The notes below the pieces were generated by a model. It saw only the letters and a program-made list of their open reading frames with translations. It had not been told where the DNA came from and did no database searches. A program made the position numbers and the translations under genes. Of a stretch of 64,000 nt of DNA, positions 1 to 64,000 are shown piece after piece; position 1 is the first letter of the stretch; every line of letters begins with the position of its first letter. The stretch is from Sinohyriopsis cumingii (Eukaryota > Mollusca > Bivalvia > Unionida > Unionidae), in assembly GCA_028554795.2 (NCBI GenBank), contig CM068842.1, positions 29,279,077 to 29,343,076 of the forward strand, given 5' to 3'.

Positions 1-780
1 GGGCCAGTTTATATGCAGAATGTAACGCTCGTTGCATCTTGCTTTGATTCCATATGACACGATCATTATAATGCAATAGCTCAGTCTTCATTTTTTGTGA
101 TCTATTTCGCGTAAAATACAATATCAGATTGTCTATTTAGCTCAAATAAATAGCTTTTTCTGGAAAACAAATTATAAATGCATATTAAAAGCACAGTTAT
201 TTAAGTCAATGATTTATCATTTTCCACTTGTTATGTGCTATGTATGATATGTGGCTATACCACACATACATCTACCTAGCCCAGAGGGGTCCAACTTCGT
301 GCAGTGGGAAAAATGCTAATATCCTCTTGTCGGCCAGTGGCACACTAAGGGTAAATGACGCCCCGGAACAACAGTGATGGCCCAAAGAGGTTTTGGCGCC
401 CCAAGACCTCTGACGCCCGTGGTTTTGGCGCCCCGTACCCCCCCCCCCCCCCCCGTTCATATGCTACTGTCGGCAAGGGGAAATGTTTGATATTAAAAAT
501 AAAATAAAACGGCCACTGTTACTACTCACAGGTATGTAAACGGACTTAGGACACAAAAATATATAACTTTTTATAATCTTGTGATGAATATGAATATTGT
601 CATTCTTTGTTATTGGGGATGCTGTAGTAATTTTACATAAATATCTAATAGGGTTTTTAATTTAAAAATAATAATTCTAGGATAACTTATTTCTTTTTTC
701 ATTTATTCTTAGCACTTTACTTTTCCACTTCTCAATAAATAATCAAGTACTTTCGTGTTATTTGAGGATATATGGATATA
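1..780. other. intergenic DNA, no gene seen
   Basis: AT-rich DNA with no credible coding frame. It holds a run of 17 C at 438-454 and, just upstream, two copies of a 14-bp GC-rich motif (GGTTTTGGCGCCCC) near 389 and 421. The short open frames here only read this C-rich patch. Confidence 0.6.
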
Positions 781-781
781 T

Positions 782-790
782 GTATGTATG

Positions 791-863
<73 letters not shown>
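782..863. repeat. (TA)n microsatellite
   Basis: Pure TA dinucleotide run preceded by a few TATG units. Confidence 0.95.
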
Positions 864-867
<4 letters not shown>

Positions 868-890
868 CTGTCATGAAAAATATTTTTGTA

Positions 891-957
891 TCATGACCTT
901 CTTCTCATTTCTTGCTATGAGAAGGAATTTGCCCATGGTGTGTGTGTGTGTGTGTGT

Positions 958-1025
<68 letters not shown>

Positions 1026-1170
1026 GTAATTTGCATGTTTAGCAGCTTCCCACCAAATCTAAATTGTTGACCTTTAAATACAAGAAAAATGTATTTTATG
1101 GCATTTTGCACTTGCTCGTCAAGCGCAATCTTTATTAAAACAATACACAGTTGTAGTACAGACATACATA
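891..1170 (+). repeat. dispersed repeat with internal (TG)n(GA)n, copy A
   Basis: The segment contains a (TG)n(GA)n microsatellite at about 937-1020. Both its flanks reappear at 7033-7528 in the same orientation: the stretch ending GGAATTTGCCCATGG before the microsatellite, and the stretch from ATTTAGTAATTTGC to GTTGTAGTACAG after it. The open frame across it on the minus strand is microsatellite translation, not a gene. Confidence 0.8.
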
Positions 1171-1479
1171 CAGGCTGAATGATTGCAAATTTCGTCGAGC
1201 GTGCGAGACCAGACTGATTATGAATTAAACTTATGATTACCGTATGGTCTAGCAAGGAGAGCGTTTGTGTATCTAGATTCACGATGTTCATCACCGGCTC
1301 CTACAACATGGGAAATATTTGATTTTGAAACTGACGTGGAATAAACCGTGCACGATGAAATAAATTTAAATTAATGGCCGAAACGGTCGCGCCTGTGTCT
1401 GCTAATGCATGTGTTTGTTTGTCTCTAACAAAAAATCCAAACAATGTTTTTGTGAATAGATGTGACTAAGGTAATTTGT
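1171..1479. other. intergenic DNA
   Basis: No coding signal or recognised repeat. Confidence 0.5.
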
Positions 1480-2930
1480 GGATTTTGATCATACTCACGA
1501 CAGGTTTGTGTCCTCTCGTGAGATGCGTATTCTTATTGTTTTCTGGATGCGAAAAGTGACATATCTTGTGACAAAAGTGACAATGTACATTTCTTGCGCG
1601 GCAGACTGAACGTAACCTACATTGTCCGCCACACCCAAAACAAGGAGTGGAGGGACGACTTTGTGGTTTTGGCTAGTAACACATACCACGAGGTATATGA
1701 TATGAGTAATTATTACCAGAATAATGTTTTGGAAATGCTGTTGGCTGTGCTTGAAAATTTGCATTGTCTCTGTAACACATACCGCGGTGTTGGTAATTTG
1801 AATTTTGAGTGCGAAATTGCTGTTTTATGGCATTAATATGTGCTTGTGTTTGAGAGCACGAATTGTTGTCTTGGTTTTGTTTTTAATCTGCAACCTTAAT
1901 TTCACGTTTGACTATGTTTATTTCATCTAAAATTATGTTAATTGCAGATAGGTCAGTGTTATCAGTAGTCACAATGGAGTTTTCTGCTAAAACTGATGCG
2001 TGGCGTAAATCTGCCATGTTTGTTGGATTTTTTCTTCAGTACGATCCTTTTTACAGAAGGTTTCAATCCATTCAATGCCACTGCTAATAAAACTTGATCT
2101 GGGATAGTTTTGTCCGTTGCGATTTGCAAAAGGCGACTTAGATAGTCCATAACTATCCCTTGCTGAGTTTGCAATATTGATAGATCTAAAATGACATCGT
2201 TATTATGAAATCTAGATTTAAAGGCTTTAACTAGAATGTGCCAATTTTTTGTAACAGTATCTGGTAAAATATCTTACTAGATTTTAGCATGCTCCTCAAG
2301 ATGTAAAGGAAAAGCATTCAAAACTTTAGCTTCTGATAATTCATACATTTTAGCCCATTGTACAAAATTATCTAACTATTTAACATGATTCTGAAACTGA
2401 TCACCATTAAAAACGTCTAATTTGATAGCAGAAGACATACCTGTTTGCGAGAATCGGTCGTTTCCAGAAATATTTGCACTCCTAGAAAAAATGTTCTGGC
2501 GGAGATAAAGTTTCATGCACTGAACAAGACGGCTTAACTCTGAATGTTCTAGTTTCTGACACAGCAGGAATAGTTTGTGTCATGTTCAGTGGGTTTGCAG
2601 TGAAAAGAGTACTTTTTGGAGTCACAAGCACTGGCGAAATTGGCCCAGGCGGTGGCTGTAGCTGGCTGAAACTTTCGAACGTTGGTGTGTTCAAATCAAT
2701 TGGGCGCTGGGTAACTGGTGCTAGACTGGGTGTTAGTTGGGTTAGGTCCGTTGGACTTTGGTCAAATGGAGGATAACTCACTGGTGCTGAAATGGGTGTG
2801 GACAAAGTACCTGTTGAACTTGTTGAAATCGTCGGCAAGGTTGTCAGTGGTGGGTAGATTGTCACTGGGGATGGCTGTGGTCTAAGGTTAACATTGCCCG
2901 GGGTGGGAGTGGGAGACAAGCGCCCCAATC
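1480..2930 (-). mobile_element. Ty3/gypsy-like gag fossil (broken)
   Basis: Minus-strand remnant of an LTR-retrotransposon gag gene. In order on the minus strand it shows a Pro/Thr/Ser-rich N-terminal part (about 2930-2480), a retrotransposon-gag-type helical region (about 2450-1970, with stretches such as WAKMYELSEAKVLNAFPLHL), and a Cys/His-rich zinc-knuckle region (about 1700-1500). It is broken, with several breaks. No pol and no LTRs are visible on either side, so it is an old isolated piece. The family call rests on the gag-like stretch followed by knuckles and is moderately sure. Confidence 0.65.
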
Positions 2931-3724
2931 CTCCAGAAATGCCCCATACGGCTTGCGTCTCTAATTGCCTTTGTCAACTAAAATCCAGCCCTGGCCTTCG
3001 CGAGTGGCTTATATTTGAAGTCCGGCAGACCACGTTTTCCACTAACAGGAGAAGGGGTGAAGGTGGTCCACTGGCGCCTTAAAACCAGCTGCTTCGGTAG
3101 ATGGGACTCGTAAACCTTGGATGGTAGCTCATCTAGGAGAAGGAAAACTCAGATTCCAAACCTCTGCTGCCTTGTGGCTATACCCACTCATGGGAAAGGC
3201 TAAGGGAGTAAACCCCGACAGAAAATCCGGAGACGGAGTCCCTATGGCGGTCTCACATTGACTTCAACGTCCTTCCGGCAACTCCTGCGACGCCGTTGGT
3301 GCCAAGCTGTATCGGCATTCGTCGTTCCCTTGGGCCCACCAGCTGCGTGGAGACGGGGGATCTGCTGCATGGACAACAGCTGATTCTCCATACCATCCTG
3401 TGCAGGCTTCATAGCTCCACTGGAGAGGACACTAAAGCGTCGTTGTACGGCGTCGGCACAACACGAGAAGTAGCAGTTTACCGGTTCTAAGTCAAAGCTC
3501 GATTGGCGTAGAGCTTGGCGCCAGGGGTTACTTCTGACGGTGGGAGAGATCAACAGGTCTCACTGGACAGCTACCGCACGCCTCAAGCTGGGCAGCCCCC
3601 AGTCAGTAAGGTGCTGACCGCCATGGCCAGCCTGCTTCACTGGTTGCGTGGAGCTTAGAGAACCATCTCGACAAGTGGGCCACAAAACTCCGCACCAGGA
3701 AAGACTAAAAGAAGAAATAAGAAG

Positions 3725-4741
3725 ACTCCAACTCTTCGTTTTGCAAGCTGGAACATCAGGACCATGTGTCCTGGATTGACCTCTGACCTACAGCAGATCG
3801 ACGATGCACGGAAGACTGCCGTCATTGACATAGAACTCTCCCGACTGAACATCGACATTGCCCGCCTCCAGGAGACCCGACTGGCTGACAGCGGTACCAT
3901 CAGGGAAGCCAATTACACGTTCTTTTGGCAGGGGAAGCCCTCGGATGAACCTAGGCAGCATGGTGTAGGCTTTGCCGTAAAGAACACGCTAATCGCCTTC
4001 ATTGAACCTCTGTCATCAGGTACTGAGAGAATCCTTGCCCTCTGGCTGTCAACATCCTTAGGCTCGGTCAACATCTTTAGCGTGTACACCCCAACCCTCT
4101 GCTCCACCCACGAGAAGAAAGACAAGTTTTATGAGGCTCTGGATCAGGCAATATCCAGTATCCCCAACAATGTAGGCCTTTACTTATTAGGAGACTTCAA
4201 TGCTAGAGTGGGAGCTGACCATGAGGCCTGCTTCATCTGTCTCGGCTTTTATGGAAGGGGAAAGATCAACGAGAATGGTCAGCGACTGCTGCAGATGTAC
4301 TGCTCCCACAGCCTATGTGTGACCAACACTTTCTTCAAATGCAAGGATATCCACCAGGTGTCATGGAGACACCCACGTTCACGCCACTGGCACCAGCTAG
4401 ACCTCGTCATCACCAGGCGTGCAGAACTGGCCAGTTTCCTCCTCACCCGCAGCTACCACAGTGCCGACTGCGACACGGACCATTCCCTCGTGGCCAGCAA
4501 GGTGCGAATATTACCCAAGAAGCTGCACCACGCCAAGAAGAAGGGTCACCCACGCATCAACACCTGCTGTGCAAGCAACCCAGAGAAAACACAGCAGTTC
4601 ATCAGCAAACTGCAGGAAGCCCTCACCAAAGTGACACCTGATGACACCATTGACTCCAAGTGGTCCCATATCCGTGACTATGTACAATTCAGACATCACA
4701 GCTTACGGGAAGAGGGAGCGAAAGAATGTCGACTGGTATGA
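3725..4741 (+). pseudogene. LINE apurinic/apyrimidinic endonuclease domain
   Basis: Endonuclease domain that nicks target DNA to prime reverse transcription. The frame is open upstream of the first ATG (3764) and already encodes the family's SWNIRTM start region, so the ATG at 3764 is probably internal. Counting from 3764, LQETRL is at residues 35-40 (catalytic Glu) and GDFNARVG at 143-150. Further on come WRHPRS.HWHQLDL and a C-terminal DCDTDHSLV, the Asp-His end motif of the exonuclease/endonuclease/phosphatase fold. The frame ends at 4741, while the continuing protein is read in another frame from about 4690, so a small indel lies between 4680 and 4741. Confidence 0.85.
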
Positions 4742-5988
4742 GGCATGCTGGGAGGAGATGGAGCCCGTGACTGAGGCAAAGAGGAAAGCCCTCCTGGCAT
4801 ACAAGGCTGCACCCAGCCCCAGAACACTACAAGCCCTCAGGATTGCAAGGAACAACGCCCAGAAGACTGCTTGCCGCTGTACCAACACCTACAGCAACGT
4901 TTGCAACAGTATACAGACGGCTTCCGACACCGGGGATGCAAGAGGAATGTACGAGGGTATCAAGAAGGCGACAGGCCCCCCCCCCCCCAGCTACAAGACC
5001 GCCCCCCTCAAGTCTAAGACGGGCGAAGTCATCACAGACCAGGGGAAACAACTTCAGCGATGGGTTGAGCACTGTCTCGAGCTATATGCAACCCAAAACA
5101 ATGTCACTGAAACTGCCCTGGAGGCCATTCTAGACATGCCTGCCATGGAGGATCTAGACACACAGCCCACCCTGGAAGAGCTCGGAAAAGCCATCGATTG
5201 CCTTGCCTGTGGGAAGGCTCCTGGAAGCGACGGCATTCCCCCTGAAGTCCTCAAGAGCGGAAAACCAGCACTGCTCCAGCCCCTATACATACTCCTCTGC
5301 CTCTGCTGAGAACTTTGTACAAAAACAAAGACGACCGTAGTGACTGCAACAACTACCGGTGCATCTCCCTCCTCAGCATCGTCGGAAAGGCTTTCGCCCG
5401 TGTTGCCTTGGCACGCTTGCAGATCCTAGCCTCCCGCGTCTACCCAGAGTTCCAGTGTAGATTTCGAGCCGGCAGGTCAACTGTAGACATGATCTTCTCA
5501 CTACGTCAGCTGCAGGAGAAGTGTCACGAGCAGCATATGCCCCACTACATTGCCTTCATAGACCTGACGAAGGCGTTTGACCTGGTTAGTTGGAGTGGAC
5601 TCTTCAGACTCCTGCAGAAGATCGGCTGCCCCCCCCCCCCCGTCTGCTTGCTGTCCTCATGTCATTCCACGAGAACATGCACAGCACAATGTGCTTCAAT
5701 GGCGCAACATCGGAAGCCTTCCCAGTCATCAGCGGAGTGAAAGAAGGCTGTGTCCTTGCGCCGACGCTCTTTGCCATCTTCTTCTCCATGCTTCTGCAGT
5801 ACGCATTCAAGGACTGCAGCGAGGGAGTGTACATGCATACCAGGGCTGACGGCAAGCTGTTCAACATCGCCCGTCTCCGTGCTAAGACTAAAGTCACAGA
5901 GGTACTCGTCCGTGAATTGCTCTTCGCCGACGATGCAGCCTTGACATCACACACGGAAGATGGACTTCAGCATCTCCCACGCTTGTAA
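4641..5988 (+). pseudogene. LINE reverse-transcriptase domain, frameshifted
   Basis: RT domain spread over three frames: 4641-5309, 5315-5740 and 5590-5988. The motifs appear in the expected order: GKAPGSDGIPPEVLK (RT motif 1), NYRCISLLSIVGKAFARV (motif 2), FRAGRSTVDMIFSLRQL, then FIDLTKAFDLV (motif A with its Asp), GVKEGCVLAPTLFAIFF (motif B), and LLFADDAAL (catalytic FADD box). The frame changes near 5300, at a long C run near 5628-5641 and near 5960. The C run is a likely slippage site. An EN-RT linker with charged helices precedes the RT. Non-functional. Confidence 0.85.
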
Positions 5989-6770
5989 TGAATTTGGACT
6001 GACCATCAGTTTGAAGAAAACGAACGTCATGGCGCAGGAGGCAGACTCCCCTCCATCTGTCACCATCGATGGGTACAACTTGGAAGTTGTCGAGAACTTC
6101 ACATACCTCGGGTCCAACATCTCCAGCTCACTCTCCATTGATTCTGAGATAAATGGCAGGATTGCTAAGGCACCAGAAGTGATGGCCAGACTTAACCAGA
6201 GGGTCTGGAACAACCCCAACCTCACCGAGAAGACCAAACTGCGTGTCTACCAAGCCTGCGTGCTCAGCTCACTTCTCTAGAGCAGCAAAACATGGATCAC
6301 TTGTGCAAGACACGAGAGGAAACTCAACAGCGTCCACCTGATATGTCTGCGGCGCATTCTGCACATCCAGTGGCAGGACAAAGTACCCAACACAGAGGTT
6401 CTAGAACGCGCCAACATGAACAGCATGTTTTCCATTCTCAGCGAGAGGCGCCTTCGCTGGCTTGGCCATGTCAAGAGAATGGACACAGGCCGCATTCCCA
6501 AGAACCTATTATATGGGGAGTTAGCAGAAGGTGCACGACCAACTGTTCGACTACATCTGCGCTACAAAGATGTTTGCAAGAAGGATATGAAGACGGCAAA
6601 CATCAATGTCAACGACTGGGAGAGCTGTGCAAACAACCGCTCCAGCTGGCGTCTAGCTGTCAGGCAGGGAAATTAAAACTCAGAGGAAGACAGAAAATAA
6701 AACAAGCTGAAAAGAGAGCTAGAAAGAAGGATAAACAAAAGCTTACTTTGGAGCTACGCCATCGTCTCCC
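5960..6770 (+). pseudogene. LINE C-terminal (thumb and tail) region
   Basis: This region continues the RT with FGLTISLKKTNVMAQ and NFTYLGSNISS, the thumb-side motifs after the FADD box. An in-frame TAG at 6278-6280 interrupts it just before a SSKTWITCARHERKLN stretch. The same frame then runs on with RRLRWLGHVKRMD.GRIPK, a hallmark of the C-terminal part of this LINE group, ending at 6676. The last ~90 bp is A- and purine-rich. Confidence 0.8.
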
Positions 6771-6774
6771 GTAG

Positions 6775-7032
6775 ACGGAAGGATGCCAAGAATGTGTCGA
6801 TGGCTGCTGCACCGTCATATAGGAACGAAGTTGTTGGAATAAGGAATCTATCTTGTGAATATGGTGGCGCTATCGCTTTTGGAGTTTATGTAGCTTAGCT
6901 GGGGGGCGTGAAGTCTGATGGTCGCACGAGTTTCGGTTTCGGTACGACTCTGTTCCATGGATCATAATTGTGCGGAGTGACACCTCTATTCATGACATTC
7001 TCCACCAATTGTCATGATAGAGATTTTGTGCA
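6775..7032. other. spacer DNA
   Basis: No gene or repeat recognised between the LINE end and the next repeat. Confidence 0.4.
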
Positions 7033-7075
7033 TCATGACCTTCTCATTTCTTGCTATGAGAAGGAATTTGCCCAT

Positions 7076-7172
<97 letters not shown>

Positions 7173-7528
7173 AGGCTCTCTTAACAAAGGGGTGTCACTC
7201 ATTACGGTGTAGATAGTGCTACATCTTGGGGGCAGAATTGTTCTGATTCTCGATGAGCGAATTAATTTTGCGCAAGCTTGCTCTCAATTTATACGCAGTA
7301 TTTGTGACGTACATTTCGAATCAGAGCAAGTCTCTCGTCCTTTTCACGGGAAACCCGTGAATCATCAAGTTTACTCATCCATTAGGGATTTAGCAATTTG
7401 CATGCTTAGTAGCTTCCCACCAAATTTAAATTGCTGACCTTTGGATACAAGAGAAATGTATTTTATGGCTTTTTGCACTTGCTCATAAAGCGCAATATTT
7501 ATTAAAATAGTATACAGTTGTAGTACAG
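7033..7528 (+). repeat. dispersed repeat with internal (TG)n(GA)n, copy B
   Basis: Second copy of the repeat at 891-1170. It shares the left flank, the (TG)n(GA)n core (about 7077-7169) and the right flank. It differs by about 218 bp of extra DNA (about 7169-7387) between the microsatellite and the ATTTAGCAATTTGC right flank. Either copy B gained this piece or copy A lost it. Confidence 0.8.
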
Positions 7529-8699
7529 AAATAGATAAAATTAATTTCATTATATTTTAGAGGAAAATTACTTTCAATATAATTAAATAAAAAATTACTT
7601 TTAATACAATTTAGAGAAAATTTCAACCTTAATATTTTTACTCACAAATTATGTCCTAATAAAGCCACTCATAATTAAATAACAAAAAATAAAACATATC
7701 CGATGTTTATTTGAAAGTGCATAAAGATGAGAACATAATTCTAAATCATAAATAGTAGTTTAGCATTTGAAAATACTAAAATAATGTAGCCATAAAAACA
7801 AAGTAAAAATAAAGAATACAGATACAAAAATATAGCACAAAGATTACAAGATGGACAAGTAATAAATTTCATCCAGACTGGCTTCGTCATAAATTGTTTC
7901 TATCTGTTTTGATGAATAATCAAGTGGGTAAAAACGTTCAAAAATGCTGGTTGTAATATTTAGCAGTGATAATTTTGCTTGGGAGAGAAATCATCAAAAG
8001 CCATATAAGGCAAAAATACTAAAGCGATTAAAGCTCATACACCAATACAAGAATACTCACTTCAAGTAGCAAACATCATATCGCATTGGAAATAGCCGGA
8101 CGCTATTACTATGACCACGCTGTGCTGTGTTCACGTATTATAAAGCTACTAATGCAGGTGGTGCATCTTATTCATAGACTACCTTTCATGTGCTAACGTA
8201 CAATCATGCCGAGCGTTATATCTCTGTATAGTAAGTGCATAGTGCTATATGGTAACAGGCTGATTCCGACGGTGGTTAATTCGGACCAGGCTCATTCGGC
8301 CTAGATTACGAGCCGATTCAGAATATGTGAAATATTATTAGATTTCGTCTCGGATTTAAATGTTATATTTACGCTTGTTTATCATAATGTATTTCTCATT
8401 TCCCAGCTACGTTGAGCAGTTCAAAAGTGCATTTAATGAAGCGTAACCTCGATTTTACGCGAGATAACTGTGCTGTTATATATAATGAAATGAAATAATG
8501 TTATACTGTTTATCTTGCATGGGCATTTTGATTGTGAAATATTTTCAAAGCAAAATTTAAATAGTTCATCTTGCATGGGCATTTTGATAGTGAAATAATT
8601 TTGTGCAAAATTTAAATAGTTTACCTTGTTTTAATTAGAAAAGATACAATTACTAATATTGAAAACAATCGTGAAAATAGGACTCGTGCAGTAACATAC
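7529..8699. other. AT-rich non-coding DNA
   Basis: No coding signal. It contains the short tandem duplication listed separately. A motif reading GATTCGGACCA-like sequence near 8265-8330 recurs near 10290 and 12300. Confidence 0.5.
8511..8621 (+). repeat. two-copy tandem repeat, ~56-bp unit
   Basis: Unit beginning TCTTGCATGGGCATTTTGAT and ending AAATTTAAATAGTT, present twice in a row with few differences. Confidence 0.85.
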
Positions 8700-8734
8700 A
8701 CACACACACACACGCACACACGTATGTATGTATG

Positions 8735-8764
<30 letters not shown>
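8696..8764. repeat. compound (CA)n / (TATG)n microsatellite
   Basis: CA repeats followed by about ten TATG units. The TATG run adjoins the end of the next dispersed repeat; the matching copy at 39 kb has the same tetranucleotide at the same edge. Confidence 0.9.
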
Positions 8765-8765
<1 letters not shown>

Positions 8766-9114
8766 TACTCCTTGTGATTGCTGATGGCTGCCTGGATAAA
8801 TTAAAATTACCGTGCAATGTGTTAGTCACAACATTAAGTAAAATTTTTGATAAGTCTGTATAATTATAGCCATTAAAGAAAGAAAAAAGGAAGATGCAGA
8901 CAAAAGAAGAGAAGTATAGTGCATACTTTAAATAAATCCACTGAACATAACAGAAGAATATAAGTTATTAATTTATTCATCACATTTTTATTTTAGAGAA
9001 ATCTTGTCAACTGAAGCACATAACAAAATTTGTAATGATAACAATGGATGTATGTGGTTTTCACATTTTTAATATGGCAAGTTATACAATGTGTCTATTG
9101 CACTGACTATATAG
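8763..9114 (+). repeat. ~350-bp dispersed repeat, copy 1 (inverted partner at 38951)
   Basis: Starts with TAATACTCCTTGTGATTGCT and ends at CACTGACTATATAG. The reverse complement of 38951-39303 matches it along its whole length with only scattered differences. The (TATG)n run at one edge is shared. This looks like a recently active non-coding element; no open frame is convincing. Confidence 0.85.
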
Positions 9115-9255
9115 TGGGACATCATGCTACATGTTTTCAGCGTGATGTCCCAGTGCTGGAAATCACTATAAACTGTCACACTACAGACAACGATATGGCT
9201 GAAAAATTGTTAAAGCTACGTTACAAATTCAAATCACACACACACACACAAACAC
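9115..9255 (+). mobile_element. tRNA-derived SINE (family 1), 5'-truncated
   Basis: Matches only the 3' part of the SINE family seen whole at 24497: the GGGACATCATGCTACATG region, ATCACTATAAACTGTCACAC, GTTAAAGCTACGTTA and a (CA)n tail. The tRNA-like head is missing. It abuts the end of the preceding repeat directly. Confidence 0.8.
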
Positions 9256-9259
9256 ACTG

Positions 9260-10282
9260 GCGGCCATTTTTCGAATCGATATTCCAAAGGAAATTTGGAA
9301 AGAAAAGCTCACGTCTTTCTGAATATGGCGAATTTACCCCCACGGGGGCTCGTTACGCTATGTATAGCATATAATGCTACGAAAAATGGCGTAAAACCCA
9401 AAGACAAGAACAAGAAGAAGTAAACCAAAGGGTAATATAGTATAGTAGAAGCGAGTATGGTGGTAAGGGTGGGTTGTATACATGTAGCATGGACACAGTT
9501 CTATACACAACTATATTAAATTTCTGAAGTAAATAGTCACCTCTGTTAGCAGAAGAATGTAGACATAAACCGATTTTCTAGTGGACAGAACTGCACCATA
9601 ACATATGTACGAGGTAAATATGTGATGCAGTTCTGAACGTAATTTGTTAATGTCGTCTGTAGTCTACTGTTCCAAATCAAATACTGCAAATATCAGGTCA
9701 CAAATACATTACAGCAAATATGGGAAATTCTGTATTCAGTAGTCCTCCTTTCACATGAATATCGGAAGAATGTACTGTTTAGTTGTGAAAGTAACACTTC
9801 GGGGTAAACAAGATCGTCTACTTTACATTAACCTGTACTGTATAAAACAATGTGATATCACACGCATTAGACATTCTATGTTGAAAAATGATTTTGTATG
9901 TATAAATTGTTCTGTTTATTCGGAAGGACATTTGTTCTTTGACTAATAATTTATAAAAACAAAAGTATTATCAACTTTTAAACATTAATACTTGTTCTAC
10001 CTTGTTTCAGACTATTTTTTTACGCACGACAACTGAAAGGTGCAGTGACGCAGTCAGAATGAACGAAATTATTTGTTCTTCTTTCTAGATAAATAATTTC
10101 TTCTGAAATAAAAACTATTGGATACAAAGAATCTCAAATAGCTTTTAATACTTTATTTATGAAACTCGTTGAATAACTTCCATCTTTTGCTCTCCATGGC
10201 TCGAAAAAGCTGGACATTATTCAACTCGTTTCATAAATTCAATATTAAATCCTTACCCATTTGAGATGCTATATATATGAAT
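9260..10282 (+). repeat. left arm of a large inverted-repeat pair
   Basis: Shared blocks with the reverse complement of 11590-12190 are, in the same order: the CCATTTTTCRAAT edge and AATATGGCGAATTTACC near 9265-9340; the AGAAGAATGTAGACATAAACCG / TGTTCCAAATCAAA / CTGCAAATATC block at about 9540-9735; and CTGGACATTATTC to TTACCCATTTGAGAT at 10195-10277. About 450 bp (9735-10190) is present only in this arm. Confidence 0.75.
10158..10246. repeat. short inverted repeat
   Basis: Two ~21-bp arms (TTTATGAAACTCGTTGAATAA and its near reverse complement) about 45 bp apart. They lie inside the left arm of the larger inverted pair. Confidence 0.6.
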
Positions 10283-11084
10283 GCTGTCATTCGGACCATG
10301 GTTGATTCGGCAGAAATAACGGTCTGACTCTGTCCAAATGCCAGCATGATTCTGACCATGTGAAATATTATAAGAAAAACAATGGAAGACACCTACTAAT
10401 GTATTATAGTAGTTAGCACAATAGTAAGAGAGTTTGAAAGGTTGATTTTCAAGTATTACATTTACATAAGATAGTTATTACCTAAGTTCTAGCCGAAATC
10501 AGAACAATTTAGATAAGAGCTATCGCATTTAAACCTTTTTTAAAAACCAAAACAATTTTTCAATGTTTAAAAAAAAGAAAATATAAAGTTATTATTTTAA
10601 ATAATAGATCTGAAAACATTTTAAAACTTGTTATAAATTAGGCCAGTATGTCCGATTTTTAATACTGTCAAACAGCAGGGCATATAATTGTACTGTTTTT
10701 TATTTCTCATGCAAATCGTGCTTTCTTTGCATTATATTCACTCCAACAAATATTGTGTAACGAGTTACAGATGTGTAACACAACAGTGTAACGTAATTTG
10801 CTGTCATCATTAAAACGAGCAAAGCCATTAACTTACCCAGACCAGTATGTGTATATATAAAAAAGCTAAATTCATATAGGTCATCAAAGCGCTCAGTAAC
10901 GACTATTCCAGTCGCGAGTTTGTTATTTTGTTGGTTGCTTTTTTTTTGGGGGGGGGGGGGAGTAAAAAGAGTTTGTTTATACATATCTTTAAATGGCTAT
11001 TACTCACTTAATAGCAAAACTCACTGTTCAAGTACGTGGAGACTTTTGAACAAGGTCTACTTTATGGTGTCATCCACTGCAAAC
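10283..11084. other. non-coding spacer between inverted arms
   Basis: AT-rich, with a T8/G13 run near 10940-10961. No gene recognised. Confidence 0.5.
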
Positions 11085-11410
11085 CGATTTGAATATCATG
11101 CGCTGTGATGTGACAATGAAAGTTACGAAAGTTGAAAATAATTTCATATAATCTAAATTGCGACGATTAGACCCGATGTGCTCTTTTCTTGACCCAGATT
11201 AGTACCTGGCCACCATTATAAAAGTCCATAGTGATCAATAATTTTCCTCTGAAAGTTTCCTGTCGACATTTAAGGTATTCAATAACCAGGATTACATAGA
11301 CTATGGTCAAACTATATTAGTACTATATTTTAGAACAATGACTTATATTTAAGATGAATAAATTCGCCTCCATGACCACATTGACATACACTTGTATATA
11401 GTAATTTGCA
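11085..11410 (+). repeat. diverged repeat, homologous to 24828-25230
   Basis: It shares with the later copy CACAATGAAAGTTA-like sequence, GATGTGCTCTTTTCTTGACCCA, TTAGTACCNGGCCACCATTATAAAAG and AAGATGAATAAAT, all in the same order. Divergence is substantial, so the copies are old. Confidence 0.7.
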
Positions 11411-11589
11411 TCAAATTAAACGATTCATTACGAGTACATTGAAAGCAAATAACACACCGTGCTCTAAACAGATTTGTAAAATATGATCAATCTTTCAACA
11501 GAGATAACACCACCATTAACGTTACATTTTCATTTTCATTATTTTAGTTATTACCAGGTCGACGAGATTAGCAGAATATAGACATGCAA

Positions 11590-12190
11590 TGATGCATATG
11601 GAGGATCTGAAATGGGTAATGATTTAATACTGAATTTATGAAACACGTGGAATAATGTCCAGCTTTGCGAGCCTTGGCAGAAATTCTCATATTTACTGTA
11701 ATATATTTGTGACAGGATATTTGCAGTGTTTGATTTGGAACAGTGCTGACCTCATACTATTAAATAAGCAAACAACTTTTATTTCGACTCGGAATTGCAT
11801 CACATATTTATCGCGTAAATATGTAGTGGTTGGATAAACTTCTGTCAGTTTGTAGAACGGTTTATGTACGTATTCTTCTGTGAAGAGAGGTGAGTTTATT
11901 TACTTCTGTAAAGAAAATTTACACCACGCTTGTATATAGGGTGGATTCCATGCTACAGATATACCGCATCCCTCAAACCCCACCCAACACACGAAATACC
12001 CGTAGTTTTACTTGTTGTTATTGTTTCTGTCATGTGTTTGTCCTGTTGTTTCAGCCATTTTTCATGTTATGAAAGGTAAACATGACATAACAAACCCCTG
12101 TTGAGGTAAATTGGCCATATTGAAAGAGACGAGACCACTGTTCACCAAATCACTTTCGCGAGTCTATTTGAAAAATGGCACCAAAAAAAA
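11590..12190 (-). repeat. right arm of the large inverted-repeat pair
   Basis: Reverse-complement counterpart of 9260-10282 without the ~450-bp extra piece. Its outer edge (near 12160-12190) ends in a CCATTTTTC-type motif beside a run of 20 A. Confidence 0.75.
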
Positions 12191-13189
12191 AAAAAAAAAA
12201 AATGTTCATTAAACACAGATTCCAGAAGGCGGGGTTATAAAAATTTTCTCCACGATCGCAGCCAATCAATAAAGAGAATACTGCGGAATAATTTCATGGG
12301 TTGATTCGGACCAATCAGAATCACATAAAGTGATATATTAAAGTGTGGTAATATCAAAAATATGAAACTGTACATGCTATAGCTTAACTATGCCTAATAT
12401 GTGATACAAACAGGATAAGAAATGAACAAAAAGTGCAAATATAGCCAGTATCCAGATGTGAGAATGACTTTATACGCTTCAAGAATTGGACATATGCAAC
12501 TGAATGGAGAAATCCCGGACATTATAAAACAAGGAAATAATGAAGTCATGCACTGCTTTAAGATGCTCTTTACAAAGAAGGTGATAACCGATCTCGAACT
12601 AGGATGACAGTTCTGGATTTTTACCACCATGTCGGCGAATTCTGCGCGTTGGGTTATTCTGCGCAACGATACGACATTCCTGTAAACATTGGATCACGTG
12701 TTGTTTTTGGTTGAATTTTGTTGGGGAAGGTAGGTGATGGGTCTTACAGCCTGACTAACGCTAAGGTGCTCGACGCGAGCGTGATGTTGAGGAAAAAAAC
12801 CAATAATATGAAAGAAAAAAAAATCGTACAGACTACAGAGTGACAAATATACCTAAGATTACCCCCATGACCCGTTCTGACATTCAACCCTCTCTATCAT
12901 ACTATATAAGAGAGAAGGTACTTAACTTTCAAATACTTCGTCCCACCCATGACCCTCGATTTCCTTTTTGCTGTTTCCGTCTTTAAAGGCACACGACCAT
13001 ACTCTATGGCTTTACTCCTGATATATTTTTCTATTCTTCAAGCCATCGTTGCCTTTTCTGCGTTGTACCAAACTGAAGTTACGGACTCCGAAACGTGCAA
13101 TTTTCGCGAATTTATACTGCTGAGACAAGTCCGAGTTCATGTGACAGTAAGTATAACCTTTTAAGCCAATCATATTTCGGCGTTGACGT
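12191..13189. other. intergenic DNA
   Basis: No gene supported. Small frames at 12394-12666 (-) and 12949-13164 (+) have no recognised motif and no supporting signals. Confidence 0.5.
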
Positions 13190-13198
13190 GTGTGCCGC

Positions 13199-13372
13199 GG
13201 GTGGCACGAGTTACCCAAATACACCCAAATACTGCCCAAATATACCAAAATACTGCCTAAATACACCCAAATACTGCCCAAATGTACCCAAATACTGTCC
13301 AGAGATAAGCAACATATGCATTTACTACTAAAAAAAATTAATTAAATTCATTGTCAAGTTAAGTTCTGGGTC
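13199..13372 (+). repeat. left terminal inverted repeat
   Basis: It contains about six irregular copies of a CCCAAATACTG-like 11-mer, then GTCCAGAGATAAGCA and ATTCATTGTCAAGTTAAGTTCTGG. Family copies occur at 20586 (-), 23342 (+), 23560 (+) and 24355 (-). Confidence 0.75.
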
Positions 13373-14761
13373 AAAAATGAATACTTTAAATAACTAAAGC
13401 AATTAGAAATTCGTTGTACGAAACGTTTCGTACATCTCCAATTATCATTTGCTCAGAAATTATCGACATAGTCCGGGACGACATATATATGTCCCTAATT
13501 TGCATACTTAATACTTAGATATCTATATTCTACAATATGTTAATTTTTATTTGTGGACACACCTTCAACATTTAGATATAATTAGCTAGTGGCCTCGAGT
13601 GTGACCCCCCCCCATGGCTCTTTGTTCGAAACATTCAAAGACTTATGTGTTCCTGTTCCAACTCTCTGATATTTTTGTGTTGTTTTTTCTTAAAATTTTT
13701 CGCTATGTATATGATATAATGTTTTGTCTGCTATATAGTTTCTGTGTCTGGACTGACCTTTGTGTGGTCAAATTTTTTCTTTTATTTACTTGATGTTTAT
13801 CTCTGCTAAAAAATATTGACTCTGACCACAAACACACACCAACACACACATATATATATATATACATGATACATGTGCAAAAATTGTTACCTTTGGCTTA
13901 AATCCTTGGATGCATGCTGAATTGGAATTTTCCCTTGCATTTTCCTATATACATAGTATATAGAAAAATGCGAAGGAAAAAATCCAATTCAGCACCAATG
14001 TTGATATAGTTAATGAATCTATTTATAACTTGGTGTCTGATCATTTCCAACTGATTCTTTGACTTTACTGTCTCATTACTGTCTCATTTCCATGTTATAT
14101 TTAATTATCAAATCAGAGCTACATGTTCAAATAAATTTCTTTTGAACCAAACTAAATTTCATGTGATGAGGATCAATTCCGACTGTTTACTGATATAAAA
14201 CGAATAAAATAATTATGTCATCTAATGAACAAAATGCAAAAATAAAATCTAATCACTTTAAAGCCATCTGTGCCAAAAAATATTTGTGCAGATGCAAAAT
14301 AAAAATGTTTGTATTTTTTATTCATTTTCGCTTGCGAATTTAAATATTTTTATATATACTGGCTATGTTCATCTAACCATGCCGTTTTGTGATGGTACCA
14401 CGTATTTCTAGGCTAAAACTTTAGATGTGAAGCGGAGATTTCAAGCTATACAACAGTCTATAATATGTGTAGGTATCTTATTGAGTACCTCTTCATTTGT
14501 CTGTCCGTGCGCATGACGCCATCTCATAGAATGCTACCGATCTTCATATCCTTGATACATGCGTCTACCCATGCCGTTTTGGGATGATACACCATATCTC
14601 GATGCTATTCGCGTTTCATGCATATTACTAATGTCTGAACAAACTCAAAATCTCCATTAAGTCCAGTATTTATCGACTATTTTAATGCGGTTTTCTTTTC
14701 TCTCTAGGCGGCGGCATCAAAGAACATAGAGAAACTAAAGGGGGTTGTTCAATGAGAGCTA
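13373..14761. other. non-coding left part of the transposon
   Basis: AT-rich with no credible gene. It holds a (TA)n patch near 13850 and a strong hairpin at 13915-13994. Confidence 0.5.
13915..13994. repeat. 80-bp hairpin (near-perfect palindrome)
   Basis: Arms of about 36 bp (TGCTGAATTGGAATTTTCCC onward, and its reverse complement ending AATCCAATTCAGCA) around a loop of a few bases near ACATAG. It may be a foldback element inserted in the transposon's non-coding part, or a structural feature of it. Confidence 0.75.
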
Positions 14762-17210
14762 ATGTTCAAAGTAAAATTACAAATTCCAGAAGAGCCAACG
14801 TCTTATTTGCCAGACGTTGATCCAGTCGCTGCTGAGGTGATGGACAATTACATCGACCACATAAATGGAATCCCCCTGACCACAAGTGCTGATGGAGACT
14901 GCCTCTTCAATGCCATCTCTATCTTGCTTTGTGGTAACGAAACCATGTCAGTGAAACTAAGGTACTACACGTGTATAAAACTTCTTACAAGCACGGAACA
15001 ATACATGCTGCATCCACAGAGACCTCAGATACAACTGCTTTCTAGCAGTTACGCACAGTCTTGTCTGGACTCTGCCGTTATCGGATAATTCTCCAATGCG
15101 TGGACAATTATAGATTTGGCAGATGCAGTTAACATGAAAATAAGAGTGATATACCCATACACAAATGGGACAAATGATGTCGCCTACAAAACTTTGAACA
15201 CCGAATTCAAACGATCTGGAAATTTTGAGTACAGATGGTAGCTAGCAATCCTTTGGTACAATAGTGGAGATGTACTAACACCAGGACCAGGAAAGTGATA
15301 CGCCATCAATCACTTCGCAGCTGTTATTCATGCGGTACATATGATAACGTATCCATCAATGGATGACAATACTGTTGAATATGGTATTAGCCACAAATGC
15401 AGACTTTCATCTTCCAGTTCAGTGGCATCTACAGGGAGTCTACACCCCAAAAGGTGTTGCTCTAATATATCATTAATATCACTGGAAGGTGAAATTTCGT
15501 CATCGAACAACTTAGATAATCTTCAAGATTTAACTGATGCGGACAGTGATAGTGAAGCAGATATATCTTTTACCAAAGATAAAGAACAGTCCCTTGCCAT
15601 TGTACCACTGAGTATTGAGCGCCAACAAGCTAAGGAAAATCCAGGAAACAGGTTCTTGGAAAATGACAAACTATTTAAAATGCTTTTAAGTGAAGATGCG
15701 CCAGCAGAAAGAGTACCTTTGGGACACAAAAGCAATGTTCACGTGGTAGTGAGGCATCAACAGAATGAAGGGGGAAAACGAACGACTTTCCAAATGACTG
15801 TGGGCCATGGGACTCTAACTCGGGCACCACTGTAAACCAGGTATTCGTTGTAACTAAGGAAAACAAATTAAAAAATATTTTCAAGAAAAATGGTCAGTTT
15901 TGCCTGAAAAAGATAATGGAAAAAAAAAACATGTTTCAATTGATCCTCAACCCACAGATATATTAACTCTTCATCACTACTACACTAAGTTAAAAGACGA
16001 TGAGAGCTACAGGAAGAGAGTTACTACTGTAACTGAATCACCCGAATGGCTTAGCCATTTAAAAACCCTCGCGGTGATTGAGTATTTAGGTGTAAAGAAA
16101 TCAAATTCAAATCATCCGCATGGAAACTCAAAAAGTGGTGAATCGTACACAAGAACTGATCCACGTATCCTCCAAATGGCATACGAAAAAGTGGGGAGGA
16201 AGAAGGCGACGGAAGTGGTAAGCAAGATGGCTGATGATGACAGTTTCATGGCCCCTAAATCAGGTCGCCAACTCCAGGATAAAATCTACAGAGAAAACTC
16301 AAAGAAAATACCTCTGAGGGTGCCTGGAAACAATATTGCGGACGAGATATTGACAATAATCAGAGAGCTACACGACAACCCTTTCGTCCAGGTTGTTACT
16401 ATTACGAAAGGCAAACAACCAGTTATACTTATGTACGCTGACAATCAAATATTAGACTTAAAAAATCTGTTTGGTGTAGGAAGGCAGTGTGATCGGCATC
16501 AACAGAATGTTTAATCTTGGTAAAGTATTTGTAACAACAATGTGTTATAAAAACAGAAGCATCGTTAGCATAAAATCTATGCAATATCCAATTTTTCTAG
16601 GACCTCTTTGTCTTCACTGGGATGGTGAGCAGCGTACTTATCACCATTTTTTTTCCCATGTTAGAGAAAAACTAGACTCACAAAATTTGACATTTGGCAC
16701 AGATGATGAGAAAGCAATACAAAATTCTTTAACAAACAATTTTCCCAAAGCAAATTTTCTGCTGTTTACAAAACATCTGAAAGATAACATTAGGCATTTT
16801 CTTCAAAAAACTGGTTCTGATGAAAAAGAGAGGGAGAAGAATATAACTATAATCTTCAGTGAAGACAAAGACGGATTAGTTTTTAGTAAAGACAACCTCG
16901 AGTTTTCAAAGCAAGAGGACAACCTCTCTGTCTATTTTGATAAATATCCGAGATTTAAAACTTACTATGAAACACATTTAAAGGTAAAATTATGAAACGT
17001 TTACCAACCATTAAAAGCAAATATCATTTCTAAGTTATGGACCAATAATAATGCAGAGTCCCTAAACAATCGCTTAAAACAAGCCACTGATTGGAAACAG
17101 CTAATGCTCCCAGAACTTGTAGACTGATTACACTGGTCAACAGTGAAATCATTACTGACTTGAAAAGGCCCTAATCTGTAGTATTTTGGTGTGCCGAACA
17201 CGAATATAAC
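14762..17210 (+). pseudogene. MULE transposase with N-terminal OTU protease domain, decayed
   Basis: The N-terminal part carries an OTU-type cysteine-protease region with SADGDCLFNAI (Asp46-Cys47 pair in the first frame) and a later NHFAAVI stretch that supplies the expected His near 15320. One frame runs from 14762 to 15835 with three in-frame stops (TAA 15086, then a TAG and a TGA before 15341), followed by a frame change near 15840-15890. The transposase part (15900-16514, then 16489-17000) shows INRMFNLGKVFVTT, where the family normally has an Asp in place of the Asn, then PLCLHWDGEQRTYHHFF, FGTDDEKA (second acidic position) and, past the stop at 16993, NNNAESLNNRLKQ (third acidic position, Glu). 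Other MULEs carry peptidase domains too. It cannot be active. Confidence 0.75.
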
Positions 17211-17391
17211 CGTGAAAAATTTGTATTGGCTCTCGTTTTGAAGATATTCATATACCTCATTTTCTATGTTTCACTGTGTAAATTTCTCCAGTAGGACTGC
17301 AGCAACATCCGGAATAATGATGTAACATTGCATAATACCATCATGCTCACATCATCCACAGTTGATTGCATCATTTTCTGATGCAGTGCAA

Positions 17392-17505
17392 TACTAATGC
17401 CATGCGGCTGCTGAAGTAAGTTGACGTCAGCAGTGTACTATACATGTGTAGGCCTATTATACTAATGCCAGGCGGCTGCTGAAGCTGACGTAAGCAGTGT
17501 ACTAT
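17392..17505 (+). promoter_or_regulatory. duplicated CRE-bearing promoter block
   Basis: Two direct copies of a ~46-bp unit (CTAATGCCATGCGGCTGCTG .. GCAGTGTACTATA) lie at about 17393-17441 and 17461-17505. The first holds a perfect cAMP-response element, TGACGTCA (17422-17429); the second has a one-base variant, TGACGTAA. The second copy runs straight into the TATA box. Confidence 0.6.
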
Positions 17506-17510
17506 ATAAA
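17503..17510 (+). promoter_or_regulatory. TATA box of the 562-aa gene
   Basis: TATATAAA, 115 bp upstream of the ATG at 17625. The spacing leaves a ~85-nt leader if transcription starts about 30 bp downstream. Confidence 0.6.
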
Positions 17511-17624
17511 GCCCAATCAGATAGGTTCAGCATTTAAAATATTTTAGACGTTGTGCGAGACAGTTCAAGCTACTGTTACATAAAACTTATTATTTTATCC
17601 ATTTACGTACAATAAAGAACAGTA

Positions 17625-19313
17625 ATGCCTCGAAAGTGTGTTAATACCGCGGACAATTTTTGCTATATTTGTGGGGAAGTGACATTTGCCAACCAGAAGA
17701 AAAGTATCAATTCTCAAGTGAAGAAGGCATATCATCTTTACTTCGGATGCAAGGTTGGTGACCAAGACAAGCCTTGGGCTCCGCATATATGCTGTGCTAC
17801 ATGTACAACACAGCTTTCACAGTGGTTGAATTGCAAAAGGTCATCAATGCCGTTTGCAGTCCCAATGGTGTGGAGAGAGCCAAGCAACCACCTAAATGAC
17901 TGTTACTTCTGCTTGGTTCCTCCTCTTTCCGGCGGAATAACGAAGCGAAAGAAGTCGAGAATAGTCTACCCAAACATTCCGTCTGCATTGAGACCAGTTC
18001 CACATGGTGAGGGACTTCCTATTCCAGAACCTCCAGCAGAATATTCTTTTGATTCATCTGACGAAGACAAAGGTGAGTCGACCTGTTCTTCTCCTGGTCC
18101 ATCAGCATGCAGTGATCCAGATTTTCACTGTGGTGCATCATCAACCCCACACAGAATAACACAGGAAGAACTAAATGACCTGATTCGTGATTTGGACTTA
18201 TCAAAGAACAAGGCAGAATTGCTAGGATCAAGACTCCAACAATGGAATCTTCTAGAAGAAGATGTCACAATTACTGCATATCGAAAGCGCCACCAGCAAT
18301 TGGAGCCTTTCTTCAGAAAGGAAAGTAATCTGATATTCTGTTCCGATATTGAGGGCCTCATGAATGCTTTAAAAATCACTCATGACCCACAAGAATGGAG
18401 ACTATTTGTGGACTCTTCGAAACTGAGTCTCAAGGCTGTGCTTTTGCACAATGGAAACATTCTTCCATCTATTCCAGTAGCGTATGCTGTCCACATGAAA
18501 GAGACATACGATAACTTAAGGCAGCTACTGAATTCCATTGAGTATAACAAGTACAGCTGGCACCTCTGTGGTGATTTGAAGGTAGTTGCCCTTTTAATGG
18601 GACTGCAGCAAGGATATACAAAATACATGTGTTTCTTATGCGAGTGGGATAGCCGAGCAAGGGAAATGCACTACATGAGGAAGGAATGGACTCACAGGCA
18701 GAATGTAGCCATTGGAGAGAAGAATATCCAACACCCAGCTCTGGTTGAGGCTCAGAAAATCTTGCTACCACCCCTTCACATCAAACTAGGTTTGATGAAG
18801 AACTTCGTGAAAGCCATTGACCGGACTTTGCCAGCATTCCGATACCTGCATGAAAAATTCCCTCGACTCAGCGAAGCAAAGATTAAAGAGGGAGTTTTTG
18901 TGGGTCCTCAGATTCGAGAGCTTTTCAAAGATGACCGGTTCAACAACTTGCTGGAAGGTGACGCGAAACAAGCATGGAATGCTTTTCGCCTAGTTTCTAC
19001 AAACTTCCTCGGAAATGTTAGGGCAGAAAACTATAAGGAACTAGTAGAAGACATGTTGATGAAGTATAAGAAACTTGGCTGCAATATGTCTCTAAAGATT
19101 CACTTCCTTCATTCCCATTTGGATTTCTTTCCTAGCAACTGTGGTATTGTTAGTGATGAACACGGCGAACGTTTTCATCAAGATATCGCAACAATGGAAC
19201 AAAGATACCAGGGAAAATGGTCCACTACAATGCTGGCTGACTACTGCTGGACACTCCTCAGAGATGCTCCCGAACAGCTGTACAAGAGACAGGCGAAGAA
19301 ATCTAAGATGTAG
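17625..19313 (+). CDS. intact transposon-derived zinc-domain protein, 562 aa
   Basis: A single uninterrupted reading frame of a protein family found in many copies in insect, cnidarian and mollusc genomes, usually as 'uncharacterized protein'. Its function is unproven; the multi-copy distribution points to a DNA-transposon protein. The N-terminus has a Cys-rich treble-clef-like module: CYIC at 13-16, C42, CCATC at 55-59 and CYFC at 92-95. An acidic Ser-rich linker follows (about 135-165), then a large C-terminal domain. Acidic residues that could form a DDE-type triad are D263 (FVDSSK), D317 (CGDLK) and E515 (DEHGERFHQD); this is my inference. The WAPH, CGDLKVVALLMGLQQGYTKY and LPPLHIKLGLMKNFVKA blocks are strongly conserved in the family as I know it. 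The frame is open while the neighbouring MULE gene has decayed, so this part is younger or under selection. Confidence 0.85.
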   Translation: MPRKCVNTADNFCYICGEVTFANQKKSINSQVKKAYHLYFGCKVGDQDKPWAPHICCATCTTQLSQWLNCKRSSMPFAVPMVWREPSNHLNDCYFCLVPPLSGGITKRKKSRIVYPNIPSALRPVPHGEGLPIPEPPAEYSFDSSDEDKGESTCSSPGPSACSDPDFHCGASSTPHRITQEELNDLIRDLDLSKNKAELLGSRLQQWNLLEEDVTITAYRKRHQQLEPFFRKESNLIFCSDIEGLMNALKITHDPQEWRLFVDSSKLSLKAVLLHNGNILPSIPVAYAVHMKETYDNLRQLLNSIEYNKYSWHLCGDLKVVALLMGLQQGYTKYMCFLCEWDSRAREMHYMRKEWTHRQNVAIGEKNIQHPALVEAQKILLPPLHIKLGLMKNFVKAIDRTLPAFRYLHEKFPRLSEAKIKEGVFVGPQIRELFKDDRFNNLLEGDAKQAWNAFRLVSTNFLGNVRAENYKELVEDMLMKYKKLGCNMSLKIHFLHSHLDFFPSNCGIVSDEHGERFHQDIATMEQRYQGKWSTTMLADYCWTLLRDAPEQLYKRQAKKSKM

Positions 19314-19500
19314 TCAATGACTTGATTTTTTATAGGTAGGCTATTACAGTTGACCTTTTACTATTGGAATGCATTTCGTTATGTAAACATTAATTTCTTG
19401 CAGATTACAAAAAAACTAGAGCCAATTTTGCAATTTGACTGTCATATTCGTGTTCAGCACATAAAAATTGATAAGAATTGACTAATTTTATTTCAGTAAC

Positions 19501-19845
19501 ATGACTTTTGTAAAAATTTGTTGTCCAGTGTTATCTTCTGTTACAAAAACGCAGATCATAGACTTACGTCGAGCTTTGTATGGTACTGGCAACTACAGAC
19601 TTTTTGGTCAGTCTTTTTCTTTTCTTTTGGACAAACAAGCCTGGCACTCAAAGAATGTAATGGAGAAAGAAAAAAATTTCAAGAAATTTCTTGCTGCTCC
19701 GATCGCCACAGTAGCTGAGTCCAGCTATGTCCATTCATCAGATGGAACATACAAATGCAAGCGACCGAAACAAACTGCTGGACGAAAACCGGGACAATGG
19801 AAAAGACCAAGAGCTGAACGGGCAACAGATATAAAGCACCGTTAA
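19501..19845 (+). CDS. hypothetical 114-aa basic protein
   Basis: Open frame downstream of the 562-aa gene and inside the same element. The preceding bases (TTTTATTTCAG just before the ATG) look like a splice acceptor, so it may be a 3' exon rather than a separate gene. The C-terminus is strongly basic (KRPKQTAGRKPGQWKRPRAE), which suggests nucleic-acid binding or a nuclear localisation signal. An AATAAA overlaps the stop codon region at about 19845, and another lies near 19895. No family recognised. Confidence 0.45.
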   Translation: MTFVKICCPVLSSVTKTQIIDLRRALYGTGNYRLFGQSFSFLLDKQAWHSKNVMEKEKNFKKFLAAPIATVAESSYVHSSDGTYKCKRPKQTAGRKPGQWKRPRAERATDIKHR

Positions 19846-20407
19846 TAAACATTTTGTAACATGCACTTGTACATATGTAATTAATGCATTGTGAAATAAA
19901 TTATATAAGGTTGTAACGGCTTTTATTGCTAGTTGTATGACAGATACATCTGTATCTAGGAAATAACTGCTATTTTAATGTATTTTCGCCACTTTAATAA
20001 AAGATAAAACATAACAATATTTTAATTTTAATTTGACTTTACACTTACACCCGTATATGAATGTAGTCACCTTTACAGCGTCAAAAGTTACCAAAAAGGC
20101 GCAGTACAGTATTATGCCTTTCACAATACAGTTGCTTATCTGTTGTGACAGAGAACTCGAAAGAACCAAGGTTGATGATATTAATTCAGCCCATGGCTGT
20201 CAATTATCAGATAATTATTTAAATTATTGGAGATTGCATAAAATAGAACGAAACAAACTGCCAAATGAACTCAGCAGCGGAAAATACAACTTGAATTAAT
20301 GCGAATAAAGAAATGAATATTAGGCCTATGAAAATAAAGATGGAAGTTGTGAGATAGAATAGAAACATTCGAGTACATTTATATATTTGAGAGCATCTTG
20401 ATGGTAT

Positions 20408-20408
<1 letters not shown>

Positions 20409-20478
<70 letters not shown>
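20409..20478. repeat. (AT)n microsatellite
   Basis: Pure AT run inside the transposon's right non-coding part. The 109-aa minus frame over it is artefactual. Confidence 0.95.
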
Positions 20479-20480
<2 letters not shown>

Positions 20481-20585
20481 ATCATCAGAGTATATATCTT
20501 TTCTAAGAAAAATAAACAGGAAATTACCAAAAGACAAAATTTGACCACACAATAGCTAATTGTATCTAAATGTCGAAGGTGTAAT

Positions 20586-20701
20586 CCAGAACCTAACTTT
20601 GCAATGAATTTAAAATCTCTTTAGTTGTAAATGTATCACGTGCTTGTTTCTCAACAGCATTTGGGCAGTATTTGGATGTATTTGGGTAAATCGTGCTGCC
20701 G
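20586..20701 (-). repeat. right terminal inverted repeat
   Basis: Inverted partner of 13199-13372, shorter by loss of some CCCAAATACTG units. The outer end reads CGGCAGCACGATTTACCC on the minus strand. Confidence 0.75.
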
Positions 20702-20710
20702 GTGTACCGC

Positions 20711-21428
20711 ATAGGTAAACTATGTTGAAAAAAAGAGTCGCTTGTGTACGATGTATGTACAGTGAAGAAGACAATATCTAATTCTTCCATGGAGCAGGAT
20801 AACTAAATTTGAATTGAGTTATTGGTAAGTAAAAACTTACTTTTGCATCTACCACTGTTCTGTAATTAAGGAAGGTTTTATCGAAGAGTCACAAACATGG
20901 TACATGTAGCTCTCTCTTTTCATCGGTTGTCACATGAGTTTGGACTTGTCTCAGCAGTAAAAATAAAGACAGCACAGTAAGTATATTAATTAAACATAAT
21001 GGAGGAGTGTCGATATAGGCTGCCAAGTGTGTGAGATGTTCATGAAACTTTAACTACTCATTCTGATGTCAGCCGACATCAGAACATGCTATACAAGGCC
21101 ATTATTTGGATAGTAAGACATATCACTAAACCAAAAACATGTGCTATGTCTTATATTGTAGGACTAATTTATACTTTAATTGCATTAGTCCTATATGTAC
21201 GACATCGACGCTGTTATTTATGTTTTGGGTGTCAGGGTCTTACTGCCTAACTAACAGCACTGTGTAGCATGTTTTGATGTTGACTAACATTGTAACAAAA
21301 GTCAAATTTTAAGCAAACTGGCAACTAAAATAATGATGCTTTTCTACAAAGTAAAGTCATAATGTTTTAATCAGACTTTACTTACTCTGATGTCTTTTCT
21401 CTAATAATTTCAAATTCTCACAAAAGAA
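20711..21428. other. intergenic DNA
   Basis: No gene or recognised repeat. Confidence 0.5.
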
Positions 21429-21449
21429 ATGGACCTGTTTTCAAGTTTA

Positions 21450-21766
21450 TGTGTGTGTGATTTGGATTTTTAACATAGCTTTAACAATTTTTCAGTCATA
21501 TTGCTATGGTGTCTACAGTGTGACAGTTTATAGTGGATGTCTAGCACTGAGGCATCATGCTGCAGGCATGTAGCATGATGTACCACCCAGTCACATTATC
21601 CTGACACCAGGCCGACTAGTCCTAACACTAACCTCTTAATGCTGAGCACCAAGCGAGGCAGCTGTTAGTACCATTTTTGTAAGTCTTTGATATGACTTGG
21701 CCAGGGATCGATCCCATGACCTCCCATATCTGAGGCAGATGCTCTAACCACTAGGCCACTGGAGCG
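21450..21766 (-). mobile_element. tRNA-derived SINE (family 1), full length
   Basis: Reverse-oriented copy with a tRNA-like head near 21690-21766 (A-box TGGCCTAGTGG; B-box GGGATCGATCCC-like, altered), a ~200-bp body and a short (CA)n tail at 21450. It is flanked by a 21-bp target duplication, 21429-21449 and 21767-21787, with one mismatch. Such duplications are made when LINE machinery inserts SINEs. Confidence 0.9.
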
Positions 21767-21787
21767 ATGGACTTGTTTTCAAGTTTA

Positions 21788-23287
21788 GTTGGTCTACACA
21801 GTTCAGTTTGCTGGAAAGTGATGAAAGCCAGGAATGTCAAATTTGAGTTAAGTTGAAATATGATTCTTAAACAAAACGAATAAAAATCTCTTGTGCCTGT
21901 TGGAACGGTAAGCAGTGTTTCATTTTGTTCAAGAAACATATCCACCAAATATAATTGCATATGAAAATGTGATTTCTAAATGTCAACATGAAGACCCACT
22001 CCATGACCTTCTTGAACCAGAAAATCCTTTTTACTATGTATCTTTTAAAATCATAAAATAAATACATTATATAAAAGATGGAAATATAAACCTTAAAATA
22101 ACTGGGTTTGTCAAGAAATTCTGTGGCATATAGTCTGTTTCTAAGTTCTTTAGTAAATTTTTTTCCCCATAAACAATAAGTTGTAAACACATTACATCCT
22201 ATTCATTGTCAGTTCTCTTCAACATAATAGCTTTTTTTAAATATAAAATGCTGAACTCTACTAATTCTTTTAAAAGATCAGTTTAGTTTGCTTAGTATCT
22301 CTTGCTATTTATTGGCATTGTTACGTTGAATTTTGCAAAACCAACTATAAACGTGACCTAATTACTCTTCCGAAATGCTGACAGAAACAGTCCAAAGTAA
22401 TGTATTTCATTTCCTTAGCACAATTAATAAACATTACATCTTTTCAAAGCTATGCGCAGAATAGGTAGACAAATCGCGAGTCACGAAAACACCGGGGTGG
22501 TATCCGGTGTGTCCAAAATTAATATTATTTTGAACAGAATATTCTGGTGACATTTGCCTCGTTTCAAATGGTAAGCATTGCAGTATTTTATTTTCGTCAA
22601 TCGGTTGAATTCGGTAAGGGTTTTGCTTCAGTATTGGTGACAGACACCTTAGGTGCGCATAAATGCCAGACAGCATTGTACTTATATATAGCGTCTACAG
22701 TAATTTGTCTTTACTGAACATTCTACTCTGTCTAGATTGTTTCATATTAATTTATGAAGAGCCACTGTGTCGGCTTCCGCACTACTAGCATTTGTTTCTG
22801 TTGTTTAAATAAGGAATGGTGAGGTAATCAGTTTTCATTTTTCTGTCACAAACCTTTGAGAGAAGGAAAGTGTGTTAGCGGTAGTTTTCATTTTTTTCTT
22901 TTTCTTTTTTTTATTTTTTTATTTTAATTGATGAATTGATTGCCACTGTTTTCATCAGATCAAAAGATACAAAGATTTATTGTACGAGTAAAAAAATTAC
23001 TGACAACACAAAGTTCATGTGGAACCAGTATAATAGGCCCTGTTTAATTTTTTTGGCAATTGTGGCATGCAGACACACACACACGGGTTTGCTCTGGCTT
23101 CTTTATCATTAATTTTAGTCATGAAGGTCATGGATGCGTTAGTATCAACTATTTCAGTGACAAGTACCATATTTTAGAATTTGATTACCCATAACTTTAA
23201 ATAACAATTATTCACTTAATATGACTCCTTCAACATTGACATTCCTTTGGAAGATGATTATTTACATGCCCTGATAAACACATGTGA
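21788..23287. other. mostly non-coding DNA
   Basis: AT-rich, with T-rich runs near 22890-22930. Apart from one doubtful small frame (22434-22676) nothing is recognised. Confidence 0.5.
22434..22676 (-). CDS. doubtful 80-aa hypothetical frame
   Basis: A minus-strand frame with an amino-acid mix that looks protein-like rather than repeat-like (starts MLSGIYAHLRCLSPIL). A TATATATAAG lies only about 10 bp upstream of the ATG, too close to be its TATA box by the usual rule. It could be an exon or chance. No family recognised. Confidence 0.15.
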   Translation of the reverse strand: MLSGIYAHLRCLSPILKQNPYRIQPIDENKILQCLPFETRQMSPEYSVQNNINFGHTGYHPGVFVTRDLSTYSAHSFEKM

Positions 23288-23725
23288 CAAAACTCAATGC
23301 TCTGCTATGTAGAAGGTTTTGGACCAGGTCAACTTAAAACATGGGGTGGCATGATTTATCCAAATACACCCCAATACTACCCAAATACTACACAAAATAC
23401 TGCCAAAATATACCCAAATACAGTCCAGAAACAAGCACGGGATAAATTTACAGCTAAGAAATTTTTTAATTCACTGCAAAGTTCTGGGTTAAAATGAAAT
23501 ACGTTACAAAACTCAATGCTCTGCTATGTAGAAGGTTTTGGACCAGGTCAACTTAAAACATGGGATGTCATGATTTATCCAAATACACCCCAATACTACC
23601 CAAATACTACACAAAATACTGCCAAAATATACCCAAATACAGTCCAGAAACAAGCACGGGATAAATTTACAGCTAAAGAAATTTTTTAATTCACTGCAAA
23701 GTTCTGGGTTAAAATGAAATACGTT
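23288..23725 (+). repeat. tandem duplication of ~219 bp
   Basis: Units 23288-23506 and 23507-23725 are almost identical. Each starts CAAAACTCAATGCTCTGC and contains one copy of the transposon terminal repeat plus about 55 bp of flank. The duplication therefore happened after the transposon end was in place. Confidence 0.9.
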
Positions 23726-24468
23726 ATATTATACATTATAGCATATGCATAGCAAACATGGACAACAGGAGGATTGTTGGCCACGATCACTGGAAATAGG
23801 GATCATGTTATGTACATGTTATTATCAACAGACAAATATGTCAGTGGATGATAGTATATAACAGATAACAAGCTATTAATTTATAGAAAAAAACTATAGT
23901 TTTGGGGGAGGAGGAAATAAGTGGCCTGTATATACAGGAACCTCAGAGTACGACTCATCCAAGAAAGTGGCAAATTAAGCAAAACTCTGCAACAAAAATG
24001 ATCATATATATACCTTTTCTTTTCAAAATTATTTTTGATTTTTTTTTACAGGAAAAAATAACACAAATATTAGAGGGTGGGAATATGAACACATAAAAGA
24101 CTTTGAGTGTTTTGGACAAAGAGCCATGGGGGAGACACTCAAGGCCAATAGCTATTCATAGCTAAAGGTCGAAGGTGTGCCCACAAATAAAAGTTAACAT
24201 TCTTCTAGAATATAGATATCTGCAATTAATTATGCAAATTAGATACATTTATATCATCCTGGATAATTTCGGAGCAAATGGTAATTGGATATGTTCGTTA
24301 TATTTCGTACAAATCATTTCTAATTGGTTCTGTAAATTAATGCATTTCGTCTTAACCCAGAACTTAACTTTGCAATGAATTAAAATGTTTCTTTCATTGT
24401 AAATGTATCACATGCTTAAATCTGGACAATATTTGGGTAGTATTTGGGTAGATCGTGCTGCCTCTAAA
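23342..24468. mobile_element. short non-autonomous element sharing the 7.5-kb transposon's ends
   Basis: The left end (23342, duplicated at 23560) and the right end (inverted, about 24355-24468) are copies of the same terminal repeat as at 13199/20701: GGTGGCATGATT / GGCAGCACGATC, CCCAAATACT units, GTCCAG, CATTTACA, TTCATTGCAAAGTT, GTTCTGGGTT. The interior (about 630 bp) has no gene. No clean 9-bp target duplication is visible, perhaps because of the left-end duplication. Confidence 0.65.
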
Positions 24469-24496
24469 TGTGTGATCCAGTACAAACTAGATTTGA

Positions 24497-24828
24497 CCGC
24501 TCCGGTGGCCTAGTGGTTAGAGCGTCCGCCTCGGATGTGGGAGGTCGTGGGTTTGATCCCCAGCCGAGTCATACCAAAGACTTACAAAAATGGTACTAAC
24601 AGCTGCCTCGCTTGGCGCTCAGCAATAAGAGGTTAGTGTTAGGACTGGTCGGCCTGGTGTCAGGATAATGTGACTGGGTGGGACATCATGCTACATGTCT
24701 GCGGCATGATGCCCCAGTGCTAGGCATCACTATAAGCTGTCACACTGCTGATATCGTAGCGATATGACTGAAACATTGTTAAAGCTACGTTAAAAATTCA
24801 TATCACACACACACACACACACACACAC
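24497..24828 (+). mobile_element. tRNA-derived SINE (family 1), full length
   Basis: Best copy of the family. The tRNA-like head CTCCGGTGGCCTAGTGG carries an RNA polymerase III A-box; a B-box near GTGGGTTTGATCCC follows. The body contains CCTCGCTTGGCGCTCAGC and the tail is (CA)n. It is flanked by ACTAGATTTGA (24486-24496) and ACTAGATTGA (24829-24838), a target duplication. A real tRNA gene is excluded by the poor cloverleaf and the long body. Confidence 0.92.
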
Positions 24829-25230
24829 ACTAGATTGAATGTCACATGCTGTGATGTCACAATGAAAGTTATGCATGCTTAAAATAAAATTCATTCTATG
24901 ATATATTGTGACAATTAATCTGATGTGCTCTTTTCTTGACCCAATTTAGTACCAGGCCACCATTGACCCAATTTAGTACCAGGCCACCATTATAAAAGGC
25001 CCATTTTAGTACCAGGCCACCATTGACCCAATTTAGTACCAGGCCACCATTGTAAAAGGCCACAGAAATCTAAAGTTTCATCTGGACATTTCTTGATGGT
25101 TATGGTGCATATCATTCAGTTCTGAATAGACTTTCTTTAAACTGTGATAGTATTAAATTTTAGAGCCATACTGTTTAATTTAAGATGAATAAATGTGCCT
25201 GCTTGATCACATTTACACAAACTATAGTCA
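24828..25230 (+). repeat. diverged repeat, homologous to 11085-11410
   Basis: Second copy of the segment described at 11085. Here the GACCCAATTTAGTACCAGGC motif is amplified (see the next entry). Confidence 0.7.
24935..25062 (+). repeat. tandem repeat of a 28-36-bp unit
   Basis: Four copies of TTTAGTACCAGGCCACCATT, alternately followed by GACCCAA or TATAAAAGGCC. The other copy of this repeat (11.2 kb) has only one unit, so the amplification is local. Confidence 0.9.
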
Positions 25231-25839
25231 CTGTATTCTGGCAACTGATAATCCAGCCGAAAATTGTATTCCCTTTGGCAGCTAGTTTACATATGAAATA
25301 TAGACTTTAGTGTTCACACACCCTCCCATTTGTTTGTACCCCCCGGCTGACTTGATAAACGAAATACATAAAGGATATAAAAATGCCAAAACTTATTCAT
25401 TTCATTCATCAGTTTGTAATTTCTAACCATATTGTTTCCAGGGAATCCCTGACACTGTCAACATGTTGGTGTTTCAAAGCAAACAGATGCTCTCAATGCA
25501 AACAGCTGCTCACAGCCTTTTTCTGGTTCTAGAGGAGTCCTTTTCAGTAACAGCTTTGTTGTCTGCATCCAATATGTGCAATGTCTAGTTTTAATATTCT
25601 AAAATAGCTGAGCAAATAAAAGAGGAACTCTTGCATAAATGTGTTCAAAGAGATGTACATGTAACTCCAGAATTTATTGAATTAATGAGATGATCAAAGA
25701 CATCGAACTACGTCATATCTGTTGCTTGAAAACATGCGTTTTTTCTTTGTTTTGCTGACACAGATCTCTGAGCATTTGATAGCTGTTGTTCATTTAATAT
25801 ATTACATGTATGTACATTTCTACCCGCAAACAGAACTCT
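25231..25839. other. intergenic DNA
   Basis: No gene or recognised repeat. Confidence 0.5.
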
Positions 25840-25850
25840 CTGTAAGCACT

Positions 25851-26099
25851 TCTGGGGCCCTGAGTGGCCGAGTGGTCTAAAGTGCTATCCGTTATGGATC
25901 ACAGCCATCTCACCTCTGTCTGCGTGGGTTCGAGTCTCGGATTTGGTCAATGTGGGTATGTGAGAAAGCTTGCCAGTAGCTTCTCGTGGATCGGTAGTTC
26001 TTTCCGGGGTTTTCCCAGGTTCTTCCTCCACCATTAATACTGTCTGCCATGTATAGCCTATCGTGTGCTGAAAAATGGCATTAACAACAACAACAACAA
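25851..26099 (+). mobile_element. tRNA-derived SINE (family 2), full length
   Basis: The head resembles a Leu/Ser-type tRNA: A-box TGGCCGAGTGGTCTAA and B-box GGGTTCGAGTC. The body contains TATGTGAGAAAGCTTGCCAGTA, and the tail is (AAC)n. It is flanked by CTGTAAGCACT (25840-25850) and CTGTCAGCACT (26100-26110). Confidence 0.88.
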
Positions 26100-26110
26100 C
26101 TGTCAGCACT

Positions 26111-27014
26111 GCCAGTGCATTCGAGAGCTTTAGATGCTTCTCATGGATCCTTACTGTTCCAAGACTGAGCATCATGTTGACTAGGCTCAGACCTCCAGTT
26201 TTCTAAATTGACTCAATCCTGTAAATTTGTATTCTCCTGTTCCAGATTATAAGAAGAAATGGCCCTGGGAAGTATAATTTTTATTTTACATGATCAAGAT
26301 AAAGTCAAAAGTTTTATCAATTTTCCTCCAATGTGATGATCTTATGACTGCTAATGGACTCCATTTTCTCACTTTGAACCCCTGTTATCTCCAGATGATG
26401 GAGAATGATGGTCTTAGACTGTCTTTGTCACGGGTCTATTGTAAGATTAAGGCCAGTTTAAAGATTGTTAGATTTTGAGGTCATTCTTGTTTTTTTATTT
26501 TATCCTAACAAACTAAGATGGGCTCAAAAAATGTTTGCCTCATGTTACTATCATTTTAGGTTAATGTATATACTCAATCATAAGTCAAATCCATTTGCAA
26601 ACAACATAGACCCTGATCTTCCATCACATAATGTGACAGCATTTGAGGGTCTATATTGTTTGTTCTACTGATTAAAGTGAGTCCCCTTTTTTAAAAACAT
26701 TATTTCCCCCTTCTTTTCATCATAATTTATTCAGTGAAAATTAAATTGAAATTGCATCCTTCTGTTTTTAGTCTGCCTGAGTACTAACATTATTTCATTG
26801 GTGGATCCAGAAGGGAGTGTCAGAGGGGATCATCTGAATTCCCCATTTCCCAGTGATTTCTGTTGTGAACAACAGAGAAAGTTGTTATTTAAAGTACATC
26901 GAACCATCCAGCTTTTAAATTTGAATCCCTATAGAAAAAAATATTGGAATAACCCTTTTCTCTTTATCCAGGAGCAACATCACTTAACAACTTAAGGACT
27001 TAAAAGCAAGTATT
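26111..27014. other. upstream region and 5' leader of the rhodanese gene
   Basis: No coding exon recognised. A TTTATCCAG at about 26963-26971 could be an acceptor for an exon that begins in the 5' leader, 43 bp before the ATG at 27015. Confidence 0.4.
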
Positions 27015-29672
27015 ATGGCTGAGGAGGAAGATCATAGTTTGGCAATGAAATTGGCAATCTCAGGAATTTCAATGAAGTTTCCATCTGTAAAGAACATCAG
27101 TACAGCAAAACTGCATTCATGGTTGGGTAGACAAAAGTCCATTCATGATGTAAACATGCAGGATGGGCCAGAGACACACCCAGTGGGTCAGTTGATTGTA
27201 TTGGTGGGTAATGTTTGGTGCCAAAGGCACATCACACTTGTTTTAATATTATACTTAGAAATTTACTTTTCTGAATGATAAATAGTTTTGCCTCTGAAAA
27301 AATTATGCACTGCAAGCAGTGTTGAAAATTAGTGTCAGACAGGCTGTCATTACTAAATTTTGTATGGGTGGGCAAAAGTAGCCTATTCAACCAACCAGAT
27401 GACCACTATGACTGCTAGGTTACAATGCCTAGGATGGGTGTTGGAAATCAAGTGTGAATCACAACAGTTCTAACTGTGTGGCTATAGGGAATATCTCAGT
27501 TGTGTCTTGATCAACCAGAACCATTTTCATTATTTCAGGAAAGAAATATTTGGTCAGATTATTCACATGCTTGTCAGTCACATGCAAATCTTCAGACTTG
27601 AAGTGAATACTGTGCAAGTTATTAGAGGCCTATGAAAAATGTACTGAAGATTTGATCGAATTGACCTCATCATTTATAGATGATTGTATCTTCAGTGAAA
27701 ATCAGCAAACAATTGATTGGAAAGATAATTTGGTCAGGCTTCATGGATCATGTTTTCTTGAGTAAACCTCTCAGTCTGCAGTGACTGTGGCACTTTGGCA
27801 GGGATGGTCCTGGCTTTTAAAAAGCTGTCGCCAAAAAAATCGCCAACCTCAATATTTTGTCGCCAATTTTCAAAAAGTGTCACCAGAACAAGTAGTGTAC
27901 ATTTTTCCAAGTGTTAATTTAGTCTATTAATGTAACAGGCAATGAAAATTACAAAAGATGGGTTAGTTAATACTTTAATTACAACAAGCATTAACAAAAT
28001 GTTGCAAAGTGTTACATGAAGATCCGTCGCGATTTTAGGGCTGCCCACTTGTTGAATGCAGTTTCAAAGTCTAATTTTTCACATCTGTACATGCTGATTC
28101 TCATTAAATTCTCGAGAGATGAGGTGCAGAGTTTATTTCTGATGTCAGTTTTTATGAGGTTCATCTTACTGAATCCACGTTCACAGTCTACAGTGCTGAC
28201 AGGTGACACCAGTAGTCTCTCAGCAGCTGCAGTTGCGCAAGGGTATGTTGCCCTGGATCTCACTGCCAACTGAATCAAGTCCTTAACACCCCTATACACC
28301 TTACCATTCCTGAGAACTTGAACCCTAGCATAAGCCACAAAGCCAGCCAACTCTTGACTAACCTCTGACTGATTACCTAACCCACATGTAGACAAGTAAT
28401 CTGAAACAATACCTGAAACCTCTGAAAGAATGGAACTGTTTGCCTGTGAACCATACAAATAGGGATCAAACAACTTGGTTAGAGCACTCAAAACTATCGA
28501 ATCACCCTCCTCCATGAACCTTGCTTTTAGATTGTCTATAACAATATCTATAAATTTGGCACAAGATGATGCAGCCTCCGACCTTTGCTTAGCACCATCG
28601 CTAATTGTATGGCCTTTGTACTCAAAAGTACACAAACCTGATGAATCTAAACTTGGTTCTGCTGGAATCTCAGAAAGAAACCTAGAAATGTTGCTACCAG
28701 ACTCAAACCTCAGACTTTCAAGAAGCTCAACAGTGGAGTGGAGAAGGGGATTAACCTCAGTAAAGTCAATATCAGATCTCTGATAAGCTTGACACAGAAC
28801 TGCCAAAGGCCTCAGAATGTCAGCCATATAGTGTGCTGTATAAACAAATTTGAAACAAGCAATAGGCTTATACAGTGCAAGAGCCTTTGCAGACTTGTCT
28901 TCCAAGAAGACACTAAGTAGAGCTTGAAAATTATCAACAACTGCCTGTACACTACCTTCAAAACTCAGCCACCGTGTGTGGAATACCTGATGCAAGCGAG
29001 TGTGAGAAGACTCCAACACTGACTGAATTGCCTCAAGCCTTCACATATTACGGGGGGAATATGCAAAATACTTGTACATATTATTCAGTATATCTTGAAA
29101 CTTAACCATGTATCTAACCTCGTCAGCTGCAGCACCTGTACCCAGAGCTAACCTATGTGCAATGCAGTGAGTTGCAAGCAAACCTTTAGTAGCCTCCTTC
29201 AACCTGGTAACAACACCACTCTTGCAACCCAACATGACTGCAGCACCATCCATTGATACACCAATCAGATTGTCCAGACTAAAACCAAATGACTTAATTA
29301 AACCTAACAACTCTGAATATATAGATTCTGCGTTTGCGGTTTGAAGCTGACGAATACCTAGAAATTGTGTCACTGGTCCAACACTGCCAACCAAACTAGT
29401 TAAGTACCTAACATAAACAATCAAATTCTGATGTACTGAAACATCTGTGCTCTCATCAAGCATGACACTGTAAACACGAGATTCCTTGACCTCGGTAACC
29501 ATCTCATCAACTATTACATCGGCCAACGACTGCTGGAACTCACTGGTGCTTTTGTGACTGTCATACGATGTGTGCTTATCTACTTTGAGGTCTGAGAGTT
29601 GGGTGACACCCTGAAATAGAAATAATCATTAATTTTGTATGCCATAAATATTTCATTTATAATTATACATGT

Positions 29673-29707
<35 letters not shown>

Positions 29708-32700
29708 TAGCAAAAAATTGGCATTTATACAACAATCACGGTGTACTACAGTAACATCACATTGAATATATTAAGGTTGTACACGTGTTTTTCCCTATGT
29801 TACTGTCATTTAAATCCATAGAATATTACTGTTAACAAGCTATAATATAATATTCTTGATACCTGTTTGATACACAACTGGTGCAGCTTTGGGACAATTG
29901 TATTAGCCAGGTTGTAGTAAGCCGCAAAGAAAGTGTTCCGCATAGCACTAATAATAGCATTTTTGCTGTTACTAATGGCAGTGATCTTCGCTGCTTTCAT
30001 GGTATTGGCATCCCGCATCACCATTTGTGCACATGTATGACTGTTGTTACCTGAAAAAAAAATACATTATCAACTTTAGTTGACATTTTAATAATAATAA
30101 AACCCTATGATCTTACATTGCAATGTAAGATAAGTGACGTATAATGCGACTGTCGATTGCATGCATTCCGTAATTAAATGACCTCCCCCCCATGGCTAGC
30201 TTCACATAGCTTATAGTGAATTGCTTCCTAAATCCCAAGAATGATCACTGAATGCTATATAATTCTCGACAAGCAAAATAGGATCTCCATTCCCACAAAT
30301 GAAGCTTACACGAATCAACACCTGGCAATATTGGACCGTATATATAAGCATAAATTCACACCCAATTTAGGGATTCTTTCACTCCTGTATTTTGAGAAAT
30401 AAATAATTATTTTTAATTATGCAAAACTTGTTTTTTTTTGCTATTTCTCGTTGCGGAGTTTAAGTCTCTGCAGCCGTAACACGGGATTGATGGCAAAAGG
30501 AAAAGATCAATGAGTAAAATGCACAAATATTACTTACCCCGCCTGGATTCATGTTTGGTGACACACTCCTTCTTCAAAATATCACAGCCAGTTGTAAATG
30601 AATTGATGAACTTTGCCTTGATACATACATCACAGAACATCTGTTTTAACTTTTTATCATATCTCTGCCACGGATGCCCAAGTTTCCAACTGTCTAGAAA
30701 TTTTCGGGAATTTTTGACCCGTTCATCATAATGTGGTGTTGCACTTGAAGCACTACATGTAGATGATGTTGGACTGCAAGGTTTATCATCGGGTTCAGTG
30801 ACTGTATTGTCTGATGAATTTGCACTAAATCCAAACGCTGTTAATTTTTGTAACTTAGGATGAGATGATGAACACGCAACGTCTAACTTCCGTTTGCTCA
30901 TGTTAATGTTGCACAGGCGACAGATATAATTGTGATTGAGATTTTTTCCATTTGCTTGTATTTATGCACAGTAGTCGGTACTTCAAAGGTTATCAGTTTT
31001 CTATGAAGGTTCAGCAAAACTATTGTATTGGTATATGTAAAAAAAACAACAGAAGGATTAGCCATTCAATTAATTGTATCTGTTCTATTCGCGTCTTCAG
31101 AAGTCGGTCAGTTGTAGGTATAGTTTGGTAGTATGATTGACTATCACAGCATACAATACTCAGCCCAGATGTCAGCATAAGCAGATTATGATGTAACAAT
31201 GCACTGTAAAGATGGGGTTGTCAATACGAACAAAGGATCGTTTGTGTAACAGATTGATTCCAATGCATTGCTTAGTCAAGTTTGTGGCTTCCTTTCGTTC
31301 TCCCTTTTAATTTATCCAGTCCAAATCCATGATTGTATGTACAAATTAAATAACCAAAAAGTCTGTCGCCAAAAAAATCGCCAGATGGGATATTTTTGTC
31401 GCCAATAAGGAAAAAAAATCGCAATTTGCGACATTGGTGAAGCCCAGGACGAGCCCTGCTTTGGTAAAGTCCATATCTACAATTGTAGTAGTTAATGTCA
31501 GTTTCTGAGTAAGTAGTTACTGGTAGATGTAATGCTAGGGGAGACTGAACAAAGGTATAAGAAAGAAGAAAACAGATTAAAAACTTCATGGTTGAAAATG
31601 AGGAATAATATCTAAAGAAAATAAATTATACAACATGTATATCATTGCCTCTTTTCATTTTCTGACACGTTTGGAACTGCTGGGTTCTCTACAACTTCTG
31701 ACCAGATGGTTCTCTTCTGGCTTCAGGGTGCAGGGAGTTCATGAATATAATTTTTAAAACACAAGGTTATTTTGGCAAACTACTGTTTATATCTGATTAT
31801 ATATATATAAAGTTCTGTCCACCTCTCCAAGTTCCACACTACAGTTTAGCAGGTACAGCCTACATGATGTCTTGATATAGATGGCCTTTCTCATAATATC
31901 TATCCATCACTCCATTATATCTACAGTATTAGGTATGCTATCTTTTATATTAAGTCCCCATCATGAATATCCATGTATGTATCTTGTAAGTACTTCGTTT
32001 ATTTTGATCAGTCAATATATATACTACATCACATACCAACACCCTCTTCCCTTGCATGCAAAATATGATTGGCTTACCATTACTAAATGAAAGATGGACC
32101 ATTTTCCTCACAGACCATACCATAAGTAAATAGTGCTGAAACAGCATAAGAAAAAAACACAGAATTAACTAGATTTGCCATGATGCTGACCCATTTACCC
32201 AGATTTGTCATGACTTCCTGAATCGCACAAACTTGTCTTATTAGCTATCCCTAATATTAATTTGTTTTCCAAATTCTCACATCCCCGTCTGGCTAAATAG
32301 AAGCCTGATACATGTACTGGTATCTGCTGACTGAATTACTTCCTCTATTCAGTCATATAATTTTTTAAACTTTTACCCACACAAAAATTCATTTGGTCAT
32401 AATGTTTTGGCTTGACTTTTAGGCTCTCTCTTAAAATGTCTTAGTTTACTCATAGATACATGAGCAGTGAAGTTTATGTGTTGTTCTGGTTTGTCATATA
32501 TATATGTGTGTGTGTGTGTGTGAATTGTACAGGACAAGGTCAGTATCATTTAGCATGTCATAATACCACCTGGTGAATGAATATATATATATATATATAT
32601 ATATAATGGGAGTGTCTCGCTCCAGTTTTATGTGAAGATTTTTCTCATAGCATGTATATATATACCAGTCCTGTTTAATTGTGTAATGCAAGGAACATTA

Positions 32701-35700
32701 TGTCCTAGTTTTAAGTCTTAATCATGGTCTTGTTTGTATTTTGCATTTTTTTTCACCATTTGAGTATTGCATTAGTTTTTACAGTGTAGTTTATAGAGAC
32801 TCTTATACTTTATTATCATAAACATCTCATTCACACACATGGTTTTCAGTGTTTTCACTTAATCTCTATCCATTTGGTTTCAGTCTTGTTACATGCCCAA
32901 TGTAGAAAATGTTGGACAACCTTTGTGTTGCTTTCATGTATTGTGGCTGAAATGTTTTTTACTTGTGGAATTGTACATAGTCTAAGCACACACTGACCAA
33001 AATGGCTCCTCCCATGTGCTTGCAAAATCAGCCTGAACTAGTTCAAAATGCACTAACTTTAGTGCAGTTACTAAAATAGGAAAACAAATTGTACCAGATT
33101 AGACAGTACCAGCTTCTGAAAATAAAAATAATGATTTACATAATATATAAAAAGTAGGAAATGTTATTGGCTCTTTTTTTTATACCTCTGAAGTCCAGGA
33201 AGATAAAATGACCAAATGGAGCTAACATTTTTTTTATAGGTGCACATCTGAAGTAAGCCCAAGCTGTATATTCTATATTTCAAATTACACCCATCAATCA
33301 TACATGAAAATAAAGGGAATTATAAGTTCTTTTAACAATATGTAAAATATTCAAAGTCTTTTTTAAATAGCCTGGATAACCAGTGAGGTAAACCTGGGAA
33401 TTTTTTTTTTTTTTTTTAAATATCCAACACTATGCGGAGTAAGAGACTAGAGCACAACCTCAGCAGGAAGTGGCATTTGGTGCAACTCTGATTTTATCCT
33501 TCTGCAATTGTAAGTCATCCATCAATGAAGGAGGACATGTGGCAGTTGATATCTGACCTTGCACCAAAATTATTTTCCATCAGTTTTATGAAAAATCTAT
33601 TATTGTACTAATCTTTGTAACTTTTTGTGCAGGCTAATTAATCATAGTACATTAAATCCTGAAAGTTGCATCAAGGGGTTGACCTGCTCATTTTCTGCAT
33701 CAATTAAGTAATTATCCAGGCTCATAAGTCTTAAGGCTGTACTAAATTACACTGAGACACAAGACTTACATTTTAGATAACCTTACTAAGTCTTTGACGC
33801 CATTTGAATTTTGCAGATAAACAACACTAACAAGGAGCTGATTCTTAAGTTTTTACTGTGAATAAAGTCAAGATTTTATATTCTTATTCTGAGTTCAAAT
33901 ATTTAGCACAATACATTTTGCAATTAAAGTATCAACAAAGTTAATGGTTTGTTTGGAAAAGTGAAACTTTAGTATAGAATATAAATATTGTACATATAAA
34001 ATGCATATTTCAGTAGTCACAACCCAAAATCTGACAAAATGAAAACATTACTTTTGCTGAAACTTTTAGTTGTAAGTTTTTAGCATACCGGTACCTTAGT
34101 TTCTTTATGGTTTTTACAAACTGTTTAACGGACCTATGTTCATTTCAGGATGCACGGCCCTCCCATGAATACTTTGTGAGTCACATTCCAGAGGCTGTTA
34201 GAGTAGACTATGAGGTCAAAGCTGAGGAAATCTTAAGAAATGTGCCGCAGCTGAACACAGATAGTAAAACGTTTTTGCAGTCATTTCATTCTGTAATGGA
34301 ATATAACACTGGAGCATTTATGAAATTCACATGTAGTGCTGATAGGTACATAGAATGCACCCCCACCCCTGTCCAACAAGTTAGTTATTCTTGCCTTCAT
34401 CTAAAGCTCCTTTTTTTAAGAGTTATGCCTGTATTGCCATACATTGGTCTTTGCTAGTCTCTTTTTCCTTTTGATATATCATTTTAGATTTGTTTCTATT
34501 GAGTCCAAACTCTTTGATACTTGGTTCCTTCACCTAGTTTTGCAAAATGTAGATACTGTTTTGTATATCAGCAGTTTGTGCAAATTATTTTCTTGCGCAG
34601 AATTCAGCTGTCATTTAGTTAGTCCAGTTAAAAAATGAATTTCTTATACATTCCTAGATGTGTATGTGTGTGTGTGTGAGTTTGATTGTTCCATCTAAAT
34701 GAAATAGTTTCTTTGTATTTATTGCTCATTAAAATGAGTATTTTGTCCTTGTAAAGTTAGAAAATATATATGCATGGTACTTATTAGTGTGTCTGAAGAC
34801 TATTTTCTACATGATTCTCTTTCATCAAAAGAGACTCAATCCCTCCAGTAGTTTGTCCTGAATTTGGAAAGCAAAATTCAATGTATACAAGTCATAACAA
34901 ATAGATGTTTTACATAGAACTAGGGAATTTTTGTTTTGATGTTTATTTTATTCATTGCATCAATTTCAGCTAAAGCAACAGTGGTGTGCTACTGTTCACT
35001 TGGTTACAGGTCATCAGTGGTTGCAGACAAGTTGGATAAATACTTTCAACAGCAGGGTAAGAATGTAAGCACAGGTGTCAACAACGTAATCATGGACTTT
35101 AACCTTTCATCGGAATATTTCACAGGGAATAGTAAAACAAAATAGGAAATGTTAGTTAGTGTACAAATTATCACATGCATATCAAGCATTGCAGTGTATT
35201 CATACCACCTATTTCAAGGACTCATTAAGACAGATTTAGTTTTCTAATGATAGGTCAGACTGGGGTAAGACATAGTTACTATAGTATAAAGTAATATATA
35301 GTTACTGTAGTATAAAGTAATATATAGTTACTATGGTATAAAGCAATATAAATATATCTAAGTCCAAATCCAGCATTTTCGTAGCTCCACTGCTTCGGGC
35401 ACAATATTGGTCCTGCCCTGCTTTTCACATCAGTGGGTTTTGTTAGAAATTTTGCCTAGATTCATTAAAGAACAAGAACAGTCCTAACTGTTCCATGGAG
35501 AAAATAAATGTATGGATTCATGTTTACTACTCTATGCCTGTATACTATTTTGGAACAATAGTGGTTTTAAAAAGGTCGTAATTTGTGTATGCCGTCATTC
35601 TCTCTAACACTACTGCCTCTGCGTCCAGATGAGGATAAAAGGTTGGGATCAGTGTTGTCTACTAAGAAAGGGCATAGAGAGGCCAATTGCCCAGAAAGTG

Positions 35701-37738
35701 TACCCTGTTGTAAGCTCAACCTCAAAACTTTTAAGTTGATTTTCTCTGACAAATTCACATTTCATTGATATCAAATCAACATCCAGTGAGACAGAAGCAT
35801 TTTTATTTCAGCTGCATGAACATACTGTATAATGGTGGACCACCGAGAAAAACTCTTGTGATTTTTGTAGGAAATGTGTCACAATATATCCCCCAGGGGA
35901 GTAAAATTGAGGGTAAAAAAAAAACAACCTTGGTGTCAGAAATGTACTGAAAATTTTTCATCTGACCTGTACTTTTTCAGCTTGAAATAGGATATTGCAA
36001 CTTGTGCAACATACTGTCTTTCTCTCTGAACATACAGATAAACCAACATGCATAATTAACAAACAAATGCATTGTCCATTCAAAGAATAATTTTATTAGT
36101 TCATTTTTCTTTTAGTTTAAAGTCATACATCTTTTTGTAGCAATCTTATAGACCAACACGTTGCATATAAGCCAATACAAAAGGAAAAAAAATCTTTTTA
36201 ACCAAATGGCAGTTAATTTACTGCCTGTTGTAAAATGTGTACTATCATCGGTTTCATTGTACTTTGTCCTAGAACACATTTATTCAAAAATCAAAGAGGC
36301 TAATGATTCATCTTCTTTCTAGTAAGTTACACTTGAACTTTAAGATCTTTCTTTTAGTGCAGCAAAGTTGTAATCCAAATAATGCATTTGTCTCTGCAAG
36401 TGTACTGATTTCTTTGTTGTGAAAGAATGTCTTGGGTAATAATATGTTCTCCAGGCATCTTGTGGTGAACGAGGGCATATTTGTTAAATTTCTTAAACCC
36501 TGTCATGAAAGGATTATTTACTTTTGCAGTCTTTGCAATCACGTGATCAGAATTCACACTGGTAATCCTAGACTAATGGATGTGCCGTATTTCAGTCAAG
36601 GGAACTATTTTCTCCATTTTTCATTAAAGTTAGGTCCACAGTTACTCTTCTGTGTTCTGCTTCTTTCACTTTCTTCACTAATGATTCTTAGTGCATGCTG
36701 TTTTAATCTGGTGATCACTTTCTAGTGCAACAAGCATTGAGATTAAACATCTGGATGACATCTTGCTGAGCTCGATGGAAATCATGTTAGAGCTCACGAG
36801 ATTAAGGGAAGTTACTCCATCATAACATTGCCTATGCTAGTCTGGTTCCCTGTTTCGTATGCTCCCTGCGTTTCACTCTGCCATACAAATAGCGGAGTGC
36901 AATGCAGGGAGCAAACAAAGCAGGGAACTAGTCTATGCCTGTGCTCAAAGTATACATGATGCCATCCCTCATCTAAAGCATTGGATATTAAATAAATCCT
37001 CGTCGCATTATGTGAATCCTTTGCGTAAAAAAACACAGCAACAAAACATGTGCATCATCTCCAGTGTGCGTCCCTGATGAACAAACGTGCTTAAAGGGAA
37101 ACACTGTTGTGATTTATTTGACACATTTTGGCTGTATCTTCTATGGTCTTATAAGAGAGGAACCACCATATTAATTGGCATTACTACATTGATAGTCACC
37201 TAAATGAATTACCAAGAAGGCAATTAAATTTATGATAAGTTGTGTGGTTGTTGGTCAGATTAGTGCATGCACTGTATATACGCGTGTATAAGTTGAGTCT
37301 AACTGCACAGACCCAGATCTGCCATCACATAAGGTGCCAGCAGATGTGGGCATATGCAGTTTGTTAGAAGCAATCAGTAGAATAAACAACATAGATGCTT
37401 ATCTGCCGGTGCATTATCCTACAGCAGATCAGGATGTTTGTTGCTTGCAGTTGGATTAATAACAAAATATATGTGGTACACATATCTGAGTGTTTTATTA
37501 TCATTGTTATCATTATTATCATTGTTATCATTTCTAAAGTTTTATGCTTTTTTCAGCTGCTGAACAAAAGAAAGAGAAGAATGTGAGTGTATATAACCTT
37601 GAAGGAAGTTTGTTTAAGTGGGCCAATGAGAGTAGACCGATGATGGATGGCAGTGATCAGGCCACTAAGTATGCACACCCATACAACAGTGTCTTTGGAA
37701 AACTGCTGAGAAAGGAAATAAGAAAAGGAAACCTTTGA
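27015..37738 (+). CDS. rhodanese-domain protein, four coding exons, 213 aa
   Basis: Host gene. Exons: 27015-27203, 34149-34332, 34970-35056 and 37557-37738. Together they make 642 nt, an exact multiple of three, with matching phases at each join. The protein has a short N-terminus, LIVLDARPSHEYFVSHIPEA (first rhodanese core strand and helix, across exons 1-2), the active-site loop CYCSLGYRSS with the likely catalytic Cys133 and Arg138, and VYNLEGSLFKWANE followed by a C-terminal YAHPYNSVFGKLL. This matches small single-domain rhodaneses that transfer sulfane sulfur; the substrate is unknown. There is no signal peptide or membrane segment. Donors and acceptors are canonical except the exon 2 donor (CAT before GTAGTG), which is weak but is the one that keeps phase. 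An AATAAA lies at 37826-37831, 88 nt after the stop. Intron 1 (6.9 kb) contains an antisense hAT transposon. Confidence 0.8.
28012..30901 (-). pseudogene. hAT transposase, three exons, 716 codons with one in-frame UGA
   Basis: Exons on the minus strand: 30901-30538, 30050-29863 and 29610-28012. All junctions are GT-AG with matching phases, totalling 2151 nt. Exon 1 gives a Ser-rich start and a zinc-finger-like region (FLDSWKLGHPWQRYD, FCDVC). Exon 3 carries the RNase-H-like core: SVMLDESTD (first Asp), GVSMDGAAVM (second Asp), THCIAHRLAL, then a C-terminal hAT dimerisation region (LLVSPVSTVDCERGFSKMN). This layout matches ZNF862-like hAT proteins. The only lesion I see is a TGA at 29043-29041 (codon 374), between YFAYSPRNM and RLEAIQSVL. 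The rest is open, so the insertion is young or the stop is a sequencing or allelic variant. N-terminal and core lengths are normal for the family. Confidence 0.82.
29681..29705. repeat. (AT)n microsatellite in a hAT intron
   Basis: Short AT run between hAT exons 2 and 3. Confidence 0.85.
31459..34148 (+). other. remainder of rhodanese intron 1
   Basis: Non-coding. It holds (TG)n at 32503-32521, (AT)n at about 32581-32606, a T14-type run near 33403-33416, and no recognised exon or element. Confidence 0.55.
34333..34969 (+). other. rhodanese intron 2
   Basis: 637 bp, AT-rich, with a short (GT)n near 34666. No other feature. Confidence 0.55.
35272..35352 (+). repeat. three-copy ~29-bp tandem repeat
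   Basis: Unit approximately TAGTTACTATAGTATAAAGT plus AATATA, three times with single differences. Confidence 0.85.
36836..36936. repeat. ~100-bp foldback hairpin in intron 3
   Basis: Two ~46-bp arms (AGTCTGGTTCCCTG .. GCTCCCTGC .. CACTCTGC, and the reverse complement GCGGAGTG .. GCAGGGAGC .. CAGGGAACTAGTCT) around a ~9-base loop. Arm identity is roughly 85%. It is probably a foldback MITE; a hairpin RNA is possible but unproven. Confidence 0.7.
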
Positions 37739-37825
37739 TATTTCCATCAAGGTTCATGTGACTGGAAGAAATAAGCAAAGCTTTGCTTGAAACTGATTTG
37801 CTTTGTTTAATTGCCCAGGGCATAA

Positions 37826-37831
37826 AATAAA
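37826..37831 (+). terminator. poly(A) signal of the rhodanese gene
   Basis: Canonical AATAAA, 88 nt after the stop codon. Confidence 0.55.
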
Positions 37832-38950
37832 GTTGCTCTTTTCTTGGATGATTACACTTGAAAGCAATTAATGGAGCAGATTCTGCATGTAGTCGCTGTG
37901 CATTGAAGTGTGATTAATTCCACTATCTGTTTCAGAGACCTGCATGGTTGGCACGAATAATATGTGACTTTATTTGCAGACAAGATAATTGATTTACAAT
38001 TGACTGATGGATTTGTAAAGTTCCTTAGAATGATATAGATAGCTTTTGAAATGTGAACAACTGAAATCTGAATGTCTGCTATTGAAATAGAAATTTGCAG
38101 TTGATCATATGCTGTCTCATGTTATCTGACTAGATATTGCAAGCTGGTAATTACAACTATTTGCATTTTGTTTTTATTGCAATGGGAATATAGGACATCT
38201 TTTATTACAAATGATGTTTTTTACACTACAGAGATGTCTTGAAAAAGTTGGTTAGTTATTAGAGAACTTGGATAATCCATTGTGTTCCTTGAAATGAAAA
38301 TGCATGTATATTTAGTTATAAATTTATCCTTTGCTTTCAAAATCCGTTTGAGATAAATATATAAACAAGTTGCTGACGTGTATAAAATGTTCTTAAAATT
38401 GCATCATGGTTTTACATCCATTTAAGAGTTTAACGTTTTTTCTGAGTTTATTATGGTATAAACTGTCAGTTGCAGATTCACACAGCAAATAACGTTATAC
38501 TCTTATAATTGAAATTTCAGTTATTCGTTATGTTGTTTTATTTGCATCATTAAAATACATAAATCTTAATTGAGTGTAGTAATATATGTTTGGGGTTTTC
38601 TGTTACGTAATTATTTATAGCACTTGAGATAGTCCTGCTTGATCATAATAAGGTCATCATAATACCAGTCCTTCAACCAATGGAAGCCAAATTTATTCAA
38701 TTATTTTCTTTTTAAATTGTTAGAATGTTATTTTCCTTTAATGCTTACTTCGTGTCTGCTTTCACGGGCAGTGTTTATCTTATGCTGTACATGTGACTAT
38801 TTATAGAAGTGGGTATTCTTAGAAAAGTAGTTCTCTTTACAGTTCATACAGAAATAAACGCAATTCATTTTGATTACATGGTAACATTCTGACCAGTGGA
38901 AATGTTACTTTCCTTTGTCAGCTACTGGCATTGCAATTATCATTAAAACA
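37832..38950. other. intergenic DNA
   Basis: No gene or recognised repeat. Confidence 0.5.
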
Positions 38951-39298
38951 CTATATAGTCAGTGCAATAGACACATTGTATAACTTGCCATATTAAAAAT
39001 GTGAAAACCACATGCATCCATTGTTATCATTACAAATTTTGTTATGTGCTTCAGTTGACAAGATTTCTCTAAAATAAAAATGTGATGAATAAATTAATAA
39101 CTTATATTCTTCTGTTATGTTCAGTGGATTTATTTAATTTATGCACTATACTTCTCTACTTTTGTCTGCATCTTCCTTTTTTCTTTCTTTAATGGCTATA
39201 ATTATACAGACTTCTCAAAATTTTACTTAATGTTGTGACTGACACATTGCACGGTAATTTTAATTTATCCAGGCAGCCATCAACAATCACATGGAGTA

Positions 39299-39303
<5 letters not shown>
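38951..39303 (-). repeat. ~350-bp dispersed repeat, copy 2
   Basis: Reverse complement of 8763-9114, highly similar throughout. The adjoining CATA run (39301-39341) matches the TATG run beside copy 1. Confidence 0.85.
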
Positions 39304-39329
<26 letters not shown>

Positions 39330-39341
39330 CATACATACATA
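39301..39341. repeat. (CATA)n microsatellite
   Basis: About ten tetranucleotide units at the edge of the dispersed repeat. Confidence 0.95.
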
Positions 39342-39344
39342 GAC

Positions 39345-41092
39345 ACATACATATAATGAGAAGTGCATATAGGAAATTATTTGTAAATCCAAATCAAAGG
39401 TGATAACAAAGTATTCCCTCTTGACTGATGGAGAGGGAAGTGATTTCTCATTCTGACCAGATTCGAGTCCTAATTCTAGTAGTGTTAGAGAGAATGAAGG
39501 CATATACATTGCTGAAGATTATACATAATGTTTTCTGTGTAACAAAACTGGCATTCTACACCTCTTGTCGATTGATACAAAGTAAAAATAATTTGAAGAT
39601 AACGCTGAAGGTGTTATATTCCAACAGACACACAGATGTCGGTCAAGTAAAATACTAATTCATATGGCAAATGGTGGAATGAAAGTTGGTTTTGGAGGGT
39701 AAGTTCCAAATGCTCCCAGGCAAAGTTTGTGATTGCGAATTTGATCAAGTATCTACAGGTAAGATGTACAGGTAACTTGATCAGTCGGACATAGTCAATA
39801 ATAAATCTTACTTATGACAGTTTAGTTAGAATAAGAGCTTCTCCACAATCTGTGTTTGCCACATCTCACAGCTTGTTGACATTTATCCTTCAGATATCTA
39901 TGGTAATATGCAGAAAAACAGTTTAAAGGAAGAAAAAAAAAGACATACAAATTTGATATCCTTCACAGCAGGGATAAGAGACAGAATTTGGGGTATTGGA
40001 TCAATTACATTGTTGACAGGATCGACTGTAAAAAAATTTACTATCAAATTTGATTCACAAAGGGACAGAAACTTTTCCCAATTTACCTTGTTCGGTTTCC
40101 ATCTCTGCCCTAAACCATGAGTTTTTTGCAAGTATAACTTAATATTATTAAGTATATTGGAAAGTGGTCAAAACCATAGAGTGGAGTTATGGCTGCTGAA
40201 TGTTAGACCCATATTTTATATGCAGCTATTATATAGATAAGACCATGCCTAGGTTCCATCTTTTTAATGCTACATTATCAGTGCTGTCAGTCTCTAGATA
40301 TTCATCCCAACTCATTTGACAACCGTCATCTACCTTTCCTCTACAAGAATTACCCTCCCTAACTTCCAACAACAATTGTATGACATAAATTCCTGGAATT
40401 TGATTGTTTCAGTGCATCTTTTAAATTTTTATGTGTGATGTCATTGCATTCATGTTGTAGAGATTAATCTAGACTGATAAGACAGTATTGGTAACAAGAT
40501 TGTATCTGCCATAAAGAAAATCTGTTGATATTAACAACCGTGAGAATAAAAATTTCTTTACAGAGACAGATTTATCAGCTAAAATGAATCATTCAAATAA
40601 ATAATGAAATCTGTAGTCAAGTGCAATATTTTGTAGGCCATGAGTGTTAAAATGTTTACCACTGTAAAACAACATTTTTAAAAAGATTTTTTTTTCTTCT
40701 CAGCTTAATTCTGAATAGTAAAATCCAAAAGCGATCCTAGAAAGATTGATTTTTCATTTTCAAAGGATAACTTCAGCGGCTAATCAGGTAATACCATCTG
40801 GAATATACAACGGAAATAGAAATAACCATGTAAGTAGCACAAATGTGCAAATGAGTTTTAATACGAAATGAAGCTGGAAAATAATAGAGGCACTGTAATC
40901 GATTCTTAATTGTTTAAAACTGAGAATATTTTTTTCCAAATGTTAGAAAAGAATAATGTCTAACAATTGTCAATCTATGTTATGTAAATATTCATGTAAA
41001 ACAGATACTGAGTATTTTTTAGAAGAATTATTAGCAAGGTTCAATGAATTCATTAACATGTATCACCAATACAATCAAATCTGCAATGTTTT
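39345..41092. other. intergenic DNA
   Basis: No gene supported; small frames lack motifs. Confidence 0.5.
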
Positions 41093-44000
41093 GATACATA
41101 CTAGTATATCAAGAATAACAACTTTTTGATGCATACAGGTATATCGAGAATATCAACTTTTCGATGAATACTGGTATATAAAAAATAACTTTTTTATACA
41201 TACTGGTATATCAAGAATAAGAACTTTTTGATGCATACTGGTATATCAAGAATAACAACTTTTTGATGCATACTTGTATATCAGGAATAACAACCTTTTT
41301 ATATCAAGAATAAAATTTTTTCGATGAATACTGGTATTTCAAGAATAACAAATTTATGATGCATACTGGTATATCAAGAATAACAACTTTTCGATGAATA
41401 CTGGTATATAAAAAATAACTTTTTTATACATACTGGTATATCAAGAATAAGAACTTTTTGATGCATACTGGTATATCAAGAATAACAACTTTTTGATACA
41501 TACTGGTATATCAAGAATAACAACTTTTTTATATCAAGAATAACAACTTTTTTATACATACTGGTATAACAAGAATAACAACTTTTTGATACATACTGGT
41601 ATATCAAGAATAACAACTTTTTTATATCAAGAATAACAACTTTTCGATGAATACTGGTATTTCAAGAATAACAACTTTTTGATACATGCTGGTATATCAA
41701 GAATAACAACTTTTTTATATCAAGAATAACAACATTTTTATGCATACTGGTATAACAAGAATAACAACTTTTTGATACATACTGGTATATCAAGAATAAC
41801 AACTTTTTTATATCAAGAATAAATTTTTTTCGATGAATACTGGTATTTCAAGAATAACAAATTTTTGATGCATACTGGTATATCAAGAATAACAACTTTT
41901 TGATGCATACTTGTATATCAGGAATAAAAACCTTTTTATATCAAGAATAACAACTGTTTGATGAATACTGGTATATCAAGAATAACAACTATTCGATACA
42001 TACTGGTATATCAAGAATAACAACTTTTCTATGTCAAGAATAACAACTTTTCAATGAATACTGGTATTTCAAGAATAACAAATTTTTGATGCATACTGGT
42101 ATATCAAGAATAACAACTTTTTGATGCATACTTGTATATCAGGAATAACAACCTTCTTATATCAAGAATAACAACTCTTTGATGCATACTGGTATATCAA
42201 GAATAACAACTTTTCGATGAATACTGGTATATCAAGAATAACAACTTTTTGATGCATACTGGTATAACAAGAATAGCAACTTCTTGATACATACTGGTAT
42301 ATCAAAAATAACTTTTTGATGAATACTGGTATATCAAGAAAAACAACTTTTTTATATCAAGAATAACAACTTCTTGATGAATACTGGTATATCAAGAATG
42401 ACAACTTTTTGATGCATACTGGTATCACAAGAATAACAACTTTTTTATATCAAGAATAACAACTTTTTGATGCATACTTGTATATCAGGAATAACAACCT
42501 TTTTAAAGAAGAAAAACAACTTTTTGATGCATACTGGTATATCAAGAATAACACTTTTTATGTCAAAAATAACAACTTTTCAGTGAATACTGGTATATCA
42601 AGAATAACAACTTTTTGATGCATACTGGTATAACAAGAATAACAATTTTTTGATGCATACTTGTATGTCAGGAATAACAACCTTTTTATATCAAGAATAA
42701 CAATTTTTCGATGAATACTGGTATTTCGAAACTAACAAATTTTTGATGCATACTGGTATATCAAGAATAAAGACTTTTTGATGCATACTTGTATATCAGG
42801 AATAACAACCTTTTTATATCAAGAATAACAACTTTTTGATGAATACTGGTATATCAAGAATAACAACTTTTCAATGCATACTGGTATATCAAGAATTATA
42901 ACAACTGTTTTATATCAAGAATAACAACTTTTCGATGAATACTGGTATATCAAAAATAACTTTTTTTATTCATACTGGTATATCAAGAATAACAACGTTT
43001 TGATACATACTGGTATATCAAGAATAACAACTTTTTTATATCAAGAATAACAACTTTTCGATGAATACTGGTATATCAAGAATAACAACTTTTTGATGCA
43101 TACTGGTATAACAAGAATAGCAACTTCTTGATACATACTGGTATATCAAAAATAACTTTTTGATGAATACTGGTATATCAAGAAAAACAACTTTTTTATA
43201 TCAAGAATAACAACTTCTTGATGAATACTGGTATATCAAGAATGACAACTTTTTGATGCATACTGGTATCACAAGAATAACAACTTTTTTATATCAAGAA
43301 TAACAACTTTTTGATGCATACTTGTATATCAGGAATAACAACCTTTTTAAAGAAGAAAAACAACTTTTTGATGCATACTGGTATATCAAGAATAACAATT
43401 TTTTTATATCAAGAATAACAACTTTTCAGTGAATACTGGTATGTCAAGAATAACAACTTTTCAGTGAATACTGGTATATCAAGAATAACAACTTTTTGAT
43501 GCATACTGGTATAACAAGAATAACAACTTTTTGATGCATACTTGTATATCAGGAATAACAACCTTTTTATATCAAGAATAAAATTTTTTCGATGAATACT
43601 GGTATTTCAAGACTAACAAATTTTTGATGCATACTGGTATATCAAGAATAAAGACTTTTTGATGCATACTTGTATATCAGGAATAACAACCTTTTTATAT
43701 CAAGAATAACAACTTTTCGATGAATACTGGTATATCAAGAATAACAACTTTTTGATGCATACTGGTATATCAAGAATTATAACAACTGTTTTATATCAAG
43801 AATAACAACTTTTCGATGAATGCTGGTATATCAAAAATAACTTTTTTTATTCATACTGGTATATCAAGAATAACAACGTTTTGATACATACTGGTATATC
43901 AAGAATAACAACTTTTTTATATCAAGAATAACAACTTTTCGATGAATACTGGTATATCAAGAATAACAACTTTTTCATGCATACTGGTATAACAAGAATA

Positions 44001-44131
44001 ACAACTTTTTGATGCATACTGGTATAACAAGAATAAGAACTTTTTGATACATACTGGTATAGCAGGAATAACAACCTTTTCATAACAAGAAAAATAACTT
44101 TTTGATGCATACTGGTATATCAAGAATAACA
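41093..44131. repeat. 3-kb satellite array, ~35-bp unit with higher-order structure
   Basis: Roughly 85 imperfect units of the form GATGCATACTGGTATATC followed by AAGAATAACAACTTTTT, interspersed with a short form (TTATATCAAGAATAACAAC). Variant combinations recur at longer distance: GAATAGCAACTTCTTG at 42271 and 43115 (844 bp apart), and GAATAAAGACTTTTTG at 42765 and 43645 (880 bp apart). This gives a higher-order repeat of about 0.85-0.88 kb. A smaller 230-bp repeat occurs near 41181 and 41411. Because the unit lacks stops in some minus frames, ~60-100-aa frames cross it; these are not genes. Confidence 0.95.
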
Positions 44132-44478
44132 TCTTGAGTAAAAGTTTTAAATTCAAAGTATAAAAGAAGTTAATTATGCAAAAATTGTGGTTATAATTAC
44201 CAGTAGCATGGCACATATCTGATTGTCAAACCTCTTCATAACATGTATTTTTTATGGATTATCTACTTCATAAAACTGAAATAATCAGGCCGGTCTCCTC
44301 GAAGGAATATTCATCCCTTAATATTTGTTTACAAATATTTAATCGTATCACATTTTGTACTTACAGTATGATAATTAAATACTTGATGAATATTTAATTT
44401 TAAGTTTTGACTGGAAGAATTGTTTACATCTACTAACCAGATTTTTTCAACCTTAAATCATTCAACTATGGTAATTCA
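44132..44478. other. intergenic DNA
   Basis: Nothing recognised. Confidence 0.5.
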
Positions 44479-44489
44479 TCTCCCAGTAT

Positions 44490-44811
44490 CTGTGTGTTTG
44501 TGTGATTTGGATTTTAACATAGCTTTAACAATATTTCAGTCATATCACTAAGATGCCTGTGGTGTGGCAGTTTATAGTGATGTCTAACATGGGGCATCAT
44601 GCCACAGACATTTAGCATCATGTCTCACCCAGTCACATTATCCTGACACCAGGCTGACCAGTCCTAACACTAACCTCTTAATGCTGAGTGCCTAGCGAGG
44701 CAGCTGTTAGTACCATTTTTCTAAGTCTTTGGTATGAGTCTGCAAGGGTCGAACCCACAACCTCCTGCATCTGTTGCAGACGCTCTAACGATTTGGCCAC
44801 TGGAGTGGTCG
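44490..44811 (-). mobile_element. tRNA-derived SINE (family 1), full length
   Basis: Diverged copy with a tRNA-like head at the 44760-44811 side. The A-box is mutated (TGGCCAAATCG in place of TGGCCTAGTGG). Target duplication: TCTCCCAGTAT (44479-44489) and TCTCCCAATAT (44812-44822). Confidence 0.88.
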
Positions 44812-45079
44812 TCTCCCAATATATAAAAAATTGTGGCAATTTATCACCATCTGTTCTTTTCAAAATCTGACGATTTAAAAATGATGTTAATGAAAAAAGA
44901 GCCAAATTGTTTATTTTCATTTTTATCTGAATGTTGACTGTTCTCATAAGTCGGGAAATCTGGTGTAAATGATCCAACTGCCCAAAACAAATCGAGTTCT
45001 TGTGATGAAAATATCAACATTTTTCCATGATATTTCTGACCAACTATTTATTCATTAATCCATTCCAAATCTTTGTCTA

Positions 45080-45262
45080 AGCTGCAGTAGCTCAGTTAAT
45101 ACTGCATTGATTTCATAATCCAAGGTTTTGGGTTCAGCACCCACCCGAGCCAGCCCAGGTCTGTTTCTATGTGACCCTAGGAAAGGTACTTAGCTCCCAT
45201 TTCCTTGGCATGATAAAGCCAGTAATGTGTTGAAAGCGCCTTTAATTACTAACAATCAACTT
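45080..45262 (+). mobile_element. tRNA-derived SINE (family 3)
   Basis: Head GCAGTAGCTCAGTTAATACTGC (A-box) and GGTTTTGGGTTCAGCACCC (B-box-like), then a body with GTGACCCTAGGAAAGGTACTTA, which resembles a body shared by several animal SINEs. No clear tail or target duplication, so it is old. Confidence 0.6.
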
Positions 45263-45271
45263 CCTCTTGGA

Positions 45272-45432
45272 GGCCTCAGGTGGCCTTGATGTCTAAGGCA
45301 CTTGCCTGTACAGATCATTCACGTAGGAGTCTGAGTCTTGGCTCTGCCAACTTGGTTATGTGAGAAGCTTGTCAGTAGCTTCCTTTGGGTCTGCATTTAT
45401 TCCCATGGTTTTCTTTGTTTGTTTTTTTTTTT
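45272..45432 (+). mobile_element. tRNA-derived SINE (family 2), decayed
   Basis: Diverged relative of the copy at 25851: head GGTGGCCTTGATGTCTAAGGC and body TATGTGAGAAGCTTGTCAGTAGCTTC. The 3' half is missing or unrecognisable and ends in a T run. Confidence 0.6.
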
Positions 45433-45489
45433 TACCACCAAAGATTAAACACAGAAAATTAAAAGCCTTTGTTGAAGCCATTCTACCTG

Positions 45490-46950
45490 AATTTATGAGA
45501 TATCAGACGTGAACAAAGACTTTATCAAGCTTGCCAGGACATGCAACCAAGAATTGTATGGCCCAGCGTCTGTTTGCATCTGGAAACATTTGCTATTTTA
45601 AACTTCTTCTCAAAATACTCTGGACCAATGCAAATCAAATTTGGCAGATAGCATCCTGGCTTGATGGACTTTAAGTGCAAGGACAGTTTTTATGTACAAA
45701 TTTAATGCCGCATTTATCCACCTGCCCAAATATATATAAAAAAAATCGTAAAAATTGAAATATATAAGTAAGGCCAAAAAAGTCCACATTTTGGTATAGC
45801 TATATTAAATCAAAGTATAAGAATATTATTCTCTTGACCTGCAAAGTCCATGTCAGTTAATAGCAAACGATGTCTACGCACCCAATCCCAAATTTAGATC
45901 TACAATTTTTCACGTTCGAGGATCATTTCTGACACCAAGTGATGCTCACGATGCAAACACAAACCCCTTTCCTAGGTGATAATTTTGAAAAACATTGTGT
46001 ACAAAACAGCTTCATGCAATTCAAAATAGTTCTCATCAAAGCCGTTTTTGAGATATTCTACTTGCCTTGAACCAACGTCTACTGCTATTGGTTGCTAGCT
46101 CTTCTTCGTAGCCGACTATTTGTATTTCACTGTTTACATGTTGCAAAATAATTATAGGAGGTGTACATGTCTGACATAATTTTCAAGAATAATAAATCCC
46201 AAATAACATAATTTACAAATATAACTATAGCTTTAACTATTAAACAGTGATATTTAAAAGAATCACATCATCGCCTTAAGTTCGGAAATCGTATAGGGGC
46301 CCATTTAGGAAACTTTCCCTGGCACTTTTCAACTTTTTACAAATTATGCTGATTTGTCATCAAGCATGACCGCAATCTCAATAAGTAGAAACCTCTCAGC
46401 AGATTTTGCCCAAACATTTACAGAAAATATGGCCACGTTAAGGGCTTTGGGATGTGTACACATGATGCTAATCAGCCATCAAATATTAATGCTATCAAAA
46501 ATAGGAAAACCGTCCAACGAATTCCTTTAAATAATATCATAGGTGCTCTTATTCACCGAACATATTTGTGTATGTCCCTGTGTTCCTGGAAAATGAAAGA
46601 TGTTCTATTTACAATGTTTTTTTCTCTTTTTTTTTTGGCAACACACACACACACACACACACACTGTAACACAACTAAGGCTTCTTTGAACGACTTAAAA
46701 TTGAACTGACTCATGGATTTATTTCGTCCTCCTTGTGAAAAGTGTTTTTATACCTGTCTAGGTTTAAGCACGTATGATGAGTATATGTATTTATCGATCA
46801 TAGGTCAAGCTTACTCGTTCACGAAGAAATGGCAACTCGTACTTGAAATTTATATGCACCTCAAATCGTTTCTGCGCCTATAAAAGTACCTGCGCATTAA
46901 AAAACCCAGTAGGTTTGCCTTAAGCATTCTTTTGCATATTTAATTTTGAG
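45490..46950 (+). repeat. ancient tandem duplication, unit 1
   Basis: It shares three ordered blocks with 47130-48785: the GCATCTGGA..ATTTGCTATTTTAAA block (about 45570/47235), the GTAGAAACCTCTCA..TTTTGCCCAAACATT block (about 46385/47390), and a ~400-bp block from GTGCTC.TATTCACC to the TATTTAATT near 46945/48785 that includes a (CA)n or (CA)n(CT)n microsatellite. No gene seen. Confidence 0.75.
46638..46666. repeat. (CA)n microsatellite
   Basis: Pure CA run inside duplication unit 1. Confidence 0.95.
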
Positions 46951-47129
46951 TACATAGTCACAAAATGTTTTCGTTTATAAGTTGAATCATAGAAAACCAT
47001 GTTTGTTGAACAGTCGAACACGTTTAAAATAATAATCCTAAGAGAAAATAACACAAGGAACACCAAGTAAAAGCATAGAGAGTTATCAACATTTATTAAA
47101 CCCATTCTGCATGTATGTATTTTTTATCA

Positions 47130-48468
47130 GATATCAGATTTCAACATGAAAGCTAAATGAAGACTTTTTTAAAAAAATCTATCTTACCAGACATTCCCAA
47201 GTGAGCTGATGGTAACGCCCAGAGCCTGTCCGCATCTGGACATATTTGCTATTTTAAATCGCTTCTTAAAGTCCTCTGGGTCAATTTGAATCAAATTTTG
47301 CAAAGAACATCATGTCTTGAAGGGCTGTCAATTATTTTTTACTAATGAAGCTGACTCATCATCAGGTATGGCCGCTATTACAATAAATAGAAACCTCTCA
47401 ACAGCTTTTGCCCAAACATTTTGCAGAAAATATCCTCGCTTGGCTTTAAAATGAGTACACATGAAGCCAATCAGCCATCAAAATGTGGATGCTGTTTTTA
47501 AAAACAGAAAAACCGTCAAATGACTTCCTTTAAAACACAACAATATGGTACTTGTACCAAATTTGACAGAATGCATCCGCGAAATAGCTTTCCGTTTTGT
47601 ACAGATGATGCCACTCCACTATCAAATATTCCTGCCATTGCTAACAATATTATCGAGACAAAGCACTTCCATCACTTCTAATAAAAAACATCTCATCAGT
47701 ATTGAATCATATTGAACAGAGAGCATACTGTTATAAGGGATTTTCAACTGATGGTGATCTGTCACCAATTATGGCCCCCATTACTAGATGTATAAAAACG
47801 TTCTGATGACTTCTTGTCAGAAATTGCACAGGATAATTTGACTAGATTTGACATGAAATATCCAGGCATAAAAGAGCTTTCATGTTTTGTTCTTGCCAAG
47901 ATGCTGCTTCGACAACAAATGAAGCTGCAGTTAATAAAAATAAGTTTTTGTTTAAAAAAGTATCCCAATGAAATGACTTCTTAAACGACTTAACGGAACT
48001 ATAACAAAGGTCAATACTAAATAAGGTCCCGTTTTCTACCCCCTCTCCAATTTTCACATTCTGGTTGGCGTGAAATCCGTGTATAAAAACAATGTCAAAA
48101 AAGGTGTAAATTTTCCATTTTTTCCACATTTTTTAAATTTTTTATTGACTCCTTCTATCCGTAAACTTTCATTAAATTTATTTTCCTGTTAAAAATACAG
48201 AAAGTACGGTTTTAATGTGTTAAATAAATAAACTGAAATATACCCAAGTAACCTGTGATGAATGATTTTTTCCTTGTGTTGCCAAAACAAGGTAGTCAGA
48301 ACGTATGCGTTTGAAACATTAAGATTGCTGGCTGCTGATTATGTGGCCTCTCTCGAGGCGTATTAGTGCTCGTATTCACCAAAAATATTGGTGTTTGTCC
48401 CCGTATTCCTGGAAATGAAAGATGTTCTTTTACAATGTTTTTCCTTTGTGGCAACACACACACATACA

Positions 48469-48506
<38 letters not shown>

Positions 48507-48785
48507 CATAAAACCATAGTTGTTTTTGAACGATTTAGAATTAGATTGAGTGATATGGATTTATTTTGTCCTCCTTGTGCATAGTTTTTCTATACTTGTC
48601 TAGTTTTAAAAGCACGTATGATGAGGATAGGTATTTATGGATCATAGTTCAAGTTTCTTCATCCGCAAGCAATGTCAACTCGTACTGGAAATTGTTATGT
48701 GCACCGTAAATCGTTTCACCCCCTTATGATGGTGCCTAAAAGCCCACTAGCGTTACATTAAGTATTCTTTTTATATTTAATTGTA
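47130..48785 (+). repeat. ancient tandem duplication, unit 2
   Basis: Partner of 45490-46950. It is longer because of about 0.8 kb (47540-48360) of related but not collinear sequence. The microsatellite here is (CA)n(CT)n at about 48453-48501. Confidence 0.75.
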
Positions 48786-48884
48786 AATAAAGTGTCCAAA
48801 AATTTATAAAGGTATAAATTGCATCTAATTTTTTTTTTATATTTTGTTGAAAAGTCGAACATGTTTCACATAATGATCTGTAGA

Positions 48885-49201
48885 GAGTGTGTGATTAGGA
48901 TTTTTAAAGTAGCTTTTAACAATTTTTCAGTCACATCGCTACGATGTCTGCAGTGTGGCAGTTTATAGTGATGTCTAGCACTGGGGCATCATGCCGCAGA
49001 CACGTAGTTGGATGTTCCACCCAATCACATTATCCTGACACCAGGCCGACCAGTCCTGACACTAACCTCTTAACGCTGATCGCCAAGCGAGGTAGCTGTT
49101 AGTACCACTTTTGTAAGTCTTTGGTATGACTCGGCCGGGGTTGGAACCCACGACCTCCCGCTTCCGAGGCGGACGCCCTAACCACTAGGCCACCGGAGCG
49201 G
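48885..49201 (-). mobile_element. tRNA-derived SINE (family 1), full length
   Basis: Well-preserved copy: head at 49130-49201 with TGGCCTAGTGGTTAGGGC on the minus strand and an intact B-box region (GGGTTCCAACCCC). The CA tail is short. Target duplication: TAATGATCTGTAGA (48871-48884) and TAATAATCTGTAGA (49202-49215). Confidence 0.9.
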
Positions 49202-49215
49202 TAATAATCTGTAGA

Positions 49216-50386
<1,171 letters not shown>

Positions 50387-50698
50387 TACAACTTAAGTGC
50401 GCTTCTCTGATTGGAGGAAAATGACATTCACTTATGCATACATGCTGTACGGATAAGGTAACTTTATTCGTGACTGTTGGAAAGCTGAAAATCTTATATT
50501 TTTTAAACATACTTATTTTATCCAATCAGATGTACATGTATTTTATTCTGAGCTTTCATGTTAGCGTTTGTCAAAGATACACAAGTCTTTTTTGATACAA
50601 AGACGACATGTCATGTAAAGGATAAACGTGTAATTAAGATTTTTTATTGTGCTTCAACGGCACGTTTAAAATATTAGCATGCGGCAGACGCTATCTAG

Positions 50699-50700
<2 letters not shown>

Positions 50701-50768
<68 letters not shown>
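50701..50768. repeat. (AT)n(GT)n microsatellite
   Basis: AT run followed by GT run. Confidence 0.95.
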
Positions 50769-50972
50769 TTGAAAGTATATTTTGAAAACGACAAAACGAT
50801 TCTTTTCTTGATCAATGTGCTGAAGTACGGTTTAGTACAGGCCCATTTGGTCTTGATTTTTTGAATAAATTTTAACTTTTTTTTGCTAATGTTAACACTG
50901 GTAAAAAATCTGAATTATATGTTCTAAAATGAAATTTAGCTTGACTTTAGTCTGCGGATAATAGCAAGCTGT

Positions 50973-50978
<6 letters not shown>

Positions 50979-51009
<31 letters not shown>
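50979..51009. repeat. (GT)n microsatellite
   Basis: Pure GT run. The 0.5 kb after it (51010-51538) shows nothing else. Confidence 0.95.
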
Positions 51010-51012
<3 letters not shown>

Positions 51013-51539
51013 AAATTCATTACAGCAGAGTTAACAGTATGTTATTTAATTCCTCCACATCATGGGTTGTCTCATGATATAAGTAAACATGAAATGTTGA
51101 ATGTTTTGTTGTATTTCATCTGAACCCAAAAAGTATCTACTTAACGCTCCTGTTAGTTATGACAGTCATGATGTGATACGTTTGAAATGTTTAGAAACGT
51201 TAAAGAATAAAATTCTGCATTATTATAGACTACTCTCGACGTTTATTTTTTGCTTTCGAATCTCTAGCCCCTCAAAAATTTGAGCCACGTGCACGAGGGA
51301 AGCTAAAATTATGAAAGGATAAAGAATAGAAGAAAGAAATGAATAATAATGTTTAAAATCTCTTTTTTGTTGTTGTTTTTCTAATTATTTTGAATAGTGT
51401 TCTTGTATGAATATAATAGAATGCGATAGAAACGGTATTTCCATCTATATACGCGTGCTGGAGACTGAGGTACCAATAGTTCGCCAGCTACGAAATTGCT
51501 AACGTAAAACTCGTGAATACCGTAAGTAGTATAGTGGGG

Positions 51540-51665
51540 CTGTTTACGGACAATGGGAAAATGCATTACAGACCCCACCTTGGGCACGATTACGGACAAG
51601 CCTTTTCAGCACACACTGGGCACGTTTACGGAGAATATTTATATGGAGCTGTTTACGGACAAGGG
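51540..51665 (+). repeat. four copies of a TTTACGGACAA-type motif
   Basis: GCTGTTTACGGACAA at about 51539 and 51649, GGGCACGATTACGGACAA at 51582 and GGGCACGTTTACGGAGAA at 51619. They alternate between two flank types in about 125 bp. In a short open frame (51513-51698, +) they read as GxVYGQ-like units, so this is either a repeated peptide or a cluster of protein-binding sites near the left edge of the virus-like block. Confidence 0.5.
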
Positions 51666-51769
51666 AAAGTTGGGTTGAATAGGAAATGGAACAGGTAAGG
51701 TGACGTCACGGTACTGAAGATTGGTTACAATGTAGCAAGGGGCTGACCTCAACTGGGACCAAAGAGCGG

Positions 51770-52225
51770 GAAAAAAACAGAACACTAGGCTGGAAAAAGA
51801 CATATATAACACAACAAAACCCTAAACAAGGGAAGTCACTACAACAACAACTAGGACGGAAAAAGGGACAATCCAAAGAAAATCCAAAGACAATAAAAAT
51901 ACAAGAACAGCAAGCAACAGTAAAACTGCAAAATTGTCAATTTCCAAATCAACAATGTCAATAGTACCAGCAACAACGACAATAAGAAACTCCACAAACT
52001 AAATCATCAACAGTTATCGCAGAGCAAATACAACCTGCACGAGAAAATCAGATACCCAACTCCCCAAACTCAAAGCCAATTACAGGAACCCTAGAGCAAA
52101 GAAGAGAAAGTGACAGAATTAGAAGGAAGGAAAAAAGAAGGCAGAAGGAGGAAGAAGAACGAAGGATGGCAGAAGAAGCAGAAGAAGCCTTTTTAGCGAT
52201 GGATGAATATTTAGATTTAAAAAAA
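51770..52225 (+). pseudogene. worn Gln/Lys/Glu-rich coding remnant
   Basis: Purine-rich stretch whose plus-strand reading is strongly helical and charged near its end (RRKEKRRQKEEEERRMAEEA). It is probably an accessory gene remnant of the virus-like element and is broken. No family recognised. Confidence 0.35.
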
Positions 52226-52234
52226 AAAACAATT

Positions 52235-52236
<2 letters not shown>

Positions 52237-52309
<73 letters not shown>
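52237..52309. repeat. (TA)n microsatellite
   Basis: Pure TA run. Confidence 0.95.
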
Positions 52310-52312
<3 letters not shown>

Positions 52313-52578
52313 TAAACAAAAAAATAAATAAAAAAATTACAAACAAAAATCACATATATACAAAAAGTGTACCAAATTGGAAAAATATAAATATAGCAAA
52401 CACTTACAATTAGGGCAGGAGGGCCTCCCTATCTGGTCTGCAAAGATCAAACAGGAGAGAGCACCCTCCAAAAAAATACAACATACAACATACAGATATA
52501 CTCTATCACACAAAAAACTATACAACCGCCCAATAAAATTTTTAGGCAACAAAGTTAATCTATTCGAGGCATATGAGT

Positions 52579-52594
52579 GGCCCTTTAAAGGGTC
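52579..52594 (-). terminator. degenerate histone-type 3' stem-loop
   Basis: On the minus strand it reads ACCAAAGACCCTTTAAAGGG then CCACTCATATG. It aligns with the two better stem-loops at 56755 (-) and 57840 (+), including the AACCAAAG lead-in and the CCACTCAT follow-on, but has a base-pair mismatch and a changed loop. It lies at the end of a worn minus-strand coding stretch. Confidence 0.5.
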
Positions 52595-53030
52595 TTTGGT
52601 TTTCTTCTTCTAATTTCTTATATTCCTCCACCAGTTTCTTATTTTCTCTCGTACACTTTTTGTCTTCTTCTTCTTCATTTTTCCTCCTCCTGTTTTTCCT
52701 TCTCCTCCTCCTCCTCCTCTTTCTTCTCCTCCTCCTCCTCTTTCTTCCTTTCATTTTCTTCTTCCTTTTCTATTTTGTTATTCCACTCTTTCGTCCTCTG
52801 TATGTCCTCTTCATCCTTATTCTCCTCATTTTCTTCTTTAATCATCTATCTCAGTTGCTCCTTAATTTTTTTAAAATTAATTCCATTTTTCAAATGTGTG
52901 GACTATAGGCCCCATTTTCAATTCTTTCTATTAGTATTTCCACCATGTCAATCGTATCCACCACTTCCTGTAGTTTCAACATTTTATTCATGTGGTTGCT
53001 TGAAATCTTCTTCTTTGGTTATTCCGTAGA
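52595..53030 (-). pseudogene. worn coiled-coil gene remnant
   Basis: Minus-strand coding-like stretch. The upstream part reads as an amphipathic helix (NKMLKLQEVVDTIDMVEILI); the downstream part is a long Lys/Arg/Glu run ending in a coiled-coil-like segment (ENKKLVEEYKKLEEEN). The plus-strand Leu/Phe/Ser-rich frames here are its shadow. It is followed by the stem-loop at 52579. Broken, family unknown. Confidence 0.4.
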
Positions 53031-53879
53031 ATGGCGCGAATGATTGATTGATTTCTTAAATTATAGTGGCGTGCGTACAATAGTACATATGTCACTGGTT
53101 TATGTCTGCACGGCGGACTGATAATTGTTCCTGAGGGACGGAATTAGAGCCTCATCCCACAGGCGTTTATGTGCTCAAAGAACACTGTTAATGTAGCCAT
53201 CAGGTCGTGGGACTAAAAATGTCCCTAACGACTTGAATGAAGGGCTTTCATTAGTGGGAAAGGACACAATACACACTCATGTTAAAAAAGATGAATTTCA
53301 GATGTTATTGACTGTTCAAGGTGTCGACCCAAGCAGTATGTGACGCCCGTTGCGATTGGTAGCTACGATGACGTCACATCGGGACACCTGGATTTGACGG
53401 GTGGAAATGATTACACATCACCGTCAAAGGTACAGGAGGTCCGGGAGAGGTAAGTAGGGAAAGGTACCCGGCAGCAGGCGCAAACGCACTGAGCCCTGAA
53501 ACGCCAGCCCGTACTTAACCAAATTTAGTCCAGTTATTCTAATGGACAATTAAACATGCCAATAACATGTAAGCCACCTATGCAATTAGATCAAATCGAA
53601 CAAGTTCTCAAAATTTTCCTACGTACTAACAATCTAATAATTTTAGTACATAGGGTACATTATAAATGCCCTGCAAATTTCTAAACACTAATATGTCTAA
53701 GTGACTTGTAAAAAGTTTGGTCACTGTTAGGTTAAAAAGGTTTGAATTTTGAAGCGGTGGATAAAAGGTTCAAGTTAGAGTACGTATTGGTTTTAGCGAA
53801 TTGGGATACCAAGCCAAAATGGTTCCCTTGATAAGAGGCAATATTGGTAGCGCTTAGAAGGGATTTTTAGGCAAAAGTT
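53031..53879. other. non-coding or unrecognised part of the virus-like block
   Basis: No frame supported. It includes GC-richer sequence at 53320-53520 with a TGACGTCA-type site near 53368-53377. Confidence 0.4.
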
Positions 53880-54830
53880 CCACGTTTTCTTCTGCCCCTT
53901 TGCATTTCTCGGCGGTTCGTTGGTCCTTTCTGGTAGCTGCAGGGAACTGCTAGCTGTGTAACGCAGCTATGTAGCTGGCAACACCCACTAGATGATGGAT
54001 TAGGTATCTCTTATAGGCCTCTCCGTAGAATTGGGTGGGGATTCTGACGCCATAGTGCCACTGAGCCAGTCGGGGTTTGTATGTGTCTAAAGATCGTCAG
54101 GCGAGGTATTTCACTGCATTGATGAAATGTCCCGCCTTTCTAACGTCGTCCATCGCTGGTTCCAGGCCCATTTCCCGGAATTGGTTTGGATATGCGTCAG
54201 AATAAACCACCTCTAATATTTCCAGTTCATCTTCCTCTGCCTCTTTTTCGCTAGAGGAAGAAAAATTCTACCAAATAAATCTGCTGCTAATTTGGGTGCG
54301 TCCACACGGGGAACTTCTTGCCTTAATGCCTCTATGTGACTGACAACAGCTTGAGCTAATTGACTTACGAAAGACTCCTGTTCAGTCGGTTGTTGATGTT
54401 GTATTTCGGGAACGTGGTCCGATTTTGATTGGTCAGCCTGTTCCTTTGTCCTGACCCCTTTAGTTGATTTTGTAGGATAGGTCGGCTACTTGAGTTTGAT
54501 CACTTCGTGGGTCGTAACGCTGGAGTGGCAAGATAACTGGGTTTGCGTAGGCTGCTCCACCTGTTTCTGCTGTCTCCTCATGGGACTCCTGGGCCTTTTC
54601 GTGCTTTCTTGGTTGTTTTCCCAACTTAAGAGCAAGGTTGTACGTTTCGCCTGTCCTCTTAGGCTCCATCAAGAGGTAAATACGAGGCCGAGGCCGTTAA
54701 GTGTTCTCAATGCTGGGACGGGTATGATAACCGTCGCTAGCTCCATTATTGTTGTGTTGCTCGCTGCTTTGTTCGCTGCGGACTATGGCGCGAATGACGG
54801 ACGCTTGACTCAAGCACGGACGTGAAGAAA
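53880..54830 (-). pseudogene. unidentified virus-like protein remnant
   Basis: Minus-strand stretch with protein-like content over nearly 1 kb. Recognisable peptides include PLQRYDPRSDQTQVADLSYK, FVSQLAQAVVSHIEALRQE and RLAQWHYGVRIPTQFYGEAY. It is a structural or accessory gene of the element in an unknown family; broken, with several breaks. Confidence 0.4.
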
Positions 54831-55197
54831 ATCATCCCTTACACTCACTTCACATAATACCTACTATCCAGACTCGGGGAGGAGAATAAAACACAATATC
54901 TACTATCCACACAAACCTCCCTCCTTCTCATGCTCTGCACACGTGAATGCTGCATCCTTACTTCATGCGGACGCCGAGGCTCCCGCTCTTGCCTCTCCAA
55001 TTCTTGGTCCCAGTTCTCTATTTTAGGACACGGGTCTCTGTGCTGGTTGTGACTGTGGTTCTTGTCTCTGTGGAGGTGTCTTCACCATTGGCCTGACTTC
55101 ACAGATCTGTCTTAGCATCACGTGAAGCAGGATAATTTTACTTACAAACAATAACTATAAACACAAATACTTACAGACTATTTTTTGACAACCTACG
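54831..55197. other. unrecognised part of the virus-like block
   Basis: No supported frame. Two CTACTATCCA..CAC motifs lie near 54861 and 54900. Confidence 0.35.
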
Positions 55198-55269
55198 GAA
55201 ACGAAGTGCTTTTAGACACACTTAAAAAATTTTAACGTAAAAAGAAACGAAGTGCTTATAGACACACTT
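55196..55269 (+). repeat. direct repeat of ~26 bp
   Basis: GAAACGAAGTGCTTNTAGAC then ACACTT occurs twice, about 47 bp apart, between genes of the virus-like block. Confidence 0.8.
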
Positions 55270-55368
55270 CTATTTTTTAAACTTACAATTGGCAATCGAA
55301 TTAGTATCTCTTTTCTAGAGTATTGTGGTACACTTGAAAAGTGCTGCTTTTGTGGACGGGGAGTTATG

Positions 55369-55815
55369 TCAATCTATTATCGTCTTAGACTGCGTCCCCG
55401 TCTGGCGACAGGCTTTCCGACAGGATAGGGCCTGCTTCTTCGGAAAGAGAAGGAGAACTCTCTCGTGTCTACACGACAGTCCACAAATCCCCAGTCTGGT
55501 TCCTGTCGTTCTCTCTGTTATCTCTGCTTCTGAAGTATGTACTTCTCCGTCTACTCTTCTAGCCCTTTCTTGATTTCCTCTCTGAAGACCTCTTCTATCA
55601 GGTCTTTGGTCACTTTCAGCATTCTGACATTCTCTATCTAAGCTTAAGGCTTGGGTATCATGCTTTACCTGACACGGCGTAAATTCACGTAACCTTCGTT
55701 CAGCTTGGCTAGTCTTAAGCACATCTTCATAGGAGGATGCGTCGACAATGGATAGCCACACTGGAGACTGCCTCGCTTTATATAGTTCAAGCGCTGACGC
55801 GATAGAAAACATCAC
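55369..55815 (-). CDS. hypothetical protein of the virus-like block, 148 aa
   Basis: An open minus-strand frame. The N-terminal half looks like a real protein (SPVWLSIVDASSYEDVLKTS); the C-terminal half is Arg/Glu-rich and less convincing, so the true end may differ. No family recognised. Confidence 0.35.
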   Translation of the reverse strand: MMFSIASALELYKARQSPVWLSIVDASSYEDVLKTSQAERRLREFTPCQVKHDTQALSLDRECQNAESDQRPDRRGLQRGNQERARRVDGEVHTSEAEITERTTGTRLGICGLSCRHERVLLLFPKKQALSCRKACRQTGTQSKTIID

Positions 55816-56098
55816 TACGATTTTTTTTTGTTGGGTCAGAACACTAGCAATGTTGATTTGAGGGAGAGGGACAATTTTTCAAACAATCAAACATATTAAA
55901 AAAAATTCAAATAACAAACTATTTTTGACAAGGTTGACAACGTTGTGAACTTATGCTAGACTTCCACTGACGGAAGTCATTGGGTCATTGATGTACACTA
56001 CGTGTCCTAGCTAAAGACAAAAGCTAACCATAATGGTCACAATACCATCGATCTACTTTGTCGTCGTTTCTTAGAAGACTGACGATCACAATAAGTCA
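55816..56098. other. spacer
   Basis: No frame or motif recognised. Confidence 0.4.
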
Positions 56099-56440
56099 CT
56101 AAATGTTCTTAAAATATCCAAGAGTGCGTTGATGAAGAAAATACACACAATATTGTCCACACACCATGTAATATGTGACTTGTAATTTCATATTATTGAA
56201 TAGTGTCTTCTGGGCATTTCTTCTCATAGAGTTAATAATGTCGTCTTCCAAAGGTGGCAATCCATACGAATCAAAATACTCCACACAACCATCACGGGGA
56301 AATTAGACGGTTACTCAGTAGGTTCCTGAGAGATGAATGTCGTCCGTGTTGATTACATAAGCTTGATGGATTTGAGGTTTACGATGAGGCACTTTATCTT
56401 TAGTACACATGAGTAGTGAAAGGGACGATCTGGCGACAAT
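56099..56440 (-). pseudogene. adenain-like (C5) maturation protease, partial fossil
   Basis: The minus-strand reading has the typical C-terminal half of the adenovirus/Polinton cysteine protease: a YVINTDD region, EYFDSYGLPP, and a C-terminal YMVCGQYCVYFLHQRTLG block around the nucleophile Cys. In the family this enzyme cleaves capsid and core precursors during virion maturation. The copy is partial and broken. Its far (5') side merges into a tandem repeat. Confidence 0.75.
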
Positions 56441-56683
56441 GGGACTTATCATTAAAAACACCCCTGGGACTGTCTAGCGACTATGTAAATTTAACATTAA
56501 CCACCCTGGGACTGTCTAGCGACTATGTAAATTTAACATGGACGAAAAATCGTGGGACTGTCTAGCGACAAGGGAAATTAACATGGGAAATAGAGTTTGG
56601 GACTGTTGAGCGACAAGGGGAATTGAACATGGGAATAAATCGTGGGACTGTTGAGCGACAATGGGAAATTAACATGGGATTTT
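56418..56683 (-). repeat. ~45-60-bp tandem repeat, five to six units
   Basis: Each unit has a conserved core TGGGACTGTYNAGCGACNA and an ATTAACATGG-like segment. Units get closer to each other in sequence toward 56680. The array overlaps the worn 5' side of the protease remnant. Confidence 0.8.
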
Positions 56684-56754
56684 TTTTTTTAAAAATAAAA
56701 AAATAAAAAAAGGGTAGGCAATTGAAAGTCAATCTCTTTTCGAGACCTATGAGT

Positions 56755-56770
56755 GGCACTGAAAAGGGCC
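56755..56770 (-). terminator. histone-type 3' stem-loop of the minus-strand gene
   Basis: The minus strand reads CCCAAAGGCCCTTTTCAGTG then CCACTCA. Six-base stem, four-base TTTC loop, one mismatched pair; the canonical metazoan form is GGCTCTTTTCAGAGCC. It begins 24 nt after the stop codon of the 56795-57028 gene. About 15 nt further on is GGTCTCGAAAAGAGATTGAC, a purine-rich element like the histone downstream element that pairs with U7 snRNA. Confidence 0.75.
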
Positions 56771-56794
56771 TTTGGGTTTATGTTAATGTATCCA

Positions 56795-57028
56795 TTAACA
56801 TAAAGGGCACCGCATTGGTCTTCTTCTTGTCCTTAGGCTGCGTCTCACTGTAGGACCGTAAATCAGGACTCTTTTGAGGCATCCTTGTCTTTCTACGTAG
56901 ATCCTACGTATCCACAGACTGGTGTCTGTCCTGTGGACAACTGTCCACTTGGATCGGACATACATGGGTATGTCCGTCCGGAACATCATTGAAGACACAA
57001 GCGTAGAAGATTGCACATCGGTCCACAT
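56795..57028 (-). CDS. hypothetical 77-aa basic protein with histone-type 3' end
   Basis: A small open frame on the minus strand with a coherent gene layout: a TATAAATA 43-50 bp upstream of the ATG at 57028 and a histone-type stem-loop 24 nt after the stop. The protein is Arg-rich (RRSLRTRRRPMRCPL at the end) and has no family I recognise. Small size, basic charge and histone-like 3' processing would fit a chromatin- or DNA-binding protein made in S phase; this is inference only. It is divergently paired with the gene at 57248. Confidence 0.6.
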   Translation of the reverse strand: MWTDVQSSTLVSSMMFRTDIPMYVRSKWTVVHRTDTSLWIRRIYVERQGCLKRVLIYGPTVRRSLRTRRRPMRCPLC

Positions 57029-57070
57029 CTTGAGGCACCGAGAACAGGTGAATCAATGCAGTGAACTGCA

Positions 57071-57198
57071 CTTATTTATAGGTAGAGGTAGGATTGAAAC
57101 GGATTGAGTTTGTTGACCATTCCAAACACGCGTTACAAAATTCAGTCAGCCCGCATCCAATCCGAAGACAGCAGTCTGTGACATCACGTGGTCTATAT
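57071..57198. promoter_or_regulatory. divergent promoter with two TATA boxes
   Basis: Minus: TATAAATA at about 57071-57078, serving the 56795-57028 gene. Plus: CTATATAG at 57191-57198, about 50 bp before the ATG at 57248, with a CAGTC initiator-like site near 57221. The whole intergenic distance between the two ATGs is 219 bp. Confidence 0.65.
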
Positions 57199-57247
57199 AG
57201 ATTCGCTAGTGCCTGTGTGCAGTCAATCTATGCGACAGTGATTCAAC

Positions 57248-57814
57248 ATGACGGAAACTCAGAAAACGATCCATTGGGGTGCACCAGCAGTGGAGACTGC
57301 CCAAGGGAACCCGGACTTACTTTCAGAAGAGGTAAATTGGGATTTTGTGGATTTTGTTACCTCGCAAGAGTTTGTTCCGGAACCTTCGTCACCTTCATTA
57401 CCGCAATTGGAGAATTTTAGACAGAGACAGAAAGAAGAATTGGAGAAATTTATACAACGACAAAAGGAAGCGGAACAAGCTTTTCTCCTACAGCAACAGC
57501 AGCAAGAAGAAGAGGTAAGAAACAAACAACAACAAGAAGAAGTAGCAGCAAAGAAACAAGAGGGTGAAAAGCAAACGGTCACGGTACTGTTGGACATTTT
57601 AGCGGAGTTAAGAAGTCTGAAACAAATGTATCAGACTTCTTTATTAAGACCGAAGAGAATACGACCTTCCCGAGCTAAACACGTCAACCCTGTGACTAAG
57701 CCTACCGTACCACCCTTAGTGATTTCAACCAAATCATCATCATCAACAGTACGCAGTCCAGAAGTAGGCCTTGGCCGTGGCAAAGGCTTAAGGCAGTTAA
57801 AGTTGATTGCTTAA
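57248..57814 (+). CDS. 188-aa coiled-coil protein with histone-type 3' end
   Basis: An open frame starting MTETQKTIHWGAPAV. Residues about 60-115 form a long Gln/Glu/Lys coiled coil (FRQRQKEELEKFIQRQKEAE and a Q5 run). This is followed by a hydrophobic helix (VTVLLDILAELRSLKQM) and a basic C-terminal tail with RPKRIRPSRAKH and GLGRGKGLRQ, like a nucleic-acid-binding or nuclear-targeting tail. No family recognised. The TATA box is ~50 bp upstream, and a near-canonical histone stem-loop starts 26 nt after the stop. It is paired divergently with 56795-57028; both ends use the same type of stem-loop, so the two were probably expressed together. Confidence 0.75.
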   Translation: MTETQKTIHWGAPAVETAQGNPDLLSEEVNWDFVDFVTSQEFVPEPSSPSLPQLENFRQRQKEELEKFIQRQKEAEQAFLLQQQQQEEEVRNKQQQEEVAAKKQEGEKQTVTVLLDILAELRSLKQMYQTSLLRPKRIRPSRAKHVNPVTKPTVPPLVISTKSSSSTVRSPEVGLGRGKGLRQLKLIA

Positions 57815-57839
57815 ACTCACCCCTACACCAAAAACCAAA

Positions 57840-57881
57840 GGCCCTTTTCAGGGCCACCCACGTCTCTCGAAAAGAGATCGA
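57840..57881 (+). terminator. histone-type 3' stem-loop and downstream element
   Basis: GGCCCTTTTCAGGGCC (57840-57855) is a perfect six-pair stem with the invariant-type TTTC loop, preceded by ACCAAA and followed by ACCCACG, all as in metazoan replication-dependent histone genes. About 10 nt later TCGAAAAGAGATCGACTTTC (from 57867) is a purine-rich downstream element. The sequence from the stem-loop through AATTGCC is matched, inverted, at 56718-56770. Confidence 0.85.
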
Positions 57882-58098
57882 CTTTCAATTGCCAATAACT
57901 CAAAAATCAACAAAGAACTCCATTTTACCCCTGTAGTACGTGTATATGAGTGCGTGAGTGTAGCTTCTTATTTAAAATCAAAACTCAAAGACACTTACCT
58001 TATATAATTAATGTATTCTTTTATCAATAGTTACAATCCAATTCACAATTCACAACAGAGCACTTTAAAAAGTTCATAGACTTCTTCTGTCTCATTGT

Positions 58099-58566
58099 TT
58101 AGTCTCTTTGTTTTTTAAATTTCTTCACCGTCACAGTCTTTTCCTCCTCTTCCTCTTCACTTTCTTTCCTTCTTCTTTTCTTCTCCTGTTTCTTTTTCTT
58201 CACCTGGCTGCTTTCTTCCTCTGAAGAATCCCTCTCTTCCTCTGAAGAATCCCTCTCTTCTTCTGAAGAATCCCTCTCTTCTTCTGACTCCTCTTGTTTC
58301 TTTTTTGGGCAATCTGGAGACCAATGTCCTTTTACTTGACAATAATAACAGGTATCTTGACTTTTGTCTTTCCTAGCCCCTGTTTTTCTTTTTTGACGGT
58401 CTGGACACTCTGAAGACCAATGCCCTTTCTTTTGACAGATATAGCAAGTATCTTGACTTTTATCTCTAAAGGAAGGAGTGTAGTCCGTCGGCTGGTCTGA
58501 AGAGAATTTTCTAATGACCCCTCGCAAAGCTCTGATGAAACGTTCGATTTGGCTAGTCTCTTCCAT
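58099..58566 (-). CDS. zinc-knuckle (CCHC x2) protein, 155 aa
   Basis: A minus-strand gene. I choose the ATG at 58566 rather than the upstream in-frame one at 58614, because the TATA box (TATAAAA, 58621-58627) would start transcription near 58593. Residues about 39-52 and 70-83 form two CCHC knuckles (CYICQKKGHWSSEC and CYYCQVKGHWSPDC) that bind single-stranded nucleic acid. A threefold DSSEEER repeat and a Lys/Arg- then Glu-rich tail follow. Retroviral-type knuckles occur in host and virus-like proteins alike; here the gene sits divergently beside PolB, inside the Polinton-like block, and is likely its accessory gene. A duplicated module (SQDTCYxCQxKGHWS) shows that the knuckle arose by tandem copying. 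Confidence 0.75.
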   Translation of the reverse strand: MEETSQIERFIRALRGVIRKFSSDQPTDYTPSFRDKSQDTCYICQKKGHWSSECPDRQKRKTGARKDKSQDTCYYCQVKGHWSPDCPKKKQEESEEERDSSEEERDSSEEERDSSEEESSQVKKKKQEKKRRRKESEEEEEEKTVTVKKFKKQRD

Positions 58567-58617
58567 CGTTGTGCTCGGTTTGAGAGTGAAATGAATAGTG
58601 AAAGGACAAAACACACA

Positions 58618-58654
58618 CCCTTTTATACACGCTTGTCTGCCATGACTATAAATT
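58618..58654. promoter_or_regulatory. divergent promoter between zinc-knuckle and PolB genes
   Basis: Minus: TATAAAA at 58621-58627. Plus: CTATAAATTA at 58646-58655, with a GAGTCATTT initiator-like site near 58675 and the PolB ATG at 58701. The two TATA boxes are about 20 bp apart and the ATGs only 135 bp apart. Confidence 0.7.
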
Positions 58655-58700
58655 AGTCTATGGTGTTTAAACTTGAGTCATTTGACGTTTTGCACTCAAG

Positions 58701-60259
58701 ATGAAACGATTCGATTCATTTGAGAAGAAAGAAGAAGAAAGTAAGAGGCAGAAACGTGATCTATCGCCTCGTACCAGGGCTGAAGTCTTGGCACAAATTC
58801 ATGCCAGTGATTTTGAAGACGACATGAGTGAACCAGAATCCAAACCCTCTAAACAAAGTTCGTCACCCTTAGTCAACCCTGAAAAATACTATTCCATTCG
58901 AGAGACGGAAAAGCGCCCCTCTAGAAAATTTAGAACCACGGCTTACAAATACACGGTGAAGTTTAAAGATTTCAAGTCCGAAGTACCGTTAGAGAAAGCA
59001 GAAGGGTTCATCACTGGGGTGTGGGATTCTTTGCTCACCACACTCAAGCGACAATGTCAACCCAAAGAAGACGATCGCTTGAGACTCTCCATACAACACG
59101 ACGGTTTGAAATCCCCAGTTTGGATCGAGTTTAGCACCCCTGCAGAATTGACTGCTTCCAAAGTCATGGACAAGATACAACACGTACAACAATCCAATGA
59201 CAAGTTTGACATCACCGATGGAAAAGCCACACTGGACATGATCCACGTCTCTCCTCCTCAAGGGACCGGACAACGCAATAAGGTGTTACTGGTGAACGAC
59301 CTTCGCAGCACCAAAACGAATCTCGTCCAAATTCACAATTCTCAAGACCAGATGTGTTTAGTCCGAGCCATCGTGGTGGGACGAACCTATGCCAACAAGA
59401 ACGACGCGGTAGAATGGAAAAGAACCTGGAAAACTATTCAACGATCGGACCGAGCCAAACAACGAAACGAAGCAGAACTCCTGTTGCAACAAGCTGACCT
59501 ATCCAAAGACACACCTTGCGGCATTCCTGAAATGCAAAAATTGCAAGATGTCCTAGCTCCACGCTACACCTTGAAAGTGCACCCTCAGGAAGTGCGTGGG
59601 CCTCTGTTGTTTCGAGGCCAAGACTTTAAGGACGGAAAATACATTCATGTCTATTATCACGATGAACATTTCGATACCATTACCAGTATCACTGCATTCC
59701 TGGGATACGGTTATTACTGTGACAAATGTGACCATGGTTATAACAATCGAGAGCAACACAAACTTTGCGGATTGAAATGCTCAGGATGCCCTGTCTGAGC
59801 GAAGGACAAGAAAGAATACATTATCCTGCTTATCTGCGCACGTTTGTCAGCCCTGCCTATTACCAACAACATCTGAAGACGCAAGGTTCACAGCAGAAAT
59901 GTGCTCGTCAACTCCTAAGATTGTGCCCTACCTGTGGACAAGGCCTATGTACCAATACTGTCAAGGCATACGTATGTCGAGGAAAGAAAAAATGTCACAT
60001 TTGTCATCATATCGTGGACTTGGAACACCAGTGCTACGTGCAAAAATACCAATCCCCACCAGAGAAAGAGGATGGTCACAAGAAGAAGAAAGGCAATTTC
60101 ATCTTTTTCGATTTCGAATGCATGCAAGAGACGGGCATTCACATTCCTAATTTCTGCGTGGCTCATCGAGCGTGCGAGAAGTGCATTCAAGAACCTATCT
60201 TGAGTCATTGCTCTCACTGTGAACAAGCGAACAAGATGAATACTTTCAGAGAAACATAA
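58701..60259 (+). pseudogene. Polinton protein-primed DNA polymerase B, N-terminal and exonuclease part (fossil)
   Basis: Matches the front part of Polinton/adintovirus PolB. There is a charged disordered start (to about residue 90), a conserved N-terminal domain with LRLSIQHDGLKSPVWIEF, QMCLVRAIVVGRTYANK and IHVYYHDEHFDTITSITAFL, a Cys/His-rich part (CDKCDHGYNNREQHKLCGLK; further CxxC pairs around 59930-60030), and the start of the 3'-5' exonuclease domain (FIFFDFECMQETG, metal-binding Asp-Glu). In the family this enzyme replicates the element from a protein primer. No polymerase palm region is found downstream; the next genes are unrelated. Fossil, broken, few breaks in the part present. 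Confidence 0.85.
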
Positions 60260-60403
60260 AACAAGTTTAGAAAGGCACAATTCAAGTGTGGGGCTTCTGA
60301 AGTGGAATGCGATTGTGAGCCTTGCGATGGGTACGATGCTGTACGTTGTGACCTTAGCGATGCCGTAAAGCATCATGGGAACTTTGTTCTCACTAACCCT
60401 ATC

Positions 60404-60871
60404 ATGGAAAGTGATGCTGTGCGTGTCAAACCTGAGGGATGCGAAAGCGATGCCGCTCGTCCTCTTGGACATTTTACTGGGTTTCGTTTTAAAGGTGGAT
60501 GTTCATCTTCACGTCTACCCCCTTACGGATGTCATCCAGCCCTGAGCAAACTCCTGTCCATGTCACCCAACCCTCATCGAAACGAACCTGTGAAAGACGA
60601 ATATTCGTTTCCTGTGCGTTTGTCGGAATACTGCGACTTTGAAAATCGTCTTCAATCGTTCAAAGGAAAATGGCCTAAGTATCTGGGAGGCCCGACCCCC
60701 GAAGAATTAGCCAGAGCCAGATTTTTCTACTTGGGCGAAGGAGATAAAGTCAAGTGCTTCAGTTGCGGTGTGTCACTTCACCACTGGGAACCGCAAGATT
60801 CGGCCTACGTAGAACATGCTCGATGGTCACCGAATTGTCATTACTTACCCTTAGTGGGACCGAGACATTAA
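60404..60871 (+). CDS. BIR-domain (inhibitor-of-apoptosis-like) protein
   Basis: The C-terminal ~80 residues are a textbook BIR domain: FENRLQSFKGKWP, then CFSCGVSLHHW, Cys-x2-Cys-x16-His-x6-Cys with correct spacing for zinc, ending SPNCHYL. BIR domains bind caspases or pro-apoptotic peptides. No second BIR and no RING domain is present, so it is a single-BIR, survivin- or viral-IAP-sized protein. The start is uncertain: in-frame ATGs at 60404 and 60560, and the frame is open further upstream. The N-terminal part has a repeated SDAVR-like motif of unknown meaning. It lies 12 nt before the next gene, in a same-strand run that leads to the packaging ATPase. Confidence 0.8.
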   Translation: MESDAVRVKPEGCESDAARPLGHFTGFRFKGGCSSSRLPPYGCHPALSKLLSMSPNPHRNEPVKDEYSFPVRLSEYCDFENRLQSFKGKWPKYLGGPTPEELARARFFYLGEGDKVKCFSCGVSLHHWEPQDSAYVEHARWSPNCHYLPLVGPRH

Positions 60872-60882
60872 AGTAACTTACC

Positions 60883-61275
60883 ATGTCGTTGACGAAGAAG
60901 AAACCAGTTTGGCTAGGAGTCAAATGTTGGACATCACCGAGACCAGTATTTAAACTTCATTTCAAAAACGATATTGAATCATTACCTAAAGAACTACAAG
61001 AGAAGATTTACAAGGAAGTTTGGCAGGGGTTTGCCAGAGTGAAATCTCAATGGGTCACTGTAGAACTTTTGTGCCGAGAAATTCACAAGAGGAAAGTGAA
61101 AAAAGTCAACCAGTCTGTTAGATTTCTTTGGGTCAAGTGTGCATTCGTCCTATTGTATTACTCTAGACCGTTTACATCAAAAGAGTTCAGTGAGATTCTT
61201 GGACGTTACCCTGAATGGCAGTGGCCAGAAATTACTCACTATGTAGATTACTTTTGCTCTAGGAGAAGATTGTGA
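60883..61275 (+). CDS. F-box-like accessory protein 1, 130 aa
   Basis: An open frame just after the BIR gene. Residues about 31-50 read IESLPKELQEKIYKEVWQGF, which fits the core of an F-box (LPxEL..xI), the motif that docks on Skp1 in ubiquitin ligases. The rest is helical and Trp-rich with no second domain recognised. The next gene (61297) has the same motif in a similar position, so the two are probably an old tandem duplicate. The F-box assignment is by motif only and moderately unsure; the length is short for a substrate adaptor. Confidence 0.6.
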   Translation: MSLTKKKPVWLGVKCWTSPRPVFKLHFKNDIESLPKELQEKIYKEVWQGFARVKSQWVTVELLCREIHKRKVKKVNQSVRFLWVKCAFVLLYYSRPFTSKEFSEILGRYPEWQWPEITHYVDYFCSRRRL

Positions 61276-61296
61276 ATTGTACGGACTGACCTATTC

Positions 61297-61788
61297 ATGG
61301 ATACTTTACAAGAGAACATTCGTGCTTTGCCTGTGGAGTTGAGAGAAAGGATTTACCGAGAGCTGGTGAAAATACAAGTGAAACGTAAAGAACAGTTGCA
61401 TCCGTTACGTCACCGGTGTTTGAACCACTGGTACCTGAATGGTATAAAAGAACTGATTCGTCAGAAATTGTTTCAGTGGTCAGACCTTGTTCAATACTTC
61501 CAGGGCCCCGATGATCCACGTGTTGATCATTTTGGTTACTTCGAGATTCACCTAGTGCAACGCATTGAGGAAGACAAGTTAAAGGATTACCAACATATTT
61601 TACGTGGAATCTACTTAGTGGAAGAGGAAACTCCTAAACAAACTTTGAAGTTTAGGTTACAGTATGCAAGATTTAGATTCCCCACTGGAGAACGAAGATC
61701 TCTGGCTAGAAAGTACGTGTATTGTTTCCGAAACAAAGAGACTATAAAAACAGGCTGCCATGCCACGACTTATGTCGTATGTAATTGA
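61297..61788 (+). CDS. F-box-like accessory protein 2, 163 aa
   Basis: An open frame with ENIRALPVELRERIYRELVK at residues about 6-25, parallel to LPKELQEKIYKEV in the previous gene. The middle part has the pattern WSDLVQYFQGPDDPRVDHFG, which resembles WPEITHYVDYF in gene 1, supporting common descent. Twenty-two nucleotides separate it from the gene before, and it overlaps the next frame. No zinc or catalytic motifs. It is possibly a host-interaction protein of the Polinton-like element. Confidence 0.6.
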   Translation: MDTLQENIRALPVELRERIYRELVKIQVKRKEQLHPLRHRCLNHWYLNGIKELIRQKLFQWSDLVQYFQGPDDPRVDHFGYFEIHLVQRIEEDKLKDYQHILRGIYLVEEETPKQTLKFRLQYARFRFPTGERRSLARKYVYCFRNKETIKTGCHATTYVVCN

Positions 61789-62131
61789 ACAGATTCCGTG
61801 GAAGGAACTCAATGACCATATTCAAACCGTGGATCATTACCATCGATTATTACAAGAACTGTATCCATTCAATTTGGGTCGACAAGTGGTGTGTGTCTTA
61901 GTGACTTGTTTTCTGGGATTTCGTTTACCAGCCGATTCCTTGTGGACTCTTTACGAACAGTATTTACCACCCATTCAACATGAAAGTGGTGCCTTTAAAT
62001 GTTCACGAGAGACTCCTTTTGCTCAAAGCCTTACGTTTTCATCTGGATACTTCTCGACCTCTACGGGAAAAAAAGATTCGTCAACTTTTAGCTACCCAAG
62101 ACGTGTATGCCGATGTGTGTATAGCTTGTGA
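61760..62131 (+). CDS. hypothetical accessory protein, 123 aa
   Basis: Starts MPRLMSYVIEQIPWKELNDH, overlapping the end of the previous frame. A TATAAAAA at 61743-61750 is too close to the first ATG, so the second ATG (61772) or a later one may be used. The IPWKELNDHI start faintly resembles the LPxEL motif of the two preceding proteins, and HYHRLLQELYPFNLGRQVVC is helical. The last ~35 residues are Ser/Thr-rich and may be out of frame. Family unknown. Confidence 0.45.
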   Translation: MPRLMSYVIEQIPWKELNDHIQTVDHYHRLLQELYPFNLGRQVVCVLVTCFLGFRLPADSLWTLYEQYLPPIQHESGAFKCSRETPFAQSLTFSSGYFSTSTGKKDSSTFSYPRRVCRCVYSL

Positions 62132-62535
62132 CTTACACCCCCATTGAACAGATGTCCGTGACTGGAAAAAGAGGGGTTTTGAGGCTTGGACCCAAGAAGT
62201 GGCCCAGTATGCACGAGAGTTGTGATCCTTCCTTTCAACGTCCAAAGAAAAAAGTTACTTTTCAACCTGTGTTAGTGACGGTGCCAGAAGAACCCGTCAC
62301 CCAGGATAGGACTGTCGTGGACAGGCCTGAAAGACCCTTTCGGGAGGACACTTGTGTGACCTTACCCCCTATAGAACTGGTCAGACCTTTACCCAAAACA
62401 TGTTGTACAGACACTTGTTTTTTATTCCACGTTAATGATTTTCATGTGCCTTTTATCGTTGTACTTAAGCCTTGGGCTTTTATGTATTTTTGTCTTTCGT
62501 ATTCATGTTTGAAACATTCAATAAACGTGTTCTGA
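62128..62535 (+). CDS. hypothetical Pro/basic protein, 135 aa
   Basis: An open frame that includes KRGVLRLGPKKWPSMHESCD and RPKKKVTFQPVLVTVPEEPV; VTFQP is like a phosphatase-1 docking (RVxF-type) peptide, but this is weak. The C-terminal ~35 residues are hydrophobic. A poly(A) signal AATAAA (62520-62525) overlaps the last codons, so RNA would be cut just after the stop, a compact layout seen in small DNA viruses. Family unknown. Confidence 0.45.
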   Translation: MTYTPIEQMSVTGKRGVLRLGPKKWPSMHESCDPSFQRPKKKVTFQPVLVTVPEEPVTQDRTVVDRPERPFREDTCVTLPPIELVRPLPKTCCTDTCFLFHVNDFHVPFIVVLKPWAFMYFCLSYSCLKHSINVF

Positions 62536-62550
62536 AAAAAAGTATATAAA
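62520..62550 (+). promoter_or_regulatory. poly(A) signal followed by TATA box
   Basis: AATAAA (62520-62525) closes the upstream gene, and TATATAAA (62543-62550), 18 bp on, opens the ATPase gene (ATG at 62597). Confidence 0.7.
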
Positions 62551-62596
62551 CTCTCGTCTTGTTTGTTTTCGTGTCACAAGTGACATTCCTGACACT

Positions 62597-63325
62597 ATGG
62601 CTACTTCTGCTGTCTCTGCTCCCTCTTCCTCCACTGTCAAAGTCATCGACGAACACTTAGATCGTGCCAGTTGGGAGGCTTTGTATCTTCGCCATCCCTT
62701 TAACATGCTCATTGCTGGACCTAGCGGTTCTGGCAAAACCGAATTCGTCAAACGTTTGATCGAACATAAACATCATTTGATCGATCGTCCACCTCCACGC
62801 ATCGTGTAGTGTTACAAAGAGTGGCAATCGGCGTACAGCCTCTTGCGAGAAAGTCAAGGCGATTCCATCGTGTTTGTGGAAGGCATTCCTAAAGAAGACA
62901 ATGGCATCGTCTCTGACTCCCGTCAAACCCATTTGGTCATTTTCGACGACATGTTAGGAGAAGACGAAGAAGAAATTAAACTGTGGTTCACGCGCAAAGG
63001 GCATCATCGTAATGCCAGTGTCATTTACATCACCCAAAATTTGTTTCAACAAAGTAAAGCCCATCGCACCATCAGTCTCAATGCACATTACGTGGTCTTG
63101 TTTAAAAGCCCTCGAGATAAATCGCAAGTGCAAGTCTTAGCCAAACAGTTAGGAACGCCTTGGCTGACTCAGGCGTACGACGATGCCACTCAAACTCCAC
63201 ACGCCTATTTACTCCTCGATTTGAAACCTACGACCCCCGATGATTTGCGATTTCGTACCCACTTGTTTCACCACTGGTGCCAAGACGGAGGGCCTGTCCT
63301 GTACACGTCTCCGTCCTCGACTTAA
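62597..63325 (+). pseudogene. FtsK/HerA-type packaging ATPase (fossil)
   Basis: Genome-packaging ATPase of the Polinton/adintovirus type. The Walker A loop is GPSGSGKTEF near the N-terminus, the Walker B is LVIFDDML, and a later VIYITQNLFQQ strand matches the sensor region of this family. Total length (about 240 codons) is normal for Polinton ATPases. It is followed by AATAAA at 63349-63354. Broken, apparently by a single break; otherwise well kept, so the insertion is not very old. Confidence 0.88.
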
Positions 63326-63348
63326 CTTCACTTCACAAAAAAAAATCA

Positions 63349-63354
63349 AATAAA
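63349..63354 (+). terminator. poly(A) signal after the ATPase gene
   Basis: AATAAA 24 nt after the ATPase frame. ATAAAA here could also serve as the TATA-like element of the next gene. Confidence 0.55.
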
Positions 63355-63395
63355 AACCTCAGAAACTTTTCGTCTGTCTCACACACATTTTGAAC

Positions 63396-63995
63396 ATGAC
63401 GTCCCTTCAGTCGCATCTTCCCGTCAAATTGATTCGTGCCTTGTATGGCATCAGTCGAGAAAAAAATCCACAAACACGAGCTCGTGTCTTAGAAGCTAGT
63501 CTCAAAGAAGTCTTACGATGGTTCACGGTGACAGCACGTCAATTACTCCAATGGAACATTCATATTCCTCATCAAACCAAACGCTTTTTCGATCGAAACA
63601 AAGTCGCTTTGACCCAACTGGCTGATCCCCGCATCGACACTCAAACCAAAAAACAAATCATTTTGAAACCTGGAAGGAGCGGTACTCTAGGAGGGGTCAT
63701 CATTCGCTCTCTCTTAAGATGGGATCCTAATGCCCCCAAAGTTCTCCCCAAGAAAAAAGTCAAACGAAGCTCCAAGAAGAAGAAAAAGACCAGGTCCCCA
63801 AGGAGAACTTCTCCAGTGGCGGGACCCTCCTCTTACCAGACACCACCCCGGAAAAAGAAAAGAAGCCCCAGAAAAAGAAACAGAGAAAAAGCCCCCAGAA
63901 AAAGAAAAGTCCACAGAAGAAAACTAGTCGCAAGAGAGGCACTTCGGCCAGGACGCAACCTTACACTCGCAAACCACGATCTGCCACGGCAGTGA
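63396..63995 (+). CDS. basic core-like protein of the Polinton/adintovirus group, 199 aa
   Basis: The start is the ATG at 63396; an upstream TTG is not a eukaryotic start. The N-terminal two thirds (LPVKLIRALYGISREKNPQT, then LADPRIDTQTKKQIILKPG followed by LGGVIIRSLLRW) matches a widespread small adintovirus/Polinton protein whose signature is a Lys-Lys-x-Ile-Leu stretch followed by a Gly-rich hydrophobic segment. The C-terminal third is a Lys/Arg/Pro tail (PRKKKRSPRKRNREKAPRK) like DNA-condensing core proteins. The signature and tail suggest a virion core or membrane-active protein; the function is inference. The stop is 5 bases from the window edge. Confidence 0.65.
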   Translation: MTSLQSHLPVKLIRALYGISREKNPQTRARVLEASLKEVLRWFTVTARQLLQWNIHIPHQTKRFFDRNKVALTQLADPRIDTQTKKQIILKPGRSGTLGGVIIRSLLRWDPNAPKVLPKKKVKRSSKKKKKTRSPRRTSPVAGPSSYQTPPRKKKRSPRKRNREKAPRKRKVHRRKLVAREALRPGRNLTLANHDLPRQ

Positions 63996-64000
63996 CTGCG

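Follow-up and report, generated by a model that had tools for sequence, protein, structure and literature searches.

The window, the whole 64,000-nucleotide stretch of Sinohyriopsis cumingii DNA that was analysed, contains two short divergent genes, here called A and B, which lie within a very abundant element that can be described as Polinton- or Maverick-like from its gene content, a naming that is partly backed by profile matches (Table 1). The likeness to Polintons/Mavericks and adintoviruses comprises an integrase with a chromodomain together with ATPase-, protease-, capsid- and polymerase-like genes. Among these, a chromodomain was matched in the 10 kb beyond the window (E 5.5e-08), and two further matches stayed below cut-off, Pox_A32 for the ATPase of the window and Peptidase_C5 (E 0.12) in the following 10 kb. 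The integrase core was recognised by eye only, and it, the capsid and the polymerase are presumably what they resemble, an assumption drawn from inspection; profiles gave no match for the polymerase-like part, PolB or capsid. Queries with the ATPase, polymerase and 63390 proteins detected no relatives in a viral contig collection, nor did the ATPase in a genome contig collection, and a PHROGs search with 7 proteins returned nothing of weight. A search for the stem-loop pattern in viral contigs found 2 contigs, phage-like by eye and scoring 21–22 bits, which were taken as chance. The window copy is broken in places, with an in-frame stop in the ATPase and a short polymerase frame, and its sequence was left as it is. 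The element also bears an inhibitor-of-apoptosis (BIR) gene (window 60302–60871, E 2.8e-22).

Table 1. Features of the element and of its 3′ signals in the window.
Feature	Position	Strand	Basis
Decayed copy of stem-loop plus downstream element; sequence ahead of it resembles family F (by eye)	52540..52603	-	repeat/profile match
Decayed second-type 3′ end; upstream frame resembles family E (by eye)	55288..55341	-	nhmmer E 0.019
Gene A downstream element, GAAAAGAGAT core and TTTCAATTGCC block	56717..56741	-	sequence, inverted-repeat and profile comparison
Stem-loop of gene A, C.U mismatch at pair 4-13	56755..56770	-	RF00032 match 56775-56730, 28.3 bits
Gene A, protein of 77 aa; four strands and a basic tail predicted	56795..57028	-	dN/dS 0.127, 22 distinct frames
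Divergent A/B promoter, TATA-like boxes on both strands	57029..57247	.	36 pairs
Gene B, 188-aa coiled-coil-like protein, intact frame	57248..57814	+	17 intact frames in other copies
Histone-type stem-loop of gene B, 6 bp, UUUC loop	57840..57855	+	RF00032 match 57835-57880, 37.2 bits
ACCCA, expected cleavage site after final A (predicted)	57856..57860	+	site as in the available part of PMC6303110
Purine core GAAAAGAGAT of downstream element, 13 nt past stem	57869..57878	+	core and spacing as in host histone genes
Distal conserved block TTTCAATTGCC	57883..57893	+	resembles downstream sequence of host H2B and H2A
Zinc-knuckle (CCHC) gene, no stem-loop behind	58099..58614	-	zinc knuckle E 3.6e-13
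Polymerase-like N-terminal part (presumed), two frames, cut short	58701..60259	+	open frames
Packaging-ATPase-like gene with in-frame stop; AATAAA 23 nt past end, no stem-loop	62598..63354	+	Pox_A32 E 0.027

Metazoan replication-dependent histone mRNAs end in a stem-loop that is bound by SLBP, and are cut under the guidance of the U7 snRNP at a purine-rich element. The preliminary description of this locus had proposed that the genes of the pair borrowed such a 3′ signal, each with a hairpin 24–26 nt past the stop codon and a purine element behind it. Both hairpins are present. That of gene B, GGCCCTTTTCAGGGCC, begins 25 nt past the stop codon, is directly followed by ACCCA, and scores 37.2 bits with the Rfam Histone3 model (cut-off 34, E 3.2e-07), with the purine stretch CGAAAAGAGAT (57868–57878) downstream. 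That of gene A begins 24 nt past its stop codon and carries a single mismatch, C.U, in the stem, as had been claimed. The covariance check bore out the proposal for the gene B end; the gene A end is weaker and at 28.3 bits falls below the cut-off (E 1e-4 in a 10-kb search). The GAAAAGAGAT core is found in both downstream elements.

The two 3′ ends form the arms of a 63-nt inverted repeat that is 87% complementary. A third copy, at 52603–52559 (-), matches both A and B ends (82% and 80% over 45 nt, the latter being complementarity to the + copy) and reaches only 15.2 bits in Rfam (E 3.1). The fourth was found with an nhmmer profile built from the other three window copies and has no Rfam match. 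Of the four copies of the 3′ signal in the window, one is thus intact, one is nearly so and two are decayed. Hairpin matches with at most 3 mismatches numbered 4 in the window, one palindromic site being counted on both strands, against 0.14 expected, and none of 100 shuffles gave 4 or more. No anchors of the downstream element were found in the first 52 kb of the window.

Several other observations concern the surroundings of the pair. The region to its left (52000–56400) contains remnants of element genes recognised by eye, namely family F, family E and a piece of protease (56102–56302, -), as if a second, rearranged copy adjoined the pair on that side. Tandem repeats of about 45 nt occupy 56422–56675, just downstream of the gene A end, and similar translated repeats lie beside the gene A end in other copies. 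A T-box match at 56614–56837 (21.5 bits against a cut-off of 93, E 0.2) was put down to chance. Two tRNA matches, at 24499–24571 (+) and 49127–49199 (-), sit in long inverted dispersed repeats and probably represent host SINEs of tRNA origin.

Other genes of the element bear poly(A) signals, in agreement with the preliminary description, several having a hexamer and lacking the hairpin. Apart from the ATPase with its AATAAA, the protease gene has ATTAAA 66 nt past its stop and no stem-loop, and the ATTAAA of the BIR gene overlaps its own stop. Three genes (g60883, g61297 and g62128) show neither stem-loop nor poly(A) hexamer within 120 nt past the stop; g62128 has AATAAA just inside its end. 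The CCHC gene was found to reach its C-terminus at 42 places, with a stem-loop within 250 nt in 5 (L007, L008, L022, L027 and L043) and none in the other 37, 22 of which have a hexamer. The 5 exceptions all lie outside the 33 sources that showed A, B and CCHC jointly in a search with low-complexity filtering, and so probably reflect matches to the E/K-rich sequence of family C or F. The stem-loop genes, in turn, have short 3′ untranslated regions with the poly(A) signal generally missing ahead of the predicted cleavage site: a hexamer between the stop codon and the end of the downstream element occurs at 4 of 86 ends, all of gene B. In the 240 nt past the downstream element a hexamer is present at 26 of 86 ends, which would make a poly(A) fallback possible.

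A scan of the 2.9-Gb genome gave 589,472 first-look Histone3 candidates, of which 75 were scored. All 75 lie above cut-off (34.5–45.6 bits), are dispersed over many contigs, and show no overlap with the scored histone matches. Sequence was taken for 55 of them, and each of these has a match to one or more of the seven element proteins used as queries (E <= 1e-6), gene A of the window in 37 and gene B in 37; the queries were A and B of the window and five further representatives drawn from the loci themselves. A strict definition of the stem-loop (six Watson-Crick or G.U pairs, a U-N-U-N loop and AC after the stem) yielded 105 in 57 sources, the window end and the following 10 kb included, and 103 of these stand behind one of six gene families by tblastn: A 32, B 29, C 15, E 10, F 9 and D 8. 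The expectation that the stem-loop recurs after related genes is thereby borne out elsewhere in the same genome. Where an open frame of at least 50 codons ends within 150 nt, the stem-loop starts 18–33 nt past the stop in 81 of 100 cases. The products of the stem-loop genes A–F (L004, L006, L007, L033 and the window) are short or coiled-coil-looking, several with basic C-terminal tails, and in one element the family C gene is duplicated in tandem (L058, 7927–8250 and 8721–9044), the translations shown being identical.

Anchoring on the downstream element, a test that is independent of the stem, located 114 places in 55 sources. Six of six stem pairs form in 98 of these, five in 14 and four in 2, compared with 13.5% for six and 42.7% for five in random 45-mers from the same loci. 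Among the 112 places with at least five pairs, 106 stand 15 nt from the anchor, 106 have the loop UUUC and 89 continue with ACCCA; the UNUN loop, A-rich 5′ flank and ACCCA-like 3′ flank expected of RF00032 were all found. Because the copies share descent and were picked by Histone3 score, these counts are not independent and favour good stems. A stronger point than the raw counts is the way in which stem pair 1-16 divides by gene family. Across the 112 anchored places this pair is G-C in 84, A-U in 25 and A.C in 3, and in the strict stem-loops families C and E have A-U without exception (25 of 25), while families A, B, D and F have G-C in 77 of 78 cases and G.U in the other.

The host's own histone genes are repeated in tandem, the unit measuring about 8.28 kb, as seen in the 150 candidates scored out of 662. 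One unit, L065, comprises H3, H4, H2B, H2A and H1, each with a stem-loop of 35.0–39.4 bits, and GAAAAG stands 13 or 14 nt past the stem in all five. In the element the AAAAG core occupies the host place (13 nt to the preceding base) in 96 of 103 cases, shifts to 14 nt in 3 and is absent from 4. Beyond the core, host H2B has TTTCAATTTTG and H2A ATCAATTTTGCC, both close to TTTCAATTGCC of the element. When the downstream 46 nt of the five host genes were aligned with those of one copy from each of the six element families, the mean score was 7.23, against 2.52 (sd 0.42, maximum 3.9) in 500 shuffles. The shared core, the spacing and the downstream alignment together indicate that the element carries the downstream element of the host's own histone genes, and the purine motif that had been called U7-type is thus the same, at the same spacing, as that of the five histone genes. 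In the available part of one study, a palindrome is described on every histone mRNA of a bivalve, with purine-rich elements nearby on four (PMC6210712).

The available part of PMC7026596 gives pairing of an AAAGAG core with CUCUUU of U7 and prints the Drosophila U7. For window copies 1 and 2, pairing of the 5′ arm of this RNA involves the two conserved blocks and is significant against shuffles (p 0.023 and 0.029); for copies 3 and 4 it does not reach significance, and with the mouse arm it does so for none of the four. Among family examples, pairing of the Drosophila arm was significant for A (p 0.024), B (0.002), D (0.008) and F (0.008), and not for C, E or any of the five host histones (H2B, p 0.058).

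U7 snRNA is bound by Lsm10 and Lsm11 and has a AAUUUGUCU-type site. The Rfam model for it matched none of the 65 host candidates scored among 801,960, and none in any control genome either; with so few candidates scored and the model silent in the controls, absence of U7 is not demonstrated by this result. Three U7 patterns gave 7, 192 and 579 matches against 15, 131 and 323 in reversed controls without yielding the host U7, and none of the 6 contexts inspected among the 7 of the first pattern looked U7-like. With the host U7 not found, contact of the distal block with U7 is a guess. TCTTTTCCAAATTTGTCTGG, which has a U7-like Sm-site look, recurs on many contigs among the listed matches of the third pattern; it represents either a dispersed repeat, probably, or U7-derived copies.

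Histone H2A and H2B genes are arranged as divergent pairs, an arrangement with which that of A and B can be compared. The spacing between A and B is 208–222 nt in 36 pairs, the window included, and a TATA-like box faces A in all 36 and B in 32. For gene A, 22 distinct open frames gave a median dS of 0.885 and a median dN/dS of 0.127 (177 pairs with dS > 0.05), and for gene B 17 frames gave a median dN/dS of 0.457 (112 pairs), both samples being of normal-length frames only, which favours constraint. Even so, these rates mark at least gene A as protein-coding and under selection. The fold predicted from its single sequence, at modest confidence (mean pLDDT 70.7), gave no viral structure match at E <= 0.001.

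The explanation that fits these observations best, and that we regard as probable with considerable confidence, is that at least six gene families of the Polinton-like family, A and B in the window, E and F as remnants nearby and C and D elsewhere, end in a histone-type 3′ signal that would be processed by the SLBP and U7 of the host, several of its other genes carrying poly(A) signals. A hairpin with a guide element behind several genes suggests that the histone machinery has been borrowed in place of poly(A) tails. The borrowing put forward in the preliminary description is supported at the level of the signal, by the Histone3 match, the placement behind genes and the host-like purine element, and the processing is what we infer from it. 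Most likely, pre-mRNAs of the stem-loop genes would be bound by host SLBP, the host U7 snRNP would pair with the GAAAAG core and perhaps also with the distal block, and the cut would fall after ACCCA, giving an mRNA without a poly(A) tail. Expression would then track S phase, when a DNA element can replicate; this timing is most likely too, by analogy with what is known of histone mRNA. Against this explanation stand the single intact copy among the four of the window, the failure to find the host U7, the non-significant pairing of Drosophila U7 with C, E and the host histones and of mouse U7 with all four window copies, and the hexamers beyond the downstream element at 26 of 86 ends.

It is improbable that the signal was merely inherited, an ancestor having captured a histone 3′ end that was then copied with the element and never used. 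Such a history would suit a signal that resembles that of the host histone genes, the descent of all copies from few ancestors and the decay of the old copies in the window; the presence of the signal in six different gene families, with a paired G-C/A-U difference between them, speaks against it. In family A, moreover, the stem is fixed while sites 80–130 nt further on drop to a top-base frequency of 0.47 and gene A has a median dS of 0.885, although the filter favours the figure for the stem. A decoy role, in which the many stem-loops of the transcripts would act chiefly by titrating away SLBP or U7, depressing histone production by the host to the benefit of the element, seems highly improbable as the main function and would be compatible with processing by the host. 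The exact signal (CTTTTCAGGGCYACCCA, 6–10 nt, AAAAGARAT) occurs 26,604 times in the genome (13,157 forward and 13,447 reverse, with 0 in the reversed control), against 662 first-look histone candidates (150 scored), an abundance that would serve a decoy; yet the genes ahead of the signals have TATA promoters and, in the case of A, show coding constraint, as in ordinary use. Hardly credible is an element acting at the DNA level, as inverted repeats for recombination, inversion or replication with a secondary likeness to histone ends. In its favour, the A and B ends do form inverted-repeat arms, and in L005, one of 33 sources, the orientation of the pair with respect to the CCHC gene is reversed. 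Against it, each site lies behind a gene and shares its orientation, sites occur singly too (families C–F), and they have ACCCA and the spacing of host histones. In L005 gene A lies at 1569–1799 (-) and gene B at 2019–2504 (+), and the inversion perhaps arose by recombination between the two inverted 3′ ends.

Returning to processing by host SLBP and U7, the abundance of the signal bears on its possible scale. Joining those of the first 100 listed places, all from a single contig, that are less than 20 kb apart leaves 37 clusters. On balance, it is somewhat likely that a regulon based on histone mRNA 3′ processing exists here, in which at least six accessory families in thousands of copies would yield non-polyadenylated, SLBP-bound, S-phase-gated mRNAs through the host U7, and in which element and host would compete and may have co-evolved. 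The suggested competition for the same machinery follows from the 26,604 signals being roughly forty-fold more numerous than the 662 first-look histone candidates.

Compared with the 3′ ends of metazoan histone mRNAs, those of the element agree in stem-loop sequence, loop, ACCCA, purine downstream element and spacing, and the genes share with histone genes their shortness, freedom from introns and TATA boxes; they differ in that the genes concerned are not those of histones but of a mobile element dispersed across the genome, and in that their processing is predicted. Polintons/Mavericks and adintoviruses differ in that, in the open-access text available, no histone-type 3′ ends were found described for them. 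The same text describes no such ends on viral or transposon genes other than sub-threshold coronavirus predictions (PMC7786107); this scope leaves aside subscription papers, and absence from print is not claimed. According to the available part of that report, SARS-CoV-2 holds a Histone3 element, a likeness in that the element is claimed in a virus, but one of 14.7 bits, far under the cut-off of 34, and situated inside a coding region. Adomaviruses are likewise animal DNA viruses that acquired part of the histone system; their histoid genes, however, encode histone-like proteins, whereas here it is the mRNA 3′ end that is found on non-histone genes, and stem-loop, SLBP and polyadenylation are not mentioned in the available part of the source (PMC11071296).

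If the explanation holds, virus-like genes with the host's histone downstream element would constitute a second class, and a mobile element could time its genes to S phase by the 3′ end alone. The mRNAs of the element would be missed by poly(A)-selected RNA-seq. The tens of thousands of natural variants of the signal would offer material for studying the specificity of SLBP and U7, and any competition between such elements and the processing of histone mRNA becomes testable.
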